The notes under the pieces: generated by a model | What the model was told of the DNA's origin: nothing | What the model saw: only the letters and a program-made list of their open reading frames with translations | Databases searched by the model: none | Position numbers and translations under genes: made by a program | NCBI GenBank assembly: GCA_032881465.1 | Contig: CP126168.1 | Span: 2,666,001-2,730,000 of the forward strand | Origin: Parvibaculaceae bacterium PLY_AMNH_Bact1 | GTDB lineage: Bacteria > Pseudomonadota > Alphaproteobacteria > Parvibaculales > Parvibaculaceae | Reading direction: 5' to 3' | Length of the DNA stretch: 64,000 nt | Shown here: positions 1 to 64,000 of the stretch, one piece after another | Position numbering within the stretch: the stretch's first letter is position 1 | Layout of the letters: each line of letters starts with the position of its first letter

Positions 1-1329
1 GATGGCAGCCGTGATATCGCCCACAACATTTTCGACCAAGCCTTTATCATCGCCTTCCGCCATAACGCGGATCAACGGCTCAGTGCCCGATTTGCGCACA
101 ACGATGCGTCCACACTCGCCTAAGCGCCCTTCACCTTCTTTGATGGCCTCTTGAACTTTCGTACATTCAAGCGGGGCACCGGATTTGAAGCGAACATTCT
201 TCAGAAGCTGTGGTACCGGCTCAAATAGATTGCACGCTTCGCTCACAGGTCTGTTGGTTGACTGCAACACAGCCAACACCTGCAGCCCAGCGATCAAACC
301 ATCACCCGTCGTCGCGAAGTCAGACAGCACAATATGCCCGGACTGTTCACCGCCCACATTGAAACCGTTTGCACGCATGTGCTCAACCACATAGCGGTCG
401 CCGACCTGCGTCCGCGCAAGCTCCAGGCCGAGGCCCTGAAGGTAACGCTCAAGCCCGAGGTTGGACATGACTGTCGAGACAATGCCAGGCCCAGCAAGCA
501 TGTCAGACTCTTTCCAGGACTGCGCGACGAGACCCATAATCTGGTCCCCATCAACAATCTCACCCTTTTCATCGCAGACAATAACGCGGTCCGCGTCACC
601 ATCGAGAGCCAGGCCAATATCGGCGCGGCGCTCCCGCACCAGCTCACACATGCGTTCTGGTGCTGTCGACCCACAGCCGGAATTAATATTCGTACCATCC
701 GGGTCAACACCAACGGTGACAACCTCCGCACCAAGCTCCCAGAGAGCTGTCGGCGCGACCTTGTAGGATGCGCCATGTGCGCAATCCACAACAATACGCA
801 TGCCTTCCAGACTCAAGTGCTTCGGGAAGGTACGCTTGGCAAACTCTATGTAGCGCGCCTGAGCATCTTCAATCCGTTTTGCCCGGCCAATCGCTTCTGG
901 CGCAGCCAGATGGTCCATGATGCCATTGTCCATGCGCCGCTCGATCTCATGCTCAACAATGTCAGAGAGCTTGTATCCATCCGGCCCGAACAGCTTGATG
1001 CCATTATCTTCATAGGAATTGTGCGAGGCAGAAATCATCACCCCAAGGTCAGCACGCATGGAGCGGGTCAGCATCGCAACCGCAGGCGTCGGCAGTGGGC
1101 CAAACTGGAACACGTCCATTCCCACAGAGGTAAAGCCTGCCACCAGGGCATTCTCAATCATGTAACCCGACAGGCGTGTATCTTTGCCGATCACCACCCG
1201 ATGACGGTGATCACCGCGCGTAAACACACGGCCAGCGGCCATGCCCACACGCAACGCCATTTCTGCCGTCATGTTCGGTTGATTGGCGGTACCTCGAATA
1301 CCATCCGTGCCAAAATATTTGCGCGACAT
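1..1329 (-). CDS. glmM: phosphoglucosamine mutase GlmM (3' end cut by window edge)
   Basis: GlmM interconverts glucosamine-6-phosphate and glucosamine-1-phosphate in the cytoplasm, on the route to UDP-GlcNAc for peptidoglycan and LPS. The frame stays open for 443 codons from the ATG at 1329 to the window edge, so only a few C-terminal residues are missing (the family is about 445-450 aa). It begins [13 protein letters not shown]. Visible motifs are the phosphoserine loop [14 protein letters not shown] near residue 100, the metal loop DGDADR near 240, the sugar-binding GGEQSGH near 325, and the phosphate-binding RKSGTEP near the end. No strong Shine-Dalgarno site is visible. It lies downstream of folP on the same strand, the last gene of the ruv-tol-ftsH-folP-glmM block. 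The 213-base gap to folP holds a REP-like hairpin and could carry its own promoter. Identity is secure. Confidence 0.96.
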
Positions 1330-1355
1330 TGAAGGTCTTTATCCCAGTAAATTGA

Positions 1356-1398
1356 GCATTTCCAGGTGAAGTGGTCCCGGTTCACCGTCCGGAAATGC
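1356..1398. repeat. REP-like double hairpin, copy A
   Basis: Outer arms GCATTTCC and GGAAATGC (8 bp, perfect) enclose a second stem GGTGAA / TTCACC with a 10-base loop. It lies between folP and glmM. Elements of the same architecture and length occur at 12449-12491, 38466-38509 and 51138-51180, with paired changes in the stems, so this is a dispersed family and not a chance palindrome. It could act on the folP-glmM transcript as a processing or stability element (inference). Confidence 0.75.
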
Positions 1399-1542
1399 GA
1401 CAAACAAAACAGATGGAGCCCGGTTTGGACACCGTTTGCACAGGGGCCAAACCCAAACGGCTCCAAATCGTCCCCAGCAGCGGAACTATATAGCTGAACC
1501 GCTGGATAGTCGGTTAACGATTTATTTCTTTCTTTTACGGGG

Positions 1543-2358
1543 TTAACGCCGTCCAGATGGCGCAAGATGGCCCCAAATCGTCAGAGAATCCGCCAATTGC
1601 CGCGGTTCATGGGTCCGGATCATGTTCGCGCCCGCTGACGCCGCAAAAAGCTCTGCGGCAAGGGTCGCCGCTGCAGCGTTCCCAACTTCTGCGCCGGCAA
1701 GCTTCCGAAGGAAACTTTTCCGCGAGACGGAAACGAGAACGGGTACGCCAAACCGCTCCTTCAAGACGCCCAAACCGCGGATCACCTCAAGCGACGGGTC
1801 TGGTTGATTGCCGAGGAAAAAGCCCATGCCGGGGTCCAAAATCAGACGCCCCCGGGCCACGCCTGCGTCTTGAAGAGCCCCAAAACGCTCATCGAAAAAG
1901 CGGGAGACATGATCCACCATGGAGCCCGGTGGCGGGGCGGCCCGCGTCGCTGGCCCCCGCCCCTGAATGGAGTGCATCACGATGAGATTCGCGGAAGCCT
2001 CTGCAAGTTCCGGATAGAAGCTCTCATCGGCAAAGCCCTGAATGTCGTTGAGGTAAGCGACCTCTTGGGTCAGCGCCCAGCGCTGCGTCTCTGTCTGAAA
2101 TGTGTCGACAGAAATCACGGCCCCTTCGGCCTGTAACACTGGCACAACCGCCTCCAAGCGCCTGATTTCTTCTGCCGCACTTACCGGCGCACTGTCCGGG
2201 TGGGACGACGCCGGCCCGATATCGAGAACATGCGCCCCGTCCGCCATCAGCTTTCGCCCATGAGCGAGTGCCGCTGCCGGATCAAGATACTTCCCCCCGT
2301 CAGAAAATGAATCTGAGGTGATGTTGAGAATACCGAAGATGCTGGGTGTTGATTTCAT
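1543..2358 (-). CDS. folP: dihydropteroate synthase, Sul1/Sul2-like type
   Basis: FolP condenses p-aminobenzoate with dihydropterin pyrophosphate in folate synthesis and is the sulfonamide target. The protein has 271 residues, the length I recall for Sul2. It shows GILNITSDSFSDGG at 9-22, DIGPASSHPDSAPVS at 46-60 where ordinary FolP has a DIGGESTRPG-like segment, SVDT at 83-86, AYLNDIQGF at 101-109, LDPGMGFFLG at 174-183 and SVSRKSFLR followed by IRTHEPR. These are Sul1/Sul2 signatures. The loop after LDPGMGF is two residues longer than in E. coli FolP, which fits the insertion described as the basis of Sul resistance. It occupies the usual alphaproteobacterial folP position between ftsH and glmM, so it is probably the housekeeping enzyme and not an acquired cassette. 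Resistance itself is inferred. Confidence 0.95.
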   Translation of the reverse strand: MKSTPSIFGILNITSDSFSDGGKYLDPAAALAHGRKLMADGAHVLDIGPASSHPDSAPVSAAEEIRRLEAVVPVLQAEGAVISVDTFQTETQRWALTQEVAYLNDIQGFADESFYPELAEASANLIVMHSIQGRGPATRAAPPPGSMVDHVSRFFDERFGALQDAGVARGRLILDPGMGFFLGNQPDPSLEVIRGLGVLKERFGVPVLVSVSRKSFLRKLAGAEVGNAAAATLAAELFAASAGANMIRTHEPRQLADSLTIWGHLAPSGRR

Positions 2359-2492
2359 ACACGCTCATACCACGGCATTTACCCCACAAAAAAGCCTCAG
2401 TCTTTACAGCACCAAATCGGTGCAGTTTTGAGACCCTCGTTTCAACGAAGTAGGATCAGCAAGATCAAACTGAGCATCAGAGGGGATATCGA

Positions 2493-3149
2493 ATGCAATA
2501 CACTGAAACTTGTCAGCAGTTCCTCTGCCATCTATGGCAATGGCAATCGCTACTAGTTGGCGCTCTAGCTACGTTCGCTGCTGCAGCGACCATTTGGTAT
2601 ATGAGAAAGCAAATCGCCCAAAATGACCACACGCGATCAGACGATCTTGCCAGAAAACTAAAAGCCTACCGAGCCCGCATGAATCCGGCGCTCAGCAACC
2701 TGTGTGCCTATAACGAAAAATGCATGAAATTCTTGCTCTCCGAAGCAGATTCCAGAGAACTGCCGACTGAACCGACCGACGAAGTTACAACAATCAGTGC
2801 CGCAATTGAGTTTGTCGACGATGAGTCCGCTGAAGCCATGGCCGCGATGGTCTCCCACTACCAAGTTCATCGAGCCCGACTCGAAGGATTCTTGGAAGAA
2901 AACAGAAGATACATCCCAACCGACAGGTATTCAGTTGAGATGGTATATACCGGAGCAAAACTGCAGTCTCAGATCGTCAATATGTTTGATTACGCGAGGC
3001 AAGAGGAAGAAAGAGTACCCACTACCCCTCCCTCACAAGCGCAAATGATGAGCGGACTCAAAGGTGCTGTGGGACTAAGAGAATTCAGTGCAATAAAGGA
3101 AAAACTCGCCGCCGTTATTGAGCTTATACAAAACCGGCACCCAGAATAG
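2493..3149 (+). CDS. membrane-anchored protein of unknown function
   Basis: I do not recognise this 218-residue protein. One hydrophobic segment at about residues 19-37 is followed by basic residues (YMRKQ), predicting a single N-terminal anchor with the rest in the cytoplasm. The remainder is hydrophilic and mostly helical, with Cys 71 and Cys 77 in the segment LCAYNEKC. There is no signal-peptide cleavage pattern. It is a single-gene unit in opposite orientation to both neighbours, placed between ftsH and folP, which usually adjoin. It ends just before a two-way terminator. Its codons look more A/T-rich than those of ftsH or folP, and with the disrupted synteny this suggests later insertion. 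The 2493 ATG has only a weak upstream GAGGGGAT purine run. Confidence 0.6.
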   Translation: MQYTETCQQFLCHLWQWQSLLVGALATFAAAATIWYMRKQIAQNDHTRSDDLARKLKAYRARMNPALSNLCAYNEKCMKFLLSEADSRELPTEPTDEVTTISAAIEFVDDESAEAMAAMVSHYQVHRARLEGFLEENRRYIPTDRYSVEMVYTGAKLQSQIVNMFDYARQEEERVPTTPPSQAQMMSGLKGAVGLREFSAIKEKLAAVIELIQNRHPE

Positions 3150-3169
3150 CCTTAGCTCATCAGCAACGA

Positions 3170-3199
3170 AAAAGCCCCGCTCACATGAGCAGGGCTTTT
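3170..3199. terminator. two-way rho-independent terminator
   Basis: AAAAGCCCCGCT pairs with AGCAGGGCTTTT around a six-base loop, with one mismatch in the stem. A run on one side and T run on the other let it work in both directions, serving the unknown gene ending at 3149 (+) and ftsH ending at 3224 (-). Confidence 0.85.
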
Positions 3200-3223
3200 G
3201 TCGTTCTTATGAGGGTAAAGAGA

Positions 3224-5131
3224 TCACGTACCCTGAGGTTCCGGGTCGATCCGGCCCACGCCACCACTTGTCGGCACGGAAGCTGTCGGGCCACCCGTAG
3301 GCTCTGGTGGCTCACCGCTATCACGATGCGGCTTTTCACCGACCAGAAGACCTTTGATCTCATCGCCGGAGAGCGTTTCAAACTCAAGCAACCCTTTGGC
3401 AATCTTGTGCAGATCATCAATATGCGTGGTCAGGACTTCATTGGCCTTTTTGTAGCCATCATCCACGATGCGCCGGACTTCCTCATCGATCATGCGTTGT
3501 GTTTCCTGAGACATGTTCTGCGAGCGCGCCACAGAGTGACCCAGGAAGACTTCTTCTTCATTGTCTTCATAGGCGAGCGGTCCAAGCTTGTCGCTCATAC
3601 CCCACTGGGTGACCATAGCCTTCGCCATCTTCGTCGCTTGAGAAATGTCAGATGACGCACCGGACGTAACCTTGTCGTGTCCGAGAATAATCTCTTCAGC
3701 GACACGGCCACCCATGGCAACCGCCAGGTCGGCATACATTTTTTCACGCGTCACCGAGAACTGATCAGCTTCCGGCAGGCGCATGACCATGCCAAGAGCC
3801 CGACCGCGGGGAATGATCGTCGCCTTATGGATCGGGTCAGAAGCTTCCATGTGAAGCGCCACCAAAGCATGCCCGCCTTCATGATAGGCAGTAAGGCTGC
3901 GTTCTTCCTCAGACTGGACCATGGAACGACGTTCCGCACCCATCATCACCTTGTCTTTGGCATCTTCAAACTCAGACATGGTCACCAGGCGGCGTCCGCG
4001 ACGCGCTGCAAGCAGCGCAGCCTCGTTCACAAGGTTCGCCAGATCAGCACCGGAGAAGCCAGGGGTGCCACGGGCAAGTGTCTTCACTTCCACATTGGGT
4101 CCAACAGGCACTTTCTTCATGTGCACTTTGAGGATTTTCTCGCGGCCAATAATGTCCGGGTTCGGCACCACAACCTGACGGTCGAAACGACCAGGACGCA
4201 ACAGAGCCGGGTCCAGAACGTCCGGACGGTTGGTCGCTGCGATCAGAATGATGCTCTCATTCGGCTCAAAGCCATCCATCTCCACCAGCAACTGGTTGAG
4301 TGTCTGCTCACGCTCATCATTACCACCGCCAAGACCGGCACCACGATGACGACCGACCGCATCAATCTCATCGATAAAGATGATGCAGGGAGAATTTTTC
4401 TTCGCCTGTTCGAACATGTCACGGACGCGGCTCGCACCGACACCGACAAACATTTCCACAAAATCAGAACCGGAAATCGTGAAGAACGGCACATTCGCTT
4501 CACCCGCAATGGCGCGTGCAAGCAATGTCTTACCGGTACCCGGAGGGCCCACCAGCAGCACACCCTTCGGGATGTGTCCACCAAGACGCTGGAATTTTGA
4601 CGGATCGCGCAGGAAGTCGACAATCTCTTCCAGATCGTCTTTGGCTTCATCAATGCCCGCAACATCGTCAAAGGTTACGCGGCCATGGCGCTCTGTCAGC
4701 AGTTTGGCTTTCGATTTACCAAAGCCCATGGCTTTGCCGCCACCGCCCTGCATTTGACGCATGAAGAAAATCCAGACGCCAATCAGAAGCAACATTGGGA
4801 ACCAGGACACCAAAATACCGAGCAGCGAGGGTGACCCGTCATCTGCTGGCTTCGCTGTTATTTCCACATTGCGTGCATTCAGGCGCTCAACCAGGTTCGG
4901 GTCACCTGGATTGTAGGTGTAGAAACTCTGACCGTCGGAATAGTGTCCAGAGATCGTGCTGCCAGACATGGTCACATCAACCACATTGCCCTTATCAACT
5001 TCATTCAGAAGTTGCGAGAAGCTGATCTCGTTGGTGGTGGTCCGTTCGACCGGGCTCTGGAACAGATTGAACAGCGCCACAAGCAAGAGCGCGACAACAG
5101 CCCACAGAGCGAAATTTTTAAAATTGGACAA
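3224..5131 (-). CDS. ftsH: ATP-dependent zinc metalloprotease FtsH
   Basis: FtsH is the inner-membrane AAA+ protease that removes damaged membrane proteins and short-lived cytosolic regulators. The 635 residues match the family length. There are two membrane segments (about 6-24 and 101-124) around a periplasmic domain, then AAA motifs: Walker A GPPGTGKT at 195-202, Walker B IIFIDEID, the second region of homology with LRPGRFDRQ, and the zinc motif HEGGH near 421. The C-terminus is Pro/Gly-rich. The start codon is TTG (complement of 5129-5131), supported by an AGGA site eight bases upstream and by the [10 protein letters not shown] beginning; no ATG fits better. It follows tilS on the same strand after about 300 bases, so it likely has its own promoter there. 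Confidence 0.97.
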
Positions 5132-5428
5132 GGTGCTTTTCCTGTCTGGAAGTCCGATCCCACAAGCGGGACCAAGTTTCTACCGGCTAATTTGGATTTA
5201 TTCTAAGTCTATTAGAAAGATGGGGTCGCGACAAAGTTTTACTAGACGGGGATAGGTCTCCACAGCCCCCTTTTTCCATATTTTTTGCTGAAATGTGATG
5301 ATCCGTCCCACTTTGGCGCACTAACCCTTCTGTTGGAAAAAGACCCTAACCGGCTTGGGTAAAAACCCCGTTAGCCCATTCAGTGCATTTTGCCAGGACG
5401 GCGCACAAAACGATGGGTCAATCAGAGC
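5132..5428. other. ftsH upstream region, no gene
   Basis: About 297 bases separate the tilS stop from the ftsH start. No convincing small gene was found. The spacing implies an ftsH promoter, but no clear -35/-10 or heat-shock pair with correct spacing could be assigned by eye. Confidence 0.4.
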
Positions 5429-6730
5429 TCAGGTTTCGCCCAAAAAGCGGCTTCGAAATGTGGGCGCGCCGGTCGCAAAGTAGGCAAGCTGCGGCTGCAC
5501 CAGAAGTTCATCATCCCGCCAGAGAGCTGGCAGGGTTTCAAGCGCAAGTTTTGGGACATCCGTGGGGAGAGGTAGACCCTCCTCCTTCACTTGCTTCAAA
5601 CCCACGCGTCCCAATGCGCGCACCGTGCCACTTGTTTTGCGCCCAGTCAGACGCACGTCAAAGCGCCCATCCCAAACGAGCGGTGAGCCGGAAACAAGAT
5701 CAAGCCCCTGTCCGACAGCCGCCGCCTCCCGTAGCACCCGGAAATGTGCCAGCCGACTTGTAAACTTGACCCCACCAAGCGTGCGTCCCCGACCAAGCTC
5801 CTCGCCGCGAACAGCATCCAAGAGGGTTTCGAGAGAGCTGAGCCGCGGCGGATAGGCCGACCCGCCCACACGTTGGATCAACCGAGCAAGCAACCGAAGC
5901 GCAATCTCGTCTGGAACATCCGCCAAACAGGCGGTCTCCACCTCCGCATATCCGAAGGGTTGCCACCGAACGGCTTTGCGCTCCAACACATCTGTAGAAA
6001 ATTCAAGCCCCGCCCGCGCCCGGCCCATGGCTTTGGCTGTTGAGACCAGACGATCCCGGTTGATGCCCAATTCGTCGAGAACTGGTAGCGCGTTTCTCAC
6101 CTGAACACGCAAGAACCGCTCATCTTCATTACTTGGATCGTCGATCCAGCTCTGCCCCGCTTTAAGAAGCGTCGATCGAAGTCGCTCCCGGGGCACATCC
6201 AGAAGCGGACGCAATATTCTGACCCCCTGATGAACCCGTACAGGAGCCATGGCAGAAAGGCCGTCCACGCCACTTCCCCGTTGAAGCCGAATGAGAAACG
6301 TCTCCGCCTGATCATCAAGATGGTGTGCCGTTAGAAGATCCGCCCTTCCCCGTCCCGACCTGCACCAGTCCGCCATAAGTCGGTACCGCGCGGTGCGTGC
6401 TTCTGCCTGCAGATTGGATGAGGGTTTGTCGCCTTCCCAGCAAAGGGTCTTATGCGGGACCTGAAGTGCCTTCGCCCACAGTGCAACTTGGGCGGCTTCT
6501 TCCGCTGCTTCTGGTCGCAATTCATGATCCACTGTCAGGACAGTGACTTTAGGGGCCTCTTTTCCCCGTGCCTCCAGCCAATCGCACCAACCGGCGATCA
6601 GAACCATCAAGGCAACGGAATCCGCGCCACCAGACACAGCCACGCCCAATCGGGCAGCAGGATCGAGCGGCCGCATCAAACGGCCAAATTCAGGGGCAGT
6701 CAGTGCACGGGGGGACCGGGCTGGAGCCAT
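5429..6730 (-). CDS. tilS: tRNA(Ile)-lysidine synthetase TilS
   Basis: TilS converts C34 of the AUA-reading tRNA-Ile to lysidine, using ATP and lysine. The PP-loop SGGADS lies at residues 33-38 from the chosen start, followed by TVDHELRPEA, the HHLDDQAETFL motif and RPLL. About 433 residues matches the family; the C-terminal domain is divergent. The frame is open to an ATG at 6766, but that would overlap cpoB by 26 bases. The ATG at 6730 starts ten bases after the cpoB stop and still leaves a full N-terminal domain, so I prefer it; neither start has a good ribosome site. It follows cpoB in the conserved pal-cpoB-tilS-ftsH order and is probably co-transcribed with it. Confidence 0.93.
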   Translation of the reverse strand: MAPARSPRALTAPEFGRLMRPLDPAARLGVAVSGGADSVALMVLIAGWCDWLEARGKEAPKVTVLTVDHELRPEAAEEAAQVALWAKALQVPHKTLCWEGDKPSSNLQAEARTARYRLMADWCRSGRGRADLLTAHHLDDQAETFLIRLQRGSGVDGLSAMAPVRVHQGVRILRPLLDVPRERLRSTLLKAGQSWIDDPSNEDERFLRVQVRNALPVLDELGINRDRLVSTAKAMGRARAGLEFSTDVLERKAVRWQPFGYAEVETACLADVPDEIALRLLARLIQRVGGSAYPPRLSSLETLLDAVRGEELGRGRTLGGVKFTSRLAHFRVLREAAAVGQGLDLVSGSPLVWDGRFDVRLTGRKTSGTVRALGRVGLKQVKEEGLPLPTDVPKLALETLPALWRDDELLVQPQLAYFATGAPTFRSRFLGET

Positions 6731-6740
6731 GGACGACCGT

Positions 6741-7787
6741 TCAGCAGCCAGCGCGCGTGCGCTCAAGCTGCGCCCGCTGCTTCACCGCTTGCGTGGCCGA
6801 CGGGAAGCGCCGGTTAAGTTCTCCCAATGTCGCACAGGCTTGTTCCTGCTGACCAAGCGCTGCCAGCGTCATGCCGAGTTTCAGCAAACTGTCTGGTGCC
6901 TTGGTGGAGCTGGAGTAAGTGGAGTAGCCAGTGAGAAAGGCTTCCGCTGCCTGGCGATAAGCGCCACGAACATAGAAGGTTTCACCCAGCCAGTATTGCG
7001 CATTGCCAGCAAGATTATGGTTTGGATAGCGCTGCAGGAAATTCGCGAACTCCGCTTCAGCCACATCAAATTGCCCACGTTTTAGCTGGTTGATTGCTGC
7101 TTCGTACGCATCTTCAGGCGCACTGGCCACAGGCGCGGCGGTAGGTGCTGCGTAGCTCTCCGTTGGCAGGCGTGCTGCATCGTTCACAGAGACGCGGGCG
7201 TTTTCTCCTGGACGGTCTTGCGACAGAGCAGCCACGGGCACCTGCCCAAGCGTCCCCACAGTAGAAGCCGCTGCGTCGCTGATCGTACCACTTGCGGGTG
7301 GCGTCAAAACCGGCGCGCCAGATGTAGAGGCAAGCCCGCCTGGGGCACCGCCCGAAGCACCCAGCTCCTGGAACCGGAATTCCACATCTTCGGCAAACTG
7401 ACGGAACTGAGATTGAGTTTGCGTGAGGTCATAGGTGAGCTTTTCTATCCGGCCCGTGAGGTCACGCAGCGAGGTCTCAACAGACTGAAGTCTGAGCGAC
7501 AAATCAGCCGCGCTCTGCGGATCGGGACCAAATCCCGCTGCACCCGAAAGCTGCCCAGCCTGTCCAGAGGCTTGGCCTGCCGCTTGATAAGTCTGGCGCT
7601 GTACGTCGATCAGGTCTCTCTCAATCTTCTCAAGGCGGTTATAGAGGGCACGCGTTTCAACGCTGTCAGGTTCAGCCTGAACACCAGATACGCTGATACC
7701 GACCATTGCCGCAACACAAACGCCCAACACACCTGCACGCATCCCACCGGACTTCCGCGCGTGGTTCTCAAAATCTGCCACGTTCAT
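6741..7787 (-). CDS. cpoB: Tol-Pal-associated periplasmic protein CpoB (YbgF)
   Basis: CpoB links Tol-Pal constriction with PBP1B-dependent septal peptidoglycan synthesis in the periplasm. From the ATG at 7787 the protein has a long n-region and a hydrophobic signal core ending GVQA before EPDS. A coiled-coil trimerisation segment follows (LYNRLEKIERDLIDVQR and a second heptad stretch near LRDLTGRIEKLTYDL), then an Ala/Pro-rich linker, then C-terminal TPR units (YEAAINQLKRGQFDVAEAEF, NAQYWLGETFYVRGAYRQAAEAF, DSLLKLGMTLAALGQQEQA). The 7787 start is preceded by AGAAGG; an in-frame ATG at 7805 contains that site in its own codons, and one at 7742 would shorten the n-region. It is the last tol-pal cluster gene and abuts tilS. 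Confidence 0.92.
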   Translation of the reverse strand: MNVADFENHARKSGGMRAGVLGVCVAAMVGISVSGVQAEPDSVETRALYNRLEKIERDLIDVQRQTYQAAGQASGQAGQLSGAAGFGPDPQSAADLSLRLQSVETSLRDLTGRIEKLTYDLTQTQSQFRQFAEDVEFRFQELGASGGAPGGLASTSGAPVLTPPASGTISDAAASTVGTLGQVPVAALSQDRPGENARVSVNDAARLPTESYAAPTAAPVASAPEDAYEAAINQLKRGQFDVAEAEFANFLQRYPNHNLAGNAQYWLGETFYVRGAYRQAAEAFLTGYSTYSSSTKAPDSLLKLGMTLAALGQQEQACATLGELNRRFPSATQAVKQRAQLERTRAGC

Positions 7788-7890
7788 CGCCGCTAACCTT
7801 CTCATTCCAGACCCCGACCATCAGATGTTCCACAATAGCAGAGAGTTCGGCCAAATTGAGGCCAAGATGTTTCAGGCCCAGCCCCCACAT

Positions 7891-7923
7891 AAAAACGCCC
7901 CCGAGAGCGAACCCTCGGAGGCG
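7891..7923 (-). terminator. rho-independent terminator after pal
   Basis: CGCCCCCGAG and CTCGGAGGCG pair with one mismatch around an eight-base loop. Read on the minus strand the stem is followed by TTTTT. It lies 27 bases after the pal stop and would separate pal from cpoB transcription. Confidence 0.85.
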
Positions 7924-7949
7924 CTAAAACTGATTGGGATCGGGTCTTT

Positions 7950-8468
7950 TTAAGAACCAGCGCCGCTTACCACAGAAACCGCACGACGGTTCTGGCTCCA
8001 GCAGCTCTCGTTCGAGCAAAGCGCCACAGGGCGTTCTTTACCGTAGGAGATGGTCCGGACACGGGATGGATCAACACCAAGGCTCACAAGGTAGCTTTTC
8101 GCAGCATTCGCACGACGCGCGCCAAGAGCCAGGTTGTAGTCCCGTGTGCCGCGCTCATCCGCATGGCCTTCCATAGCAACCGAAAGAGCTGGGTAAAGCT
8201 TCAGCCATGCTGCCTGGCGCTGCAAAGTTGCGCGTGCCGCAGATGTGAGATCTGACCGGTCTGTTTCAAAGAAAACGCGGTCACCAACATTGACCACAAG
8301 ATCCTGCTGAGACCCTGGTGTAGGTCCGCTTGGCTGTGTCTGCGTTACTGGGGCAGACGGTGTTGAGGTTGCCGACGCATTTTCGTCCGGTGTCGAACTA
8401 CACGCTGCTACAACCACCATCAGGCCAGCCATTGTCGCGACCCGCAGGCCGGCATTCAGGATCTTCAT
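7950..8468 (-). CDS. pal: peptidoglycan-associated lipoprotein Pal
   Basis: Pal is the outer-membrane lipoprotein that binds peptidoglycan and the TolB propeller during envelope constriction. The 172-residue precursor has a lipoprotein signal ending VVVAAC, lipidated at Cys 23, then a Ser/Thr/Pro-rich tether to about residue 55 and an OmpA-like domain. The diaminopimelate-binding motif EGHADERGTRDYNLALGARR is near residues 100-119. The C-terminal ALCSNESCWSQNRR is typical of alphaproteobacterial Pal. It lies between tolB and cpoB, but an unusually long 380-base gap to tolB and a terminator behind it suggest it is its own transcription unit. Identity is secure. Confidence 0.96.
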   Translation of the reverse strand: MKILNAGLRVATMAGLMVVVAACSSTPDENASATSTPSAPVTQTQPSGPTPGSQQDLVVNVGDRVFFETDRSDLTSAARATLQRQAAWLKLYPALSVAMEGHADERGTRDYNLALGARRANAAKSYLVSLGVDPSRVRTISYGKERPVALCSNESCWSQNRRAVSVVSGAGS

Positions 8469-8848
8469 GGATGATGTCTCCTTACATCTTTATCGCAGTA
8501 CGACCGAAGCCAGCGCTTGTTTGAAGCTTTGCCGCCCGTTTTCAGCTGATACAGCCTAAATAATCTAACCGGGCCGACTTAACACTGCGTTCTTTAACAT
8601 TACATGACAGCGCCCGGTGAAATTGTTTGTTTTCAACATCCCCGGTCCCATCGCACAAAGCCCCCCAGAAGCCTTACGAAGCAAGAAACCTATCTGCCCA
8701 TTGATCTTCCCGCAAGCTATCCCTCACTCATTAGGCGGATTTCCTGTCCTAAACCAATCAAGTTCCATTCACCTTTTGATCAAGAGAGGCATCTTTTGGT
8801 CAGAACAGGCATCATTCAATCAAACCACCTATCCTAATTTAAGTCTTC
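8469..8848. other. tolB-pal intergenic region, no gene
   Basis: A 380-base gap inside the tol-pal cluster, visibly A/T-richer than the genes. No hairpin with a T run follows tolB and no credible small gene was seen. It should hold the pal promoter. Its notable content is the 20-base tandem repeat at 8774-8813. Confidence 0.5.
8774..8813. repeat. two tandem 20-base repeats
   Basis: Two directly adjacent 20-base units share 16 positions, each starting TTTTG and ending AGGCATC. They lie just beyond the tolB 3' end, about 300 bases upstream of pal. Tandem copies in a promoter region could be regulator-binding sites, or just a local duplication. Confidence 0.6.
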
Positions 8849-10183
8849 TTAGTTGAGTCTGGGCGACCAGGCCGGGTCAGAGGCAAAGGCAGGCGTGTAA
8901 ACCGGCCGCTCATTGTAGCCGGTGAGGTCGACAGACCAGAGGCTCGGACCGCCATTCTCTCCCCGTGTTTCCCGGAAGAACATGAGCACCCGTCCATTAG
9001 GCGACCAGGTCGGACCTTCATTGTGGTACCCCTCGGTCAGGACACGCTCACCTGTGCCATCCGGTCTCATTATGCCGATCACAAAGCGCCCCTTGATCAT
9101 CTTGGTAAACGCAATGAGATCCCCACGTGGGCTCCAGACCGGGGTCGCATAGCGCCCTGTCCCAAAACTGATCCTCTGAGCTCCTGAGCCGTCCGCATTC
9201 ATAACGTAAATCTGCTGCGAGCCGCCCCGGTCACTTTCAAACGTAATGTAGCGCCCATCGGGAGAATAGGACGGCGCCGTATCAATAGCCGCTGTATTTG
9301 TCACCCGCCGGGTCTCTCGGGACCGCAGATCCATCTCGTAAATGTCTGCATTGCCGCCACGCTGAAGGCTCATGATGATCTTCTGACCATCTGGCGAGAA
9401 GCGCGGCGCGAAGGTCATACCGGGAAAATCGCCGACGACTTCCTGCTGCCCGGTCTCAATGTCGAGCAAATAGACCCGGGGACGATTGCCGTAATAGGAG
9501 AGATAGGTGATTTCTTGGTTCGATGGGCTGAACCGGGGAGTAAGCACCAGATCGGCACCATTGGTCAGCATGCGCGGATTGTGCCCGTCCTGATCCATGA
9601 TCGCCAAGCGCTTCACCCGCTGGCCCTTCGGCCCACTTTCCGACACATGGACGATCCGGGTATCGAAATACCCCTTCTCACCCGTCAGACGCTCGTAAAT
9701 GGCATCGGCAATGATATGAGCGACCCGGCGCCAGTTCTCCGGCGTTGTATAAAACTGAAGTCCGGTGATCTGCTGCTCGGCATAAATATCCCAAAGTCGG
9801 AATTCGACTTTCAAGCGTCCGTCAGGCTCAACAACCGTCTGTCCTGTGACAAGTGCCTGCGCGCTGATCACCCGCCAATCGCCAAAACGCGGCTGCACAT
9901 TCACATCCTGAATGCGCTCAATATAGGAGGCAGACGGCAGAGGCCGGAAGAGGCCTGAACGTTCCAGATCAGCACCGATAACCTTCGCCACATCCACACC
10001 GATCTGGCGTTCCTGGGAGCCAGGCCCCAGAAAATCGACAACAGCGATCGGGAGTGGATCGATATTGCCTTGGGTAATGTCAATCTGAAGGGCTGCATGC
10101 GCCTGCGGACCGCTGAATGCCAGCCCCATCACGGCCACGCAAAGTGCGAGCCCCTTACCTATTCCCCCAAAGCGCAAATCCAT
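8849..10183 (-). CDS. tolB: Tol-Pal system periplasmic propeller TolB
   Basis: TolB is the periplasmic beta-propeller that shuttles between Pal and the TolA/TolQR motor. From the ATG at 10183 the precursor is 444 residues with a signal peptide ending QAHA before ALQIDITQG. The N-terminal domain (about 30-160) is followed by repeated propeller blades with [57 protein letters not shown] and [13 protein letters not shown]. The frame is open to 10273, but the extra 30 residues precede the signal peptide, and AGGGAG lies at correct spacing only before 10183. It is followed by pal after a long gap and preceded by tolA after 95 bases. Confidence 0.95.
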
Positions 10184-10278
10184 AAGTTGGAAACTCCCTC
10201 GAAACCCTGTCATTTCCCGAACCATATCCCGTATTTCCTCACTATCACCTTTCAGGTGACCGCAATGTGGCAAGAACG

Positions 10279-11112
10279 TTAACCACCCAACATTTCTCTA
10301 GGGTCGAAATTGAGATCAATCTCGCGCCAGGAGACATATTTGTCTGCAGGCATCCGGAACGGCGCACACCGTCGAATGGCCCGCATGGCGCTGTCGGCCG
10401 CCGCTCTGAAATAGCTATCGCCAGACAACAATCTGGAGTTATTGATCAATTGCGGTGGCTGAGAGAGCGATCCGTCTGGCCGTAAGAACACTTTGATGCG
10501 CACCACGAGGCTCTCGGCGTTGGCGGCTCCTGCAGGCACACTCCAGCACCGGCGCATCTGAACCTTAAAGGCATCAATTTCGGACATGGTGAGCTGAGCT
10601 GCGGGTCCCGCCTGCCGGGCAGGTTGCGGCTCACTGCGGCGTACGGGCTGAGGCTCTTCCTCCGGAAGTTTATCCAAAAGGGCCGCGATCTGTGTTGGAT
10701 CAAAGGCAGGTTTCGGCTCTTCCCGAGGCGGCGTCGGTTTTGCCTGTGGTTTGGGTTCGGGCTCGGGCTCTGGTTCTGGCTCAGGCTCCGGAGCAGGTTC
10801 TGGTTCTGGCGCCGGAGCAGGCTCCGGCTCGGGAACGGGCGCAGGTTCCGGTTCGGGTTCTGGTGCAGGTACGGGTTCCGGCTCAGGAAGCGGTTCAGGC
10901 TCGGGCTCTGCAATTTCTTCTGCAGGCGGTTCCGGTGTTGGCTCAGGACGAGGTATGTCGCGCAGGTTCGTGAATTCATCGATCGTCACGAGCTCAACTG
11001 GCAACGCCCGACTGGGTGCCACCTGAAGCGGGGCCGCATCCGGCAGCGCAATAAACATGGCGGCCAAAAGCCCTCCATGGAGCGCTGTCGAAAAAAGGAT
11101 CCCTGCACGCAT
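10279..11112 (-). CDS. tolA: cell envelope integrity protein TolA with Glu-Pro linker
   Basis: TolA is the inner-membrane link that carries TolQR proton-motive energy to Pal/TolB. The 277 residues show an N-terminal membrane helix (about 4-22), a low-complexity segment at about 53-135 made almost entirely of Glu-Pro and Ala-Pro dipeptides, then a C-terminal TonB/TolA domain starting near [16 protein letters not shown] with a second Cys in IRRCAPF. The usual TolA middle domain is an Ala/Lys-rich helix; here it is replaced by a rigid acidic EP-type rod like the TonB linker. The DNA of this tract is a microsatellite-like GAGCCT/GAACCG repeat. The gene sits five bases after tolR, clearly in the tolQRA operon. 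Confidence 0.93.
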
Positions 11113-11117
11113 AAAGC

Positions 11118-11579
11118 CTACCGCTCAGACGAAGATTGAGGAGGAGCCTCGGTAACCAGGCCGACCCGGGAAAACCCGGCAGCCGAAATCCGGCCCATGA
11201 CTTTCATCACCTCGCCGTATTCGACTTCTGTATCCGCGCGGACATAGATGCGTTCTTCATAGCCGTTCTCGCCAATCGCAAGCAGGCGAGCGACGAGCTC
11301 TTCTGGCTCAACAATCGTCTCCTGCAGATAGACCGTGCCATCTCCCTGTACAGTAATTGTGAGCGGTTCGTCATCGCCCTGAAGGGGTTCTGAGCGGGTC
11401 TGTGGCAGATCAACAGGTACGCCGACAGTGAGCAAAGGGGCTGCCACCATGAACACAATGAGCAGCACCAGCATCACATCGACGAGCGGCGTCACATTAA
11501 TTTCGCTCATCGGTGCCATGCGGGATCCACGTCGTCCCCGACGCCCCGAGCCCCCGCCATTCCCAAGAGAAGCACCCAT
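11118..11579 (-). CDS. tolR: biopolymer transport protein TolR (ExbD family)
   Basis: TolR is the ExbD-type subunit that forms the proton path with TolQ. The 153 residues have a Gly/Arg-rich cytoplasmic start, then [20 protein letters not shown] with the proton-binding Asp at residue 34 in the single membrane helix (about 31-50), then a periplasmic ExbD domain ending with [10 protein letters not shown]. It starts two bases after tolQ and is followed by tolA after five, so the three are translated from one message. Confidence 0.96.
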
Positions 11580-11581
11580 CT

Positions 11582-12421
11582 CTATCTCCTATCGTCGACT
11601 TGGCGGGAGACGATCGCGGAGAACTCATCGGCAAAGCCTTCCAGCCGCGATCCAAAGCGGCCAATCTCGCTGGAGAACTTGTTATAGGCAATCACGGCCG
11701 GAATAGCCGCGAGCAGTCCAAGCGCTGTTGCAAAAAGTGCTTCGGCGATACCCGGCGCCACAACTGCCAGGTTCGTGTCCCGGCTGATGGCGATGGACTG
11801 GAAGGAATTCATAATGCCCCAGACGGTGCCGAAAAGGCCGACAAAGGGGGCAATGGAACCAACGGTGGCGAGGAACAGAAGGTTGGTCTCAAGCGACACC
11901 ATCTCTTTGTTAAGCGTCACAGACATCACCCGGTCCACCCGCTCTTTCACACCCGCAAAATGATTGGGGCCAGCTTCAGAGGAGCGCTTCCATTCCCGCA
12001 TGGCTGCTGCAAAGAGCGACGACATCGGATGGTTCGGGCGGCTCCCGAGATCCTGATAAAGATCGTCCAGCGACCGGCCAGACCAGAAAGTCGTTTCAAA
12101 GCTATCGGCCTTGCGACGCACACTGCTAAGCCGCCACCATTTGTCGAACATGATGGCCCAGCTCCAGATCGACGCCCCGATAAGACCGATCATCACCGAT
12201 TTCACGACCCAGTCTGCCCGTGCAAACAGGGACCAAAGCGTAAAGTCGGTCGCATCGGTCACCAGCGTGGCGTCCTGAATGATCTCGCCAACCGGCGCAG
12301 GCGTGATGCCATTCTCAGCACGAAGCGATGACACAACATCCCCGATACCCCCTCCGGGCAAAGAGAGGTCTATCGCCGACAGGGTTTGCACAGCGACTTC
12401 GACGACTTGTATGGGATCCAT
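11582..12421 (-). CDS. tolQ: proton channel subunit TolQ
   Basis: TolQ is the MotA/ExbB-type subunit of the Tol motor. The 279 residues show a longer, periplasm-facing N-terminus (about 1-60) than E. coli TolQ, then three membrane helices: about 69-92 (VKSVMIGLIGASIWSWAI), about 185-210 (FLATVGSIAPFVGLFGTVWG) and about 222-245 (NLAVVAPGIAEALFATALG). The paired Gly/Ala-rich last two helices with GLFGTVWGI are diagnostic. GGAGAG lies nine bases before the ATG. It is the first gene of the tol operon. A REP-like hairpin sits in its leader at 12449-12491, and a divergent DUF218 gene starts 370 bases upstream. Confidence 0.95.
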   Translation of the reverse strand: MDPIQVVEVAVQTLSAIDLSLPGGGIGDVVSSLRAENGITPAPVGEIIQDATLVTDATDFTLWSLFARADWVVKSVMIGLIGASIWSWAIMFDKWWRLSSVRRKADSFETTFWSGRSLDDLYQDLGSRPNHPMSSLFAAAMREWKRSSEAGPNHFAGVKERVDRVMSVTLNKEMVSLETNLLFLATVGSIAPFVGLFGTVWGIMNSFQSIAISRDTNLAVVAPGIAEALFATALGLLAAIPAVIAYNKFSSEIGRFGSRLEGFADEFSAIVSRQVDDRR

Positions 12422-12791
12422 GGAAACTGCTCTCCGTCAGGTGCCTGAGCATTTTCAGGACAAGTTGAAGCACTCATCCGCCCGAAAATGCGAGAAAACT
12501 AAGCATTTGGGCCTCACCAAAGATCGAGGCTCGCAAAGCATGAGTGGGCGCCTGCTCCACGAAGAGAAGCGAATACCCCCAGAATAGGGCAAAATTAGAC
12601 GAGAGAATGTGTCAAAACTGGGGCACAGACGGTTTTTTGCCCTAAACGTCAAAGGCTTAACGTGGATGTGATGCTGCCGCCACACGGAGCGAGCACCAAA
12701 CCCAACAAGCCCTATTCCGACCAAATAGAGTTTGTAATTTCTGCTTCAGCCAATAGCGAACATCTTTTTCTGAACGGAGACCTTACACCTT
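12422..12791. other. divergent promoter region of tolQ and DUF218 gene
   Basis: A 370-base gap between divergent starts, so it must hold the tol operon promoter and that of the plus-strand gene. Apart from the REP-like element next to tolQ, no hairpin or small gene was recognised. The part from about 12590 to 12780 is A/T-richer. Confidence 0.45.
12449..12491. repeat. REP-like double hairpin, copy C
   Basis: Arms GCATTTTC and GAAAATGC (8 bp, perfect) span 43 bases, exactly the length of copy A at 1356. The inner stem is reduced to GGA / TCC, so this copy is degenerate. It begins 28 bases upstream of the tolQ ATG and would form in the 5' leader of the tol operon message. Confidence 0.65.
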
Positions 12792-13397
12792 ATGGAGGAA
12801 ACCACGCCCATCCCTGATCTAGACGCAGCACTCGTAGAGAGGATCAACAAAGAGCACCTCATCGAGACACCCTTAAAACCAGCAGATCTCCTGTTTATCT
12901 TTGGAACACGCCATGGCGTCGCAGAGTTCATTGAGGAGGCCGCACGGCTATGGCGCGGTGGCTTCTACAGACACGCCATAGTGTCTGGCGGCATCACACC
13001 GGGCGGCTTAGACCCCGAGGGCATCGTCATGAAACAGCTCATGGTTGAGGCAGGCATCCCTGACGAAATCATTCTGACGGAGACGCGAGCCTCCAACACT
13101 GGCGAAAATGTCAGCCTGTCTTTGCCCATCATTGAGCGGGAAATCGGCCTTGCAAACATTCAATCCGTTATCGCAATAGGAAAGTTGTGCACCTCCAGGC
13201 GCTATCTCATGACGCTTGAGCGCCACTGGCCAGACGTGGAAAAAATGTTGGCGCCCATCAACTGGTTCGGCGTGCCCAGAGCAGACTGGCACCTTCATCC
13301 ACTTGCCAAACAGAGGGTCTTATCAGAAGTCGCAAAAATCGAGCCCTATCTTGAAAAGGGCTTCATCGCCGAGTGGCTAGGAACGAGATTGTCCTAG
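12792..13397 (+). CDS. DUF218/YdcF-family protein
   Basis: A 201-residue protein of the DUF218 family (ElyC/SanA/YdcF), whose members act in envelope or polysaccharide physiology, mostly without a proven reaction. Family features are ADLLFIFGTRHGVAEF near 31-46 (family consensus is nearer VLG), RHAIVSGG near 64-71, TRASNTGENVSLS near 98-110 matching the E-x-R/A-xNT-x-EN motif, and VIAIGKLCTSRRYLMTL near 129-145. There is no membrane helix or signal, so it is a cytoplasmic YdcF-like form. It lies in reverse orientation between tolQ and ybgC, genes that normally adjoin. Its TAG stop overlaps the ybgC TAG in one palindromic CTAG at 13394-13397. Function is unknown. Confidence 0.85.
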   Translation: MEETTPIPDLDAALVERINKEHLIETPLKPADLLFIFGTRHGVAEFIEEAARLWRGGFYRHAIVSGGITPGGLDPEGIVMKQLMVEAGIPDEIILTETRASNTGENVSLSLPIIEREIGLANIQSVIAIGKLCTSRRYLMTLERHWPDVEKMLAPINWFGVPRADWHLHPLAKQRVLSEVAKIEPYLEKGFIAEWLGTRLS

Positions 13398-13861
13398 TCA
13401 GCTTTTGATGCTGCCGCCACATGTGGCCCAAGCGCCGCAAGCATGTCAGACGTCAGGCGACGCGGGCGACCGTCAGTATCAATACAGGCAGCCTTCACCA
13501 CCGCTCGCCAGATGGGTTCGCCGTCACGCGTGATCACCTGCTCAATTTCCAGGCGTGCGCCCCGGGCAGTGATGTAGCGGCTTTCTACTTCCAGCAGATC
13601 ATCAATCCGGGCGGGTGCCAGAAACTCAATCTCCATTTTCTGGATGGCAAAGGCCAAGGGCGGTTCAAGCTCCAGGAGCTCGGAGTGATGTATGCCTACA
13701 AGACGCAGAAAATCACTCCGACTGCGCTCGGCAAACTTCAAATAGTTTGCGTGATACACGATGCCGCTAAAGTCTGTGTCTTCGTAATAGACCCGGATCG
13801 GCAGATGATGCACACCGTCCACAATCTTGCCTGATACATCCGGCCAACCAGTCGCACTCAC
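13394..13861 (-). CDS. ybgC: acyl-CoA thioesterase YbgC (Tol-Pal associated)
   Basis: YbgC is a cytoplasmic hotdog-fold acyl-CoA thioesterase encoded with tol-pal and linked to phospholipid metabolism. The 155 residues carry the family signature [19 protein letters not shown] at about 24-42, with the catalytic Asp in DTDFSG and His in YHANY, then ERSRSDFLR. The start is GTG (complement of 13859-13861) and its GTGA overlaps the ruvB stop by four bases, so translation is coupled to ruvB. The C-terminal tail is Ala-rich. The gene is cut off from tolQ by an inverted DUF218 gene. Confidence 0.95.
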
Positions 13862-14913
13862 TTGCCATCTCCATCAAACAAGCCGCCCAGGCCGCCCTGG
13901 CCGCCTTGCCCCGGCACGCCGGACGGCGTTGGAAGCCCTAAATGCTGAAACGCAGAAGCACTGAGCACCCGGCCACGGGGCGTGCGTTGAACCAGCCCAT
14001 TCTGAATAAGATAGGGCTCAACAATTTCTTCGATCGCATCGCGGGGTTCAGACAAAGCGGCAGCGATTGTCTCAATGCCCACAGGCCCACCAGAAAACTT
14101 GTGCGCAATGGTCGTGAGATAGCGATGGTCAAGACCATCGAGACCCAGCCGGTCCACCTCAAGACGGGTCAATGCTTTGTCGGCCAGCTCCGCATCAATT
14201 TGCGCCGCTTCGGCCACCGCCGCAAAATCTCGCACACGCCTCAGCAAACGTCCCGCGATGCGCGGTGTGCCGCGCGCGCGCCGTGCGATTTCAAGCGCCC
14301 CATCATTGGTGATTTTCATGCCCATGACACCAGCGCCACGGCGCACGATGAGCTCCAGCTCATCGACTTCATAAAAGTTGAGACGCACCGGAATCCCAAA
14401 ACGATCCCGGAGCGGTGTTGTGAGAAGCCCGGTCCGCGTTGTCGCCCCGACAAGCGTAAAGGGCGCCAGCTCAATCTTAACTGACCGCGCTGCAGGTCCT
14501 TCGCCAATAATGAGATCAAGCTCGAAATCCTCCATCGCCGGATAGAGAATTTCCTCAACAGCAGGGTTCAAGCGATGGATCTCATCGATGAAAAGCACAT
14601 CGCGCTCATCCAAGTTGGTAAGAAGTGCAGCGAGGTCTCCCGCTTTCGCGATGACAGGCCCGGACGTCGACCGGAAATTGACCCCAAGCTCCCGCGCAAC
14701 AATCTGCGCAAGGGTTGTTTTTCCAAGCCCGGGTGGGCCTGCGAAGAGAACATGGTCCAGCGCTTCTTTGCGCTTCGCGGCCGCCTCAATAAAAACCGAC
14801 AGGTTTTCGCGCGCCTGCCGCTGGCCAGTAAACTCCGACAGCCGTTGTGGTCGAAGCTGAGCTTCTCCCAAATCTTGCTCGCTCGGCGTCCCCTCGACAA
14901 GGCGTTCACTCAT
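13858..14913 (-). CDS. ruvB: Holliday junction branch-migration ATPase RuvB
   Basis: RuvB is the hexameric AAA+ motor that drives Holliday junction migration with RuvA. The 351 residues include the N-terminal [11 protein letters not shown], Walker [10 protein letters not shown] near 59-67, Walker [10 protein letters not shown] near 106-114, sensor [10 protein letters not shown] and arginine finger region PLRDRFG, then the winged-helix domain with [16 protein letters not shown] and the [16 protein letters not shown] motif. A short Gly-rich tail follows. It overlaps ruvA by ATGA at 14910-14913 and ybgC at 13858-13861. Confidence 0.98.
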
Positions 14914-15524
14914 CGCGCGAGCTCCTTCAAGCCGACACGGATAAGCGCTTCGGCGCTCGCTCCATCGTCAAGTTGCTTTTTCGCTGCTGAAACTGCCGTA
15001 GCCGCCTGCGCATGGGCATATCCAAGATTGACGAGTGCAGATACCGCGTCCCGCACAGCACTCCCCGCACCGGAAACCGCTTCGCCGTCTGAGTTTGCCA
15101 GAACAGGGGCAAGTTTGTCGGGCACGGGGGCTTTGTCTTTCAACTCGCTGACAATGCGACCGGCAAGCTTTGGCCCCACGCCGGGTGCCTGGGTCACGGC
15201 CTTTTTATCCTCAAGCGCAATGGCATCTGCCAGGCCACTTGGCCCGATGGTGCCCAGCATCGCCATCGCATGGCGCGCACCCACGCCCTGGACGGACTGC
15301 AAAAGTCGGAACCAATCCCGCTCATCGCCCGTCGCAAATCCAAAAAGACGCAGCTGGTCTTCGCGTACATAGGTGTCAATCAGGAGGGAGAGTGGTTCGC
15401 CTTTAGCAGGCACCTGACGAAGCGTGAAGCCGGAACAGGAAACGAGGTAGCCGACACCTCCCACATCCAGGATCAACCAATCCTCGCCCACCTCATCCAC
15501 AATACCTGTGAGCTTGCCAATCAT
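14910..15524 (-). CDS. ruvA: Holliday junction DNA-binding protein RuvA
   Basis: RuvA binds the four-way junction and loads RuvB. From the ATG at 15524 it is 204 residues, the usual length, starting [20 protein letters not shown]. The two helix-hairpin-helix motifs are [17 protein letters not shown] (about 70-86) and [19 protein letters not shown] (about 106-124), and the C-terminal RuvB-interacting domain begins near [16 protein letters not shown]. The frame is open further upstream to 15638, but that extension lies inside ruvC in another frame and lacks family similarity. Start and ruvC stop overlap as ATGA, so synthesis is coupled. Confidence 0.97.
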
Positions 15525-16045
15525 GCGCGTGTCACCCGCGCTTCTGCCGTCTCGACATAGGCGACTGCGGAGCGGTAATGCGCATGACAGATGGCAACAG
15601 CCAAGGCGTCCGCTGCATGTTCGCTTGATGTTTTGCACCGGGCCAGCAATGTCTCCACCATCATTTTGATCTGCTGCTTATCTGCATGCCCCGAACCGGT
15701 CACCGTCTTTTTGATTTTGTTCGGCGCATATTCCGCAACTTCAAGGCCGGTGCGCGCGGGCACGAGCAGCGCAACTGCCCGCGCTTGACCAAGCTTCAAC
15801 GCTGCCGCCGCATCCTTTGACACAAAAGCGGTCTCCACAGCAGCAGAGGCCGGTGCATGATCCGCAATAACCGAAATCAAACCTTCTTCCAGCTGAACCA
15901 GACGTTCTGCAAGCGAGAGTTTGCTGCTCGATGTCACCGTCCCGTTAGCCACATGTGACAAGCGGTTGCCCGTCACATCAATCACACCCCATCCCATGGC
16001 GCGCAATCCGGGATCCAATCCCAGCAATCTGACAGTTTCGCTCAT
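15521..16045 (-). CDS. ruvC: crossover junction endodeoxyribonuclease RuvC
   Basis: RuvC cuts Holliday junctions symmetrically as a dimer. The 174 residues have the RNase H-like fold with its acidic active site: Asp 11 in [14 protein letters not shown], Glu in [10 protein letters not shown] near 70, and the C-terminal [11 protein letters not shown] motif near 142-152. Length and motif spacing are normal. It is the first gene of the coupled ruvC-ruvA-ruvB-ybgC unit, 44 bases downstream of yebC, the common alphaproteobacterial order. Confidence 0.97.
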
Positions 16046-16053
16046 TGTCTCGC

Positions 16054-16094
16054 CTGATCAAAGCGCAATTCCAGCGCTTCCATTTCCGATCAGG
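16054..16094. repeat. inverted repeat spanning the yebC stop
   Basis: CCTGATC and GATCAGG (7 bp, perfect) flank an inner AGCGC / GCGCT stem, giving a two-stem element between yebC and ruvC. Its left arm includes the yebC stop codon. It has no T run, so it looks like a repeat or processing site and not a terminator. Confidence 0.5.
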
Positions 16095-16836
16095 CAGAGA
16101 GTTGCTCCATCACCGAATCGGACATTTCGAAGTTCGCATAAACCTGCTGCACATCATCGCTATCGTCCAGCAAATCCAACAAGCGTAGGAGGGTCTCGCC
16201 CTGATCGGCTTCTACAGGGATCGTGTTGGTCGGCTTCCAGATGATCGTGGCGCTATTTGCCGCCCCGAAGGCAGTCTCAAGCGCGCCTGCAACCTCATGA
16301 AGGCTTTCGGCGTTGCAGATAAGCGTGTGGCCTTCGTCGTCCGACGTGCAATCATCAGCCCCTGCCTCAATGGCCGCCTCAAACATGGCGTCTGCATCGG
16401 CTGCATCAGCTGCATATTCGATGGAGCCAACCCGCTCAAAGCTGAACGAAACCGAGCCAGTCTCCCCAAGGTTTCCACCATTCTTGGCAAAAATTGTCCG
16501 CACTTCGCTGGCAGTACGATTGCGATTGTCCGTGAGCGCCTCGACAATTACGCCAACGCCAGCTGGCCCGAAGCCTTCATAGCGAACCTCTTCATAATTC
16601 TCGCCGCCTTGCTCTGTACTCTTCTTGATCGCCCGCTCGATATTGTCTTTGGGCATGGACTGCGCGCGGGCAGCATTGATGGCGGCTCGCAGCCGGGGGT
16701 TATGCTCCGGATCTGGCATCCCCATCTTGGCCGCAACCGTGACCTCTTTCGCCAGCTTGGAGAAGAGCTTGGCGCGCTTCTTATCCTGCGCCCCTTTGCG
16801 ATGCATGATGTTCTTGAATTTGGAATGTCCCGCCAT
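16090..16836 (-). CDS. yebC: YebC/PmpR-family transcription or translation factor
   Basis: YebC-family proteins are cytoplasmic; some act as DNA-binding regulators and recent work links others to translation through proline stretches. The 248 residues begin with the family hallmark [20 protein letters not shown] and include [58 protein letters not shown] and a C-terminal [14 protein letters not shown]. It lies directly upstream of ruvC on the same strand, its classical position. No promoter was assigned. Confidence 0.96.
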
Positions 16837-17219
16837 GGCGTTCGCTCTTTCAACGTGAAGGTAAGGGTGGCGCTATCGTCTGAAACGCCGATTTGCGCCC
16901 TTTATAGGCAGCGTGCGCCTCAAAATCCATAGGCGGGCCTCCGCCCTCACCAAACAGCTTTCCCGCCAATCCCTTTTCGTCACCCCTACCTCAGCACCGG
17001 CACCGTAAAAAACATCGGTTCTTAGGTAAAACGTTCATTATCTGTTAACCTATCTATAGTTGTATAGACAAATCGATACAACTTCTTGGTGTATCGAGCC
17101 ATTCAACGCCTAGAAGCAAACAGCGTCAAGGCAACTGGATAAATCGAGACCACCAGAGGGGTGCCCTGACGTCAAAGCGACACCGTCAGGGACTTTAGAG
17201 ATCAAGAGGGGAACAGCCA
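16837..17219. other. divergent intergenic region, yebC / chemoreceptor
   Basis: 383 bases between the divergent yebC and chemoreceptor starts. The part from 17000 on is A/T-rich and holds two overlapping inverted repeats (17059-17096). The chemoreceptor ribosome site AGAGGGGA lies at about 17206-17213. No other gene is visible. Confidence 0.45.
17059..17096. promoter_or_regulatory. overlapping inverted repeats upstream of chemoreceptor
   Basis: GTTGTAT (17059-17065) pairs perfectly with ATACAAC (17076-17082) across ten bases, and CGATAC (17074-17079) pairs with GTATCG (17091-17096) across eleven. The two share ATAC, so as RNA they exclude each other, and as DNA they look like a compound operator. 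They lie 124-161 bases before the chemoreceptor ATG. Confidence 0.5.
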
Positions 17220-18485
17220 ATGTTCAAGAGAAAAAGTGCAGCCGCTGAAACTGCTGATGTAATCAGCATTGCTTCAGCCCAGGATGCGGGAAGCGTCGAT
17301 GGCGAGACCCTCCTGACCATGCTCGATAATATGCCGATCAATGTCATGATGGCAGACCCGGTCGACCTGAAGATCAATTACATCAACAAGACAAGCGTCG
17401 AAACGCTCAAAACAGTCCGCGACCTTCTTCCTCACGAAGTTGACCCTGAAAACATGATGGGTGTCTGCATTGATGTCTTCCACAAACAACCTGCGCACCA
17501 GCGCGGCGTGCTGGCAGACCCAAAAAACCTGCCCCACAACGCTAAAATCAAGCTGGGCCCGGAAACACTGGATCTCAATGTTTCTGCGGTGCACGACAAT
17601 GCCGGCACTTATGTCGGGGCCATGGTCACCTGGAGCGTGGTTACACAGCTTCAAAATGCGATCACTGACTTTGAAAGCAACGTGAAGGCGATTGTGTCTG
17701 ACGTAGGAGACAAGTCCAACGCCATGAAAAATATGGCGGAGACTCTCGCCGAAAACGCCGAACAAAGCACCAAACAAGCGAGCACCGTTGCCGCGGCGGC
17801 TGAAGAAACGACCGCAAATGTGCAGACGGTTGCAAGCGCGGCTGAAGAAATGTCCAACTCAATCAGCGAAATCACCCGCCAGGTTGCCGACAGCTCAAGC
17901 ATTGCCCAAGAGGCTGTTGCCGAAGCAGAACGCACCAACGCAACCGTCCAGGGACTGGTTGCAGCTTCAGAAAAGATTGGCGAAGTCGTCAACCTCATCC
18001 AGGACATTGCAAGCCAAACCAACCTACTAGCGCTCAATGCCACAATTGAAGCCGCTCGAGCTGGAGAAGCCGGCAAAGGGTTTGCGGTTGTGGCCGCAGA
18101 GGTGAAAGAGCTTTCCAGTCAAACAGCTAAGGCGACCGAAGAAATCGCCACACAAATTGGCACCATTCAACAGGAGACGGAGGGCGCCGTTGAAGCGATC
18201 GAGTCAATCGGCACGACGATCCAGAAGATCAATGAGATCGCCTCATCAATTGCCGCCTCTGTAGAAGAGCAAAGCGCCGCGACTACAGAGATCAGCCGCA
18301 ATGTCCAGGAAGCCGCAACAGGCACGCAGGATGTGTCCTCCAACATTGGAACCGTGACACAAGCGGCAGCCGACACCGGAGAGGCCGCAGGTCAGGTACT
18401 GCAGAGCTCCTCAGAACTAAACAGCCAGGCAGATGTGCTTGGAGAAGAAGTCGAGAAATTCCTAGTTGAAGTGAAAAAACTCTAA
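17220..18485 (+). CDS. soluble PAS-containing methyl-accepting chemotaxis protein
   Basis: A 421-residue chemoreceptor without membrane helices or signal peptide, so it senses an internal cue. A PAS-like domain at about 28-140 ([25 protein letters not shown] and [12 protein letters not shown]) is joined by a helical segment to an MCP signalling hairpin. The conserved tip is [21 protein letters not shown] followed by [20 protein letters not shown] at about 262-300, which contacts CheA and CheW. Long heptad helices with methylation-type Gln/Glu pairs flank it. There is no CheR-binding pentapeptide at the C-terminus. No che genes are nearby, so it is an orphan receptor. A strong terminator follows. 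The PAS ligand cannot be deduced. Confidence 0.93.
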
Positions 18486-18584
18486 CCACCCTTTCGACAG
18501 CACCCTGAGATAGCTCTGATCCTGACCCGCCACCCGTATGGGGTCAGAGCTTGAGTACCGTCTGATCCCCGACGGTGCACGACG

Positions 18585-18628
18585 CCCCGCCTCACCGCAC
18601 CACCCTGCGTTGAGGCGGGGATTTTTTT
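18585..18628 (+). terminator. rho-independent terminator after chemoreceptor
   Basis: CCCCGCCTCA and TGAGGCGGGG form a perfect 10-bp stem with a 16-base loop, followed by TTTTTTT at 18622-18628. A second hairpin, ACCGTC / GACGGT, lies just before it at 18557-18576. Confidence 0.9.
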
Positions 18629-18649
18629 GAAATCCAGCCAGTGGCAAAC

Positions 18650-19123
18650 TTAACTTACAATCCGCCAGCTGCCGTCTGCATTCCGACAAGCCGTGCCATA
18701 GGCCTGTTCTCTTTGCCCGCCAACGGTAATTGTCTGTTGATACTCACGACAAAACTGACCTTGAGGGGTTTGGTACGCAGGTTTCGGCGTGACCGCACCG
18801 TAATGCCCGCTATCGGGATTCTGCCAGGTTTGTGCAACGCCTGAGGGGCCATATTCAAGCGCATGTCCGGTCGTCCGCTCGAGATAGAGACGGTCAGCAC
18901 GATCTAGGGACCGCCCGACCTCGCCTCCTGCCATTGCACCGAGTAACGTTCCGATACCGACCGCCACCAAGCGACCAGAGCCTGATCCGAACGCCGATCC
19001 CGCGAGGCCTCCTGCAACGGCACCACCAACGGTCCCAATCTGTTGTTTGGGGCCAGCACCTGGTTCACAGGCAACAAGTCCGAAGGCGAGAACACCAGCA
19101 AGACCCATTTTTAGCATGTTCAT
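18650..19123 (-). CDS. glycine-zipper outer-membrane lipoprotein (17 kDa antigen-like)
   Basis: A 157-residue lipoprotein precursor: signal peptide ending AFGLVAC with the lipidated Cys at 19, then a glycine-zipper segment at about 28-72 (TVGGAVAGGLAGSAFGSG, GIGTLLGAMAGGEVG) of the Rickettsia 17 kDa antigen/SmpA type, then a globular tail with RTTGHALEYGPSG, a TWQNPDSGHYGAVTP segment and two Cys in FCREYQQTI and GTACRNADGSW. Such proteins sit in the outer membrane; the role is structural and not well defined. AAGGAG lies seven bases before the ATG at 19123, so the longer open frame to 19186 is rejected. It is a single-gene unit convergent with the chemoreceptor. Confidence 0.88.
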   Translation of the reverse strand: MNMLKMGLAGVLAFGLVACEPGAGPKQQIGTVGGAVAGGLAGSAFGSGSGRLVAVGIGTLLGAMAGGEVGRSLDRADRLYLERTTGHALEYGPSGVAQTWQNPDSGHYGAVTPKPAYQTPQGQFCREYQQTITVGGQREQAYGTACRNADGSWRIVS

Positions 19124-19292
19124 TTTGCAACTCCTTAACGGAGCAGGCGACTGACCGCGCGTCAACGCCGTGCTCAGAGCCCCCACATGCAGTTTAGGGA
19201 AAAATCTTGAAAGGAGTTAGACCTAGATCAATTCAAACAGCTTGATTTCAGTCCTATGTAGTACAGCCACCCTATTCAGGGTGTTGTTTCGC

Positions 19293-20105
19293 TCAGACGG
19301 GCAAAAGCTCTTTCAACCGGCCACCAATACGGACGGGATCAACACGAAGTGCAAGACCTGTCTTGTCATCGGTTTCAACAAAGACACCGCAGACCGTGGC
19401 AGTTCCAGACGCCGGCGTAAAACGGCCGCTTGGAATTTTGCGCGTGAACCGGTTGATCGGCTCATCCTTCTCCATGCCAATGACGGAATTGTAATCCCCG
19501 CACATGCCCGCATCTGTCTGATAGGCCGTGCCCCCATCAAAAATCTGCGCATCTGCAGTTGGCACATGGCTGTGCGTCCCCACCACAAGGCTCGCACGTC
19601 CATCACAGAAATGGCCCATGGCCATCTTTTCCGAGGTCGCTTCTGCATGCATATCAACAATCACTGCATCCGCCACCATGCCCAGCGGGCATTCCTCAAG
19701 AGCCTCATCGACACTTGCAAAAGGATCATCCAACGCATTCATAAAGACGCTGCCGAGCACGTTCACCACCATCACGCGGCGACCATCAGAGGTCTCAAAC
19801 AAATCGCTGCCTTTGCCGGGTGTGCCTTCAGGGTAGTTGCGCGGTCGGATCAACCGCGACTCGCGTTCGATATGGACGAGCGCTTCCTTCTGGTCCCAGG
19901 CATGGTTGCCAAGTGTGATGACGTCCGCGCCTGCGTCAAAGACCTGATCACAGATGGATCCTGTGATGCCAAACCCGCCGGCGGCATTCTCACCATTAAC
20001 AACAACAAAGTCGGCTTTGAGGTCTGCACGCAGACGCGGCAACGCTGCAATGGCAGCATCGCGCCCCGCCCGACCGACCAAATCGCCTAAAAACAACAAT
20101 CTCAC
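19293..20105 (-). CDS. ymdB: YmdB-family metallophosphoesterase
   Basis: A 270-residue cytoplasmic dinuclear metallophosphoesterase of the TIGR00282 (YmdB) family; the Bacillus member hydrolyses 2',3'-cyclic nucleotides and affects RNA turnover. Metal-binding motifs in order are FLGDLVGRAGRDA with Asp 8, VVNGENAAGGFG near 36-47, LGNHAWDQKE near 65-74, DMHAEATSEKMAMG near 150 and VGTHSHVPTAD near 176-186. Length is normal. It overlaps the cyclo-ligase stop by four bases (20102-20105), so the two are coupled, which is a common alphaproteobacterial pair. The name follows the family; the substrate here is unproven. Confidence 0.9.
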   Translation of the reverse strand: MRLLFLGDLVGRAGRDAAIAALPRLRADLKADFVVVNGENAAGGFGITGSICDQVFDAGADVITLGNHAWDQKEALVHIERESRLIRPRNYPEGTPGKGSDLFETSDGRRVMVVNVLGSVFMNALDDPFASVDEALEECPLGMVADAVIVDMHAEATSEKMAMGHFCDGRASLVVGTHSHVPTADAQIFDGGTAYQTDAGMCGDYNSVIGMEKDEPINRFTRKIPSGRFTPASGTATVCGVFVETDDKTGLALRVDPVRIGGRLKELLPV

Positions 20106-20710
20106 AAACTCGTCCTTTCGAAGAGGCGGCTGCCTTTTTCACTCACCACCCAATCCAGAGGTTGGTCATACACATCATGGGGCAGCGTGTCATATTCCTG
20201 GACCGAATAAGCAAGACCGACAGCGAGACAAGGGCGTTTAGCTCTTAGCGTCTCCAGTGTGCGGTCATAAAAACCACCACCATACCCCAGACGAAATCCG
20301 CTCAAATCAAACGCGACGAGCGGAATAAGCAGAATATCTGGGATGATTTCCTCCGCTTTTTTGGCCGGCACTCGGGTTCCAAAGGCACCTTCTTCTGTCA
20401 CGTCGCCAGGCCTCCATCTGAAAAAGCGAAGCGGTTTATCAGCGCCAACAACCCGTGGCAGCGCACAGGTATGCCCAAGCTGACCAAGCTCGGTCATCAA
20501 CGGAACCGGATCAGCTTCTGAACGGATCGGAAAATACCCAGCAATGGAAGCGCCTGACGTCCGTGGCACATCGGCCAGGAAATGGTCGAGAATGGCTTGG
20601 CCCGCCGCCTCGCCAAGTGATTTCCTGGCATCCGCACGGTTTTGCAATGCCTGTTGTCGAAGCACGGATTTAGAAAGGGTTGCAGCAGCTGAAGATGTTG
20701 GATCAGGCAT
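20102..20710 (-). CDS. fau: 5-formyltetrahydrofolate cyclo-ligase
   Basis: The enzyme uses ATP to convert 5-formyl-THF to 5,10-methenyl-THF in the cytoplasm, recycling the inhibitory storage form of folate. The 202 residues show GYFPIRSEADPVPLM near 58-72, CALPRVVGADKPLRF near 84-98, IPDILLIPLVAFDLSGFRLGYGGGFYDRTL near 124-153 (the catalytic, phosphate-binding part) and a C-terminal LPHDVYDQPLDWVVSE. It follows zapA and a 6S RNA gene on the same strand, the classical zapA-ssrS-fau order, and is coupled to the YmdB gene downstream. Confidence 0.94.
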   Translation of the reverse strand: MPDPTSSAAATLSKSVLRQQALQNRADARKSLGEAAGQAILDHFLADVPRTSGASIAGYFPIRSEADPVPLMTELGQLGHTCALPRVVGADKPLRFFRWRPGDVTEEGAFGTRVPAKKAEEIIPDILLIPLVAFDLSGFRLGYGGGFYDRTLETLRAKRPCLAVGLAYSVQEYDTLPHDVYDQPLDWVVSEKGSRLFERTSL

Positions 20711-20734
20711 GAGGGCTCAACAAAGCAGATAGTC

Positions 20735-20900
20735 CAAGCCATAAACGCCTGGCTGAAACAAAGTGGGCCCACCGGATCGTTGGAACAGTGATTCTCGGAG
20801 ACCTACAAGAGTAGGTGGGCACCGTGTGAAGCAGGCCACAGCCCGCCCCAGGGACAGTTCCCTAGAGAAACGTAAGGCCCCGAGCAATAGCGTTCCTGAC
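20735..20900 (-). ncRNA. ssrS: 6S RNA (SsrS), approximate ends
   Basis: 6S RNA mimics an open promoter and binds sigma70-RNA polymerase. The sequence lies on the minus strand between zapA and fau, its conserved place in proteobacteria. It has the expected long, mostly paired rod: an outer AACGC / GCGTT and GGGCC / GGCCC closing stem, a G/C-rich segment with GGGAACTGTCCC, and the CCCACCTAC...GTAGG hairpin followed by TCTCCGAGA that I associate with alphaproteobacterial 6S. No protein frame here is credible. Ends are estimated from the outermost pairing and may be off by 20-30 bases. Confidence 0.75.
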
Positions 20901-20988
20901 GCATCCGGCAGCACCCATGATAATTGTAACACGCTTCCGTCAGAAACTTTCCACAGAAATCCTGTGCCGCCACCTCGCCCGGGCGCTG

Positions 20989-21348
20989 TTAGGAAGCTTC
21001 GAGCGTATCCGCCATCTTCTCAATTCGGCTCGCCGCATCGCTGATAAAGGTCGTGAGCGTCTGCTCAACGGCTTCTTCACGCCCCATCTCGCTCTCTTGG
21101 GTGTCCTTCAGGCTTTTCACTTCAGCGGTCAGGGTTTCAACACGCTTCAGCGCATCGGAATATTCATCCGCGAGCAACAACCCTGCCAGGAGGAGAAGGC
21201 GCGTGTCGCCGACTTGGCCGACAGATTTGGCGAGCTCGGCGACATGTCCATCAAGATAGCGTGCCAGTTCTCGTAAATGTTCTTCTTCCCCATCGCCACA
21301 TGCAACGGAGTAGGAACGGTCGTTAATAGAGACATTGACTTGGCCCAT
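20989..21348 (-). CDS. zapA: cell division protein ZapA
   Basis: ZapA binds and bundles FtsZ filaments at mid-cell. The 119 residues begin MGQVNVSINDRSYSVACGDGEEEHL, the typical N-terminal beta-strand domain, followed by a helix with LARYLDGHVAELAKSVG and LLLLAGLLLADEY, then a long C-terminal coiled coil. It is preceded by a DUF4164 coiled-coil gene 23 bases upstream and followed by the 6S RNA gene, all on the minus strand. Confidence 0.94.
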   Translation of the reverse strand: MGQVNVSINDRSYSVACGDGEEEHLRELARYLDGHVAELAKSVGQVGDTRLLLLAGLLLADEYSDALKRVETLTAEVKSLKDTQESEMGREEAVEQTLTTFISDAASRIEKMADTLEAS

Positions 21349-21371
21349 GAGCCACGTCCTTTCAATCAGAG

Positions 21372-21632
21372 CTAAGCAAGCAGGCGGTCGATATCTTTGA
21401 GCGTGGCGTCGATCTCAGCTGATGCCCGCTCATTGAGGCTGTCCAGCCGCCTGACATCTGCGTGCGCAATATCCAATTCTTCTGCCAGGCGCGCCCGATC
21501 TTCCTTCAGGCCGGCGATCTGGTTTTCCAGTTCAGAACGCGCTTCCGTCCGAACCTCATGACCGCCCAGAGCGCCCTCCAACTTGTCCAGGGCAGCCGAA
21601 AACGCTTCCATGGCCTTATCAAGCTCGCTCAT
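21372..21632 (-). CDS. DUF4164-like coiled-coil protein
   Basis: An 86-residue protein, almost entirely helical with heptads (MSELDKAMEAFSAALDKLEG, LENQIAGLKEDRARLAEELD). I recognise it as the DUF4164 type found immediately upstream of zapA in many Rhizobiales. A division-related role is inferred from context only. The frame is open to 21665, but the family begins at MSELDKA and an AAGG purine run precedes it. It likely shares a transcript with zapA. Confidence 0.82.
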   Translation of the reverse strand: MSELDKAMEAFSAALDKLEGALGGHEVRTEARSELENQIAGLKEDRARLAEELDIAHADVRRLDSLNERASAEIDATLKDIDRLLA

Positions 21633-22130
21633 ATCATCCGTGCCTTTTGATTGGTCTTGGCGCACAAAAACGCCGCAAATCGCAGTGCCTAAGATAGGGG
21701 GCCGTCACAAACTCGGTCAACAGAAGGGTTTGGAACCAATTTTGCGCTGATTTCGTCCACGCCAAGTGAGGACGACGCCTGCACGGCCCACCTATGACTT
21801 GGCATATTCGAATGCCTTTTCCAATCAGGGAGAGATGCTTGCCAAATCAAGCCAAATACCCCCGAAGCCCATTGACTCTCCATAGGCAGATAGTCATTGT
21901 GGCGCCGCTCTGGACAGGGTTTTTCAAGGCTGGCTTTAGCATTTGCATACGGCGCCTTGAGCAGGACTCAGACAGAGCAGGAAGTGATCAAAGGTCATCA
22001 AGTGATGGTCCTTTTCGTGTGGCTCAGGGGGCTGGCCACAGAGATTGCTCTTCATGAATAGTCCCGCCGACTATACTGCGCTGCCAGATCACTCTCGATT
22101 TAGGCAGCCCACGGCAACAAGAGTTTAAAA
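21633..22130. other. divergent intergenic region, zapA unit / tkt
   Basis: About 500 bases between the divergent DUF4164 and transketolase starts. No convincing gene, terminator or long palindrome was found. It should hold both promoters; none could be assigned. Confidence 0.4.
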
Positions 22131-24167
22131 ATGACGCCATCAGAGCAATCGGCAGCGGCCTCTGTTTCCTCAGAGAACGAATCCGCCGCTGTACCAGCAA
22201 CCCATCACATGATGGCGAATGCAATCCGGGCCTTGTCTATGGATGCAGTCGAGAAGGCCAAATCTGGCCACCCGGGCATGCCTATGGGCGCAGCCGATAT
22301 GGCGACCGTGCTCTTCACCAAATTCATGAAATTCGACCCGCGACAGCCTAACTGGCCAGATCGCGATCGCTTCGTTCTCTCCGCCGGTCACGGCTCCATG
22401 TTGGTCTACTCTCTGCTCTACCTTCTGGGCTATGAAGACATGACCCTGGATGAGATCAAAAATTTCCGTCAGATGGGGTCCAAGACCCCGGGCCACCCGG
22501 AATTCGGTCACACAGCCGGTGTGGAAACCACAACGGGCCCACTCGGCCAGGGCATTTCAACAGCCGTTGGCATGGCGCTCGCTGAACGATTGCAGCAAGC
22601 CCGCTTCGGCTCTGATCTTGTCGATCACTACACCTATACCATCGCTTCAGACGGCGACCTTATGGAAGGCATCAGCCACGAAGCAATCTCCATTGCAGGG
22701 CACCTGGGTCTCTCGCGCCTGATCGTCCTCTACGATGACAATGACATCTCCATTGATGGGCCCCTCAGCCTGTCTGAATCAGGCGATGCATTGAAACGCT
22801 TCGAAGCTGCTGGCTGGGATGCCGTCCGCATTGACGGCCATGATGCAGACGCCATCGAAAAAGCCATTGCCGAAGCACAGAAAACAGACAAACCAAGCCT
22901 GATCGCTTGTAAGACGACGATTGGTTTTGGCTCACCCAACAAGGGCGGCAAGTCTTCGTCTCATGGTGCGGCTCTCGGCGCTGAAGAGATTGAACTCACC
23001 AGAAAAGAGCTCGGCTGGCCTCATGAACCGTTCGACATTCCATCCGACGTCCTGGACGCCTGGCGCGTCGCTGGTCTGAAGAGCTGCAAGCCGCGCAAGT
23101 CCTGGGAAGAACGCTACGAGGCGCTGGACGCAGAAACCCGTGCTGAATTCGACCGCCGTCTCGCGGGCGACCTGCCAGCAGGCTTCGAACAAGCCATCAA
23201 TGACTTCAAGAAGCAGCTGAGTGCCGACAAGCCAGGCTGGGCGACCCGCAAAGCGTCAGAGGAAACACTGAACGTCATCAATGCCGTCGTGCCGGAAACC
23301 ATTGGCGGATCCGCTGACCTGACCGGCTCAAACAACACCCGCTCCAAAGAACAGGTAGCAGTGACCGCTGACGATTTTAGCGGCAGTTTCATCCATTACG
23401 GCATCCGCGAACACGGCATGGCCGCCGCCATGAACGGCATGGCACTTCATGGGGGGCTGATTCCCTACTCAGGCACATTTCTGGTCTTCACAGATTATTG
23501 CCGCCCATCAATCCGGCTTTCAGCGCTGATGAACCAGCGGGTTGTCTATGTGATGACCCATGACAGCATCGGCCTTGGCGAAGATGGCCCGACACACCAG
23601 CCCGTTGAACATCTGGCAGCGCTCCGCGCCATGCCAAACCTAAACGTGTTCCGCCCGGCAGATGCGGTGGAAACAGCTGAATGCTGGCAGCTTTCGCTCG
23701 AAACAAAAGATACACCGAGCATTCTTGCGCTCACCCGTCAGGGTCTTCCACTCGTTCGCACGGAACACACCGATAAAAATCTCTGTGCTCGCGGTGCTTA
23801 TGAGCTGAGCCCTGCCAAGGGCGACGCGAAAGTCACTTTGATTGCAACCGGGTCAGAAGTTGCCATAGCGATGGATGCACAGAAGCAACTTCAGACCGAG
23901 GGCATTGGCGCGCGCGTCGTTTCAGCGCCTTGCCTGGAGCTCTTCGAGCAGCAGTCAGCGGAGTACAAGAAGCAAACTCTCGGCGAAGGCACAGTACGCG
24001 TCGCCATTGAGGCCGCAATCCAGCAGGGTTGGGACCGATATATCGGGATGGATGGTGCCTTTGTCGGCATGACAGGGTTCGGCGCCAGTGCCCCCATCGA
24101 CGATCTGTACAATCACTTTGAAATCACAGCAGAAGCGGCAGTGGCGGCCGCAAAAGAACGGCTCTAA
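22131..24167 (+). CDS. tkt: transketolase
   Basis: Transketolase moves two-carbon units between sugar phosphates in the pentose phosphate pathway, using thiamine diphosphate. The 678 residues show the N-terminal [19 protein letters not shown], the substrate-loop GPLGQG, the cofactor motif [14 protein letters not shown] with DDNDIS near 203, [11 protein letters not shown], and in the second half [35 protein letters not shown] and PCLELFEQQ. The N-terminus carries about 20 extra low-complexity residues before [14 protein letters not shown]. The ribosome site is weak (AAGAG). It opens a plus-strand central-carbon block with gap 44 bases downstream, likely one operon. Confidence 0.97.
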
Positions 24168-24211
24168 CCGTAAAACCGGATCAGAGCGGAGAGGCTAAGG
24201 AGAACTAGAAC

Positions 24212-25219
24212 ATGGCAACACGCGTAGCAATTAATGGGTTTGGTCGGATCGGCCGTTTGGTCCTTCGGGCCATTGCAGAATCTGGCCGCAAGGACCTTCA
24301 GGTCGTTGCAATCAACGATTTGGGCAGCGTGGACGACAATGCGCACCTTCTGAAATATGACAGTGTGCACGGCCCCTTCCCTGGCAAAGTCCGCACAACC
24401 AAGTCCTCCATGAATGTGGGTCAGGGCTCCATCAAGATCACAGCTGAGCGCGACCCATCGAAACTCCCTTGGGAAAAACTCGACGTTGATATCGCGCTGG
24501 AATGCACAGGTCTTTTTGCTTCTAAAGAAAAAGCTTCCGCGCACCTCGAAGCTGGCGCCAAGAAGGTTCTTGTTTCTGCGCCCGCAAGCAATGCAGACCT
24601 CACCGTCGTCTACGGCGTGAACGAGAAGAAGCTGCGCAAGAGCCACAAAGTGGTTTCCAACGCATCCTGCACCACCAACTGCCTGGCCCCTGTTGCTCAG
24701 GTTCTCGACAAGCTCTGCGGCATCAAGCAGGGCTATATGACAACAATCCACGCTTTCACAGGCGATCAGCGCACAGTGGATACACTGCACTCGGACCTGC
24801 GCCGTGCACGTGCTGCGTCCATGTCCATGATCCCCACATCAACGGGTGCTGCCAAAGCCGTTGGCCTGGTTCTGCCACAGCTGGCTGGTAAGCTTGACGG
24901 CACAGCGATCCGCGTTCCAACACCAAACGTCTCCATGATCGACCTCTGTTTCGATGCTGGCCGCGCGGTGACAGCGGAAGAAGTGAACAAGGCAATTGTG
25001 AAAGCAGCCGATGGCCCCCTGAAAGGCGTGCTCGGCTATGTTGATGAGCCTCTGGTCTCCATCGACTTCAACCACAATAAAAACTCGTCCACATTCGACC
25101 TGACACAGACACAGGTCATGGGAAGCCGCTTCGTGCGCGTTCTGTCTTGGTACGACAATGAATGGGGTTTTGCGAACCGCATGGGTGACACAGCCGTTGC
25201 CATGGGCAAACTGCTCTAA
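24212..25219 (+). CDS. gap: glyceraldehyde-3-phosphate dehydrogenase
   Basis: GAPDH oxidises glyceraldehyde-3-phosphate to 1,3-bisphosphoglycerate with NAD(P)+. The 335 residues contain the Rossmann motif NGFGRIGRLVLRA at 8-20, INDLGS at 34-39, the catalytic Cys 153 in SNASCTTNCLAP, the active-site His in TTIHAFTGDQ near 179 and the C-terminal SWYDNEWGF. AAGGAGAA lies before the ATG. It stands between tkt and pgk. A G/C hairpin with a weak T tail follows at 25239, which may part-terminate or process the transcript before pgk. Confidence 0.97.
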   Translation: MATRVAINGFGRIGRLVLRAIAESGRKDLQVVAINDLGSVDDNAHLLKYDSVHGPFPGKVRTTKSSMNVGQGSIKITAERDPSKLPWEKLDVDIALECTGLFASKEKASAHLEAGAKKVLVSAPASNADLTVVYGVNEKKLRKSHKVVSNASCTTNCLAPVAQVLDKLCGIKQGYMTTIHAFTGDQRTVDTLHSDLRRARAASMSMIPTSTGAAKAVGLVLPQLAGKLDGTAIRVPTPNVSMIDLCFDAGRAVTAEEVNKAIVKAADGPLKGVLGYVDEPLVSIDFNHNKNSSTFDLTQTQVMGSRFVRVLSWYDNEWGFANRMGDTAVAMGKLL

Positions 25220-25238
25220 TCATCCCAACGTTATGCAG

Positions 25239-25264
25239 CGCCCCCGAATGTAAGTTCGGGGGCG
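25239..25264 (+). terminator. gap-pgk intergenic hairpin
   Basis: CGCCCCCGAA and TTCGGGGGCG form a perfect 10-bp stem with a six-base loop, followed by TTGTCGTTT. The T run is broken, so it may be a leaky terminator or a message-stabilising stem for the abundant gap transcript. Confidence 0.65.
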
Positions 25265-25316
25265 TTGTCGTTTATACGCCGCCAACGCGGCAAACATATT
25301 TTCGGAAAGAAGACAG

Positions 25317-26528
25317 ATGGCAAACCACAAGACGCTTGACGATCTATTCGGACAAGGCCCCCTCACAGGCAAACATGTGCTTGTCCGCGCAGACTTGAAT
25401 GTTCCCGTCAATGAGGCAGGTGACGTAAGCGATGCCACCCGTCTTGAGCGTCTTCTGCCCACTCTGAAAGACTTAAGCGCCAAGGGCGCCAAGGTCGGCA
25501 TTCTCTCCCACTTCGGACGCCCCAAAGGTGAGCGCAAGCCGGAGATGAGCCTGAAGCCCATCGCAGCTGCTCTTGGCGATCTTCTGGGGGCCCCCGTCAC
25601 CTTTGCTGAAGACTGTATCGGCCTCGCCGCAGGCGACGCCCTTTCCGCTCTCAGCGACGGCGGGATTGTGGTCCTGGAAAACACCCGCTTCCACGTTGGT
25701 GAAGAAAAGAACGACAAGGAATTTGCCGAGGCGCTCGCCGCCAATGCAGAGATTTATGTGAACGATGCTTTCTCCACCGCCCACCGCGCCCACGGGTCAA
25801 CAGAGGGCATTGCCCATCTGCTCCCAGCCTATGCAGGCCGCGCAATGGAACAAGAGCTCGATGCTCTGGGTAAAGCTCTCGGAGAGCCCGAACGCCCTGT
25901 CGTAGCCATTGTGGGTGGTGCCAAAATCTCCACCAAACTTGATCTCCTTGGTAATCTGGTCGCAAAAGTCGACGCCCTGGTGATCGGCGGCGGCATGGCC
26001 AATACCTTCCTCGCCGCCAAAGGCGTGAATGTGGGAAAATCGCTTTGTGAGCATGATTTGGCTGACACAGCCCGCGAAATTATGGGGAAAGCTGAGACTG
26101 CAGGATGCATCATCATCCTGCCAACCGATGCTGTTGTTGCTGGGGAGTTCAAGGCGCATGCAGCCTCCAAGACAGTGCCGATTAATGCAGTGCCCGAAGA
26201 TCAAATGATCCTCGACGTCGGCACCGACACCCTGGCAACCCTCGCTGGCCATTTTGAAACCGCCAAGACCGTGGTTTGGAATGGACCGCTGGGCGCGTTT
26301 GAAGTCGAGCCATTCAATGTGGGAACAGATACAGCTGCCCGCCACGTGGCCATGCTCACCAAAATGGGGACGATGGTTTCTGTTGCAGGTGGCGGCGATA
26401 CCGTCGCAGCACTGAATAGCGCGGGCGCTGCCGACGACTTCTCCTATGTCTCAACAGCCGGTGGTGCCTTCCTTGAATGGCTCGAAGGAAAGACCCTCCC
26501 CGGTGTCGCAGCCCTCGAAAACGGGTGA
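25317..26528 (+). CDS. pgk: phosphoglycerate kinase
   Basis: PGK transfers the acyl phosphate of 1,3-bisphosphoglycerate to ADP in glycolysis. The 403 residues include [17 protein letters not shown] near 21-37 (substrate Arg and Asp-Asn), [17 protein letters not shown] near 62-78, [13 protein letters not shown] near 120-132, [10 protein letters not shown] near 152-161, the hinge [13 protein letters not shown] near 194-206, and the nucleotide-binding [10 protein letters not shown] near 320 with GGGDTVAAL near 360. GGAAAGAAGA precedes the ATG. thiE follows after 32 bases. A fructose-bisphosphate aldolase gene, often placed here in relatives, is absent. Confidence 0.97.
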
Positions 26529-26560
26529 CACGGGGCCTCTGGTCGCGATAAACCGGCTCT

Positions 26561-27238
26561 ATGACCGAGCAAACACCACCTGACTGTCGCCTCTATCTCA
26601 TCACGCCACCGCGTCTTGAGCCGGAAGGTTTTGCCGAAACGCTGAAAGCGGCCTTGGGTGCAGGCGATGTCGCTTGCGTGCAGCTCCGCCTGAAGCAGGA
26701 AGACGGCGAGACCACCGCGGAGGCGGAAACCATCCGGCGTGCCACAGAGATCCTCCTGCCCATCACTCAAGCCGCCGGTGCCGCCTTTCTGATCAATGAC
26801 CGCGCGGACCTCGCAGCGGAACTCGGCGCGGACGGTGTTCATGTCGGTCAAAACGACACGCCTTATGAGGAAGCCCGAAAACTCGTCGGGCCGGACCACA
26901 TTGTCGGTGTCACCTGCCACGCCACGCGCCATCTGGCCATGGTTGCAGGCGAAGCAGGCGCGGATTACGTGGCCTTTGGCGCCTTTCATAAAACCGACAC
27001 AAAGGCGGCTATAAGTAAGGCCGAACCTGAGATCCTGACTTGGTGGTCGTCACTGTTTGAAGTTCCTTGCGTCGCCATTGGCGGGATTACAATTGAGAAC
27101 GCTGCACCACTGGTGACAGCAGGCGCTGATTTTCTGGCGATTTCTGCTGGAGTTTGGAGCCATTCCCACGGACCTGCGGCAGCCGTGGCGGAGTTCAACC
27201 GCATCATAAGCGAGGCTGAACAGTCTCGATCTGCCTAA
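26561..27238 (+). CDS. thiE: thiamine-phosphate synthase
   Basis: ThiE joins hydroxymethylpyrimidine pyrophosphate and thiazole phosphate to form thiamine phosphate. The 225 residues form a TIM barrel: LYLITPP at 12-18, VACVQLRLKQEDGET near 38-52, FLINDRADLAAELGADGVHVGQND near 76-99, GVTCHATRHLAMVAGEAGADYVAFGAF near 113-139 and the phosphate loops VAIGGIT and GADFLAISAGVW near the end. The PT loop is short and partly changed (KTDTKAAI). It follows pgk closely with no terminator, and no other thi gene is in the window. Its placement makes physical sense because transketolase upstream needs thiamine diphosphate, though that link is inference. Confidence 0.9.
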   Translation: MTEQTPPDCRLYLITPPRLEPEGFAETLKAALGAGDVACVQLRLKQEDGETTAEAETIRRATEILLPITQAAGAAFLINDRADLAAELGADGVHVGQNDTPYEEARKLVGPDHIVGVTCHATRHLAMVAGEAGADYVAFGAFHKTDTKAAISKAEPEILTWWSSLFEVPCVAIGGITIENAAPLVTAGADFLAISAGVWSHSHGPAAAVAEFNRIISEAEQSRSA

Positions 27239-27268
27239 CGCTGGATTGACTATAGAGAAAGTAAGCCC

Positions 27269-28312
27269 ATGCCTTGCCTTACCATGCCTCGCTTGACCGT
27301 TTCTTCCCTTCTGCTGAGCGTGAGCCTGGCCTTCCTTCCCATTGCCCCCGCAAACGCGCAAACCTTTGAGGAAGCCGCAAAGGCCTATCAGGCTGGTGAC
27401 TACGTAAACGCCCTCGCGGGCTTGAGAGAAATTGCCCTTGGGGGCAATCCAGATGCTCAATTGCTGCTCGGCACCATGCTCTTTAACGGTGAAGGTGTTG
27501 AGGCTGACTATGTCGAAGGCCTTCGCTGGTTCAAGTCTGCAGCAGATGCAGGCAACCCAACTGCCGCTTTTGCCCTTGCCTCCGCCTACCGCACGGGGGC
27601 TGGTACCGCGCGGAACGATGCGGAAGCCCGGCGCTATTTTGAGCGAGCAAGCTCAGGCGGTCTTATTCCCGCCAAATTCGAACTCGCTAACATGCTCGCT
27701 GCCGGTGAGGGTGGAAGCGCCAACTCAGACCGCGCCGTCCAGCTTTTTCGGGAAGCGGCAGACGCGGGCCATCCAGGCGCGCTCTATTCAATGGGCGCCA
27801 TCTACGCCGCTGGTGAACTCAAACCGCAGGATATGAGCCGCGCAGCCAGCTACTTCCGCAAAGCTGCTGAAAAAGGCCAGGCCGACGCTGCCTACAATTT
27901 GGGTCTGATGCTGGTCGAGGGCACGGGTGTTGAAAAACACCCAGCTGGCGCTGTCGAATTCTTCCAGTTCGCAGCAGCCGAAGGGTTAGCAGAAGCACAG
28001 ACTGCGCTTGCGTTCCTCTATGCAAACGGGACAGGCGTTGAGAAAAGTGAAGAAAAAGCGGCCACCTGGTTCAACGAAGCCGCATTACGCGGAGATACGC
28101 TGGCTCAGACACGCCTTGCCCGCATGTACTTCCTCGGTAAAGGCGTCGAGAAGGACCTCATGGCTTCCTATACCTGGCTCAGCATTGCGCGCGCGGGAGG
28201 TCAGGATGACCCGGAGCTCGCAGCCCTGCTCGAACCTGAAATGACCCCTGAACTACTCGCCCAAGCAGAAGAAGCCCTAAAAGACTGGGAAGCCGCAACC
28301 CGGCCTCAATAG
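27269..28312 (+). CDS. periplasmic Sel1-repeat (TPR-like) protein
   Basis: A 347-residue secreted protein with a signal peptide (hydrophobic core SLLLSVSLAFLPIAPANA, cleaved near AQT) followed by about seven Sel1-like repeats of roughly 36 residues. Each has an AxxLGxMYxxGxGV-type pattern, for example AQLLLGTMLFNGEGVEADYV, AFALASAYRTGAG, ALYSMGAIYAAGE, AAYNLGLMLVEGTGVEK, AQTALAFLYANGTGVEKSEE and AQTRLARMYFLGKGVEKDL. Sel1 solenoids act as protein-binding scaffolds; the partner is unknown. It lies 30 bases after thiE and before efp, a conserved alphaproteobacterial order. Confidence 0.9.
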   Translation: MPCLTMPRLTVSSLLLSVSLAFLPIAPANAQTFEEAAKAYQAGDYVNALAGLREIALGGNPDAQLLLGTMLFNGEGVEADYVEGLRWFKSAADAGNPTAAFALASAYRTGAGTARNDAEARRYFERASSGGLIPAKFELANMLAAGEGGSANSDRAVQLFREAADAGHPGALYSMGAIYAAGELKPQDMSRAASYFRKAAEKGQADAAYNLGLMLVEGTGVEKHPAGAVEFFQFAAAEGLAEAQTALAFLYANGTGVEKSEEKAATWFNEAALRGDTLAQTRLARMYFLGKGVEKDLMASYTWLSIARAGGQDDPELAALLEPEMTPELLAQAEEALKDWEAATRPQ

Positions 28313-28351
28313 GCTCTCAGAACGACACTGAACACGGGTTTTGGGTGAGGT

Positions 28352-28405
28352 TTGAGCAGGATTTCGCTCTAATCCGCGATTCCGGTTGGAACCAACCCCG
28401 CTCAA
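28352..28405. repeat. multi-stem element before efp
   Basis: Outer arms TTGAGC / GCTCAA enclose a hairpin GGATT / AATCC (28359-28375) and a perfect palindrome GGTTGGAACCAACC (28384-28397), forming a three-way junction on paper. It sits 40 bases after the Sel1 gene and 100 bases before efp. It may be a dispersed repeat or part of the efp leader; no T run follows. Confidence 0.55.
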
Positions 28406-28505
28406 GTGCTATCCAAGCGCCGACAGGGCGGCTTTGCGCCTTGACCTTTGTTTTCAGCCAGCTTTGACCTAGTCGCTCGAACCTGGCCCTTCCGGATGTA
28501 AGCGC

Positions 28506-29069
28506 ATGAAGATCAACGGCAACGAAATTCGCATTGGCAATGTCATCGAGCACAAAGGCGGGCTTTGGGTTGCAGTAAAAACGCAGCACGTGAAGCCTGG
28601 TAAAGGCGGTGCGTTTGCCCAGGTTGAGTTGAAGAACCTGATCGACAACTCAAAGCTGAACGAACGCTTCCGGTCAGCCGAAACAGTTGAGAAGATCCGG
28701 CTGGAACAAAAAGACTATCAATATCTCTACGAAGTCGACGGCATGCTGACTTTCATGGACACCACGACCTATGAGCAAATCGAACTGCAAACCGACTTTG
28801 TTGGGGAGCGCGCGGCCTTCCTGCAGGACGGCATGGAAGTGACCGTCGAGAGCCATGAAGGCAGACCTCTGGGCATCAGCCTACCCGATCACGTGACCCT
28901 CGAAATCACAGACACAGAGCCTGTCGTTAAAGGACAGACAGCCACATCATCATACAAACCTGCAATGATGGAAAACGGTGTCCGCGTCATGGTGCCGCCC
29001 TTCGTCAACACCGGTGACAAAATTGTTGTCGACACCAATGAAGTCACTTATGTGAAGCGCGCTGAATAG
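28506..29069 (+). CDS. efp: translation elongation factor P
   Basis: EF-P relieves ribosome stalling at polyproline stretches. The 187 residues begin with the KOW-like domain and the tip loop [10 protein letters not shown], with Lys 33 at the position modified by beta-lysylation in E. coli. Two OB domains follow, with [19 protein letters not shown] and the C-terminal [20 protein letters not shown] signature. No modification enzyme is encoded in the window. The proteome here makes the need plausible, since TolA carries a long Glu-Pro/Ala-Pro tract. suhB follows after 56 bases. Confidence 0.97.
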
Positions 29070-29125
29070 CCGGCCTCCACTGACAAACATTTTCCACCAT
29101 TTAGTATGACACGAAGGCACATCGC

Positions 29126-29929
29126 ATGAGCAGCCGCCACTCCCCTACCCTCACCGTCATGGTGCAGGCTGCCCGCAAGGCCGCCCGGACCCTGTCTCGT
29201 GATTTTGGAGAGGTTGAGAACCTTCAGGTTTCCGTCAAAGGCCCCGGCGATTTTGTCTCCGCCGCTGATCTTCGCGCAGAAGAAACCTTGCGCGAAGAAC
29301 TGACCCGCGCCCGGCCGGGATATGGTTTTCTGTTGGAAGAAAGCGGCACCATTGAAGGGACAGACAAGAGCCACCGCTGGATCATTGATCCGCTGGACGG
29401 CACCACGAACTTCCTCCATGGCATTCCGCTCTTCGCCATCAACATCGCCCTGGAACGAGAGGGCGAGATCATTGCCGGTCTCACTTATAATCCGATTTCC
29501 GATGAGCTTTTCTGGGCAGAAAAGGGCAAAGGCGCGTTCGTCAATGACAAGCGCCTGCGTGTGGCGGCGCGCCGGGACTTGTCCCAAGCAGTTGTCTGCA
29601 CGGGCATTCCCCATATCGGTGGGAAGTCTCACGCCGTTTTCTCGCAGGAGCTAGCGACAATCATGCCGCAGGTTGCTGGTGTCCGGCGCACAGGATCTTG
29701 CGCCATCGATATGGCTTTTGTCGCCGCAGGACGTTTCGATGCCTATTGGGAACGAGGCCTGAACGCCTGGGACCTGGCCGCAGGTATTATTCTCGTCCGC
29801 GAAGCTGGTGGCACCATCACCGATCTCAATAACAAGTCAGACGTTCTGGGCAATGGCAGTGTTCTGGCGACAAACGAAGCCCTCCACCGGCCTTTGATGA
29901 GCATCATTAAGAAAGCAGGAAGTGCCTGA
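29126..29929 (+). CDS. suhB: inositol monophosphatase family protein SuhB
   Basis: A Mg2+-dependent phosphatase of the inositol monophosphatase family; SuhB in E. coli also joins rRNA antitermination complexes. The 267 residues hold the metal motifs LLEESGTIEG near 71-80, IDPLDGTTNFLHGIPLFAI near 90-108 and WDLAAGIILVREAGGTITDL near 216-235, plus GSCAIDMAFVAAGRFDAYWE. The start is ATG at 29126; the upstream purine run is weak. It follows efp, a common alphaproteobacterial pair. Which substrate it prefers cannot be told from sequence. Confidence 0.93.
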   Translation: MSSRHSPTLTVMVQAARKAARTLSRDFGEVENLQVSVKGPGDFVSAADLRAEETLREELTRARPGYGFLLEESGTIEGTDKSHRWIIDPLDGTTNFLHGIPLFAINIALEREGEIIAGLTYNPISDELFWAEKGKGAFVNDKRLRVAARRDLSQAVVCTGIPHIGGKSHAVFSQELATIMPQVAGVRRTGSCAIDMAFVAAGRFDAYWERGLNAWDLAAGIILVREAGGTITDLNNKSDVLGNGSVLATNEALHRPLMSIIKKAGSA

Positions 29930-29961
29930 CGGGTGCCCGCCCCAATTTTGCCCCCTTCATG

Positions 29962-30005
29962 CTCAACCTTGGCTCCCTTAACCTTGCCCCCTTAACCTTG
30001 GCTTG
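29962..30005. repeat. three tandem copies of a ~15-base unit
   Basis: Near-identical units based on CTTAACCTTGGC start at 29962, 29977 and 29991 in the gap between suhB and the OmpA-like gene. The first copy has CTCAACC in place of CTTAACC. TTAACC is a CtrA half-site, but spacing between TTAA boxes is 10, not 7, so a CtrA site is not claimed. Confidence 0.55.
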
Positions 30006-30122
30006 GGAAATTATCTGTCTGAGACTGGCAGCACCTGCAAGAGCCAGCAATAATGTCTGCTGAGTCGGAATTGGTGCTGACAAGCGAAATCAGCGAGCCC
30101 GGAGAGTAAGGACCGTCAAGAA

Positions 30123-31010
30123 ATGCGCACCGCAGGCCCAACCACCCTCATTGTTCCAGCTCTTTTCGTTGCGCTGACGACTGTGTCTGCTCATGCAGAT
30201 GTGGAAGTCGATTTGACAGCCATTGGTGGCCGCACAGAGGCTGACGCACGCATCGCTCCAGGAAAGCAGCCGGTACAGCTTCGCTATCCGGGCCAAACAC
30301 CGCCAACGCGCATATTGCTCACACCGCCAGCGTCTGTTCGGCAGTCACAGGAACTACCAAAAGTTCTAGGTCCTGTCGACGCAACAGCAGTTGAGGTGCA
30401 ACCAACAGCGGCCACGCCAGCGACACCGGTCCTCTCACCTGTCCCGACACCAATCACAAGAACCGCCGCGCCGGCACCTCAAAGTATCAAACCCCGTCCC
30501 GTGACGCCCGTTGAGCAGACGATGCAAGCACCCGTCGCGTCATCAAACACTTTGGCACCTTTGCCGTCACCTGCCTCGACGGTACAGAGCACGGTACCCA
30601 ATCCCCCGGTTTCGGCACCAAAATCAACGCCAGCCCAGACAATCCAAGTGCCGCCTGTCCAAGAGCCGCCCGTCCAGATTGCCAGCCTGCCTGCGCCTCA
30701 ATCAGCAAGCCACCGTCTGCGCTTTGAAGGAAACACACCCGATATTCTGGGCGCTGCCCGTGACGAGTTGGAGATGGTGGCGGTAGAACTGATGCGCCAC
30801 GATGATCGGATCGAGATCCAGGCCTTTGCTGGCGCGGCGGGAGATGTGAGCTCCGATGCCCGGCGCCTCTCCCTAAAGCGGGCACTCAATGTGCGGAAAT
30901 TCCTCGTCGAGCGAGGCGTTTTACAAAGTCGGATTGATGTGCGCGCACTTGGTGGCACACGTGACAGCGGGCCGACTGACCGGGTCGATATTCTTTTGAG
31001 CAGCCGATAA
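30123..31010 (+). CDS. secreted proline-rich OmpA-like protein
   Basis: A 295-residue exported protein: signal peptide ending VSAHA before DVEVDL, then a long Pro/Ala/Thr/Gln-rich unordered stretch (about 60-195) and an OmpA-type C-terminal domain (about 198-295; LRFEGNTPDILGAARDELEMV, SLKRALNVRKFLVERGVLQ). The usual TDxxG diaminopimelate-binding residues are replaced by AFAGAAGD, so peptidoglycan binding is doubtful or altered. It begins a three-gene unit with a MotA/ExbB-like and a MotB/OmpA-like gene (gaps of 27 and 15 bases), so it may be an accessory that spans the periplasm for that complex. Function is inferred from context. Confidence 0.8.
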   Translation: MRTAGPTTLIVPALFVALTTVSAHADVEVDLTAIGGRTEADARIAPGKQPVQLRYPGQTPPTRILLTPPASVRQSQELPKVLGPVDATAVEVQPTAATPATPVLSPVPTPITRTAAPAPQSIKPRPVTPVEQTMQAPVASSNTLAPLPSPASTVQSTVPNPPVSAPKSTPAQTIQVPPVQEPPVQIASLPAPQSASHRLRFEGNTPDILGAARDELEMVAVELMRHDDRIEIQAFAGAAGDVSSDARRLSLKRALNVRKFLVERGVLQSRIDVRALGGTRDSGPTDRVDILLSSR

Positions 31011-31037
31011 CCACAAGCAATCCGAGGGGGAGAGAAT

Positions 31038-31943
31038 ATGGACAGTCAGGACGGCGTAACCCTTTCGCGACCCCGCCCTTATCTCACCCGGATGTTGCTC
31101 TTTTTAACCCTAGTGGGATTTCTCGGTCTTATTCTGCTACCGCAATTCTCCGAAGCCTTTATGGCCAACCCTGGGCTCAACGGCTTAATCGTCGGCGTGC
31201 TTATCATCGGCACCCTCTATGCGTTCCGCCAGATCATGGTTCTCGGTCCTGAAATTCGCTGGGTGAATTCGTTCCGACGGTCTGACCCTGGCCTCGCCTT
31301 GCCGAAGCCACCCAAACTTTTGGCGCCCATGGCCACCATGTTCGGCAACCGCACAACCCATGTGGTGCTGAGTGCTCTGTCCATGCGCTCCTTGCTCGAC
31401 AGCCTTGCCTCGCGACTGGAAGAACAGCGCGAAATTTCCCGCTACATGATTGGGCTTCTGATCTTTTTAGGCCTTCTCGGGACCTTCTGGGGCCTGCTTG
31501 CCACGGTCTCCTCCATCGCGGGCACACTCGATAGCCTTGACGTCGATGCGACCGACAGCCTGACGGTCTTCAGCACCCTCAGGGAGGGCCTGCAGGAGCC
31601 GCTTCGAGGCATGGGCACGGCCTTCTCGTCCTCCCTGTTCGGCCTCGCAGGCTCCCTGATTCTGGGCTTTCTCGACCTCCAGGCAGGACAGGCACAAAAC
31701 CGCTTCTACAATGAACTGGAAGAGTGGCTCTCCACCGTGACCGACATTGTCGGCACCAATGGGGACACCGCCCCCACAGCTGATCCCAGCCAGACATTGA
31801 TGGCGCTGGCCAATCAGATCGCTGCTCTTACAGAGCAGATGCGCGCGGAGCAACACCTGGTCAACGGCCTTGCCCGCAATCAGGAAGCCATGCAGCCTAT
31901 CCTTGAGCGGTTGACCCGCGTGTTGGAGCAAGAGGGCCGCTAA
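31038..31943 (+). CDS. MotA/TolQ/ExbB-type proton channel subunit
   Basis: A 301-residue inner-membrane protein with four predicted helices: two near the N-terminus (about 17-38 and 48-68), a cytoplasmic loop of about 70 residues, and the diagnostic pair ISRYMIGLLIFLGLLGTFWG near 135-160 and GMGTAFSSSLFGLAGSLIL near 193-215. A C-terminal cytoplasmic coiled coil follows (QTLMALANQIAALTEQMRAE). It is the pentameric channel half of a proton- or sodium-driven motor, paired with the next gene. No flagellar gene is near, and TolQ is encoded elsewhere in the window, so this is a third type of stator. GGGGGAGAGAAT precedes the ATG. Confidence 0.88.
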   Translation: MDSQDGVTLSRPRPYLTRMLLFLTLVGFLGLILLPQFSEAFMANPGLNGLIVGVLIIGTLYAFRQIMVLGPEIRWVNSFRRSDPGLALPKPPKLLAPMATMFGNRTTHVVLSALSMRSLLDSLASRLEEQREISRYMIGLLIFLGLLGTFWGLLATVSSIAGTLDSLDVDATDSLTVFSTLREGLQEPLRGMGTAFSSSLFGLAGSLILGFLDLQAGQAQNRFYNELEEWLSTVTDIVGTNGDTAPTADPSQTLMALANQIAALTEQMRAEQHLVNGLARNQEAMQPILERLTRVLEQEGR

Positions 31944-31958
31944 CCCCCGGTAGATATC

Positions 31959-32978
31959 ATGGCCATTTCCCACCGCATCAGAAGCCGAGCACCCAGCGCA
32001 GACTATTGGCCGGGCTTTGTGGACGCCATGGCAACGCTGTTGCTGGTGCTGGTCTTTCTGCTCTCCATTTTCATGCTGACCCAATTCTTCCTGGCACAGT
32101 CAATCACAGGCAAAGACAGCGCACTTGATCGTTTGCGGTCCCAGGTGTCCGAGCTGGCCGATCTGCTGGCGCTCGCCCAGCTTGAGAATGCTGACCTGCA
32201 ATCGACCGTCGCCTCCCTTTCCAGCGCACTCGCTAGCGCTGAGGATGAACAATCACGTCTCGCCGGCCTGCTCGCGGATGGTGCTGGAGCCGGAGAGCGT
32301 GAAGCGGTTCTCCTCTCCGAACTGGATGAAGAACGACAAATCAGTGCGCAAGCCCTCGCCCAGGTGGAGTTGGTCAACCAACAGCTCGCGGCACTCCGTC
32401 GACAGCTGGCCGCATTGGAACAAGCACTCGAAGCCGCCGAAGCAAAGGACAGAGAGTCTGACGCACAGATTGCAGATCTTGGCCGCCGCCTCAATTCAGC
32501 ACTCGCCCAAAAAGTTCAAGAGCTCGCCCGCTATCGCTCCGACTTCTTTGCCCGCCTGAAAGAAGCACTGGGCAATCGCGACGACATTGAAGTCGTTGGC
32601 GATCGTTTTGTCCTTCAGTCAGAAATCCTCTTTGCCTCAGGCTCAGCTGACATCAGCCCTGCCGGTCAGAGAGAGCTTCGCAAAATCGCTGTGGCCATTC
32701 GAGAAATCACGGCGGAGATTCCCGGTGACATCAACTGGATCCTGCGCGTGGACGGCCACACAGATGCGACGCCGATCCAAACCTCGGAGTTTCCATCAAA
32801 CTGGCACCTTGCCAACGCCCGTGCCCTGTCAGTGGTGCAATATCTGATCGATGGCGGGGTGAGCGAACGCAGGCTCTCTTCTGCTGGCTTTGCGGAATTC
32901 CACCCGCTGGCGGAAGGAAGCGGCGAGGCGACCAACCGCCGCAATCGCCGCATTGAGTTCAAACTTACCGAGCGATAA
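31959..32978 (+). CDS. MotB/OmpA-type stator subunit with long coiled coil
   Basis: A 339-residue partner of the MotA-like protein. The single N-terminal helix contains DYWPGFVDAMATLLLVLVFL with Asp 22 at the position that carries the proton in MotB. It is followed by an unusually long coiled coil (about 45-190, many Leu/Ala heptads) and a C-terminal OmpA peptidoglycan-binding domain with RVDGHTDATPI near 262, LANARALSVVQYLIDGG and NRRNRRIEFKL at the end. The layout predicts a motor anchored to the cell wall by a long stalk. The channel gene ends 15 bases upstream. Load and function are unknown; conserved homologues exist in Rhizobiales as annotated peptidoglycan-binding proteins (from memory). 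Confidence 0.88.
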   Translation: MAISHRIRSRAPSADYWPGFVDAMATLLLVLVFLLSIFMLTQFFLAQSITGKDSALDRLRSQVSELADLLALAQLENADLQSTVASLSSALASAEDEQSRLAGLLADGAGAGEREAVLLSELDEERQISAQALAQVELVNQQLAALRRQLAALEQALEAAEAKDRESDAQIADLGRRLNSALAQKVQELARYRSDFFARLKEALGNRDDIEVVGDRFVLQSEILFASGSADISPAGQRELRKIAVAIREITAEIPGDINWILRVDGHTDATPIQTSEFPSNWHLANARALSVVQYLIDGGVSERRLSSAGFAEFHPLAEGSGEATNRRNRRIEFKLTER

Positions 32979-33026
32979 GCAGCTCACAGCCGCAAATTGC
33001 ATGAACATTTGTGGCTTGCTCGAAAT

Positions 33027-33059
33027 TCAAACAAACGTTTGACTCAAACAATCGTTTGA
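33027..33059. promoter_or_regulatory. double TetR operator
   Basis: Two 16-base palindromic units, TCAAACAAACGTTTGA (33027-33042) and TCAAACAATCGTTTGA (33044-33059), stand one base apart and 15 bases before the TetR gene. Their spacing of 17 bases centre to centre is typical for two TetR dimers, so autoregulation is likely. They probably overlap the promoter. Confidence 0.85.
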
Positions 33060-33073
33060 ATTACCTATAGATC

Positions 33074-33694
33074 ATGACCAAACCGACAAAAGAACGACTG
33101 CTCGATGCCGCTGAGCGGCTCTGCGCAGCCCAGGGCATTGATGGCACCTCCATTCGGGCGATCACGGAAGCAGCGGGTGCCAACGTGGCAGCGGTGAACT
33201 TTCATTTTGACGGCAAGGCAGGTCTCATTCGAGAAATGTTCGCCCGACGTCTGATGCCACTGGCTGAGCGACGCCTGGAACTTCTTGCGGACCTACGCAA
33301 AGACGGGCGTATCCCAGACGCAGGCGACCTACTGGACGCTTTCATGACCCCTTTGTTGGACCTCTTGGCAAAAGCCGACCCTGGAGCCCAAGCTTTTGGC
33401 AAACTGTTCGCACGTACGGTGGTGGAGCCTACCGATGCCATTAAGGAGATTTTTGGTGGCGAACTCACGGCTTACTCTGAAACCTTTCTCAACGCGTTTG
33501 AGAACGCCCTCCCGCACCTGGATCGCCTGGAGCTTGTCCTGCGATTGGACTTTGCTATTGGTGCCATTGCTCATGCCCTGAGCGACCAGACACGCCTTAC
33601 AGCCTTGGGAGAAGCCCCTGCCCCAACACGCATCCATGCAAGCCTTAGAACCTTCCTCATCGCAGGTTTCGAAGCACCGACCTCTAGTGAGTAA
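33074..33694 (+). CDS. TetR/AcrR-family transcriptional regulator
   Basis: A 206-residue repressor. The N-terminal helix-turn-helix is clear: KERLLDAAERLCAAQGIDGTSIRAITEAAGANVAAVNFHF at about 6-45. The C-terminal ligand domain (about 60-206) resembles the CerR/DUF1956-like branch, though this is tentative. The gene is preceded by two tandem palindromic operators, so it should repress itself and the co-transcribed alpha/beta hydrolase that starts six bases after its stop. The inducer is not known; the hydrolase substrate or product is a fair guess. Confidence 0.92.
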   Translation: MTKPTKERLLDAAERLCAAQGIDGTSIRAITEAAGANVAAVNFHFDGKAGLIREMFARRLMPLAERRLELLADLRKDGRIPDAGDLLDAFMTPLLDLLAKADPGAQAFGKLFARTVVEPTDAIKEIFGGELTAYSETFLNAFENALPHLDRLELVLRLDFAIGAIAHALSDQTRLTALGEAPAPTRIHASLRTFLIAGFEAPTSSE

Positions 33695-33700
33695 GCAGCC

Positions 33701-34861
33701 ATGTCCAAACGATTTGAATTCCCAATTGGCTATCGCCACCTGCACGACGATGCCAACTACAATTTTCAACTCAACCGTTGGCTGACTTATTGGGACGAGG
33801 AAGAAGTACGCCGCATCGCCTCACAAATATCTGACCTCGCAACATGGAAGTCTGTCTTGCTCGAGGCAGCAAAGACGAGCGAAGACGAAAACAGGGCGCT
33901 GAACGCGGCCTTTTTCTATCGCGCCGCCGAGTTCTTCATCGCGCCTGATGATCCAGACAAGCTCATGGCCTACAACCGCTTTAGAGAACTTTTCTATAGC
34001 GAAGTGACTGACCTGCCGATGACCCGGGTCGATGTTCCCTACGAAGGCACCACTCTGCCTGCCCTTGTCTTTCCCGCCGACGGTCCCAAACGCGACACCG
34101 TCTTGGTTCATGGCGGCTTTGACTCGTTCAAGGAAGAGTTCATCGAGATGGCCGCGACATTCACGAGACGGGGTATTGAATTCATTCTGTTTGAAGGGCC
34201 CGGCCAGGGCGAGCCTCTCATGCTAAACCACCTGGCAATGCCGAACGATTGGGAACGACCTGTCGGTGCAATCCTCGACCATCTGCAGATATCATCATGC
34301 AGCCTGATTGGCATCTCGCTGGGTGGATACCTTGCCCCGCGCGCAGCGGCCTTTGACAAACGCATCCAAAAAGTCATCGCCTATGATGTGCTCGAAGATT
34401 TCCTCGGCTGCCTGTCGGCAAAGCTCGACCCCGGCGCACAAAAGCTGCTCGCCTTCCTCATGCGGTGTCGCGCGCGCAACACAATCAATGCGCTCATGTC
34501 CGGTGTGATCAAAAAGGACGAATTCGCGAGGTGGGCCTTCGGTCACGGCATGCATGTGAGCGGCACAACCAAACCCTACGACTATCTGAAATGGGTCGAG
34601 AGCTTTACGACCCAGCCATTCGCCCATCTGATCGATCAGGACTTCCTGCTCCTGGGCGGAACTGAAGACCATCTGGTTCCCCTGCCACAGTTTTTCAGCC
34701 AAGCAGGCAACTTGCCAAACGTCCGCTCTCTGACAACACGTTTATTCACGAAACAAGAGCATGCAAGCAGCCATTGCCAGGTTGGAAACCTGCAACTCGC
34801 CGCTGATTGGATGGTCAACTGGCTGGTTTTTCAACTGGACCACCCGGAAGTCGCGAGCTGA
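33701..34861 (+). CDS. alpha/beta hydrolase (FrsA / C-C hydrolase-like)
   Basis: A 386-residue cytoplasmic alpha/beta hydrolase with a helical N-terminal part (about 1-95) and a catalytic core. The oxyanion region is VLVHGGFDSFKEEF near 136-149, the nucleophile Ser is in IGISLGGYLAPR near 204-215, the acid Asp in LLGGTEDHLVPLP near 318-330 and the base His in KQEHASSHCQVG near 351-362. The size and N-terminal cap recall 2,6-dihydropseudooxynicotine hydrolase and FrsA-like proteins, but the substrate is not deducible. It is in one unit with the TetR gene, so it is probably induced by a xenobiotic or metabolite. Its TGA abuts the convergent paraoxonase-like stop with no spacer. Confidence 0.85.
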   Translation: MSKRFEFPIGYRHLHDDANYNFQLNRWLTYWDEEEVRRIASQISDLATWKSVLLEAAKTSEDENRALNAAFFYRAAEFFIAPDDPDKLMAYNRFRELFYSEVTDLPMTRVDVPYEGTTLPALVFPADGPKRDTVLVHGGFDSFKEEFIEMAATFTRRGIEFILFEGPGQGEPLMLNHLAMPNDWERPVGAILDHLQISSCSLIGISLGGYLAPRAAAFDKRIQKVIAYDVLEDFLGCLSAKLDPGAQKLLAFLMRCRARNTINALMSGVIKKDEFARWAFGHGMHVSGTTKPYDYLKWVESFTTQPFAHLIDQDFLLLGGTEDHLVPLPQFFSQAGNLPNVRSLTTRLFTKQEHASSHCQVGNLQLAADWMVNWLVFQLDHPEVAS

Positions 34862-35956
34862 CTATTCCGTACGTGACGGTAGAATTTCGCACACCAAAAT
34901 CTTCGGATCAAAGACGCCGCTGACAAGCATCTTATCGCCATAGGATGCGGCAACACTCGATCCCGACAATTGGTCTCCCAGATTGAGATAGACCGTATCA
35001 GCAACACCGCCCCCGCCTTCCCGTGGGATGAGGCGCACAACCTGACTCGGTGAAATCTGCTTCGCATCAGCAGCATGATTGATGAAATCAACAAGCTTTG
35101 GGTGTGCCCCGATGAGCACAGTGCCATCCGGTGCAACATCCACATTGTCGAGGCCGGAGCCAAGCGAGACAAAGTCAACAGCGGTAAGGTCACCCGTCTC
35201 AATATTGCGATCATAAATATTGAGCGCCATGCCGCTCGTCTCAGCCACATAGACCGTCTTGCCGTCGGGAGAGACATTCACGCCATTGGCATAGCCCATA
35301 TCACCAGCCACTTCCCGCACAGATGCGCCATCAAAATATACAAGGTTCGCCTGGCTCGTGATCAGAACATCGCTCAGCGCATTCCAGAATGCTGAGGCGC
35401 TGCCATGGTCATTCGTCGCATAGAAAGAACTGTGACCAACCGGTTGCACATCATTGAGCGCGAACATTGCCTGGTCTTTCACCGTCGCCCGATGAGACAG
35501 AATGCCGTCCTCCGCCACATCAAATAGCTCGACGCTATCCACATCGCCTGTGTGATTGACAACAGCAAGGGTGCGCACGCCTGCCTCATCCACATAGAGG
35601 CCAAGACCATGCGGCTGGAACGCCGCCGGCACATGAGCGGTGACGGGCCGCAACGCCCAGGTCGAAGGGTCACCTTTAAGATCGATCACATAAATGCCGC
35701 CACGCACGTTCTCAGCGCCTGCAGTAATAGCCCGGCGATCTGTTGCAGCCACAAAGGCCATCGCCCGCTCATGATCAATCACAAGGTCTTCAGGCCCTGG
35801 GGGAGCGGCAAGCACCGTGCATTGGGGAGAAACTTCCATAGCCGCTGTGAGTGTCGTGAGTTGACCGGCATTTGTAAAAAATCGCACCCCAATAAAGCTC
35901 AACGTGGCGATAACGATAATGACAGCAACAACAATGTTACGAGTAAGCGGTGTCAT
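34862..35956 (-). CDS. membrane-anchored paraoxonase/SMP-30-like lactonase
   Basis: A 364-residue six-bladed beta-propeller protein with an N-terminal signal anchor (about 8-25), so it likely faces the periplasm. Features of calcium-dependent arylesterases/lactonases are LAAPPGPEDLVIDHERAMAF near 49-68 (Glu and Asp ligands), FQPHGLGLYV near 113-122 (the PON His region), ALNDVQPVG near 165-173, YANGVNVSPDGKTVYVAETS near 222-241 and LDNVDVAPDG near 268-277. Paraoxonases hydrolyse lactones and aryl esters. It meets the TetR-controlled hydrolase tail to tail and lies 33 bases downstream of the ABC exporter on the same strand, perhaps as the second gene of that unit. Confidence 0.8.
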   Translation of the reverse strand: MTPLTRNIVVAVIIVIATLSFIGVRFFTNAGQLTTLTAAMEVSPQCTVLAAPPGPEDLVIDHERAMAFVAATDRRAITAGAENVRGGIYVIDLKGDPSTWALRPVTAHVPAAFQPHGLGLYVDEAGVRTLAVVNHTGDVDSVELFDVAEDGILSHRATVKDQAMFALNDVQPVGHSSFYATNDHGSASAFWNALSDVLITSQANLVYFDGASVREVAGDMGYANGVNVSPDGKTVYVAETSGMALNIYDRNIETGDLTAVDFVSLGSGLDNVDVAPDGTVLIGAHPKLVDFINHAADAKQISPSQVVRLIPREGGGGVADTVYLNLGDQLSGSSVAASYGDKMLVSGVFDPKILVCEILPSRTE

Positions 35957-35989
35957 AAATTCCCCTAAACCTGAATTACCGATTGGCAG

Positions 35990-37846
35990 TTAGTCATTTG
36001 CAGCAAATGCCGGAGGCGCGGGCTCTTGAGCTGCAAGTGCCAATGCATCAGCGCTGAACTGCAGAGAAGCAAGACGCGCATAAAGTCCCCCTTCTGCAAC
36101 GAGGGCATCATGGGTACCTTCAGCGACAATCCGCCCCTGATCCATGACAACAATACGATCAGCTTTGCGAACCGTCGCAAGACGATGGGCAATCACAATG
36201 GTCGTGCGCCCTGCCATTAGCCCTTCTAGCGCCTGCTGAACGAACTTCTCGCTCTCTGCATCAAGCGCACTCGTCGCTTCATCCAGAAGCAGCACCGGCG
36301 CGTTCCGCAAAATGGCGCGCGCAATGGCAATGCGTTGACGCTGACCGCCTGAGAGTGTCACGCCGCGCTCCCCAAAAACCGTGTCATAGCCCTGCGGCAG
36401 GTCGCTTAGAAACGCATCAATGTGCGCGGCTTTAGCAGCGGCGCGCACTTCGTCATCGCTTGCGTCAGGACGGCCATAGCGGATGTTCTCCCGGGCACTC
36501 ATCCCAAATACGACCGTTTCCTGCGGCACCAGTGCAAAACGGCGCCGCACCTTACCCGGGTCACCGTCTGGAAGGGCAACGCCATCGAGCAGAATGCGAC
36601 CCGACTGCGGGTCAAAGAAGCGAAGCAACAATTGGAAGAGCGTACTCTTGCCCGCCCCGGAAGGTCCGACAATCGCAACCGTCTCACCTGGATTGACCGA
36701 GAGGTTTAAGGCATCAAGAGCCGAGACGTCGGGACGTGTCGGATAGGAAAAGGCGACATCCTCAAAGCGGAGCGCGCCCGTTGAGGGCTCAGGCAGCGCT
36801 ACCGGATTGGCTGGCGCCTGGATTTCAGGCTCAATCGCCAGAAGCTCCATCAGACGCTCGGTCGCGCCTGCGGCCATCTGCACGTCCCCCCAGACTTCGG
36901 AGAGGGCCGCCATCGACATGGCTGCCATCAGCGCATAAAGCGTAAACTGCAGAAGCTCACCGCCTGTCATCGTACCCACGATAACTTCCTGCGCCCCGAC
37001 CCATAAGACACCGAAGACGCTTGAAAGTCCCAAAAACATTACAAGGGCTGTGAGTACAGACCGCGCCTGGATACGACTGCGCGCCGCAACAAAAGAGGCC
37101 TCGACCGTTTGCGCAAAAGAGAAGCGATCAATTTCTTCATGATTGAAGGCCTGCACGGTCTGCATTGCGTTGAGTGTCTCACCGCCAAATGCGCTCGTAT
37201 CGGCAATCCGGTCCTGACTGAGGCGTGATAGACGCCGGACCCAACGACCAAAGATGATCAGAGGCAAAATGATGATGGGGATCGCCAGAAGAACCAGCCC
37301 CGACAGGCCCGGGCTCGTATAGGTCATCATCGTCGCGGCGCCGAAAAACAGAAACATATTGCGGAGCGCAATGGACGCGCTTGAGCCAACCACGGTCTTA
37401 ATCAGGGTCGTGTCTGCGGTGAGACGGGAGAGCACCTCCCCGGTTCGCATGGTTTCAAAGAAAGCGGGAGAAAGTCGCGTGACATGATCGTAGACCGCAG
37501 AGCGAAGGTCAGCGACCACCCGTTCCCCAATCCAACTGACAAAATAGAACCGCGCGGCACTAGATACACCGAGCAGGGCAGCCACCAAAATAAGCACAAG
37601 GAAGTACTGATCAATGAAGTGGACATCCCCTTCACTAATCGCATCCATCACCCTCCGCGCCGCGACAGGAAAGGCCAGAGTCGACAAGGTGGCGATGACA
37701 AGCATCACAAAGGCGCCAGACAACATGCCCTTGTAAGCCAGCACAAACGGCACCAGACCTAGGATCGGCCGCACAGCACGGCTCTTCTCCCGCCGCAGGG
37801 CTTCTTCTTCAATCGCTTCCGCGACTGGATTGGCAGTCTCGCTCAT
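35990..37846 (-). CDS. ABC exporter, fused permease and ATPase (MsbA/ABCB type)
   Basis: A 618-residue half-transporter. Six membrane helices span about 30-320, followed by an ATPase with [25 protein letters not shown] near 385 (Walker [10 protein letters not shown]), the Q-loop [12 protein letters not shown], the signature [14 protein letters not shown] and Walker [13 protein letters not shown]. It should work as a homodimer exporting a lipid or hydrophobic compound. It is divergent from rpmE and near rcdA, a conserved alphaproteobacterial neighbourhood in which the exporter is usually annotated as a multidrug or lipid transporter; the substrate is unknown. The C-terminal tail is Ala/Pro-rich. 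Confidence 0.93.
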
Positions 37847-38078
37847 AAATGTCCGGCTTTTGCTCGCTGGTGGTCGCCCCAGAGGGTCTCAATGGGTAAG
37901 GAGGAGATATAGCAACAGCGCATAGCAGAAACTAGGGCCAGACCCCCTGAATCCCCTCGAACCCTGTCCCAATCCACGGACGAAAGGCCGCAGAAGACCA
38001 ACAGCCCCCCATCGTTCGCCTCAGCACCGCTGCTAGGTCCATCCGAGCCTTGCAATAGGCCTGAAGCTCCGCTATACA

Positions 38079-38127
38079 CCCGCTTTCGCGGGCGTTTTAG
38101 GCGCCTGAACGGACGGATTTGGCCGTC
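38079..38127 (+). promoter_or_regulatory. structured rpmE leader with terminator-like hairpin
   Basis: CCCGC tttc GCGGG (38079-38092) is followed by CGTTTTA, a terminator-like arrangement, and a second hairpin GACGG / CCGTC lies at 38112-38127. Both are within 80 bases of the rpmE start. L31 genes in several bacterial groups have autoregulatory leaders, so an attenuator or L31-binding leader is possible; it could also just end a short upstream transcript. Confidence 0.5.
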
Positions 38128-38155
38128 TGACACTTCTTTTGAGCGAGCAAGCGTT

Positions 38156-38377
38156 ATGAAAAAGGACACCCATCCTGACTACCACACAATCACAGTGGCA
38201 ATGACGGACGGCACAACCTTCCAGACCCGGTCTACTTATGGTGCAGAAGGTGACACGCTGACGCTGGATATCGATCCAACGACCCACCCAGCTTGGACAG
38301 GTGGCACAGGCGCACTGCTCGACCGTGGCGGTCGCGTGAGCCGGTTTAAGAAGAAATACGACGGCCTCGGCGTTTAA
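38156..38377 (+). CDS. rpmE: ribosomal protein bL31, zinc-independent form
   Basis: bL31 bridges the two ribosomal subunits. The 73 residues begin [20 protein letters not shown], include [20 protein letters not shown] and TTHPAWTGG near 39-56, and end [11 protein letters not shown]. The zinc-ribbon cysteines of the C+ form are missing; there is no Cys at all, as in other alphaproteobacterial L31. It is divergent from the ABC exporter and convergent with rcdA, with a perfect terminator between. Its leader contains two hairpins. Confidence 0.96.
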
Positions 38378-38420
38378 TCGCAGCCAGTCGGCCTGGAGAC
38401 TTTCCTCCACGCACAACCAA

Positions 38421-38446
38421 AAAAGCCCCGGCATGCCGGGGCTTTT
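38421..38446. terminator. perfect two-way terminator, rpmE / rcdA
   Basis: A fully symmetrical 26-base palindrome with arms AAAAGCCCCGGCA and TGCCGGGGCTTTT. It has T runs on both strands and lies between convergent rpmE and rcdA. Confidence 0.92.
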
Positions 38447-38465
38447 TGCTTATCTGGACCACCAA

Positions 38466-38509
38466 GCGTTTCCAGGAAAAGTGTATGGCGGTTTTCCGTC
38501 CGGAAACGC
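38466..38509. repeat. REP-like double hairpin, copy B
   Basis: Outer arms GCGTTTCC / GGAAACGC and inner arms GGAAAA / TTTTCC, total 44 bases. It has the same design as copies at 1356, 12449 and 51138, with base changes that keep both stems paired. It lies 12 bases beyond the rcdA stop. Confidence 0.78.
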
Positions 38510-38520
38510 GTCTAAGAAAG

Positions 38521-39060
38521 TCAGTGCCGAGTTGGCCGACTGCCGAGCGCCTCCTGGAAAAAGGCTTCAGCCCTCTCCCGCTGTTCGGCCAGGCTCGAAT
38601 GGTCAATCTCTTCGCCCGCGCGCATCTGAGCATCCAAGCGATCAATCCGCCGGTAGATATTCTCTGAGCGCACAATCAGCTCCTTCAGAGCATCGGGAAG
38701 AAGGTCCGTGCCATTCAGCTTTTTCCCCCGCCCAAGCTCGCGACCACCAAGGGCATATTTATCAGACAGCGCGTCCGTTTCCGTCATATCGCCTTCATTG
38801 ACAGCCTTCTGAACCAACAACCACGCAGCAACCTGCATCAGCCGCGTTGTAAGCCGCATGCTCTCGGTGGCGTAGGCAAGTGCCGTGGCCCGCGGAAGAT
38901 CTTTCGCCTGATCCCGACCGGGACCATCCAGATAGGTCGCCGCCTCTTCCACAAGCGCCATGCCTTCACGATAGGTACGCTGAAAGAGCTGTGACCCGCC
39001 AAATGGCGACCGACCGTCTCCGTTTTCACCACCACCGCTTGTTTTGTTGCCGAAACTCAT
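38521..39060 (-). CDS. rcdA: CtrA-degradation adaptor RcdA (DUF1465)
   Basis: RcdA is the Caulobacter adaptor that, with CpdR and PopA, brings CtrA to ClpXP during the cell cycle. The 179 residues from the ATG at 39060 form the DUF1465 three-helix bundle: FQRTYREGMALVEEAATYLDGPGR near 25-48, AYATESMRLTTRLMQVAAWLLVQKAV near 60-85, and LKELIVRSENIYRRIDRLDAQM near 124-145, followed by a disordered tail. An upstream in-frame GTG at 39072 is less likely. The neighbourhood (rpmE, ABC exporter) matches that of rcdA in relatives. The assignment is by family and context. ctrA and clpXP are not in the window. Confidence 0.88.
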   Translation of the reverse strand: MSFGNKTSGGGENGDGRSPFGGSQLFQRTYREGMALVEEAATYLDGPGRDQAKDLPRATALAYATESMRLTTRLMQVAAWLLVQKAVNEGDMTETDALSDKYALGGRELGRGKKLNGTDLLPDALKELIVRSENIYRRIDRLDAQMRAGEEIDHSSLAEQRERAEAFFQEALGSRPTRH

Positions 39061-39182
39061 AAGACCACTCACTGTTAATCATGTTACCGGCGCCCATGAG
39101 CAAGCAGACACCAGCGTGTAGCCAGCGACCGTACCAACCAAGGACGCGTTGCGCTTCAACTATCAACAAGCGTGCCATTCCG

Positions 39183-39205
39183 TTTTGTCTCGAAATGAGA
39201 CAAAA
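39183..39205. promoter_or_regulatory. palindromic operator candidate upstream of rcdA
   Basis: TTTTGTCTC and GAGACAAAA are perfect 9-bp arms around five bases (GAAAT). It lies about 125 bases before the rcdA start. No T run follows the right arm, so it is not a plus-strand terminator. A dimeric repressor site is the best reading; the regulator is unknown. Confidence 0.6.
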
Positions 39206-39308
39206 AAGCGAGAGTCACAAACCTGGCCAAGGGTTGATCAAAACAGATCTGAACTAGATGTTGTGGGAGGGCCGCAAAAAGACGGAACAAGTAGTTGGGA
39301 CACCACAC

Positions 39309-39337
39309 AAAAAATGAGCCACAGTTGCCTGCGGCTC
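39309..39337 (-). terminator. orphan minus-strand terminator
   Basis: On the minus strand GAGCC and GGCTC form a 5-bp stem with inner GC pairs, followed by TTTTTT (A run at 39309-39314). The nearest upstream gene on that strand stops at 39553, 216 bases away. It could end the MarR-DUF1192 transcript or a separate small RNA. Confidence 0.65.
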
Positions 39338-39552
39338 AAGTTCTAACAGGGAGGCGTCAAACAGAGTGGATAGGAGCCACTCAAATCCAGATGACTGGAT
39401 TACGCCTCTAAACAATACATAAGGACTGGCTAACAAATAGTTAAAATTGCGAGAGAGCCCGATCAGAAGACCTAAAACAGCCGCTCTATACTTGATCAGA
39501 TTCCAAAGAACTCATTCGTTACAAGGACTTAACGAATCCTTTGGCAGAATCA

Positions 39553-39750
39553 TCATTTTCGAAAAATTGCCTCTGCTTCGCTCAAACTGCCCTGCTTTGA
39601 GGCGACCATGGCCTTCGAACGCGCAATTTCGTCCGTAAGCAAAGTGATTCGTTCTTTGAGCTCATCGACACCCAACAGCGAAATGTCCTCTTTCGCCAGC
39701 GCCTGAAGGCTGTCAGGCACCCGTTTGGGTTCTAGGTCTTCTGAGTCCAT
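39553..39750 (-). CDS. DUF1192 family small protein
   Basis: A 65-residue protein, MDSEDLEPKRVP at the start, LGVDELKERITLLTDEIARSK in the middle and SLSEAEAIFRK at the end. I recognise it as DUF1192, a short helical family of alphaproteobacteria with no known function. GGGAG lies seven bases before the ATG at 39750, so the longer open frame to 39846 is rejected. It is on the same strand as the MarR gene about 100 bases upstream, and is more likely a core gene with its own promoter than part of the MarR system. Confidence 0.85.
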   Translation of the reverse strand: MDSEDLEPKRVPDSLQALAKEDISLLGVDELKERITLLTDEIARSKAMVASKQGSLSEAEAIFRK

Positions 39751-39854
39751 TAGTCGCTCCCGTCTTTGCCCTGAAAGTCGGTACAGCTTATACAACGCGC
39801 TTATTTGCAGAGAACAAAAATTCAGAGCGGCACCAGCAAAGGACATTCACTCAC

Positions 39855-40316
39855 TTATGTCGGTTCAATCCGCAATACCGTCTCTTCGATTTGGTCCAGG
39901 GTGGACATCAGGCGGTTCAATTCCACGGCAGAATATTCTGTTGCCAGTTCATCCAACATTTCCAGCCGCATCTCCGCCGCTCGCTCGTACAATCGACGCC
40001 CCTTGGGCGTGAGTTCCAAAATCTTGCTACGACCATCATCCGGACTAGCCGTCAATCGCGTGAGACCACTAGACGTCAGCTCTTTTGAGAGCCGTTGAAC
40101 ACCTTGGCGAGACACAGGTCTCATCCGCGCGATATCAGAAACCGTCGCGGGCCCAAGATCGTAAAGTGTCCGAAGCACGCCCATACGACTTCCTGTCAGC
40201 CCAAATGGTTTGAGGGCCAAATCCATCTGTGCGGAGAGCTTAAAATAGACGCTCGTCACCTTGAGAAAAATCTGACTAAGATCAGCGCCATTCGCCTTCT
40301 CACCCTTCGATGTCAT
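39855..40316 (-). CDS. MarR-family transcriptional regulator
   Basis: A 153-residue winged-helix regulator. The DNA-binding part is LTGSRMGVLRTLYDLGPATV, SDIARMRPVSRQGVQRLSKELTSSGL and the wing RLTASPDDGRSKILELTPKG; the outer helices form the dimer interface. AGGAG lies nine bases before the ATG at 40316 (an in-frame ATG at 40343 lacks a site). It follows the methyltransferase gene after 31 bases on the same strand. The mirrored CAACATGTTG operator upstream of that gene is its probable target, which would give control over both divergent arms. The ligand is unknown. Confidence 0.9.
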   Translation of the reverse strand: MTSKGEKANGADLSQIFLKVTSVYFKLSAQMDLALKPFGLTGSRMGVLRTLYDLGPATVSDIARMRPVSRQGVQRLSKELTSSGLTRLTASPDDGRSKILELTPKGRRLYERAAEMRLEMLDELATEYSAVELNRLMSTLDQIEETVLRIEPT

Positions 40317-40347
40317 TCTCAATTGCTCCTGCAGATCCCACACAGCG

Positions 40348-40968
40348 TCAGATTTTGGCGTGAATACCGAACGAGCCCGACCCTATTCGGCAGGCTTCTA
40401 TGACACGAAATCCGGCGCCCTCCAAGGCACTCAGCGTCCCCTGAATTTCGTTTCCAGATTTCGCAATCGGGTTTGGCAACCAGTCAAGCGCGCCAGCGCC
40501 GCCGCCATGCAAGCGTAATATGAGTACGAAGCTACCTGCTTCTCTCAGCAGTTCCTTTATCTGCCGAAGTCTTTCCTCTGGGTGTGGCCAGAACTGAAAT
40601 GAATGGACTGCCAGGACGGCATCAAAGCTACGGGGCAGCCAAACCAAGTCACTGTCATCTCCTTTGCGGACGTCCAGGGAGCAGACATCCGCAAATTCCA
40701 CCAGCCGCTGCTCAGCCATTTCGACCATTAGTTCTGAGGGGTCGACCCCACAGAACCGCTGGCATCCCAACTCACGAACAAGAAGTTGCCCCAAACGGCC
40801 AGTACCAAAGCCAATCTCCAACACAGAACCAGGCGCTTCCTCCCGCAATCGATCACACGCCCATCGATAGGTACGGTTGTTCATTCTTTCCATGATCGCG
40901 GCAAACATTCGCCCCGCCATGCCGTGCGGCCGCATCGCTTGATGCATCGATTCTTCCTCAGCGCTCAT
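40348..40968 (-). CDS. class I SAM-dependent methyltransferase
   Basis: A 206-residue methyltransferase of the Methyltransf_11 type. The SAM motif is VLEIGFGTGRLGQLLVRELG near 50-69, the acidic loop CGVDPSELMVEMAEQRL near 72-88, and motif IV is FDAVLAVHSFQFWPHPEERL near 115-134. The frame opens at 40998, but that ATG lies inside the operator palindrome; GGAG six bases before the ATG at 40968 marks the real start. It is the first gene of the MarR unit, divergent from an MFS transporter. A role in modifying a small molecule is possible; substrate unknown. Confidence 0.88.
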   Translation of the reverse strand: MSAEEESMHQAMRPHGMAGRMFAAIMERMNNRTYRWACDRLREEAPGSVLEIGFGTGRLGQLLVRELGCQRFCGVDPSELMVEMAEQRLVEFADVCSLDVRKGDDSDLVWLPRSFDAVLAVHSFQFWPHPEERLRQIKELLREAGSFVLILRLHGGGAGALDWLPNPIAKSGNEIQGTLSALEGAGFRVIEACRIGSGSFGIHAKI

Positions 40969-40991
40969 GTCATTCTCCAATTCATATATAC

Positions 40992-41040
40992 GCAACATGT
41001 TGACATTTAGAAAGCGGTTCTTATTTTGTCAACATGTTGC
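40992..41040. promoter_or_regulatory. mirrored MarR operator pair
   Basis: GCAACATGTTGAC (40992-41004) and GTCAACATGTTGC (41028-41040) are exact reverse complements, each with the 10-base palindrome CAACATGTTG, separated by 23 bases. They lie exactly between divergent transcription units, one of which encodes a MarR regulator. Each copy contains an ATG that creates a false in-frame start for the gene it faces. Confidence 0.88.
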
Positions 41041-41066
41041 GCATTAATTCATCGAAAGAATACATC

Positions 41067-42257
41067 ATGACGAGATCGGAATGGAGCCTCATCGCGCTGC
41101 TGGGAACTGCATTTCTAATAAGCCGGTATGATTTCGCCCTAATGAGCCTCGCCTTGCCTGACATCCAAAGGGACCTCGGCATTGCAGAGCAGGAACTGGG
41201 ACAGTTTGTCGGCTATACGCGACTTGGCGCTCTCGCCGCATTGCCTCTGGCGCTTCTCGCAGATTTTGCCGGAAGACGCAGATTGCTGATGGCAACGATC
41301 GCAGGGTTCACCGCCTGTACGATCGGAACCGCCTTCGCTCAGACGCCAGAGCAATTCATTCTTCTTCAAACCATCGCGCGCGCATTCACATCCGCTGATG
41401 AAATTCTTTCAGCAATTATGATCCTTGAGATGGTCGCGACAGCGCGCCGTGGCATAGCCATTGGCATTTTAGCAGCATTTGGCGGGCTTGGTGATGGTTT
41501 GGCGTCCGCCGCCTACCCTCTCTCAACCTATTTTGAAGATGGCTGGCGAACGCTTTACCTACTGGCCGCGATACCCATTCTACCGCTGATCTATGCACGT
41601 AGGTTCCTGAAAGAGTCGGTCAAGTTCGCCGCTGCGCAATCAACAGGCCTGAACATATTCAGCGCAGCAAAACAAATGCTGCGGGACAAAAAGAGAATGG
41701 TCGCCGTGGTTGCTTTGGCAATCACTTACCACCTGCCCATCTCGGCTGGCCTCGCCTTCATGTCGAAGTATTTGCAGGAAAGTTGCAGCTATTCCTCTGG
41801 CAATGTCGCGTTGTTGTTTTTAATCGGCGGATCAGTTGCCCTCACCGGCAATCTGCTAGGCGGGTATTTGACAGATAAGATCGGCCGCCGAATTGGTTTC
41901 GCGTTCTTCTCAATCATTCTATGCGCAGGCTTTCACGGTTTCTATGGCGCTAGTTGCCAAATCGCTCCTTATGCATGGGTCGTCGCACTGACAGGTGTGT
42001 TTGCAACACACGCAATCTTCCTGACCATCACCGGAGAACTCTTTCCGACCATTGGGCGGGTGACAGTGTCAGCAATATGCCAGGCCTTTGCGGCAATAGC
42101 TTTGGTAGCAGGCCTCTTTCTTGAATCACAACTCTACACACTGCTGGGCTCCCACGCCGCCGCCATCACCTTTCTCCTCCCATCATTCCTCATCGCAGCG
42201 TTCATCGCCCTGACGATGGTTCCTGAGACAGGCTCTAAAGAACTAACTGAAATCTAG
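41067..42257 (+). CDS. MFS transporter
   Basis: A 396-residue major facilitator protein with about twelve membrane helices. The loop 2-3 signature is ALLADFAGRRRLLMA near 75-89 and its second-half counterpart is GGYLTDKIGRRIGFAF near 272-287. It resembles sugar/aromatic-acid porters more than drug efflux pumps, but this cannot be settled by eye. The frame opens at 41034 inside the operator; the ATG at 41067 starts the first helix properly (TRSEWSLIALLGTAFLISRY). The FAD monooxygenase follows after ten bases. Control by the divergent MarR is likely. Confidence 0.88.
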   Translation: MTRSEWSLIALLGTAFLISRYDFALMSLALPDIQRDLGIAEQELGQFVGYTRLGALAALPLALLADFAGRRRLLMATIAGFTACTIGTAFAQTPEQFILLQTIARAFTSADEILSAIMILEMVATARRGIAIGILAAFGGLGDGLASAAYPLSTYFEDGWRTLYLLAAIPILPLIYARRFLKESVKFAAAQSTGLNIFSAAKQMLRDKKRMVAVVALAITYHLPISAGLAFMSKYLQESCSYSSGNVALLFLIGGSVALTGNLLGGYLTDKIGRRIGFAFFSIILCAGFHGFYGASCQIAPYAWVVALTGVFATHAIFLTITGELFPTIGRVTVSAICQAFAAIALVAGLFLESQLYTLLGSHAAAITFLLPSFLIAAFIALTMVPETGSKELTEI

Positions 42258-42267
42258 CAGGAAGCTT

Positions 42268-43314
42268 ATGAACAACATGCTCGACGTTTTAATTATCGGT
42301 GCCGGTCAGGCGGGTTTGGCAATGGGTGCGGAGCTCAAAGCACAAGGCTTGAAAAACTTCCTTATTTTGGATGAGACGAGCCATGTGGGTCAATCATGGG
42401 AGGACCGCTACAACTCTCTGAAACTCTTTACGCCCAGCCAGTATTGCAATCTGCCTGGTATGAAGTTTCCATTAGGCCGCAACCGCTACCCAAACAAAGA
42501 TCAGGTCGCAGACTATCTGAGGAGCTATGCCGTTCAATTCTCTCTCCCCATTCAAATGAATACAGCGGTCAATCGCCTGGAAAAGGCGCCTGGGTCTTTT
42601 GTCATCGAAACCTCTCAGGGAAAACTGTGGGCTGACAAAGTCATCATCGCAACGGGATCACAACACACACCTTGGGTACCGAACTTCGCCGCGCAGCTGT
42701 CGGACAATATCTTTCAGATCCATAGTGCGCAGTATCAATGCCCTAGTCAGATCCCAGAGGGTCCAGTGCTGATGGTCGGCGCTGGCAACTCCGGTGTGCA
42801 GATCGCAGAGGAGCTTACCGCCACACACTCCGTGCACATATCAGTGGCTCATCTACCCAAACAGTTTCCGCAGCGTTTTTTGGGAAAAGACATTTTCTGG
42901 TACTTACTAAAGCTCGGCTATATGGACGTCCCTGTCGCAAAACGAAGCGATGAAGGCCAACCCATGCCACTCATTGGCAGTGACTTAAAACGACTGATGA
43001 GGAAAAAGAGGCTCATCAAGCACGCCAGAGCCGTCGGAGCGGACGGTGACAAAGTCATATTAGCGGATGGAACAAGCTTTGCGCCACAATCAATCATCTG
43101 GGCAACAGGGTTTCGCAATGACTATGCTTGGATCGACATTCCCGGCACCCACAAAGATGGCCTGCCCATCCAGACAGATGGCTGCTCGCCAGTGGGAGGC
43201 CTCTACTGGATAGGGTTCTCTTGGCTGCGGACCAAAGGCTCGGGATTTCTGGGTTTTGTGGGGCGTGATGCGGCACATCTCGCTCCGGACATCCTCAAGC
43301 CGGAGGATCAGTGA
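42268..43314 (+). CDS. flavin-containing monooxygenase-like (CzcO/YUCCA type)
   Basis: A 348-residue FAD/NADPH oxidoreductase. The FAD motif is LIIGAGQAGLAMGAEL at 8-23, followed by VGQSWEDRYNSLKLFTPSQYCNLPG near 41-65 as in CzcO/YUCCA proteins. The NADPH motif is MVGAGNSGVQIAEEL near 168-182 and the late GxGxxG-linked ATGF motif is WATGFRND near 276-283. Such enzymes oxygenate nitrogen, sulfur or carbonyl groups. It lies between the MFS gene and a quinone oxidoreductase, suggesting an inducible uptake/oxidation or detoxification unit. Substrate unknown. Confidence 0.87.
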   Translation: MNNMLDVLIIGAGQAGLAMGAELKAQGLKNFLILDETSHVGQSWEDRYNSLKLFTPSQYCNLPGMKFPLGRNRYPNKDQVADYLRSYAVQFSLPIQMNTAVNRLEKAPGSFVIETSQGKLWADKVIIATGSQHTPWVPNFAAQLSDNIFQIHSAQYQCPSQIPEGPVLMVGAGNSGVQIAEELTATHSVHISVAHLPKQFPQRFLGKDIFWYLLKLGYMDVPVAKRSDEGQPMPLIGSDLKRLMRKKRLIKHARAVGADGDKVILADGTSFAPQSIIWATGFRNDYAWIDIPGTHKDGLPIQTDGCSPVGGLYWIGFSWLRTKGSGFLGFVGRDAAHLAPDILKPEDQ

Positions 43315-43403
43315 GGACCAGCATTAAAAAGTTTACTGGCTGAAGCACGACACATGGCTATGTTTCCTACAACAAAGAACCCATAGCCAAGGACGTGCAC
43401 CTT

Positions 43404-44402
43404 ATGCCTAATCTCCCCGAGACAATGACCGCCATCAAAATCCCCGAACCCGGCGGACCCGAAGTACTGACGCCTACTGAAGTGCCCCTGCCTCAACCCG
43501 GACATGGGGAAATTCTGGTACGCGTCGCAGCAGCCGGTGTGAACCGTGGAGACCTGGTGCAACGCATTGGGCTTTATCCCGCCCCCAAAGGGGTTACCGA
43601 CACGCCGGGGCTTGAATTTGCAGGCGAGGTTGTTGCCCTTGGAACAGGAGCCTCACGTTGGGCGGTCGGCGACAATGTATGTGCCCTTGTCGCCGGTGGG
43701 GGCTACGCCGAATATGCCATCGTTCACGAAAGCCATGCTCTGCCAATTCCAGAGGGCTACTCCATGGTGGAAGCCGCTGCCCTGCCAGAAACCATCATGA
43801 CGGTCTGGACCAATGTCTTTGATCGCGGCAGATTGCAACCCGGCGAAACACTTCTCATCCATGGCGGCACAAGCGGCATTGGCACCACCGCAATTCAGAT
43901 GGCTGTCGCCTGGGGCGCCAAAGTCTTTGCGACTGCCGGGTCAGACGAAAAAGCCCGAAAGTGTGAGGACCTGGGCGCACGGCGCGGCATCAATTACCGA
44001 GAAGAAGATTTCGTCATGGTGATGGATGAAGCGACCAGTGGACAGGGCGCCGACGTCATCTTTGACATGGTGGGCGGCGACTATATCCAGCGCAACATTA
44101 CCTGCGCGGCGCGTGGTGGCCGGATCGTCAACATCGCCTATCAGCAGGGTTCCGTCGCTGAGGTGAACTTTCTGCCCCTGATGCTGAAACAGGTGACGCT
44201 GACCGGCTCCACCTTGCGCGCCCGGCCTCTGGAGGAGAAAACCGCCCTCACTGAAACCGTGCTGAAGGAAGTCTGGCCCTGGATCGCAGCTGGCCGCCTC
44301 AAGCCCATCGTCGACAGCACATTCCCGCTCCGAGACGCAAAAGCTGCCCACGAACGCATGGAAAAGGGCGGCCATATCGGAAAAATCATCCTGACCGTCT
44401 AA
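43404..44402 (+). CDS. zinc-free NAD(P)H quinone oxidoreductase (PIG3 type)
   Basis: A 332-residue medium-chain dehydrogenase/reductase. It begins MPNLPETMTAIKIPEPGGPEVL and has VNRGDLVQRIGLYPAPKG, PGLEFAGEVVALGTG, the NADPH motif LLIHGGTSGIGTTAIQMA near 148-165 and the TLRARPLEEK segment, all typical of the PIG3/TIGR02824 quinone oxidoreductases. The catalytic zinc Cys residues of alcohol dehydrogenases are missing. AAGGA lies ten bases before the ATG at 43404; the in-frame GTG at 43395 is less likely. It stands 89 bases after the flavoprotein and may or may not share its control. Confidence 0.9.
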   Translation: MPNLPETMTAIKIPEPGGPEVLTPTEVPLPQPGHGEILVRVAAAGVNRGDLVQRIGLYPAPKGVTDTPGLEFAGEVVALGTGASRWAVGDNVCALVAGGGYAEYAIVHESHALPIPEGYSMVEAAALPETIMTVWTNVFDRGRLQPGETLLIHGGTSGIGTTAIQMAVAWGAKVFATAGSDEKARKCEDLGARRGINYREEDFVMVMDEATSGQGADVIFDMVGGDYIQRNITCAARGGRIVNIAYQQGSVAEVNFLPLMLKQVTLTGSTLRARPLEEKTALTETVLKEVWPWIAAGRLKPIVDSTFPLRDAKAAHERMEKGGHIGKIILTV

Positions 44403-44543
44403 TTGGCACCTGAGGTCTTCCCAGAACGCCCGGAAAGGCTTATAAGACCCGTAATCCGTTCATTTTCAGTGGCATACGCCGATCTCAGGCGCCAATCTCG
44501 GGGGAAGGCTCCCCAGAATGGCCTTGGGGGCAAAGGAGAAGAT

Positions 44544-45392
44544 ATGTCTAAGCCGCTCATGCCAAAGGCTGCTGCCGTCTGGCTCGTAGATAACACCTCA
44601 CTGACCTTCGATCAGGTTGCCGACTATTGCGGCCTGCATCCCCTTGAAGTGAAGGGCATTGCCGATGGCGACGTCGCCCAGGGCATTAAGGGCATGGACC
44701 CGGTCGCCTCCGGTGAACTGACCCGTGCCGAAATTGAGCGCTGTCAGGAAAATCCGAACGAGCGGCTCAAGTCTGCAGAGCGCAAACATGAAGTGCCTGC
44801 CCCCAAGCCCCAGAAGGGCCCACGCTACACGCCAGTGTCGCGCCGTCAGGACCGTCCAGATGCCATCGCCTGGCTTCTGCGGAACCACCCGGAGCTGCCA
44901 GACGCTCAAGTGGGACGCCTTGTGGGCACAACAAAACCAACCATCCAGTCAATCCGTGACCGGACCCACTGGAACTCGCAGAACATCAAGCCGGTAGATC
45001 CGGTAACACTCGGCCTCTGCAGCCAGATGGATCTGGATGCCGCTGTGCAGAAAGCAGCTGACAAGCTGGAGCGCGCGCGCAAAAAAGCTGAAAAAGCAGC
45101 TCGCAAAGCCGGCACGCTTCTTCCTGCGGAAGAAACAACAGGCGAAGCAACAGCTGATCCATTGGGTCTTGCCCGTCCTGCGGCTCATGAAGTGCCAGCC
45201 GATCAGCTGAACGTGCCGTCAATCGACGATGCCGACCCTTCAGAGCCAAAACCGTTCGCCGTGAGCGACGTGTCCGACGCCTTTACGACTGCACCAGCGC
45301 CGAAGGTAGAAGAAGCGGCACCTGATGCGGACTCCGTCTTCGCAAAACTGAAAGACCTGAAGGTTGAAGGCGACGGCGAAAACAAAGAGTAA
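44544..45392 (+). CDS. trcR: cell-cycle transcriptional regulator TrcR (DUF1013)
   Basis: A 282-residue protein of the DUF1013 family, known as TrcR in Caulobacter, an essential-type RNA-polymerase-associated factor. The DUF1013 part is MPKAAAVWLVDNTSLTFDQV, ADYCGLHPLEVKGIADGDVA and the second helix-turn-helix-like unit AIAWLLRNHPELPDAQVGRL, then GTTKPTIQSIRDRTHWNSQN (about 105-150). A basic coiled segment rich in Lys-Ala follows, then an acidic disordered tail. AAGGAG lies five bases before the ATG at 44544, so the open frame back to 44403 is rejected. It forms a single unit ended by a terminator. Confidence 0.88.
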   Translation: MSKPLMPKAAAVWLVDNTSLTFDQVADYCGLHPLEVKGIADGDVAQGIKGMDPVASGELTRAEIERCQENPNERLKSAERKHEVPAPKPQKGPRYTPVSRRQDRPDAIAWLLRNHPELPDAQVGRLVGTTKPTIQSIRDRTHWNSQNIKPVDPVTLGLCSQMDLDAAVQKAADKLERARKKAEKAARKAGTLLPAEETTGEATADPLGLARPAAHEVPADQLNVPSIDDADPSEPKPFAVSDVSDAFTTAPAPKVEEAAPDADSVFAKLKDLKVEGDGENKE

Positions 45393-45420
45393 CGCTCTCT
45401 AAGCAAAGCAAACTCAATCA

Positions 45421-45447
45421 GGGGCTGCCATCACGGCGGCCCCTTTT
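45421..45447 (+). terminator. rho-independent terminator after trcR
   Basis: GGGGC-T-GCC pairs with GGC-G-GCCCC around five bases, with one internal mismatch, followed by TTTTTTT. It lies 29 bases after the trcR stop, between convergent trcR and the prpE-like gene. Confidence 0.88.
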
Positions 45448-45471
45448 TTTATTTGTGCATTACGGCCCTGC

Positions 45472-47379
45472 TTAACCGGTCGAAACCAGCCCCGCATCAC
45501 GCAGCACCGCTGCGATCTCATCGAGGATCGCCGGATCATCGATGGTTGCGGGCATCTTCCAGTCTTCCCCATCAGCAATCTTGCGCATCGTGCCGCGCAG
45601 GATCTTGCCCGACCGCGTTTTCGGCAGACGTTGAACCACCAGCGCCGTTTTAAACGCTGCCACGGGTCCGATCTTGTCTCGCACAAGCTGCACGGCCTCT
45701 TTGGCAATCTCTGCGTCGCTTCGATCCACGCCTGAGCTCAGCACAAGTAGTCCCACCGGCACCTGCCCTTTGAGTTTGTCAGCAATCCCCATGACGGCAC
45801 ATTCGGCAACATCCGGATGGCCTGCCAGCACCTCTTCCATGCCACCAGTGGAGAGCCTGTGCCCTGCCACGTTGATGATGTCATCGGTCCGGCTCATGAT
45901 GTAGAGATAGCCATCTTCATCCATAAAGCCCGCGTCCGCGGTTTTATAGAAGCCTGGATAATCTTCAAGGTAGGACGCACGAAAGCCCTCTTCATTTTCC
46001 CAAAGCGTCGGCAGACACCCTGGCGGCAAGGGCAGCTTCACGACAATCGCGCCTGTCTCACCCGTCGCCACAGGTTTCGCCGCTTCATCCACCACCTGCA
46101 CGTCATAGCCGGGCATCGCAACCGTCGGCGAGCCATGCTTCACCGGCAACATGCCAAGGCCTACAGGGTTCGCTGCAATCGACCAGCCTGTCTCCGTCTG
46201 CCACCAGTGATCGATGACGGGTACGCCAAGTGCTTTCTCCGCCCATTGGATCGTGTCTGGGTCGGCACGCTCCCCTGCAAGGAAAAGTGTCTCGAACCCG
46301 CTCAAATCATAATTCGCAATGAGAGACGCCTGCGGGTCTTCCTTCTTAATGGCGCGGAAGGCCGTTGGCGCCGTGAAGAAGGCGCGGACCTTATGTTCTG
46401 AAATCACCCGCCAGAAAGTTCCTGCATCCGGCGTGCCCACAGGCTTTCCTTCAAATAGGATCGTAGTGCAACCATGAAGCAGCGGCCCATAAACGATGTA
46501 GGAATGCCCCACGACCCAGCCCACATCGGACGCCGCCCACCAGACATCACCTGGGTCCATCCCGTAGATGTTCTTCATGGACCATTTGAGCGCCACCATG
46601 TGACCGCCATTGTCCCGCACAACACCCTTGGGCTGACCCGTGGTGCCCGACGTGTAGAGCACGTAAAGTGGGTCTGTTGCCGCCACATCAACGCAGGCTG
46701 GTTTGTTGCCGCTCGCTGCAGCCTTCTCCATCTCGAGCTTCCAGTCGAGATCGCGACCGGGCTTGAGTTCCGCAGGCTCCTGCTCCCGCTGCAGGATGAT
46801 ACAGCGCTCCGGCTTGTGGGAAGCAAGCTCAATCGCACCATCAAGAAGCGGCTTATAGGCAATGACGCGGCCAGGCTCGATGCCACAAGAGGCGGTGACA
46901 ATAAGCTTAGGCTTCGCATCATCAATCCGCGTTGCGAGTTCGTTGGCCGCAAAGCCGCCGAACACGACGGAATGCACCGCTCCAAGACGCGCACAGGCAA
47001 GCATCGCCACCGCCGCCTGCGGCACCATCGGCATATAGAGGATCACCCGGTCACCAACGCCCACGCCATTGGCCTGCAGCACACCGGCAAACGTGGCTAC
47101 TTTGTCCAGCAGTTCCGCATAGGTGAAGGATTTCTGTTTGTCCGTAATGGGGGAATCATAGATCAGCGCCGTCTGCGCCCCACGGCCATTTTCAACATGA
47201 CGGTCGAGGCAGTTGTAGCATGTGTTGCACATGGCCCCGGAAAACCAGTTGGCGCCGCCGCCGTCTGTTTCCAATACGCTGTCCCAGGGCCGCGACCAGT
47301 CGATTTCCTGCGCGGCATCCGCCCAGAAACCCTCTGGATCATTTTTCCAAGCCTCATAGGTGTCAGCGTAGCGACTCAT
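45472..47379 (-). CDS. prpE: propionyl-CoA synthetase (PrpE / acetyl-CoA synthetase family)
   Basis: A 635-residue AMP-forming acyl-CoA synthetase for short acids, cytoplasmic. Motifs are the N-terminal NWFSGAMCNTCYNCLDRHV (PrpE-like), the AMP-binding YTSGTTGQPKGV near 239-250, DHWWQTETGW near 390-399, the hinge YLYIMSRTDDIINVAGHRLS near 500-519 and the catalytic Lys in TRSGKILRGTMRK near 595-607. Motifs and length fit PrpE/ACSS3 better than Acs, so propionate is the likely substrate; acetate is an alternative. It is a single gene divergent from a TauE-family permease. No methylcitrate-cycle genes are nearby. Confidence 0.9.
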   Translation of the reverse strand: MSRYADTYEAWKNDPEGFWADAAQEIDWSRPWDSVLETDGGGANWFSGAMCNTCYNCLDRHVENGRGAQTALIYDSPITDKQKSFTYAELLDKVATFAGVLQANGVGVGDRVILYMPMVPQAAVAMLACARLGAVHSVVFGGFAANELATRIDDAKPKLIVTASCGIEPGRVIAYKPLLDGAIELASHKPERCIILQREQEPAELKPGRDLDWKLEMEKAAASGNKPACVDVAATDPLYVLYTSGTTGQPKGVVRDNGGHMVALKWSMKNIYGMDPGDVWWAASDVGWVVGHSYIVYGPLLHGCTTILFEGKPVGTPDAGTFWRVISEHKVRAFFTAPTAFRAIKKEDPQASLIANYDLSGFETLFLAGERADPDTIQWAEKALGVPVIDHWWQTETGWSIAANPVGLGMLPVKHGSPTVAMPGYDVQVVDEAAKPVATGETGAIVVKLPLPPGCLPTLWENEEGFRASYLEDYPGFYKTADAGFMDEDGYLYIMSRTDDIINVAGHRLSTGGMEEVLAGHPDVAECAVMGIADKLKGQVPVGLLVLSSGVDRSDAEIAKEAVQLVRDKIGPVAAFKTALVVQRLPKTRSGKILRGTMRKIADGEDWKMPATIDDPAILDEIAAVLRDAGLVSTG

Positions 47380-47524
47380 GATACTTTCCTCCCGGCCTTA
47401 TCTTTTGCGCAACTCCCCCTATTTCGGAAGAGCGCCCTTCTTTTGCGGATGACTGTTTCAAGCCTGACCGGGCTTTGCAAGCCTTGCCGCTCTGAGAAAA
47501 CCCGACCTCGTGGAGAATGATTAT

Positions 47525-48289
47525 ATGGACATGATTATTGACCCTTGGTTTTACGCCGCAGCCGTCCCGGCCGTTCTGCTCGTCGGTCTTTCCAAAGGCG
47601 GCTTTGCTGGGGGACTTGGCATTCTGGGCGTGCCTATGATGGCGCTCGTGATTTCCCCACTACAAGCTGCAGGCATTTTGTTGCCAATTCTGATCGTCAT
47701 GGACCTGATGGGTGTCTGGGCCTATCGCAAGAGCTTTCATCTCAAGAACCTGGCAATCATGGTGCCGGGCGCTGCCATAGGCATTCTGATTGCCGCACTC
47801 ACCGCAAGCTATGTCACTGACAATTTCGTGCGCTTGCTGGTCGGCGGCATTGCCCTCGCCTTCGCCCTTGATCATTGGATCGGGCGCCGCGCAGAAGCAG
47901 CCCCAAAAGAGGTCAATCAGACAAAGGGAACTGCCTGGGGAGCTATCGGGGGCTTCACGAGCTTCGTCGCCCATGCGGGCGGCCCCCCTTTTCAGATTTA
48001 TATGCTGCCGCAAAAGCTCGACAAAAAACTCTATGTCGGCACCAGCGTCATGTTCTTCTGGGCCGTGAACCTGATCAAAGTGCCGCCCTATGCGCTGCTC
48101 GGTCAGTTTGAGATTACAAACCTCTCCACATCGCTCATGCTGATGCCTCTAGCGCCCATTGGCATGTGGCTCGGCATCAAAGCATTGGATCTGATCCCGG
48201 AGAAACCGTTCTACCGCTTCGCCTACATGGCGCTGTTTCTTGTGGGTTGCAAACTCGTCTGGGACGGCGGTACGGGTGCCTTCCTTTAA
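47525..48289 (+). CDS. TauE/SafE-family sulfite/anion exporter
   Basis: A 254-residue membrane protein with about eight helices. The family marks are LLVGLSKGGFAGGLGILGVPM near 15-35 and its internal repeat GGFTSFVAHAGGPPFQIYMLP near 140-160. TauE/SafE proteins export sulfite, sulfoacetate or related organic anions. The ATG at 47525 has GGAG before it; the GTG at 47510 is unlikely. It converges with a LysE-family exporter gene (19 bases apart). Substrate is unknown. Confidence 0.9.
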   Translation: MDMIIDPWFYAAAVPAVLLVGLSKGGFAGGLGILGVPMMALVISPLQAAGILLPILIVMDLMGVWAYRKSFHLKNLAIMVPGAAIGILIAALTASYVTDNFVRLLVGGIALAFALDHWIGRRAEAAPKEVNQTKGTAWGAIGGFTSFVAHAGGPPFQIYMLPQKLDKKLYVGTSVMFFWAVNLIKVPPYALLGQFEITNLSTSLMLMPLAPIGMWLGIKALDLIPEKPFYRFAYMALFLVGCKLVWDGGTGAFL

Positions 48290-48308
48290 CCGAAGCGACC
48301 CTCATTGC

Positions 48309-48920
48309 TCAAACATAGAGAAGAACAATAGAGCCAACGATCAAGGTTGCCATTGCCCCGTTGAAGATGCGCAAAGAACGCAGTGACGTAAGAAACCGCC
48401 CAATGATCGTGCCAAATGAGCACCAAAAGCTCGACAAAGGAAAAGAAACCGCGAGAAACACCCCTGCGATGATGAGTGTCTGCAATTCATAATTTCCGTC
48501 ATTGGACGTGAACGCCGTAAGGCCAGCAATTCCAACCATCCAAGCCTTCGGGTTAACCCACTGAAACAGAGCCGCTTGCACAAAAGTAAGGGGCGCACCC
48601 TCGGCCTTGGCGCCGTTGGCTTCAGCGTCTTCGGGCTTGGCGGCTGTCGCTATCTTCCAGGCCAGAAACAGCAGATAGCCGGTGCCCATCCATTTCAGCA
48701 TTTCGTGCACCTGCGGATAGACCGCAAACAGCTGTGAAAAGCCCAAACCAAGGGCGACGACCATCCCGGAAAAGCCCAAAGCAATACCGAGCATATGAGG
48801 GACGGTTCGCCAGTAGCCAAAATTGGCACCAGAAGTCATCACCATAATATTGTTGGGACCAGGCGTTCCTGTGCTGGCAATAGCAAACACGAACATAGGC
48901 AGAAGAGTGGACAACATCAC
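48309..48920 (-). CDS. LysE/RhtB-family amino-acid exporter
   Basis: A 203-residue inner-membrane protein with about six helices. Family marks are the start FVFAIASTGTPGPNNIMVMTSGANFG near 11-36 (the PGPN motif), LKWMGTGYLLFLAWKIA near 75-91 and the later QWVNPKAWMVGIAG near 119-132. The group exports amino acids or homoserine lactone-like compounds; many members have unknown substrates. It is a single gene, convergent with the TauE gene and about 115 bases from the small gene upstream on the same strand. Confidence 0.92.
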   Translation of the reverse strand: MMLSTLLPMFVFAIASTGTPGPNNIMVMTSGANFGYWRTVPHMLGIALGFSGMVVALGLGFSQLFAVYPQVHEMLKWMGTGYLLFLAWKIATAAKPEDAEANGAKAEGAPLTFVQAALFQWVNPKAWMVGIAGLTAFTSNDGNYELQTLIIAGVFLAVSFPLSSFWCSFGTIIGRFLTSLRSLRIFNGAMATLIVGSIVLLYV

Positions 48921-49035
48921 TCACCTCAAACAGTGAGGTCGTAATATTGGTTCTTTTTCCAGGATTTCAAATCTACCACGCGACGCCCGCTTCTGTGTTT
49001 GGGAGGCTCTGGCAGCGACGCTTTTGGATTGCCGC

Positions 49036-49308
49036 TCAAGCGCGCCCGATACGCGGCTCCCCACCTTCAGCAGCAGAGCTTGGGCCGAAAGACTTATCGA
49101 GCACATGGGTGGAGTCTTCCGCGAGCTTTATGGCCTTGCTCAACAGAGACAATACCTGAATGTTGTTTTCCAACACGTGATGGGCTTCATCGCGATGATC
49201 ATCCACGATTTTCCCACACCGCTTAACGACATCGGCGCGCACCGCGGTCAGAATATCTTCCAGGCGATAGCCGTTTTCATTGTCATCGGAGACGAGGAAA
49301 CGGGTCAT
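49036..49308 (-). CDS. small conserved-looking protein of unknown function
   Basis: A 90-residue hydrophilic protein beginning MTRFLVSDDNENGYRLEDIL, then TAVRADVVKRCGKIVDDH and a helical stretch EAHHVLENNIQVLSLLSKAIKLAEDSTHVLDKSFG. AAAGGAGG at ideal spacing precedes the ATG at 49308, a strong sign that it is expressed. There is no membrane helix or signal. I recall similar short proteins in other alphaproteobacteria mis-annotated as histidine kinase; no function can be named. It is divergent from the acyl-CoA ligase gene. Confidence 0.7.
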   Translation of the reverse strand: MTRFLVSDDNENGYRLEDILTAVRADVVKRCGKIVDDHRDEAHHVLENNIQVLSLLSKAIKLAEDSTHVLDKSFGPSSAAEGGEPRIGRA

Positions 49309-49481
49309 GATCGGCCTCCTTTCTGAGGTCTGAGAGACCCACATTCTCTGACAAGCGGCTTAAAATGCCCTGAAAAAACACGGTTACTGTGAAACAGGTG
49401 AGTAGCCGAAATTCGCCCCAATCCCGCGAACTTCATGGTAAAAAGCCCCTAAACAAAAACGTCAAACAGGGGAGAAAAGCC

Positions 49482-51137
49482 ATGACCGGCATTTACGATC
49501 AGGATCTGGACAAGAACGCCGCCAACCACCAATCGCTCTCCCCGATCTCCTTTTTACGCCGTGCCGCACGCATTTACCCTGACAAAACGGCCGTTATTCA
49601 TGGGGAACTGCGGCGCACCTATGCCGACTATTACGCCCGCTGCCGCAAGCTTGCGTGTGCACTCTCCGCTAAAGGCATTGGCAAAGGCGACACGGTAGCA
49701 GTCCTTGCGCCAAACGTGCCCGCCATGCTGGAGCTGCATTACGGCGTTCCCATGCTGAAGGCAGTGATCAACACCCTGAACATCCGTTTGGACGCCGCCG
49801 CTCTCGCTTTCATCCTGGACCACGGGGAAGCAAAAGCACTCTTTGTGGACCGCGAGTTTGCAAGCCTCGCCAAAGAAGCGGTCGCGCTTGCAAAATGCGA
49901 TCCGATGATCGTCGACATCAACGATCCGGAATATGATGGCCCTGGAGAATTGATTGGCGAAGCCGAATACGAAACCTTTATCGCAGGGGGCGATCCGGAG
50001 TTTGACTGGTCGCTCCCCGACGATGAGTGGGACGCCATCGCACTGAACTACACGTCGGGAACCACAGGCAATCCCAAGGGCGTTGTCTATCACCACCGCG
50101 GTGCCTACCTGCTTGCCGCCGGTAACATCGTCACAGCCGAGATGACTCGCGACAGCGTGTACCTCTGGACGGTGCCTATGTTCCACTGCAATGGCTGGAT
50201 TTTCACCTGGTCCATGAGCGTGGTGGCAGGCACCCATGTCTGCCTGCGAAAAGTTGCAGCCCCCAATATCTATGCGGCAATCGCGGAGCACAAAGTCACC
50301 CATATGGGCGGCGCGCCCACGGTCATGAACTTTCTGATCAACGCAGATGCGGATGAAAAACAGAAGCTGCCTAATGTCGTGAATTTCTTTGCCGCCGCAG
50401 CGCCACCACCCGCTGCCACCATCCGCGCCCTGGAAGAAGAAGGCTTCAACGTGATCCATGTTTATGGACTGACAGAAACCTATGGCCCCGCCGTTGTAAA
50501 CGCTTGGCATGAGGAATGGGATACCCTCCCCGACGGTGAACGCGCGCAGGTGAAAGCCCGCCAGGGCGTAAACTATCCGGTCCTTGAGGACCTCGCCGTC
50601 ATTGATCCCGAAACCATGAAGCCAGTGCCCCAGGACGGCGAAACCATGGGCGAAGTCATGTTCCGTGGCAATGTGGTGATGAAGGGCTATTTGAAAAACC
50701 CAACCGCAACCAATGACGCTTTTGCAGGCGGCTGGTTCCACTCAGGCGATCTCGGCGTCTGGCACGCTGATTCTTATGTGCAACTGAAAGATCGCTCCAA
50801 GGACATCATCATCTCAGGCGGAGAAAACATTTCGTCGATTGAAGTAGAAGACACGCTCTACAAACATGCCGACATTCTGGAAGCAGCTGTCGTCGCCATG
50901 GCCCACGAACGCTGGGGTGAAACACCCTGTGCCTTCGTCACGCTTAAAGCAACAGCCGCTGAGATGACCGAAGCTGATCTCATCGCCTATTGCCGCGAGA
51001 ATCTCGCTCACTTTAAATGCCCAACCAAGGTCGTCTTCTGTGAGCTTCCCAAGACCTCTACCGGCAAAGTGCAGAAATTCAAACTGCGCGGCATGGCTGA
51101 AGACCTCGCAGGCGGCAAATCTTTCATGCCTGGCTAA
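49482..51137 (+). CDS. AMP-forming acyl-CoA ligase
   Basis: A 551-residue ligase of the adenylate-forming family. The AMP motif is LNYTSGTTGNPKGVVYHHRG near 185-204, followed by VPMFHCNGWIFTWSM, the YGLTETYGPAVVN motif near 325-337, WFHSGDLGVWHADSYVQLKDRSKD, IIISGGENISSIEVEDTLY near 427-463 and the catalytic Lys in KTSTGKVQKFKLRG near the end. It resembles medium-chain fatty acyl-CoA ligases and DmdB-type methylmercaptopropionyl-CoA ligases; which acid is used cannot be decided by eye. GGGGAG stands before the ATG at 49482, so the long open start at 49389 is rejected. A REP-like element begins right after its stop. Confidence 0.9.
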   Translation: MTGIYDQDLDKNAANHQSLSPISFLRRAARIYPDKTAVIHGELRRTYADYYARCRKLACALSAKGIGKGDTVAVLAPNVPAMLELHYGVPMLKAVINTLNIRLDAAALAFILDHGEAKALFVDREFASLAKEAVALAKCDPMIVDINDPEYDGPGELIGEAEYETFIAGGDPEFDWSLPDDEWDAIALNYTSGTTGNPKGVVYHHRGAYLLAAGNIVTAEMTRDSVYLWTVPMFHCNGWIFTWSMSVVAGTHVCLRKVAAPNIYAAIAEHKVTHMGGAPTVMNFLINADADEKQKLPNVVNFFAAAAPPPAATIRALEEEGFNVIHVYGLTETYGPAVVNAWHEEWDTLPDGERAQVKARQGVNYPVLEDLAVIDPETMKPVPQDGETMGEVMFRGNVVMKGYLKNPTATNDAFAGGWFHSGDLGVWHADSYVQLKDRSKDIIISGGENISSIEVEDTLYKHADILEAAVVAMAHERWGETPCAFVTLKATAAEMTEADLIAYCRENLAHFKCPTKVVFCELPKTSTGKVQKFKLRGMAEDLAGGKSFMPG

Positions 51138-51180
51138 GCGTTTTCAATAAAAGTGCAGACTTTATATGGTGCGCAAACGC
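51138..51180. repeat. REP-like double hairpin, copy D
   Basis: Outer arms GCGTTT / AAACGC with inner ATAAA / TTTAT, 43 bases. It starts at the base after the acyl-CoA ligase stop. Its stem bases differ from the other three copies but keep the paired layout and the central GTG after the inner left arm. Confidence 0.62.
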
Positions 51181-51245
51181 GACGAGACAAAGGAAGAGAG
51201 CGTTTTTAGCAAGAGTTATGAGCGCTCTATACCTCAAAAACACAA

Positions 51246-51272
51246 AACGCCGGGCCATCCTGGCCCAGCGTT
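51246..51272. terminator. two-way terminator, acyl-CoA ligase / DUF465 gene
   Basis: AACGC-C-GGGCCA pairs with TGGCCC-A-GCGTT around three bases, with one mismatched pair. Minus-strand reading gives GCGTTTTG after the stem, plus-strand reading gives GCGTTAAAA. It is stronger for the minus-strand gene ending at 51306. Confidence 0.75.
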
Positions 51273-51305
51273 AAAACGCACTCAGAAACTGTGGGGACGC
51301 GATTA

Positions 51306-51485
51306 TCAGGCGGCTTTGGCCTCTGCCGATAATCGCTCAATCTCTTCCTTTATTCGGAGTTTTTGTCGCTTCAATTGAGTGACTTGTAAGTCGTCACTTC
51401 CAGGACTTAGTAACTCGTCCTCAATTGCTCGTTCCAGGAGTTCGTGCCGCTTTTCCAACTCGGCGATGCGCGACTCAACAGCCAT
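51306..51485 (-). CDS. DUF465 (YdcH-like) small coiled-coil protein
   Basis: A 59-residue helical hairpin protein, MAVESRIAELEKRHELLERAI then LQVTQLKRQKLRIKEEIERL, the DUF465/YdcH pattern. AAGGAG is at ideal spacing before the ATG at 51485, so the longer open frame to 51599 is rejected. Function is unknown. It is divergent from a second DUF465 gene at 51736, a paired layout I associate with Rhizobiales genomes near purEK. Confidence 0.9.
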   Translation of the reverse strand: MAVESRIAELEKRHELLERAIEDELLSPGSDDLQVTQLKRQKLRIKEEIERLSAEAKAA

Positions 51486-51735
51486 ACATATCTCCTTATG
51501 TCTTCGTCGGTTTACGAGAAGAAGTGTGACTCTTTCGTAGCCGTCTGTCGAGTTTGGCTGAATTCTGCGCCGGATTTTAGTCGAATTCTTCCTTGACATG
51601 AATCGCGAAAAACCAAGAGCACAACCAACGAACAGACTTGTTTGCGAGGCCTGACATCGCTAGAACGCTTTAAGGGGCCATCGTAAAATTCAGGCCGAAA
51701 AACCAGAACACACCGGACACGGGGCGCGCACGCGT

Positions 51736-51936
51736 ATGGATGACGAAGCGGAGCTCAGAAAAGAGCTTATCCAGCTGAAGCAGGAACATCGAGATCTTGA
51801 TGGTGCGGTGCAGGCGTTGGAAGCGATGCCTTATCCCAACCATTTGCAGCTGCGCCGCTTGAAGATCAAAAAACTCGCCCTGCGTGATCGTGTTCTCGAA
51901 ATTGAAGACCGCCTGACACCAGACATAATTGCATAG
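51736..51936 (+). CDS. DUF465 (YdcH-like) small coiled-coil protein
   Basis: A 66-residue protein, MDDEAELRKELIQLKQEHRD then LQLRRLKIKKLALRDRVLEI, the second member of the divergent DUF465 pair. The LxxLKxxKLxLRD core is typical. It is helical with no signal or membrane segment. The start ATG at 51736 lacks a good ribosome site; family length supports it. It converges with the diguanylate cyclase gene. Confidence 0.85.
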   Translation: MDDEAELRKELIQLKQEHRDLDGAVQALEAMPYPNHLQLRRLKIKKLALRDRVLEIEDRLTPDIIA

Positions 51937-51984
51937 GGCTCACGGTCCTAAGGCGTCGCCCGTACCCGCTAAAACCGAAATGAC

Positions 51985-52719
51985 CTAGTGTGAAGACCGG
52001 GAGAAACGTTTCGCGGTGTACATCGCCTTATCCGCCCGCGCCAGCGCCCCTTCCGGCTCATCATCAGGCCCAATCATCACCGCCCCAATGGAGATCGTCA
52101 CCGCCAGGCTCTGGCCTTCCATCAAGACTGGGTCGCGTCCCACAACGTCAGAGATGGAACTGGCTTTCGCCCGCGCTGATTTCTCTGCCGCATGCGGCAG
52201 AATAATCCCGAACTCATCCCCCCCCAGACGTCCTGCAATATCGGACTCACGAATATGCGCGATGATTTTGCGCGCGACATCGTTCAAGACCGCGTCTCCA
52301 GCCGCATGGCCATAGGTGTCATTGATCGCCTTGAAGCCATCAATATCGATATAGAGAAGGCTGAGCGGCGTCTTATACCGCTTGGCATAAGAAATGGCCG
52401 TCGACAGCTCCCGGACAAAGGCCCGGCGGTTAAGGAGCGGCAAGAGAGCGTCATGGTCAGCAAGCGCTTCAGCACTACGCAAGCGTTCCCGGACTGAGCG
52501 CATTTCCTTGCGCATCTTGTCCACCTCACCCATGAGGGTCATGATGGCAGTGCGCACGCTTGGGGTCAGTTCCGGCTCTGGAATACCCATGATCGAGGTG
52601 CTGTCTTTGATCACACGACCATCGACACCAACCACATCCGAGGGCGTCGTATTGGCCGCTGGCGCAGCTGCCCCGCGGATGGTTGTCTTCCCAACAGGCC
52701 GTTTCTCGCCAATCTTCAT
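51985..52719 (-). CDS. GGDEF diguanylate cyclase
   Basis: A 244-residue cytoplasmic protein that should make cyclic di-GMP from two GTP. The C-terminal GGDEF domain (about 85-240) has the metal Asp in YIDIDGFKAINDTYGH, an intact active site RLGGDEFGI and, exactly five residues upstream, RESD, an RxxD inhibitory site for product feedback. The N-terminus is unordered plus a short coiled coil (VRTAIMTLMGEVDKMRKEM), with no recognisable sensor. The DxLTGLxNR motif is altered to DALLPLLNRR. A GGGGG run precedes the ATG at 52719; the frame is open to 52758. It is divergent from purE. Confidence 0.93.
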   Translation of the reverse strand: MKIGEKRPVGKTTIRGAAAPAANTTPSDVVGVDGRVIKDSTSIMGIPEPELTPSVRTAIMTLMGEVDKMRKEMRSVRERLRSAEALADHDALLPLLNRRAFVRELSTAISYAKRYKTPLSLLYIDIDGFKAINDTYGHAAGDAVLNDVARKIIAHIRESDIAGRLGGDEFGIILPHAAEKSARAKASSISDVVGRDPVLMEGQSLAVTISIGAVMIGPDDEPEGALARADKAMYTAKRFSRSSH

Positions 52720-52961
52720 CGCCTGCCCCCTTCGTTGAGTTCCACCTGACCCCTGCAAAACCCGCAGAAAACTGAGTGATTCGGTGTGACTTCCCGCCCA
52801 GAATAGGGCGAAGGATGGTGCGCCGCCACCCCCTGATCATGGAGGCGTTGCAAGCCCCCCATGACCGCTTGCCAAGCCCGATCCCATGCCTATAATCCGC
52901 CGCTTTCCGCGCACCCCCGCCATTTTCGGCGCACCGCGCGTTTCGCGAACGGAACCGGACG

Positions 52962-53471
52962 ATGGCCGAGCCAACATCCCCCCAAACACCAAAGGTCGGC
53001 ATCATCATGGGCAGTCAATCAGATTGGCCAACCATGAAGCATGCAGCCGATATTCTCGAAGCACTCCATGTTCCCCACGAAGTGAAAATCATCTCTGCCC
53101 ACCGGACGCCAGATCGCATGGCCGACTATGCCAAGACAGCAAAGCAGCGCGAGATAAATGTGATCATCGCAGGCGCCGGCGGTGCCGCCCACCTGCCCGG
53201 CATGACAGCATCTATGACGCCACTGCCAGTGCTGGGTGTGCCTATCCAGTCACGCGCCTTGAGCGGACAGGACAGTCTTCTCTCAATTGCGCAAATGCCC
53301 GGTGGCATCCCCGTGGGAACATTGGCGATTGGCGATGCAGGCGCGAAAAATGCCGCACTTCTCGCAGCCAGCATCCTGGCACTACAAGACGACAAGCTCG
53401 CAGCCCGATTAGATGCCTGGCGCCAGGCACAAACCGACGCTGTCGCAGAAACACCAGATCGCAATGGTTGA
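52962..53471 (+). CDS. purE: N5-carboxyaminoimidazole ribonucleotide mutase PurE
   Basis: PurE rearranges N5-CAIR to CAIR in purine synthesis. The 169 residues show [17 protein letters not shown] near 12-28, [16 protein letters not shown] near 42-57, [18 protein letters not shown] near 67-84 and [18 protein letters not shown] near 106-123, all class I PurE marks. purK overlaps its stop by eight bases, so the two enzymes of successive steps are coupled. Confidence 0.97.
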
Positions 53472-54576
53472 TCAGGGTACAGCAGCAGCGCTCCCCCCTG
53501 GCAGCACCATCGGTATCTTGGGAGGCGGTCAACTAGGACGCATGCTGGCACTTGCGGCCGCAGAGCTAGGTCTACGCGTCCACATCTATGCCCCCGAAGA
53601 AACAAGCCCCGCAGCCGAGGTCGCAAGCAGTGCGACCCGGGCAGCATACGAAGACGAAACGGCGCTAATTGCATTTGCCGATGCCGTCGATGTCGTGACC
53701 TATGAGTTTGAAAATGTCCCCAGCGAAACCGCACGCATTCTCAGCGAACATGCGCCGGTCCGCCCCGGACCCAAAGCACTGGCGACATCACAAGATCGGC
53801 TCGACGAAAAGAACTTCCTGAACAGTCTGGGGATCGCAACAGCCCCCTTCGCACAAGTAGATACACTGGGCGACCTAAAGAGCGCATTGGACAAGTTGGG
53901 CACACCAGCTGTTCTGAAAACCCGTCGCTTTGGATACGATGGCAAAGGCCAGATCAAAATCAATGACCCGTCTGAGGCCAGCGCCGCCTTCGATGCGATC
54001 GCCGGAGCGCCAGCCATCCTTGAAGGCTTTATGCCCTTTGAAAAAGAAGTCTCTGTCATTGCGGCACGCGCCTTAGATGGAACGTCAGCGGCATATGACG
54101 TAGGTGAAAATGTTCACCGCGATCACATTTTGCACACGACAACCGTCCCGGCCGTCCTTGATGCATCCATCGCAGACGAAGCGCGGACAATTGCTGAGTG
54201 CATAGCCCATGGCCTCGACTATGTCGGCGTCATTGGTGTCGAGTTTTTCGTGCTCGTAGATGGCGAAAAGCGCCACCTCTGCGTCAATGAGTTCGCGCCA
54301 CGCGTTCATAATTCCGGCCACTGGACGGCAGACGCCTGTGCCGTGAGCCAATTTGAACAACACGTACGGGCCATCGCAGGATGGCCTTTGGGAAATCCTG
54401 CGCGTCATAGCGACGCGGTTATGACCAACTTGATCGGCGCAGAAGCCGATGAGTGGATCGACCATGCAGCGGTTCCCCATTGTGCGGTTCACCTTTATGG
54501 GAAACGCGAAGCAAGGCCCGGACGTAAGATGGGACACGTCACAAACTTAACTCGCAGTTTCACCAAAACTGATTGA
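53464..54576 (+). CDS. purK: N5-carboxyaminoimidazole ribonucleotide synthase PurK
   Basis: PurK carboxylates AIR using ATP and bicarbonate and passes N5-CAIR to PurE. The 370 residues from the ATG at 53464 form an ATP-grasp protein: [20 protein letters not shown] near 13-32, [12 protein letters not shown] near 73-84, [16 protein letters not shown] near 152-167, [16 protein letters not shown] near 188-203, and the metal-binding [16 protein letters not shown] near 277-292. The open frame back to 53413 lies within purE and is not needed. It ends the purEK pair; no terminator with a T run was seen. Confidence 0.96.
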
Positions 54577-54726
54577 TTATCGACCTTAGACCACCAGGCC
54601 TAGTTCTTTGCCAATTAGTCCCATTCCCAATCGCATAAGAAACTGAGAAACTATCCCTCAAGTTGAGTCGGTTCTGCCGTGTATTGGCCAGAGCCTTGAG
54701 TAGTGTTGCGTACGGGTCGGGGGACC

Positions 54727-55320
54727 ATGACAGAAAAAGATGATAAAAAAGACAGCCCCAAATCAACAAGCTGTAAGATAACGGACCAAGTCCACAATCC
54801 CGCTCTTAAGCCACTCTGTGAGTTTTGGGATGAGGTCCGCGGTGACAGGCTACTTCCCAATACCAGCGACGTAGATCCCTCACAAATCGCTTACATTTTG
54901 AAGGACATTGCCATTCTGGATGTCATTGATCCAATGAACATTCAGTACCGCCTCGCTGGTACCGGCATAGCCGAGCGAATGGGTGAGGACCCAACAGGGA
55001 GCAACCTCATAGAAATGACGGCGCCCGAAACACGCGGCATAGTCTCAAAGATTTTATTCCTGATCGTATCTCATCCGGCAGGAGCCATTGCGACCTACGA
55101 GAATGTCTACCACACCGGAAAAAGAGCGGTGGTCGAGAGCCTCTACCTGCCATTGCAAAAAGCCGAAGGCCAATCCGATCGCATCGTCAGCGTTCACTCG
55201 CGTGAGAAAACGGTCACCTATGAAGACGAACAACCCCGCTCCACGGTAGCCGCAAAAATTCTCGATCTCGAATGGATTGATTTGGGGGCAGGTGTGCCGG
55301 ATGAGGTGATCCCTCGCTAA
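54727..55320 (+). CDS. PAS_5-like domain protein, first of tandem pair
   Basis: A 197-residue cytoplasmic protein that resembles the PAS_5 (PF07310) family of alphaproteobacteria: NPALKPLCEFWDEVRGDRLLPN near 27-48, DIAILDVIDPMNIQYRLAGTGIAERMGEDPTGSN near 64-97, and HTGKRAVVESLYLPLQKAEG near 135-154. The domain is alone, with no output domain, so it would act by protein contact. GGGGGACC precedes the ATG. A related gene follows at 55417 with matching residues at the same places (RLAGTGIAERMGEDPTG against RFVGPAICERLQTDPTG), pointing to local duplication and strong divergence. The ligand is unknown. Confidence 0.82.
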   Translation: MTEKDDKKDSPKSTSCKITDQVHNPALKPLCEFWDEVRGDRLLPNTSDVDPSQIAYILKDIAILDVIDPMNIQYRLAGTGIAERMGEDPTGSNLIEMTAPETRGIVSKILFLIVSHPAGAIATYENVYHTGKRAVVESLYLPLQKAEGQSDRIVSVHSREKTVTYEDEQPRSTVAAKILDLEWIDLGAGVPDEVIPR

Positions 55321-55356
55321 GCGGACCAGTCCGAAAAGCCATGCATTGAAGTTTTA

Positions 55357-55376
55357 CGCAAAGTGAAGACTTTGCG
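55357..55376 (+). promoter_or_regulatory. hairpin between tandem PAS genes
   Basis: CGCAAAGT and ACTTTGCG form a perfect 8-bp stem with a GAAG tetraloop, 36 bases after the first PAS gene and 40 before the likely start of the second. No T run follows. It may set the transcript boundary or the stability of either cistron. Confidence 0.6.
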
Positions 55377-55416
55377 GGTCAAACTGAGGACCCTGGCAAC
55401 ATGGTATTTGAAAGCG

Positions 55417-56022
55417 ATGGTTAATTCAGCCCGTTTTGACAGTGTGCCACATTTCCTCGGCGAGCGACCATTTGATATCGGCAGCCTAGCGACGCTGAAA
55501 CAGCCCGGTTTCGATGCGCTTGCCAGGGCGTGGCTTCGTCAGCGAGGAGATGCCCCAGCACCAGATGCAGACACGTTCGATCTTCTTGAGATCGGACAGC
55601 ATCTTGAAAATGCGACGTGCATTAACGTCAAGGATGACAAGAGAGCCACATATAGATTTGTCGGACCGGCTATCTGCGAGAGGTTGCAAACAGACCCAAC
55701 CGGGAAAGACTTCGCCGAAAGCTTAAAGCACCTGCCCTTCGACGCGATGTCAGCAGTATGGATGGGCCTCTCTGTGCCAGCAGGCCTTCATACAATTTAT
55801 CGTATTACCTATAGCTCAGGCAAACACACCGAAAATCAATCTCTCTACCTACCGCTAATTTCTAAATCTGGCGGAGACAACCATCTTTGGAGTATGCAGG
55901 CGATGGGCACAACCATCCGTTACAAAACGGGCAACCCGACCTCATCTGTCATCAAACAGACAGTAGCTGCGAATTGGGTTGATGTAGGCTCAGGCACTCC
56001 ATCAACTCCGCTGTCACGCTGA
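55417..56022 (+). CDS. PAS_5-like domain protein, second of tandem pair
   Basis: A 201-residue paralogue of the preceding protein: FDALARAWLRQRGDAPAPDA, ENATCINVKDDKRATYRFVGPAICERLQTDPTGKDF, and YSSGKHTENQSLYLPLISKSGGD. The open frame begins with a GTG at 55363 inside the hairpin, so the ATG at 55417 (MVNSARFDSV) is preferred, although its ribosome site is weak. Its last nine bases overlap the convergent coq9 gene (56014-56022). Function unknown; a small sensory or partner-binding PAS protein is inferred. Confidence 0.78.
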   Translation: MVNSARFDSVPHFLGERPFDIGSLATLKQPGFDALARAWLRQRGDAPAPDADTFDLLEIGQHLENATCINVKDDKRATYRFVGPAICERLQTDPTGKDFAESLKHLPFDAMSAVWMGLSVPAGLHTIYRITYSSGKHTENQSLYLPLISKSGGDNHLWSMQAMGTTIRYKTGNPTSSVIKQTVAANWVDVGSGTPSTPLSR

Positions 56023-56673
56023 GGGATAGCGAAGCCGCGCAATCAATCCCAACGGATCCGGCAAAGCGTCCATCACCTTTGTTGCCTGAGCTTTGATTTT
56101 CTCTATCTGCATCACATCGGCAATGCGGCGGTCAAGAAATGCCCATGTATCCGCATGCCCATCACTCTCATCCGCAAACCAGCACGCCAGGGTGGCCGTA
56201 AAGACACCCGCGAGCGTCGCGCGTTTGGTGTAGAAATTGTAATCAGTCGATGTATCGCCGATCGCGATCCAAATCGCATCAACCGTGTTGTAAAGAGACT
56301 TCGCCGCACTGCCCGACGCAGGCGGGATAAGCAACGACGTGCTTGCGCGACGCAGCGCTTCTCTGTTGGCCGCGTCCACCTCAAGACGGGTGCGAACAGC
56401 AAACGTGATCTTCTCTCGGATCTTCATCGACGCAAGATCGCTCTTTGCTAGGCACTCGATCATGCGACGATCACCATCTGCAAGAAAGTACTCTGCAAGA
56501 TCACGTGCACCATTCGGGAAGGCGAGCCGAGCAAGACCGTGATCGACGCCCGCGGTTTTCGCGGCGCGCATTAGCACCGCACCCGTCCATCCATCAAACG
56601 GCACATCCGGCAACGCCGCTTTGAGAATTTTGGCGCGTACGCTTTCCAGCTGATCTGTCTTCGCTTTAGTCAT
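56014..56673 (-). CDS. coq9: COQ9-family ubiquinone biosynthesis protein
   Basis: COQ9 binds lipids and supports the hydroxylase step of ubiquinone synthesis. The 219 residues show VPFDGWTGAVLMRAAKTAGVDHGLARLAFPNGARDL near 24-59, TRLEVDAANREALRRASTSLLIP near 94-116, WIAIGDTSTDYNFYTKRATLAGVFTATLACW near 134-164 and the terminal LPDPLGLIARLRYP. The ATG at 56673 overlaps the def stop by eight bases (ATGACTAA), so translation is coupled to def; the open frame to 56727 runs into def. It is convergent with, and overlaps, the second PAS gene. Confidence 0.92.
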   Translation of the reverse strand: MTKAKTDQLESVRAKILKAALPDVPFDGWTGAVLMRAAKTAGVDHGLARLAFPNGARDLAEYFLADGDRRMIECLAKSDLASMKIREKITFAVRTRLEVDAANREALRRASTSLLIPPASGSAAKSLYNTVDAIWIAIGDTSTDYNFYTKRATLAGVFTATLACWFADESDGHADTWAFLDRRIADVMQIEKIKAQATKVMDALPDPLGLIARLRYPSA

Positions 56674-57238
56674 CGTCTGATACCTTTTCACTTGTTTCTT
56701 CGAGCCAGTGTTTGACTTCACTCTCAAAGATCAGCGCGCGCATATCTGGCATGCGCTGAGGATACAAAATGCCATCCAGGTGATCACATTCATGCTGCAC
56801 CACCCGTGCATGAAAGCCCTGCGCCCGGCGTTCAATCATTTGACCATCCAGATCAACGCCGCGGTATATGATGCGTCGGTGCCGAGGCACCAGTCCCCTC
56901 AGGCCAGGGACTGAGAGACACCCTTCCCAACCGAGCTCTAGCTCATCGCCAACCGGCTCAATTTCCGGGTTGATCAACACGGTGAGTGGGGCAGTTGGGT
57001 CAAATTCCTCTTCGGCATCAATCTCAGCGATCGCCCGCGCTCCCGGTGCCTGGAAAATCACCACACGTTGCGGAACATAGACCTGCGGTGCGGCAAGTCC
57101 CGCACCGTTCGCATCTTCCATCGTTTCAATCATGTCGGCCACGAGATCGAGGATCTCCGGCGCGGTCGGCTCGGAAACATCTTCAGCGACACCCTGTAGA
57201 ACAGGGTGGCCCATGCGGGCAATTTTTCGGATCGTCAT
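56666..57238 (-). CDS. def: peptide deformylase
   Basis: Def removes the formyl group from nascent N-terminal Met, an iron- or zinc-dependent reaction at the ribosome. The 190 residues begin MTIRKIARMGHPVL and show motif 1 GAGLAAPQVYVPQRVV near 47-62, motif 2 EGCLSVPGLRG near 103-113 with the metal Cys, and motif 3 VVQHECDHLDGILYP near 146-160 with both metal His and the catalytic Glu. The frame stays open to 57556, but the extra 106 residues are unlike any deformylase. No clear ribosome site is visible at 57238. It is the first gene of the def-coq9 pair and divergent from rpsU. Confidence 0.94.
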   Translation of the reverse strand: MTIRKIARMGHPVLQGVAEDVSEPTAPEILDLVADMIETMEDANGAGLAAPQVYVPQRVVIFQAPGARAIAEIDAEEEFDPTAPLTVLINPEIEPVGDELELGWEGCLSVPGLRGLVPRHRRIIYRGVDLDGQMIERRAQGFHARVVQHECDHLDGILYPQRMPDMRALIFESEVKHWLEETSEKVSDDD

Positions 57239-57533
57239 TGGGGGAATATGGGCTTGGACCCTCAAGGCGTAAAGCAACCAATCCGCCGCAGAACCCGGAT
57301 TTAGAAAGCTCACCCTAAAAGAGCGCCCACCAAGAATAGCGCATCTGCCAGAGAATCCCCGGCAATCAGCCAAAATTCTCTGATCCCAAGGTGGACAGGC
57401 CCCGATTCTTTTGCTACCTATCCGGCCTCGTTGCGCAGGACACGTCCCGCCGCAGCGTTTAGCGGATAAAATCCGCTGTTTTCGGCCAATTTTGGCCATT
57501 TCTGACCCAATTGGGAAAAGGCAGGGATAGCTC

Positions 57534-57755
57534 GTGCAGGTACTCGTTCGCGACAATAACGTCGATCAGGCTCTCAAAGCGCTCAAAAAGAAGATGCAGC
57601 GTGAAGGGATTTTCCGCGAAATGAAGCTGCGGAACTTCTACGAGAAGCCATCTGAGAAGCGCGCACGCGAAAAAGCGGAAGCTGTTCGCCGGACCCGTAA
57701 ACTGGCCCGCAAGAAAATGCAGCGCGAAGGCCTGCTACCTGGCAAGAAGCGCTAA
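57534..57755 (+). CDS. rpsU: ribosomal protein bS21
   Basis: bS21 belongs to the small subunit near the anti-Shine-Dalgarno region. The 73 residues begin [25 protein letters not shown] and are strongly basic, with [21 protein letters not shown] in the middle and [16 protein letters not shown] at the end. The start is GTG, with AGGGAT eight bases upstream. A strong terminator follows that also forms the 3' end of the next, convergent gene. Confidence 0.96.
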
Positions 57756-57785
57756 TCGAGCTTCTGACTGCCGAACTCCAAGAAA

Positions 57786-57812
57786 GCCGCCCTACTACTG
57801 GGCGGCTTTTTT
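57786..57812 (+). terminator. rho-independent terminator after rpsU
   Basis: GCCGCCC and GGGCGGC are perfect 7-bp arms around seven bases, followed by TTTTTT. It overlaps the last codons of the convergent regulator gene by 18 bases, whose final Ala-Gln residues are read from the T-run side. Confidence 0.9.
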
Positions 57813-58478
57813 GCGCTTGGGACAAATCCGGTAGGCACAGCGCCTGGCACCACTTAAAATATGCTCTTCCCGGGTGACATCCACACCCCGACCGACAACG
57901 CTTTGAAAGAGCTCCAGCTCATATTTGCATAGCCCCTGACAGGTCGCCGCGGCGCTGCAGACTGGACAATGGTTCTCCACCAAGAGATAGGCGCCCTCCT
58001 CATCTGGAGCAGGCATTGAGGCGGCCATATAGCCCTCCTCAGAACGAATTTCAGCAAGGGCGCCAAGCTTTGCCTCCAGCGTCTCAGCGCCCTTCAGACG
58101 CCTCCTATAGCTCTTCTTCTGATCTTCTGTCCGCGCAGCGAGCAAGCGTTCCAATCCGTCCTCACCGAACACCTCCTGCATCTCCGTCAGCAGGCTCACC
58201 GCAAGGTCCCCATGCGCATCCGGGAAATAGGCATTTGCTGCCGCCGTCAGGGCCCAATATTTCGTGGGGCGCCCGCGTCCCTCGGCTTTTTCCTCAAATG
58301 AAACGAGACCTTCTTCCTGCATCGCATAAAGGTGCTGCCGCACCGCCATCGGCGCGACTCCCAATTCTTCGGCCATGGTTGAGGCGTCTGCCGGGCCTGA
58401 ATTCTTCAGGATTGTCCGGATCGCCGCACGGCTGCGCCCGGCACCCCGTGATCCACTTTGAGAGGAAGCTTTAGACAT
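57795..58478 (-). CDS. SufR-like HTH regulator with Cys cluster
   Basis: A 227-residue regulator. The N-terminal winged helix is AAIRTILKNSGPADASTMAEELGVAPMAVRQHLYAMQEEG near 18-57 with the wing GRGRPTKYWALT. The C-terminal part carries Cys 171, 174, 180, 184, 214 and 219 (ENHCPVC, ATCQGLCKYEL and GARRCAYRICP), matching the iron-sulfur-binding SufR/DeoR-like family, so it may sense Fe-S or redox state. No suf genes are in the window. A near-palindrome TTTTCT-TT-AGAAAA lies at 58496-58509, just before its start, and could be its own operator. It follows a GNAT gene after 53 bases on the same strand. Confidence 0.87.
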   Translation of the reverse strand: MSKASSQSGSRGAGRSRAAIRTILKNSGPADASTMAEELGVAPMAVRQHLYAMQEEGLVSFEEKAEGRGRPTKYWALTAAANAYFPDAHGDLAVSLLTEMQEVFGEDGLERLLAARTEDQKKSYRRRLKGAETLEAKLGALAEIRSEEGYMAASMPAPDEEGAYLLVENHCPVCSAAATCQGLCKYELELFQSVVGRGVDVTREEHILSGARRCAYRICPKRKKAAQ

Positions 58479-58495
58479 TCAAAATAGATAAACAG

Positions 58496-58509
58496 TTTTC
58501 TTTAGAAAA
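58496..58509. promoter_or_regulatory. inverted repeat before the SufR-like gene
   Basis: TTTTCT and AGAAAA are perfect 6-bp arms around TT, 18 bases upstream of the regulator start in an A/T-rich stretch. The position fits self-repression; the arms are short, so this is tentative. Confidence 0.4.
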
Positions 58510-58531
58510 ACAATTCCCGACGAACTCTGTT

Positions 58532-59014
58532 CTATAGCTGCTTTCGATAGACCTGCTCATAGGAATGCCAACCAAGCCGTTCATAAAATGACCGCGCTCG
58601 CTTGTTTTCACTCAAGACACCCAACCGAATGTTGGTGAGGCCTTTTTCACGGAAAAAATCTTCCGCTGCCTTCATCAGTGCATCCGCAACACCCGTGCCC
58701 CGGGCTTTTTCACCAACATAGAGGTCATTCACATATCCATGCCGCCGGTGTTCAGGCTTCACATATTCGCCATTATCCTCACCGACCGAACACAGTAGGC
58801 ACCCGGCTCGGTGCCCCTGAAACTCAGCAACGAACACAGCGCCGTCCTTCTGCGCAACCTGCTCCAGCACCCAATTGAGATGAGGCTCGGCAGCCACCTC
58901 AACAGAGCTCCGGTTCGCTTCGACCTCAATCTCAGCTTCCTGTAGACCGCCCATACAAGCCGCCAGAAAAGCATGATCCTCCGGCAGGGCAACCCTCACA
59001 ACAACATCAACCAT
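58532..59014 (-). CDS. GNAT-family N-acetyltransferase
   Basis: A 160-residue acetyltransferase. The fold is clear from VRVALPEDHAFLAACM at the start, AVFVAEFQGHRAGCLLC, the acetyl-CoA motif VNDLYVGEKARGTGVADALMKAAEDF near 94-119, and the terminal NIRLGVLSENKRARSFYERLGW near 128-149. The substrate (small molecule or protein amine) is unknown. Its ATG and the upstream gene stop share one base (TAATG at 59012-59016), so the pair is coupled. The SufR-like gene follows. Confidence 0.9.
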   Translation of the reverse strand: MVDVVVRVALPEDHAFLAACMGGLQEAEIEVEANRSSVEVAAEPHLNWVLEQVAQKDGAVFVAEFQGHRAGCLLCSVGEDNGEYVKPEHRRHGYVNDLYVGEKARGTGVADALMKAAEDFFREKGLTNIRLGVLSENKRARSFYERLGWHSYEQVYRKQL

Positions 59015-59364
59015 TAGAAAAGTTCTTCCCCTTGCACACGACCCGCATCCGGAAAATCGCGATAGAGCGCAAAGCGAACATTCCTAATCAGAGAATTAAC
59101 CGCAAAGTGTGGCCCCTCGATAGGCGCCGCCCGTGACGCAACCAGTCCGAAGGCTTCATCCAGTTGCGCCAACCCTTCCACTTCGATCATGAAATGAAAC
59201 TCACCGAGCCCTTCACCGCCGAGGCCAAGCTTTCGACGCGTGAGCCGATAGCCTTCGATAAAACCATCGGACTTGAGCTTTTCCATATATGTCGTGAAAG
59301 CTTCAGCGAAATCGATATCACTCGCGCCATCTTTTAGATCGCACCACCCGTGATAAATATCCAT
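59014..59364 (-). CDS. uncharacterised protein (DUF6614-like)
   Basis: A 116-residue cytoplasmic protein starting MDIYHGWCDLKDGASDIDFA, with EGYRLTRRKLGLGGEGLGEFHFMIEVEGL near 42-70 and a C-terminal HFAVNSLIRNVRFALYRDFPD. The pattern of two beta strands and helices suggests a dimeric alpha/beta-barrel fold. I associate it with DUF6614, but this is from memory and uncertain. The start ATG at 59364 matches the conserved beginning; the open frame to 59460 adds an unlikely Cys-rich stretch across the terminator. It is coupled to the GNAT gene. Confidence 0.72.
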   Translation of the reverse strand: MDIYHGWCDLKDGASDIDFAEAFTTYMEKLKSDGFIEGYRLTRRKLGLGGEGLGEFHFMIEVEGLAQLDEAFGLVASRAAPIEGPHFAVNSLIRNVRFALYRDFPDAGRVQGEELF

Positions 59365-59458
59365 GTCTAGTGCCCTTCCCCGAAAGCCAGTTCCAATAAA
59401 TGGGCAACTTGAGGCTGAATTGCAATATTGGGGCGCAAATGTGAATAGTATGAGCCAC

Positions 59459-59487
59459 AAAAAAGGGCGGTGTTCCCACCGCCCTTT
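59459..59487 (-). terminator. rho-independent terminator after pntB
   Basis: AAAGGGCGGTG and CACCGCCCTTT form a perfect 11-bp stem around four bases. On the minus strand it ends in TTTTTT (A run at 59459-59464). It lies 40 bases after the pntB stop and ends the pnt operon. Confidence 0.92.
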
Positions 59488-59526
59488 CAGAACTCGTACG
59501 AGATCAGGTATGCGTCTAAGCGCTCC

Positions 59527-60933
59527 TTAGAGTGCCTTCACAATGTTCTCGACCATCTTCTTAGCATCCGAGAACAACATCATCGTGTTGTCACGGAAGA
59601 AGAGTTCGTTCTCCACGCCAGCATAACCCGCTGCCATACCGCGTTTGATGAAGAGTACCGTCGCCGCATTCTCAACGTCGAGAACCGGCATGCCGTAGAT
59701 CGGGCTGGCCGTGTCCGTCTTCGCAGATGGGTTGGTCACATCGTTCGCACCAATAACGAATGCCACGTCGGCTTGGCTGAACTGGCTGTTAATGTCTTCC
59801 AGTTCAAACACTTCATCGTACGGCACGTTGGCTTCCGCCAGAAGCACGTTCATATGTCCTGGCATACGGCCCGCCACAGGGTGGATCGCATAGGAGACTT
59901 TGACGCCTTCTTTTTTAAGCTCATCGGCCATCTCACGAAGCGCGTGCTGGGCCTGCGCCACAGCCATACCGTAACCCGGCACGATGATCACAGAAGAAGC
60001 ATTCTTCATGATGAATGCCGCATCATCAGCTGATCCCTGTTTCACAGGACGAGTTTCAACGTGACCGCCGCCAGCTGCAGCTTCTTCGCCGCCAAAGCCA
60101 CCAAGGATCACGCTGAAGAAAGAGCGGTTCATGCCCTTACACATAATGTAGGAGAGGATCGCCCCAGAGGAACCAACAAGCGCACCAGTAATGATGAGCG
60201 CCATATTACCCAGTGTGAAGCCAATACCCGCTGCTGCCCAACCGGAGTAGGAGTTCAGCATGGAAACAACCACCGGCATGTCAGCACCACCAATTGGGAT
60301 GATGATAAGGAAGCCGATGACGAACGACAGGAGCGTCACGATCAGGAACATCTCAATCGTCTGATTGGCTGGATCGATGCAGATATAGGCAATTCCGCCA
60401 ACAATTGCAGCGGCCAGCAAGCCGTTGATCAGATGACGACCCGGCAGCATGATCGGCGCACCAGACATGTTGCCATTGAGCTTCGCAAACGCGATGACGG
60501 AGCCGGAAAAGGTGATAGCGCCAATCGCCACACCGATCGACATTTCAACAAGGCTTGCCACCTTGATGTTCCCAACAGCACCGATGCCGAAAGCCTCGGG
60601 CGCCATGAAGGCAGCCCAAGCGACCAAAACAGCGGCCATACCCACCAGCGAGTGAAACGCCGCAACAAGCTGCGGCATATCCGTCATGGCGATCCGATTG
60701 GCAATGATGGCGCCAACACCGCCACCCAGCACAATACCGCCAGCAATCATACCCCAGGTAAGACTGGTCGTTGATTGCAACAGCGTGAGCGTCGTGCCGA
60801 CAGCAATGGCCATACCGACCATGCCATAAACGTTCCCCTGCCGGGATGTTTCAGGCGAGGACAGGCCCCGGAGAGCCATAATGAAGAGTACGCCAGAGGC
60901 GAGATAGAGCAGTGCGATTACGTTCGCAGACAT
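59527..60933 (-). CDS. pntB: NAD(P) transhydrogenase beta subunit PntB
   Basis: PntB carries membrane helices and the NADP-binding domain III of the proton-pumping transhydrogenase. The 468 residues have about nine helices (about 1-265), for example GGVGAIIANRIAMTDMPQLVAAFHSLVGMAAV, then domain III with VIIVPGYGMAVAQAQHAL near 318-335, YAIHPVAGRMPGHMNVLLAEANVPYDEV near 354-381, FVIGANDVTNPSAKTD near 397-412 and MPVLDVENAATVLFIKRGMAAGYAGVENELF. It lies 12 bases after pntA2 and is closed by a strong terminator. Confidence 0.97.
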   Translation of the reverse strand: MSANVIALLYLASGVLFIMALRGLSSPETSRQGNVYGMVGMAIAVGTTLTLLQSTTSLTWGMIAGGIVLGGGVGAIIANRIAMTDMPQLVAAFHSLVGMAAVLVAWAAFMAPEAFGIGAVGNIKVASLVEMSIGVAIGAITFSGSVIAFAKLNGNMSGAPIMLPGRHLINGLLAAAIVGGIAYICIDPANQTIEMFLIVTLLSFVIGFLIIIPIGGADMPVVVSMLNSYSGWAAAGIGFTLGNMALIITGALVGSSGAILSYIMCKGMNRSFFSVILGGFGGEEAAAGGGHVETRPVKQGSADDAAFIMKNASSVIIVPGYGMAVAQAQHALREMADELKKEGVKVSYAIHPVAGRMPGHMNVLLAEANVPYDEVFELEDINSQFSQADVAFVIGANDVTNPSAKTDTASPIYGMPVLDVENAATVLFIKRGMAAGYAGVENELFFRDNTMMLFSDAKKMVENIVKAL

Positions 60934-60945
60934 GATGTCGCCTCC

Positions 60946-61251
60946 TTACTTTTCTTTTTTCTTGTACATGGCAAGCATGCGTTGCGTGACGAGGAACCCG
61001 CCAAAGATATTGACCGAGGCCAACACCACCGCCCCAAAACCGAGCCACTTGGAAACTGTTGCACCGTCGCTGATCGCTTCCACACCCACCGCGGTAACAG
61101 CACCAACGATGATCACGGAGGACACAGCATTTGTCACAGCCATAAGCGGTGTGTGAAGCGCCGGCGTCACCGACCAAACAACGTAGTAGCCAACAAAGAT
61201 GGCCATCACGAAAATCGAGAACAGAAAGATGAATGGAGCAATCTCACCCAT
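60946..61251 (-). CDS. pntA2: NAD(P) transhydrogenase alpha-2 subunit
   Basis: A 101-residue membrane protein with three helices (about 5-27, 36-56, 67-87), the part that in E. coli is fused to the end of PntA. Motifs are [20 protein letters not shown] near 28-47 and [24 protein letters not shown] near the end. The split into alpha-1 and alpha-2 is normal for alphaproteobacteria. It overlaps the alpha-1 stop by one base and precedes pntB by 12. Together with both it forms the proton-translocating complex. Confidence 0.95.
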
Positions 61252-62387
61252 TATGCAGTCTCCCCAGTTAGGGCCGGATGGATGATCGCGCCATCACGCG
61301 TCAGGGCCGTGCCGGTAACAGTTTCGTCTTCCCAATCAAGGTTCAGGCTTTTCGCTTCCTGATCAATCTGGGGCGTAATGAAATTGAGCAGGTTCTTCGC
61401 ATAAAGCGACGACGCATCAACCGGCAAACGTCCGGCCATATTGGTCATGCCAATGATAGAAACGCCGTGCGCTACTACCGTCTCACCTGGTTTAGATAGT
61501 GGGCAGTTGCCGCCCTGCTCGACGGCTAGGTCAATGATGATCGAGCCAGGCTTCATGCTTTTCACCATATCCTCAGTCACGAGAACAGGTGCTGCACGTC
61601 CAGGGATAAGCGCTGTCGTAATGACGATGTCTTGCTTTTTGATGTGCTCAGCCACAAGCTCCGCCTGACGGCGCTTATAATCTTCGCTCATCTCTTTCGC
61701 GTAACCAGCAGCGGTTTCACCGTCTTCTTCGTCGCTTTCGACCATGATGAACGTGCCGCCCAGGCTTTCAATCTGCTCACCCGCAGCGCGACGCACGTCC
61801 GTCGCGCTGACAATGGCGCCAAGACGCTTTGCGGTCGCGATGGCTTGAAGGCCCGCAACACCTGCACCAAACACAAAGACACGAGCTGGAGCCACAGTTC
61901 CGGCTGCTGTCATCATCATGGGCATGGCGCGGGAGAACGCATTTGCGCCTTCGAGCACCGCTTTATAGCCAGCGAGGTTTGACTGCGAGGACAGAACGTC
62001 CATCGACTGCGCCCGCGTGATACGTGGCATGAATTCCATGGCAATGGCCACAATGCCGGCATCTGCATATTTCTGAACGCGTTCTTTGTCCCCATAAGGG
62101 TTCAGGATCGCAGCAAGCAGCGCACCTTTTTTCATGGCACCCAGCTGCTCATCATCCAGACCACGCACGGCAAAGACCGCATCTGCGTCCTTGATAGCGT
62201 CCGCAGATGACCCAGCTATGCTGGCACCAGCTTCTTTAAACACTGCGTCAGAGATGTGAGACCCAGCACCGGCACCGGTTTCAACGACCACGTCAAAACC
62301 AAGCCCAGCGAGTTTCTTTACCGTTTCAGGAGACGCCGCAACACGCGGTTCCCCTTCCATTCTTTCCTTGGGAATTGCGAGCTTCAT
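61251..62387 (-). CDS. pntA1: NAD(P) transhydrogenase alpha-1 subunit
   Basis: The 378-residue soluble domain I that binds NAD(H). It begins [23 protein letters not shown], includes [14 protein letters not shown] near 35-48, the Rossmann motif [24 protein letters not shown] near 170-193 with [23 protein letters not shown] near 226-242 and [14 protein letters not shown] near 255-268. The C-terminus is shorter than the fused form, as expected for a split subunit. Operon order is pntA1-pntA2-pntB. A 7-bp-arm inverted repeat lies 50-73 bases before its start, and a small oxidase-subunit gene precedes it. Confidence 0.97.
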
Positions 62388-62437
62388 GGATTAATCGCCA
62401 CCCTTTCACCACGGACGTTCTTGATGACGTCGTTGTC

Positions 62438-62460
62438 TGTTTGTGGAACGTCGACAAACA
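62438..62460. promoter_or_regulatory. inverted repeat upstream of pntA1
   Basis: TGTTTGT and ACAAACA are perfect 7-bp arms around nine bases, 51-73 bases before the pntA1 ATG. The place and spacing suit an operator for the pnt operon; no T run is present. Confidence 0.5.
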
Positions 62461-62557
62461 CACGCCCCACGTCGATTGCACAATGCTAATGCTTGAACCA
62501 CATGAGGCGCCGCACGGAAATCCGCAACCGACCTCACGAAAAAGAGACCTGACCTGA

Positions 62558-62707
62558 CTAGAGGAGAAACACAGCCATCAGGATCAAAAGAACCGTGCAC
62601 CCGATGGTGCCGTACTTCGTGAAAGCGACAAAACCGTCAAACGTGCGTTCGTGTTCTGCCTCGTCCATGGTGTCACTCCAAACGCTGTCGGATTTTCCTT
62701 CGCTCAT
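62558..62707 (-). CDS. aa3-type cytochrome c oxidase subunit IV-like small protein
   Basis: A 49-residue membrane protein: MSEGKSDSVWSDTMDEAEHE, then RTFDGFVAFTKYGTIG and one helix CTVLLILMAVFLL. It matches the small bacterial aa3 oxidase subunit IV family (PF07835; the pattern HxxTYxGFLxLxK is seen here as HERTFDGFVAFTK). AGAGGG lies just before the ATG at 62707; the longer open frame to 62785 is rejected. It lies upstream of pntA1 on the same strand, an arrangement I recall from other alphaproteobacteria, while no oxidase genes are in the window. Confidence 0.85.
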   Translation of the reverse strand: MSEGKSDSVWSDTMDEAEHERTFDGFVAFTKYGTIGCTVLLILMAVFLL

Positions 62708-62828
62708 TGCCCTCTGCCTTTCAAAAAACCGCGTATTTGCGCGGACTATAGCAAAAGCGGCCCCTCCGGCAACCTTCGCCCTCACACTTATTCTAGTCGA
62801 AAATGATCAGACAGGAGAGCATAGGTGA

Positions 62829-63827
62829 TCAGCCAACCCTATGGGTCGGGTCAGAATGCTCCCAATCCGCCAAAAGCGCCCGGATCGCAGCCACAAAGGC
62901 GAGCGGCTGGTCCAGCATAACGTGGTGCCTGGCCTGGGGAATCTCGATCACCGGAGCTGCTCGACCCAGCAAATCAAACATATATTCCCCGATTTCCACC
63001 GGCATTAGGACTGAATATTCGCCCCTCATCAGCGCGATTCGACATTTTGTGGCCCTCAACCGGCCAGCCGTGTCCCCGATCTCGAACCTTTGCCAGATTT
63101 TCGGGTCAAATTTCCAGGTCCACCCCCCTTCAACCCGTTTGAGCGATGTTCGGGCAATATAGTCGGCCGCATAAAGGTTTTCGCAGGGCTGCGGCGGCGC
63201 CAGCCTGAAACGCGAAACCGCCTCATCCAGCGTCTTGTAGACCCTGTGAGGGCGGACTTTTCGGTCGGGTGGACCGCCAGGGCGGTCTGGTGGGTTCACC
63301 GGACTGTCCACAATGACCGTACCCGCCAGCCGGTCTCCATAGAGAGCACCCGTCAGAATGGTGATAAATCCGCCAAATGAGTGGGCAACAATGATCGGCG
63401 GCTCAGAATTCTCAAAAAACCCAGCGGCCTCACAGACAGCCATCTGTTCTTCAGCGAACATCTCGACGGAGTAGGTCTCCCGAAACCCGCTGTCGCCCAT
63501 GCCGGACATATCCATGGCGACGACGGAATATTCCCGCGCGAGGAACGGTGCAATGAAGGACCACCAGCGCGCATGCGCCCCGTTGCCATGAACCAGCAAG
63601 AGACCTGGTTTCGTGCGTTCGCCCCATTGAAGATAGTGAATGGCGCAGCCACTAACATCAACAGTGTGGCTTGTCGGTTCCGTGTCCAGCGCTCGCGTGA
63701 ACCAGGAGGGCGGCTGAATAACGTCAGGGCCAACACTATCGCCCGGCGCCAGATCAAACGCCTTTTTGTCGACAGGCTGATCAACAACCAACCCGTCCTT
63801 GCGCTTGTTCTCTAAATCGTCGTTCAT
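62829..63827 (-). CDS. alpha/beta hydrolase
   Basis: A 332-residue hydrolase with an N-terminal unordered leader (about 1-50) and a canonical core: [13 protein letters not shown] near 77-89 (oxyanion), [13 protein letters not shown] near 100-112, the nucleophile Ser in [12 protein letters not shown] near 146-157, the acid candidate in [10 protein letters not shown] near 276-285 and the base His in [13 protein letters not shown] near 303-315. The acid position shows Glu-Tyr-Ser where Asp is usual, so its identity is uncertain. The start overlaps the stop of the thioesterase-like gene by four bases (ATGA), so the two act or are made together. Substrate is unknown. Confidence 0.88.
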
Positions 63828-64000
63828 GGCCGTTCTCCAAGCGCTTTGAAGACACCGCTTCCGGTCATAACAGTGCGCTCCCCAACCCAGATTTTGCCTG
63901 ACACCGTGATGAAGCCATCTTCTTCCCCGGTTATCTCAGCCGAGCCTTCTACCCAGTCACCGAGATGGGCCGCGGAGACAAAGTCTGTCAACAAGCGGAC
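63824..64000 (-). CDS. hotdog-fold thioesterase-like protein (C-terminal part)
   Basis: The frame runs from the window edge to a TGA at 63824-63826 and encodes 58 residues of the C-terminus: [20 protein letters not shown], then [27 protein letters not shown]. The F-AAHxGDWxEG and strand pattern fits the PaaI/4HBT thioesterase superfamily, with the substrate-facing GDW segment. The N-terminal half with the catalytic region is outside the window. It is translationally coupled to the alpha/beta hydrolase. The type of acyl-CoA used is unknown. Confidence 0.75.

Follow-up and report, generated by a model that had tools for sequence, protein, structure and literature searches.

Paired inverted palindromes at the centre of a MarR cassette in Parvibaculaceae bacterium PLY_AMNH_Bact1: a predicted double operator carrying start codons on both strands

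The locus described here lies in a window of 64,000 nt, i.e. the whole stretch of DNA that was analysed, covering positions 2,666,001 to 2,730,000 of the forward strand of contig CP126168.1 in the assembly of Parvibaculaceae bacterium PLY_AMNH_Bact1 (GCA_032881465.1). Within this window, four genes form a cassette of two divergent units (Table 1), of which the leftward one begins with a class I methyltransferase gene, directly followed by the gene of a MarR-family regulator, and the rightward one consists of an MFS transporter gene and the gene of a flavin-containing monooxygenase-like protein, with a pair of exactly inverted palindromes standing between the two units. The MarR protein scores above the curated cut-offs of PF12802 (43.3 bits, cut-off 27) and PF01047 (31.6 bits, cut-off 24.6), and it reaches the cut-off of none of the NCBIfam equivalogs (HpaR, SlyA, TcaR and others), the best of them being HpaR at 34.4 bits with a cut-off of 121.2. 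The monooxygenase-like product stays below the ArsO cut-off (NF040505, 178.2 bits vs. 425). It also scores 235 bits with the MSMEG_0569 model, far below that model's cut-off of 498.

Table 1. Features of the cassette and its central repeat (window positions), with the paired palindromes of two further loci (positions within those loci)
Feature	Position	Strand	Remarks
Whole cassette	39751..43424	.	~3.65 kb, four genes: MarR, methyltransferase, MFS, flavin monooxygenase
MarR-family regulator	39855..40316	-	likely start ATG 40316; longest frame from GTG 40343
Class I methyltransferase	40348..40968	-	likely start ATG 40968 = Met11 of longest frame
Upstream extension of methyltransferase frame, 10 codons	40969..40998	-	probably untranslated; opened by operator ATG
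Operator copy 1 (predicted)	40991..41005	.	CGCAACATGTTGACA; core 40993-41002
Operator copy 2 (predicted)	41027..41041	.	TGTCAACATGTTGCG, exact reverse complement of copy 1; core 41030-41039
Putative rightward promoter	41000..41027	+	TTGACA-N16-TATTTT; 10/12 consensus match only; predicted +1 41034, inside copy 2
Putative leftward promoter	41004..41032	-	perfect TTGACA 41032-41027, -10 poor (3-4/6); predicted +1 40997-40999, inside copy 1
MFS transporter	41067..42257	+	from Met12; alternative start = operator ATG 41034
Flavin-containing monooxygenase-like protein	42268..43314	+	second gene of rightward unit
L080 paired palindromes	4953-4997		TAGACAAT...ATTGTCTA; methyltransferase/MarR junction
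L081 paired palindromes	4580-4621		TAGACAAT...ATTGTCTA; methyltransferase/MarR junction

The cassette is flanked by the RcdA gene (38521-39072) on one side and the gene of a PIG3-family quinone oxidoreductase (43395-44402) on the other, and its site was empty in all six congeners examined, in which these outer genes are 758-908 bp apart, vs. 4322 bp here. For four congeners (L084-L087), homology on the left reaches its limit at 39750-39761; for the more distant L088 and L089 it stops earlier, and for all six it restarts on the right at 43410-43425. The G+C content of 1-kb windows is 0.51-0.54 within the cassette vs. 0.56-0.60 in most flanking windows, the MarR gene was present in one of the 40 family genomes searched, namely its own, and all matches in a plasmid search were below 60% identity. 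Most simply, the switch and its genes are a cassette gained by horizontal transfer, with its loss from all six congeners as the less likely alternative. A search with the full 15-mer pattern of the repeat gave a match in the window's own genome only, out of seven genomes of the genus with this one counted, and the exact site is not conserved in the genus because the cassette is not.

Direct reading and an exact 15-mer match agree that both copies of the repeat are exact across 15 bp; the first-pass annotation, which had described two 13-base exact inverted copies, was right about the inversion and wrong about the length. Each arm is palindromic by itself, the loop between the arms is 21 nt, and the two CAACATGTTG cores are 37 bp apart from centre to centre. 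The 64-kb window contains no other pair of this kind (exact 15-bp inverted copies separated by no more than 60 bp), and no such pair arose in 40 first-order Markov simulations of that sequence. The core alone is unremarkable, with two window matches when one mismatch is allowed vs. 2.4 expected, and the noteworthy feature is the exact, paired and inverted arrangement, not CAACATGTTG by itself. Genome-wide, the core occurs 15 times, vs. once for a backward-read control, and the remaining 13 cores all lie within open frames of 149 aa or more, so that the window pair alone looks intergenic. A genome-wide regulon built on the exact core was rejected for the same reason. Arms of 15 bp could pair with each other, and the repeat might then act as an RNA or DNA hairpin, e.g. 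an attenuator or a terminator, instead of an operator; we consider this extremely unlikely, as each arm is itself palindromic, the copies straddle the promoter region with the 21-nt loop between them, and a hairpin or terminator function was rejected in that no terminator-like site was found.

Regulators of the MarR family are described as binding palindromes of 16-20 bp that overlap promoter elements (PMC7432914, PMC10458429), and the sequence of the repeat, together with the phylogenetic footprint presented below, suggests an operator of this kind. Copy 1 has at its inner flank the perfect TTGACA that would serve as the -35 of a putative rightward promoter, and copy 2 has at its own inner flank the TTGACA of a putative leftward one, the predicted start point of each lying in the opposite copy (Table 1), with an accuracy of a base or two at best for such predictions. 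Either copy of the operator would consequently extend over one promoter at its -35 and over the opposing promoter at its start point. A consensus scan found one site, the rightward promoter, vs. a mean of 0.6 in shuffles, which is weak evidence alone, and it missed the leftward promoter.

The best homologue of the MarR protein in the genome contigs searched (38% identity) is found in Aliikangiella coralliicola, which we take to belong to another class. At its locus (L005), as in the window, there are two CAACATGTTG cores; they stand 38 bp apart and immediately precede the MarR gene. The locus differs from the window in the neighbouring genes, which are unrelated to those of the window cassette, with no match to the window methyltransferase, MFS transporter or monooxygenase in that neighbourhood. 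The MarR proteins of both organisms have the recognition-helix stretch SRQ.VQRLS in common, where they are nearly the same. When the pair was sought as CAACATGTTG-N15-40-CAACATGTTG, a phylum sample of 398 genomes contained it once, in the window's own genome, and an order sample of 247 genomes around Aliikangiella contained it once, in the Aliikangiella genome itself. At L005 the leftward promoter match is 10/12, with its -35 over copy 2, and the rightward one has a poor -10. The locus also departs from the window in that copy 2 has its ATG at 3957, 29 nt from the marR start at 3986 and in another frame, so that the ATG is kept there without a start-codon role.

Related palindromes occur upstream of other MarR homologues. 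We scored 36 loci (L005-L008, L044-L072 and L080-L082); of 44 profile matches, 30 had been taken up as loci, namely the window's own and 29 others, and the matches in genomes G789 and G762 (C5) were added as L081 and L082. A palindrome matching TTGACANNATNNTGTCAA at 11/14 positions or better was found in the 200 bp ahead of the matched gene's start at 18 of the 36 loci and in none of the 36 equal control stretches at the gene end, where the consensus is derived partly from the same loci that were then scored, and where the near identity of L057-L059, from one genus, means that 18/36 overstates the number of independent events. The other 18 loci fall below the cut-off, and among them are most of the homologues that, Aliikangiella apart, are nearest to the window protein; L006-L008, which match the MarR query weakly, have no related palindrome. 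At four loci (L045, L050, L055, L060), tandem operator-like palindromes stand ~19 bp apart upstream of the MarR gene, i.e. at half of the 37-38 bp spacing in the window and L005. The partnership with a methyltransferase recurs in two other genomes (L080, L081), in which a methyltransferase gene is divergent from the MarR gene and paired palindromes lie at the junction (Table 1), their letters being different and below the 11/14 cut-off. A search with the window MarR protein among the 398 phylum genomes recovered only itself at E <= 1e-14, and a two-sequence profile (A1), half of whose weight is the Aliikangiella protein, gave matches in 42 of 385 genomes. Searching the literature for the core as letters returned no MarR title among the matches listed, several of which were about p53, and no account of the operator type was found among titles and the opening parts of abstracts.

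Taken together, the Aliikangiella pair, the count of 18 vs. 0 among 36 loci and the junctions of L080 and L081 lend strong comparative support to the MarR operator that the first-pass annotation had read from the letters. The window copies themselves match the clade consensus TTGACANNATNNTGTCAA at 9/14 and 10/14 positions (hand count), under the cut-off used elsewhere, which would suit a regulator other than the neighbouring MarR, e.g. one encoded elsewhere. We judge such a regulator quite improbable, given that the core pair recurs beside a homologue of the same MarR amid different neighbours in Aliikangiella, that the other 39 family genomes searched are missing the MarR gene, and that the core looks intergenic at the window pair only.

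The inverted pair is thus very probably a double operator of the MarR-family repressor encoded in the cassette itself. In the mechanism that we infer from these comparisons, one MarR dimer would probably sit on each CAACATGTTG-centred palindrome, covering both the -35 box that the inner-flank TTGACA supplies to a promoter directed across the other copy and the start point of the promoter opposite. Two bound dimers would then silence the leftward methyltransferase-marR unit, amounting to autorepression, as well as the rightward MFS-monooxygenase unit, until a ligand releases the repressor; this would probably be some toxic or aromatic compound handled by the cassette. The start codons within the operator would be a by-product of its letters.

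These start codons bear directly on how the neighbouring genes are annotated. As the first-pass annotation had noticed, the ATG of each copy opens the longest frame of its neighbour, that of the methyltransferase at 40998 on the minus strand in copy 1 (MLRIYELENDMSAEEES...) and that of the MFS transporter at 41034 on the plus strand in copy 2 (MLRINSSKEYIMTRSEW...). For the methyltransferase, the further proposal of a false start with a good ribosome site downstream is supported, since Met11 (40968) is preceded by GGAG 6 nt upstream (duplex -6.4 kcal/mol) and the operator ATG has no ribosome site (+1.0). In a profile-type search, the four methyltransferase homologues (G687, G883, G762 and G789, i.e. 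L078-L081) matched from query residues 12, 28, 13 and 20, and the best of the homologues (44% identical) matches residues 12-214 in a stop-to-stop frame of only 207 aa, too short to hold the N-terminal extension as well. When the longest frames were compared by blastp, the first aligned residues were 13, 29, 4 and 1, and the two alignments named last span the longest-frame leaders of L080 and L081; the leader alignment there (LEN) is close to a putative ribosome site, which makes the methyltransferase boundary less sharp. The sequence evidence supports Met11 as the methyltransferase start and the operator ATG as a false one. The MarR gene likewise has a likely better start at ATG 40316, with AGGAG upstream (-6.3), than at the longest-frame GTG 40343, which has no ribosome site (+0.7).

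The MFS start may be either Met12 or the operator ATG. At Met12 (41067) a good ribosome site is lacking (+0.1). The operator ATG has a duplex of -2.7, but the letters that form it would precede the predicted +1. Six MFS homologues (at most 39% identity) carry residues ahead of the position equivalent to Met12, their own starts being uncertain. The operator ATG could thus be a genuine start, with a leaderless mRNA for the MFS transporter and perhaps for the methyltransferase too, an arrangement compatible with a MarR operator. We think this unlikely, although the predicted rightward +1 at 41034 is the A of the operator ATG (to within the base or two of such predictions), the MFS homologues have several residues ahead of Met12, leaderless messages are common in one alphaproteobacterium, Caulobacter, with 375 mRNAs, or 9.6% of its CDSs (PMC4117421), and the MarR-type crtR of Corynebacterium is reported to be leaderless (PMC5401885). 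The same Caulobacter account gives ribosome sites at only 24.6% of starts (PMC4117421), so the missing site at Met12 weighs little, and leaderless starts also sit poorly with the good ribosome site at methyltransferase Met11, about where its homologues start, and with the out-of-frame ATG that Aliikangiella retains in copy 2. It is similarly doubtful that a single 10-bp palindrome would bind the repressor and also provide at least the MFS gene with both its transcription start and its initiation codon, in mirror image on the two strands. The idea of false starts on both strands accordingly holds for the methyltransferase, the MFS transporter being left between its two candidates. The related warning, that automatic calling would misplace the starts on both strands, applies only to callers that choose the longest frame; those that take ribosome sites into account would probably find the right methyltransferase start.

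Among the 18 operator-bearing homologue loci, eight have a start codon inside the operator and in frame with the MarR gene, which is an ATG in four of them (three being near duplicates). Such openings therefore seem to be a common by-product of operators of this type, and the hazard to start calls would be general for genes autoregulated in this way. At L080, the longest methyltransferase frame is also opened by an ATG within its own operator, as a second instance of the same trap.

The predicted switch is an ordinary MarR autoregulatory one, and what is new lies in the detail of the cassette and of an operator type for MarR relatives. The analysis offers a predicted operator type, with GACAA/TTGTC-like half palindromes, for relatives of a protein that no NCBIfam equivalog claims, associates this MarR with a methyltransferase across further genomes, and provides a concrete case of operator letters that create start codons. 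Among known systems, CrtR-crtE of Corynebacterium glutamicum resembles the window in its MarR-type autorepressor, its divergent units and a site that lies over promoter elements (PMC5401885, PMC7432914), and the reported leaderless crtR transcript (PMC5401885) parallels the possibility considered above for the MFS gene; it differs, as described in these sources, in its central TTAA site, in a second motif whose mutation had no effect, and in its carotenoid genes (PMC5401885, PMC7432914). The pecS-pecM system is similar in pairing a MarR-family regulator of the PecS type with a divergent transport or efflux gene (PMC6391409), whereas in the window the MarR gene comes second in its unit, behind the methyltransferase, and the likeness is one of gene layout.
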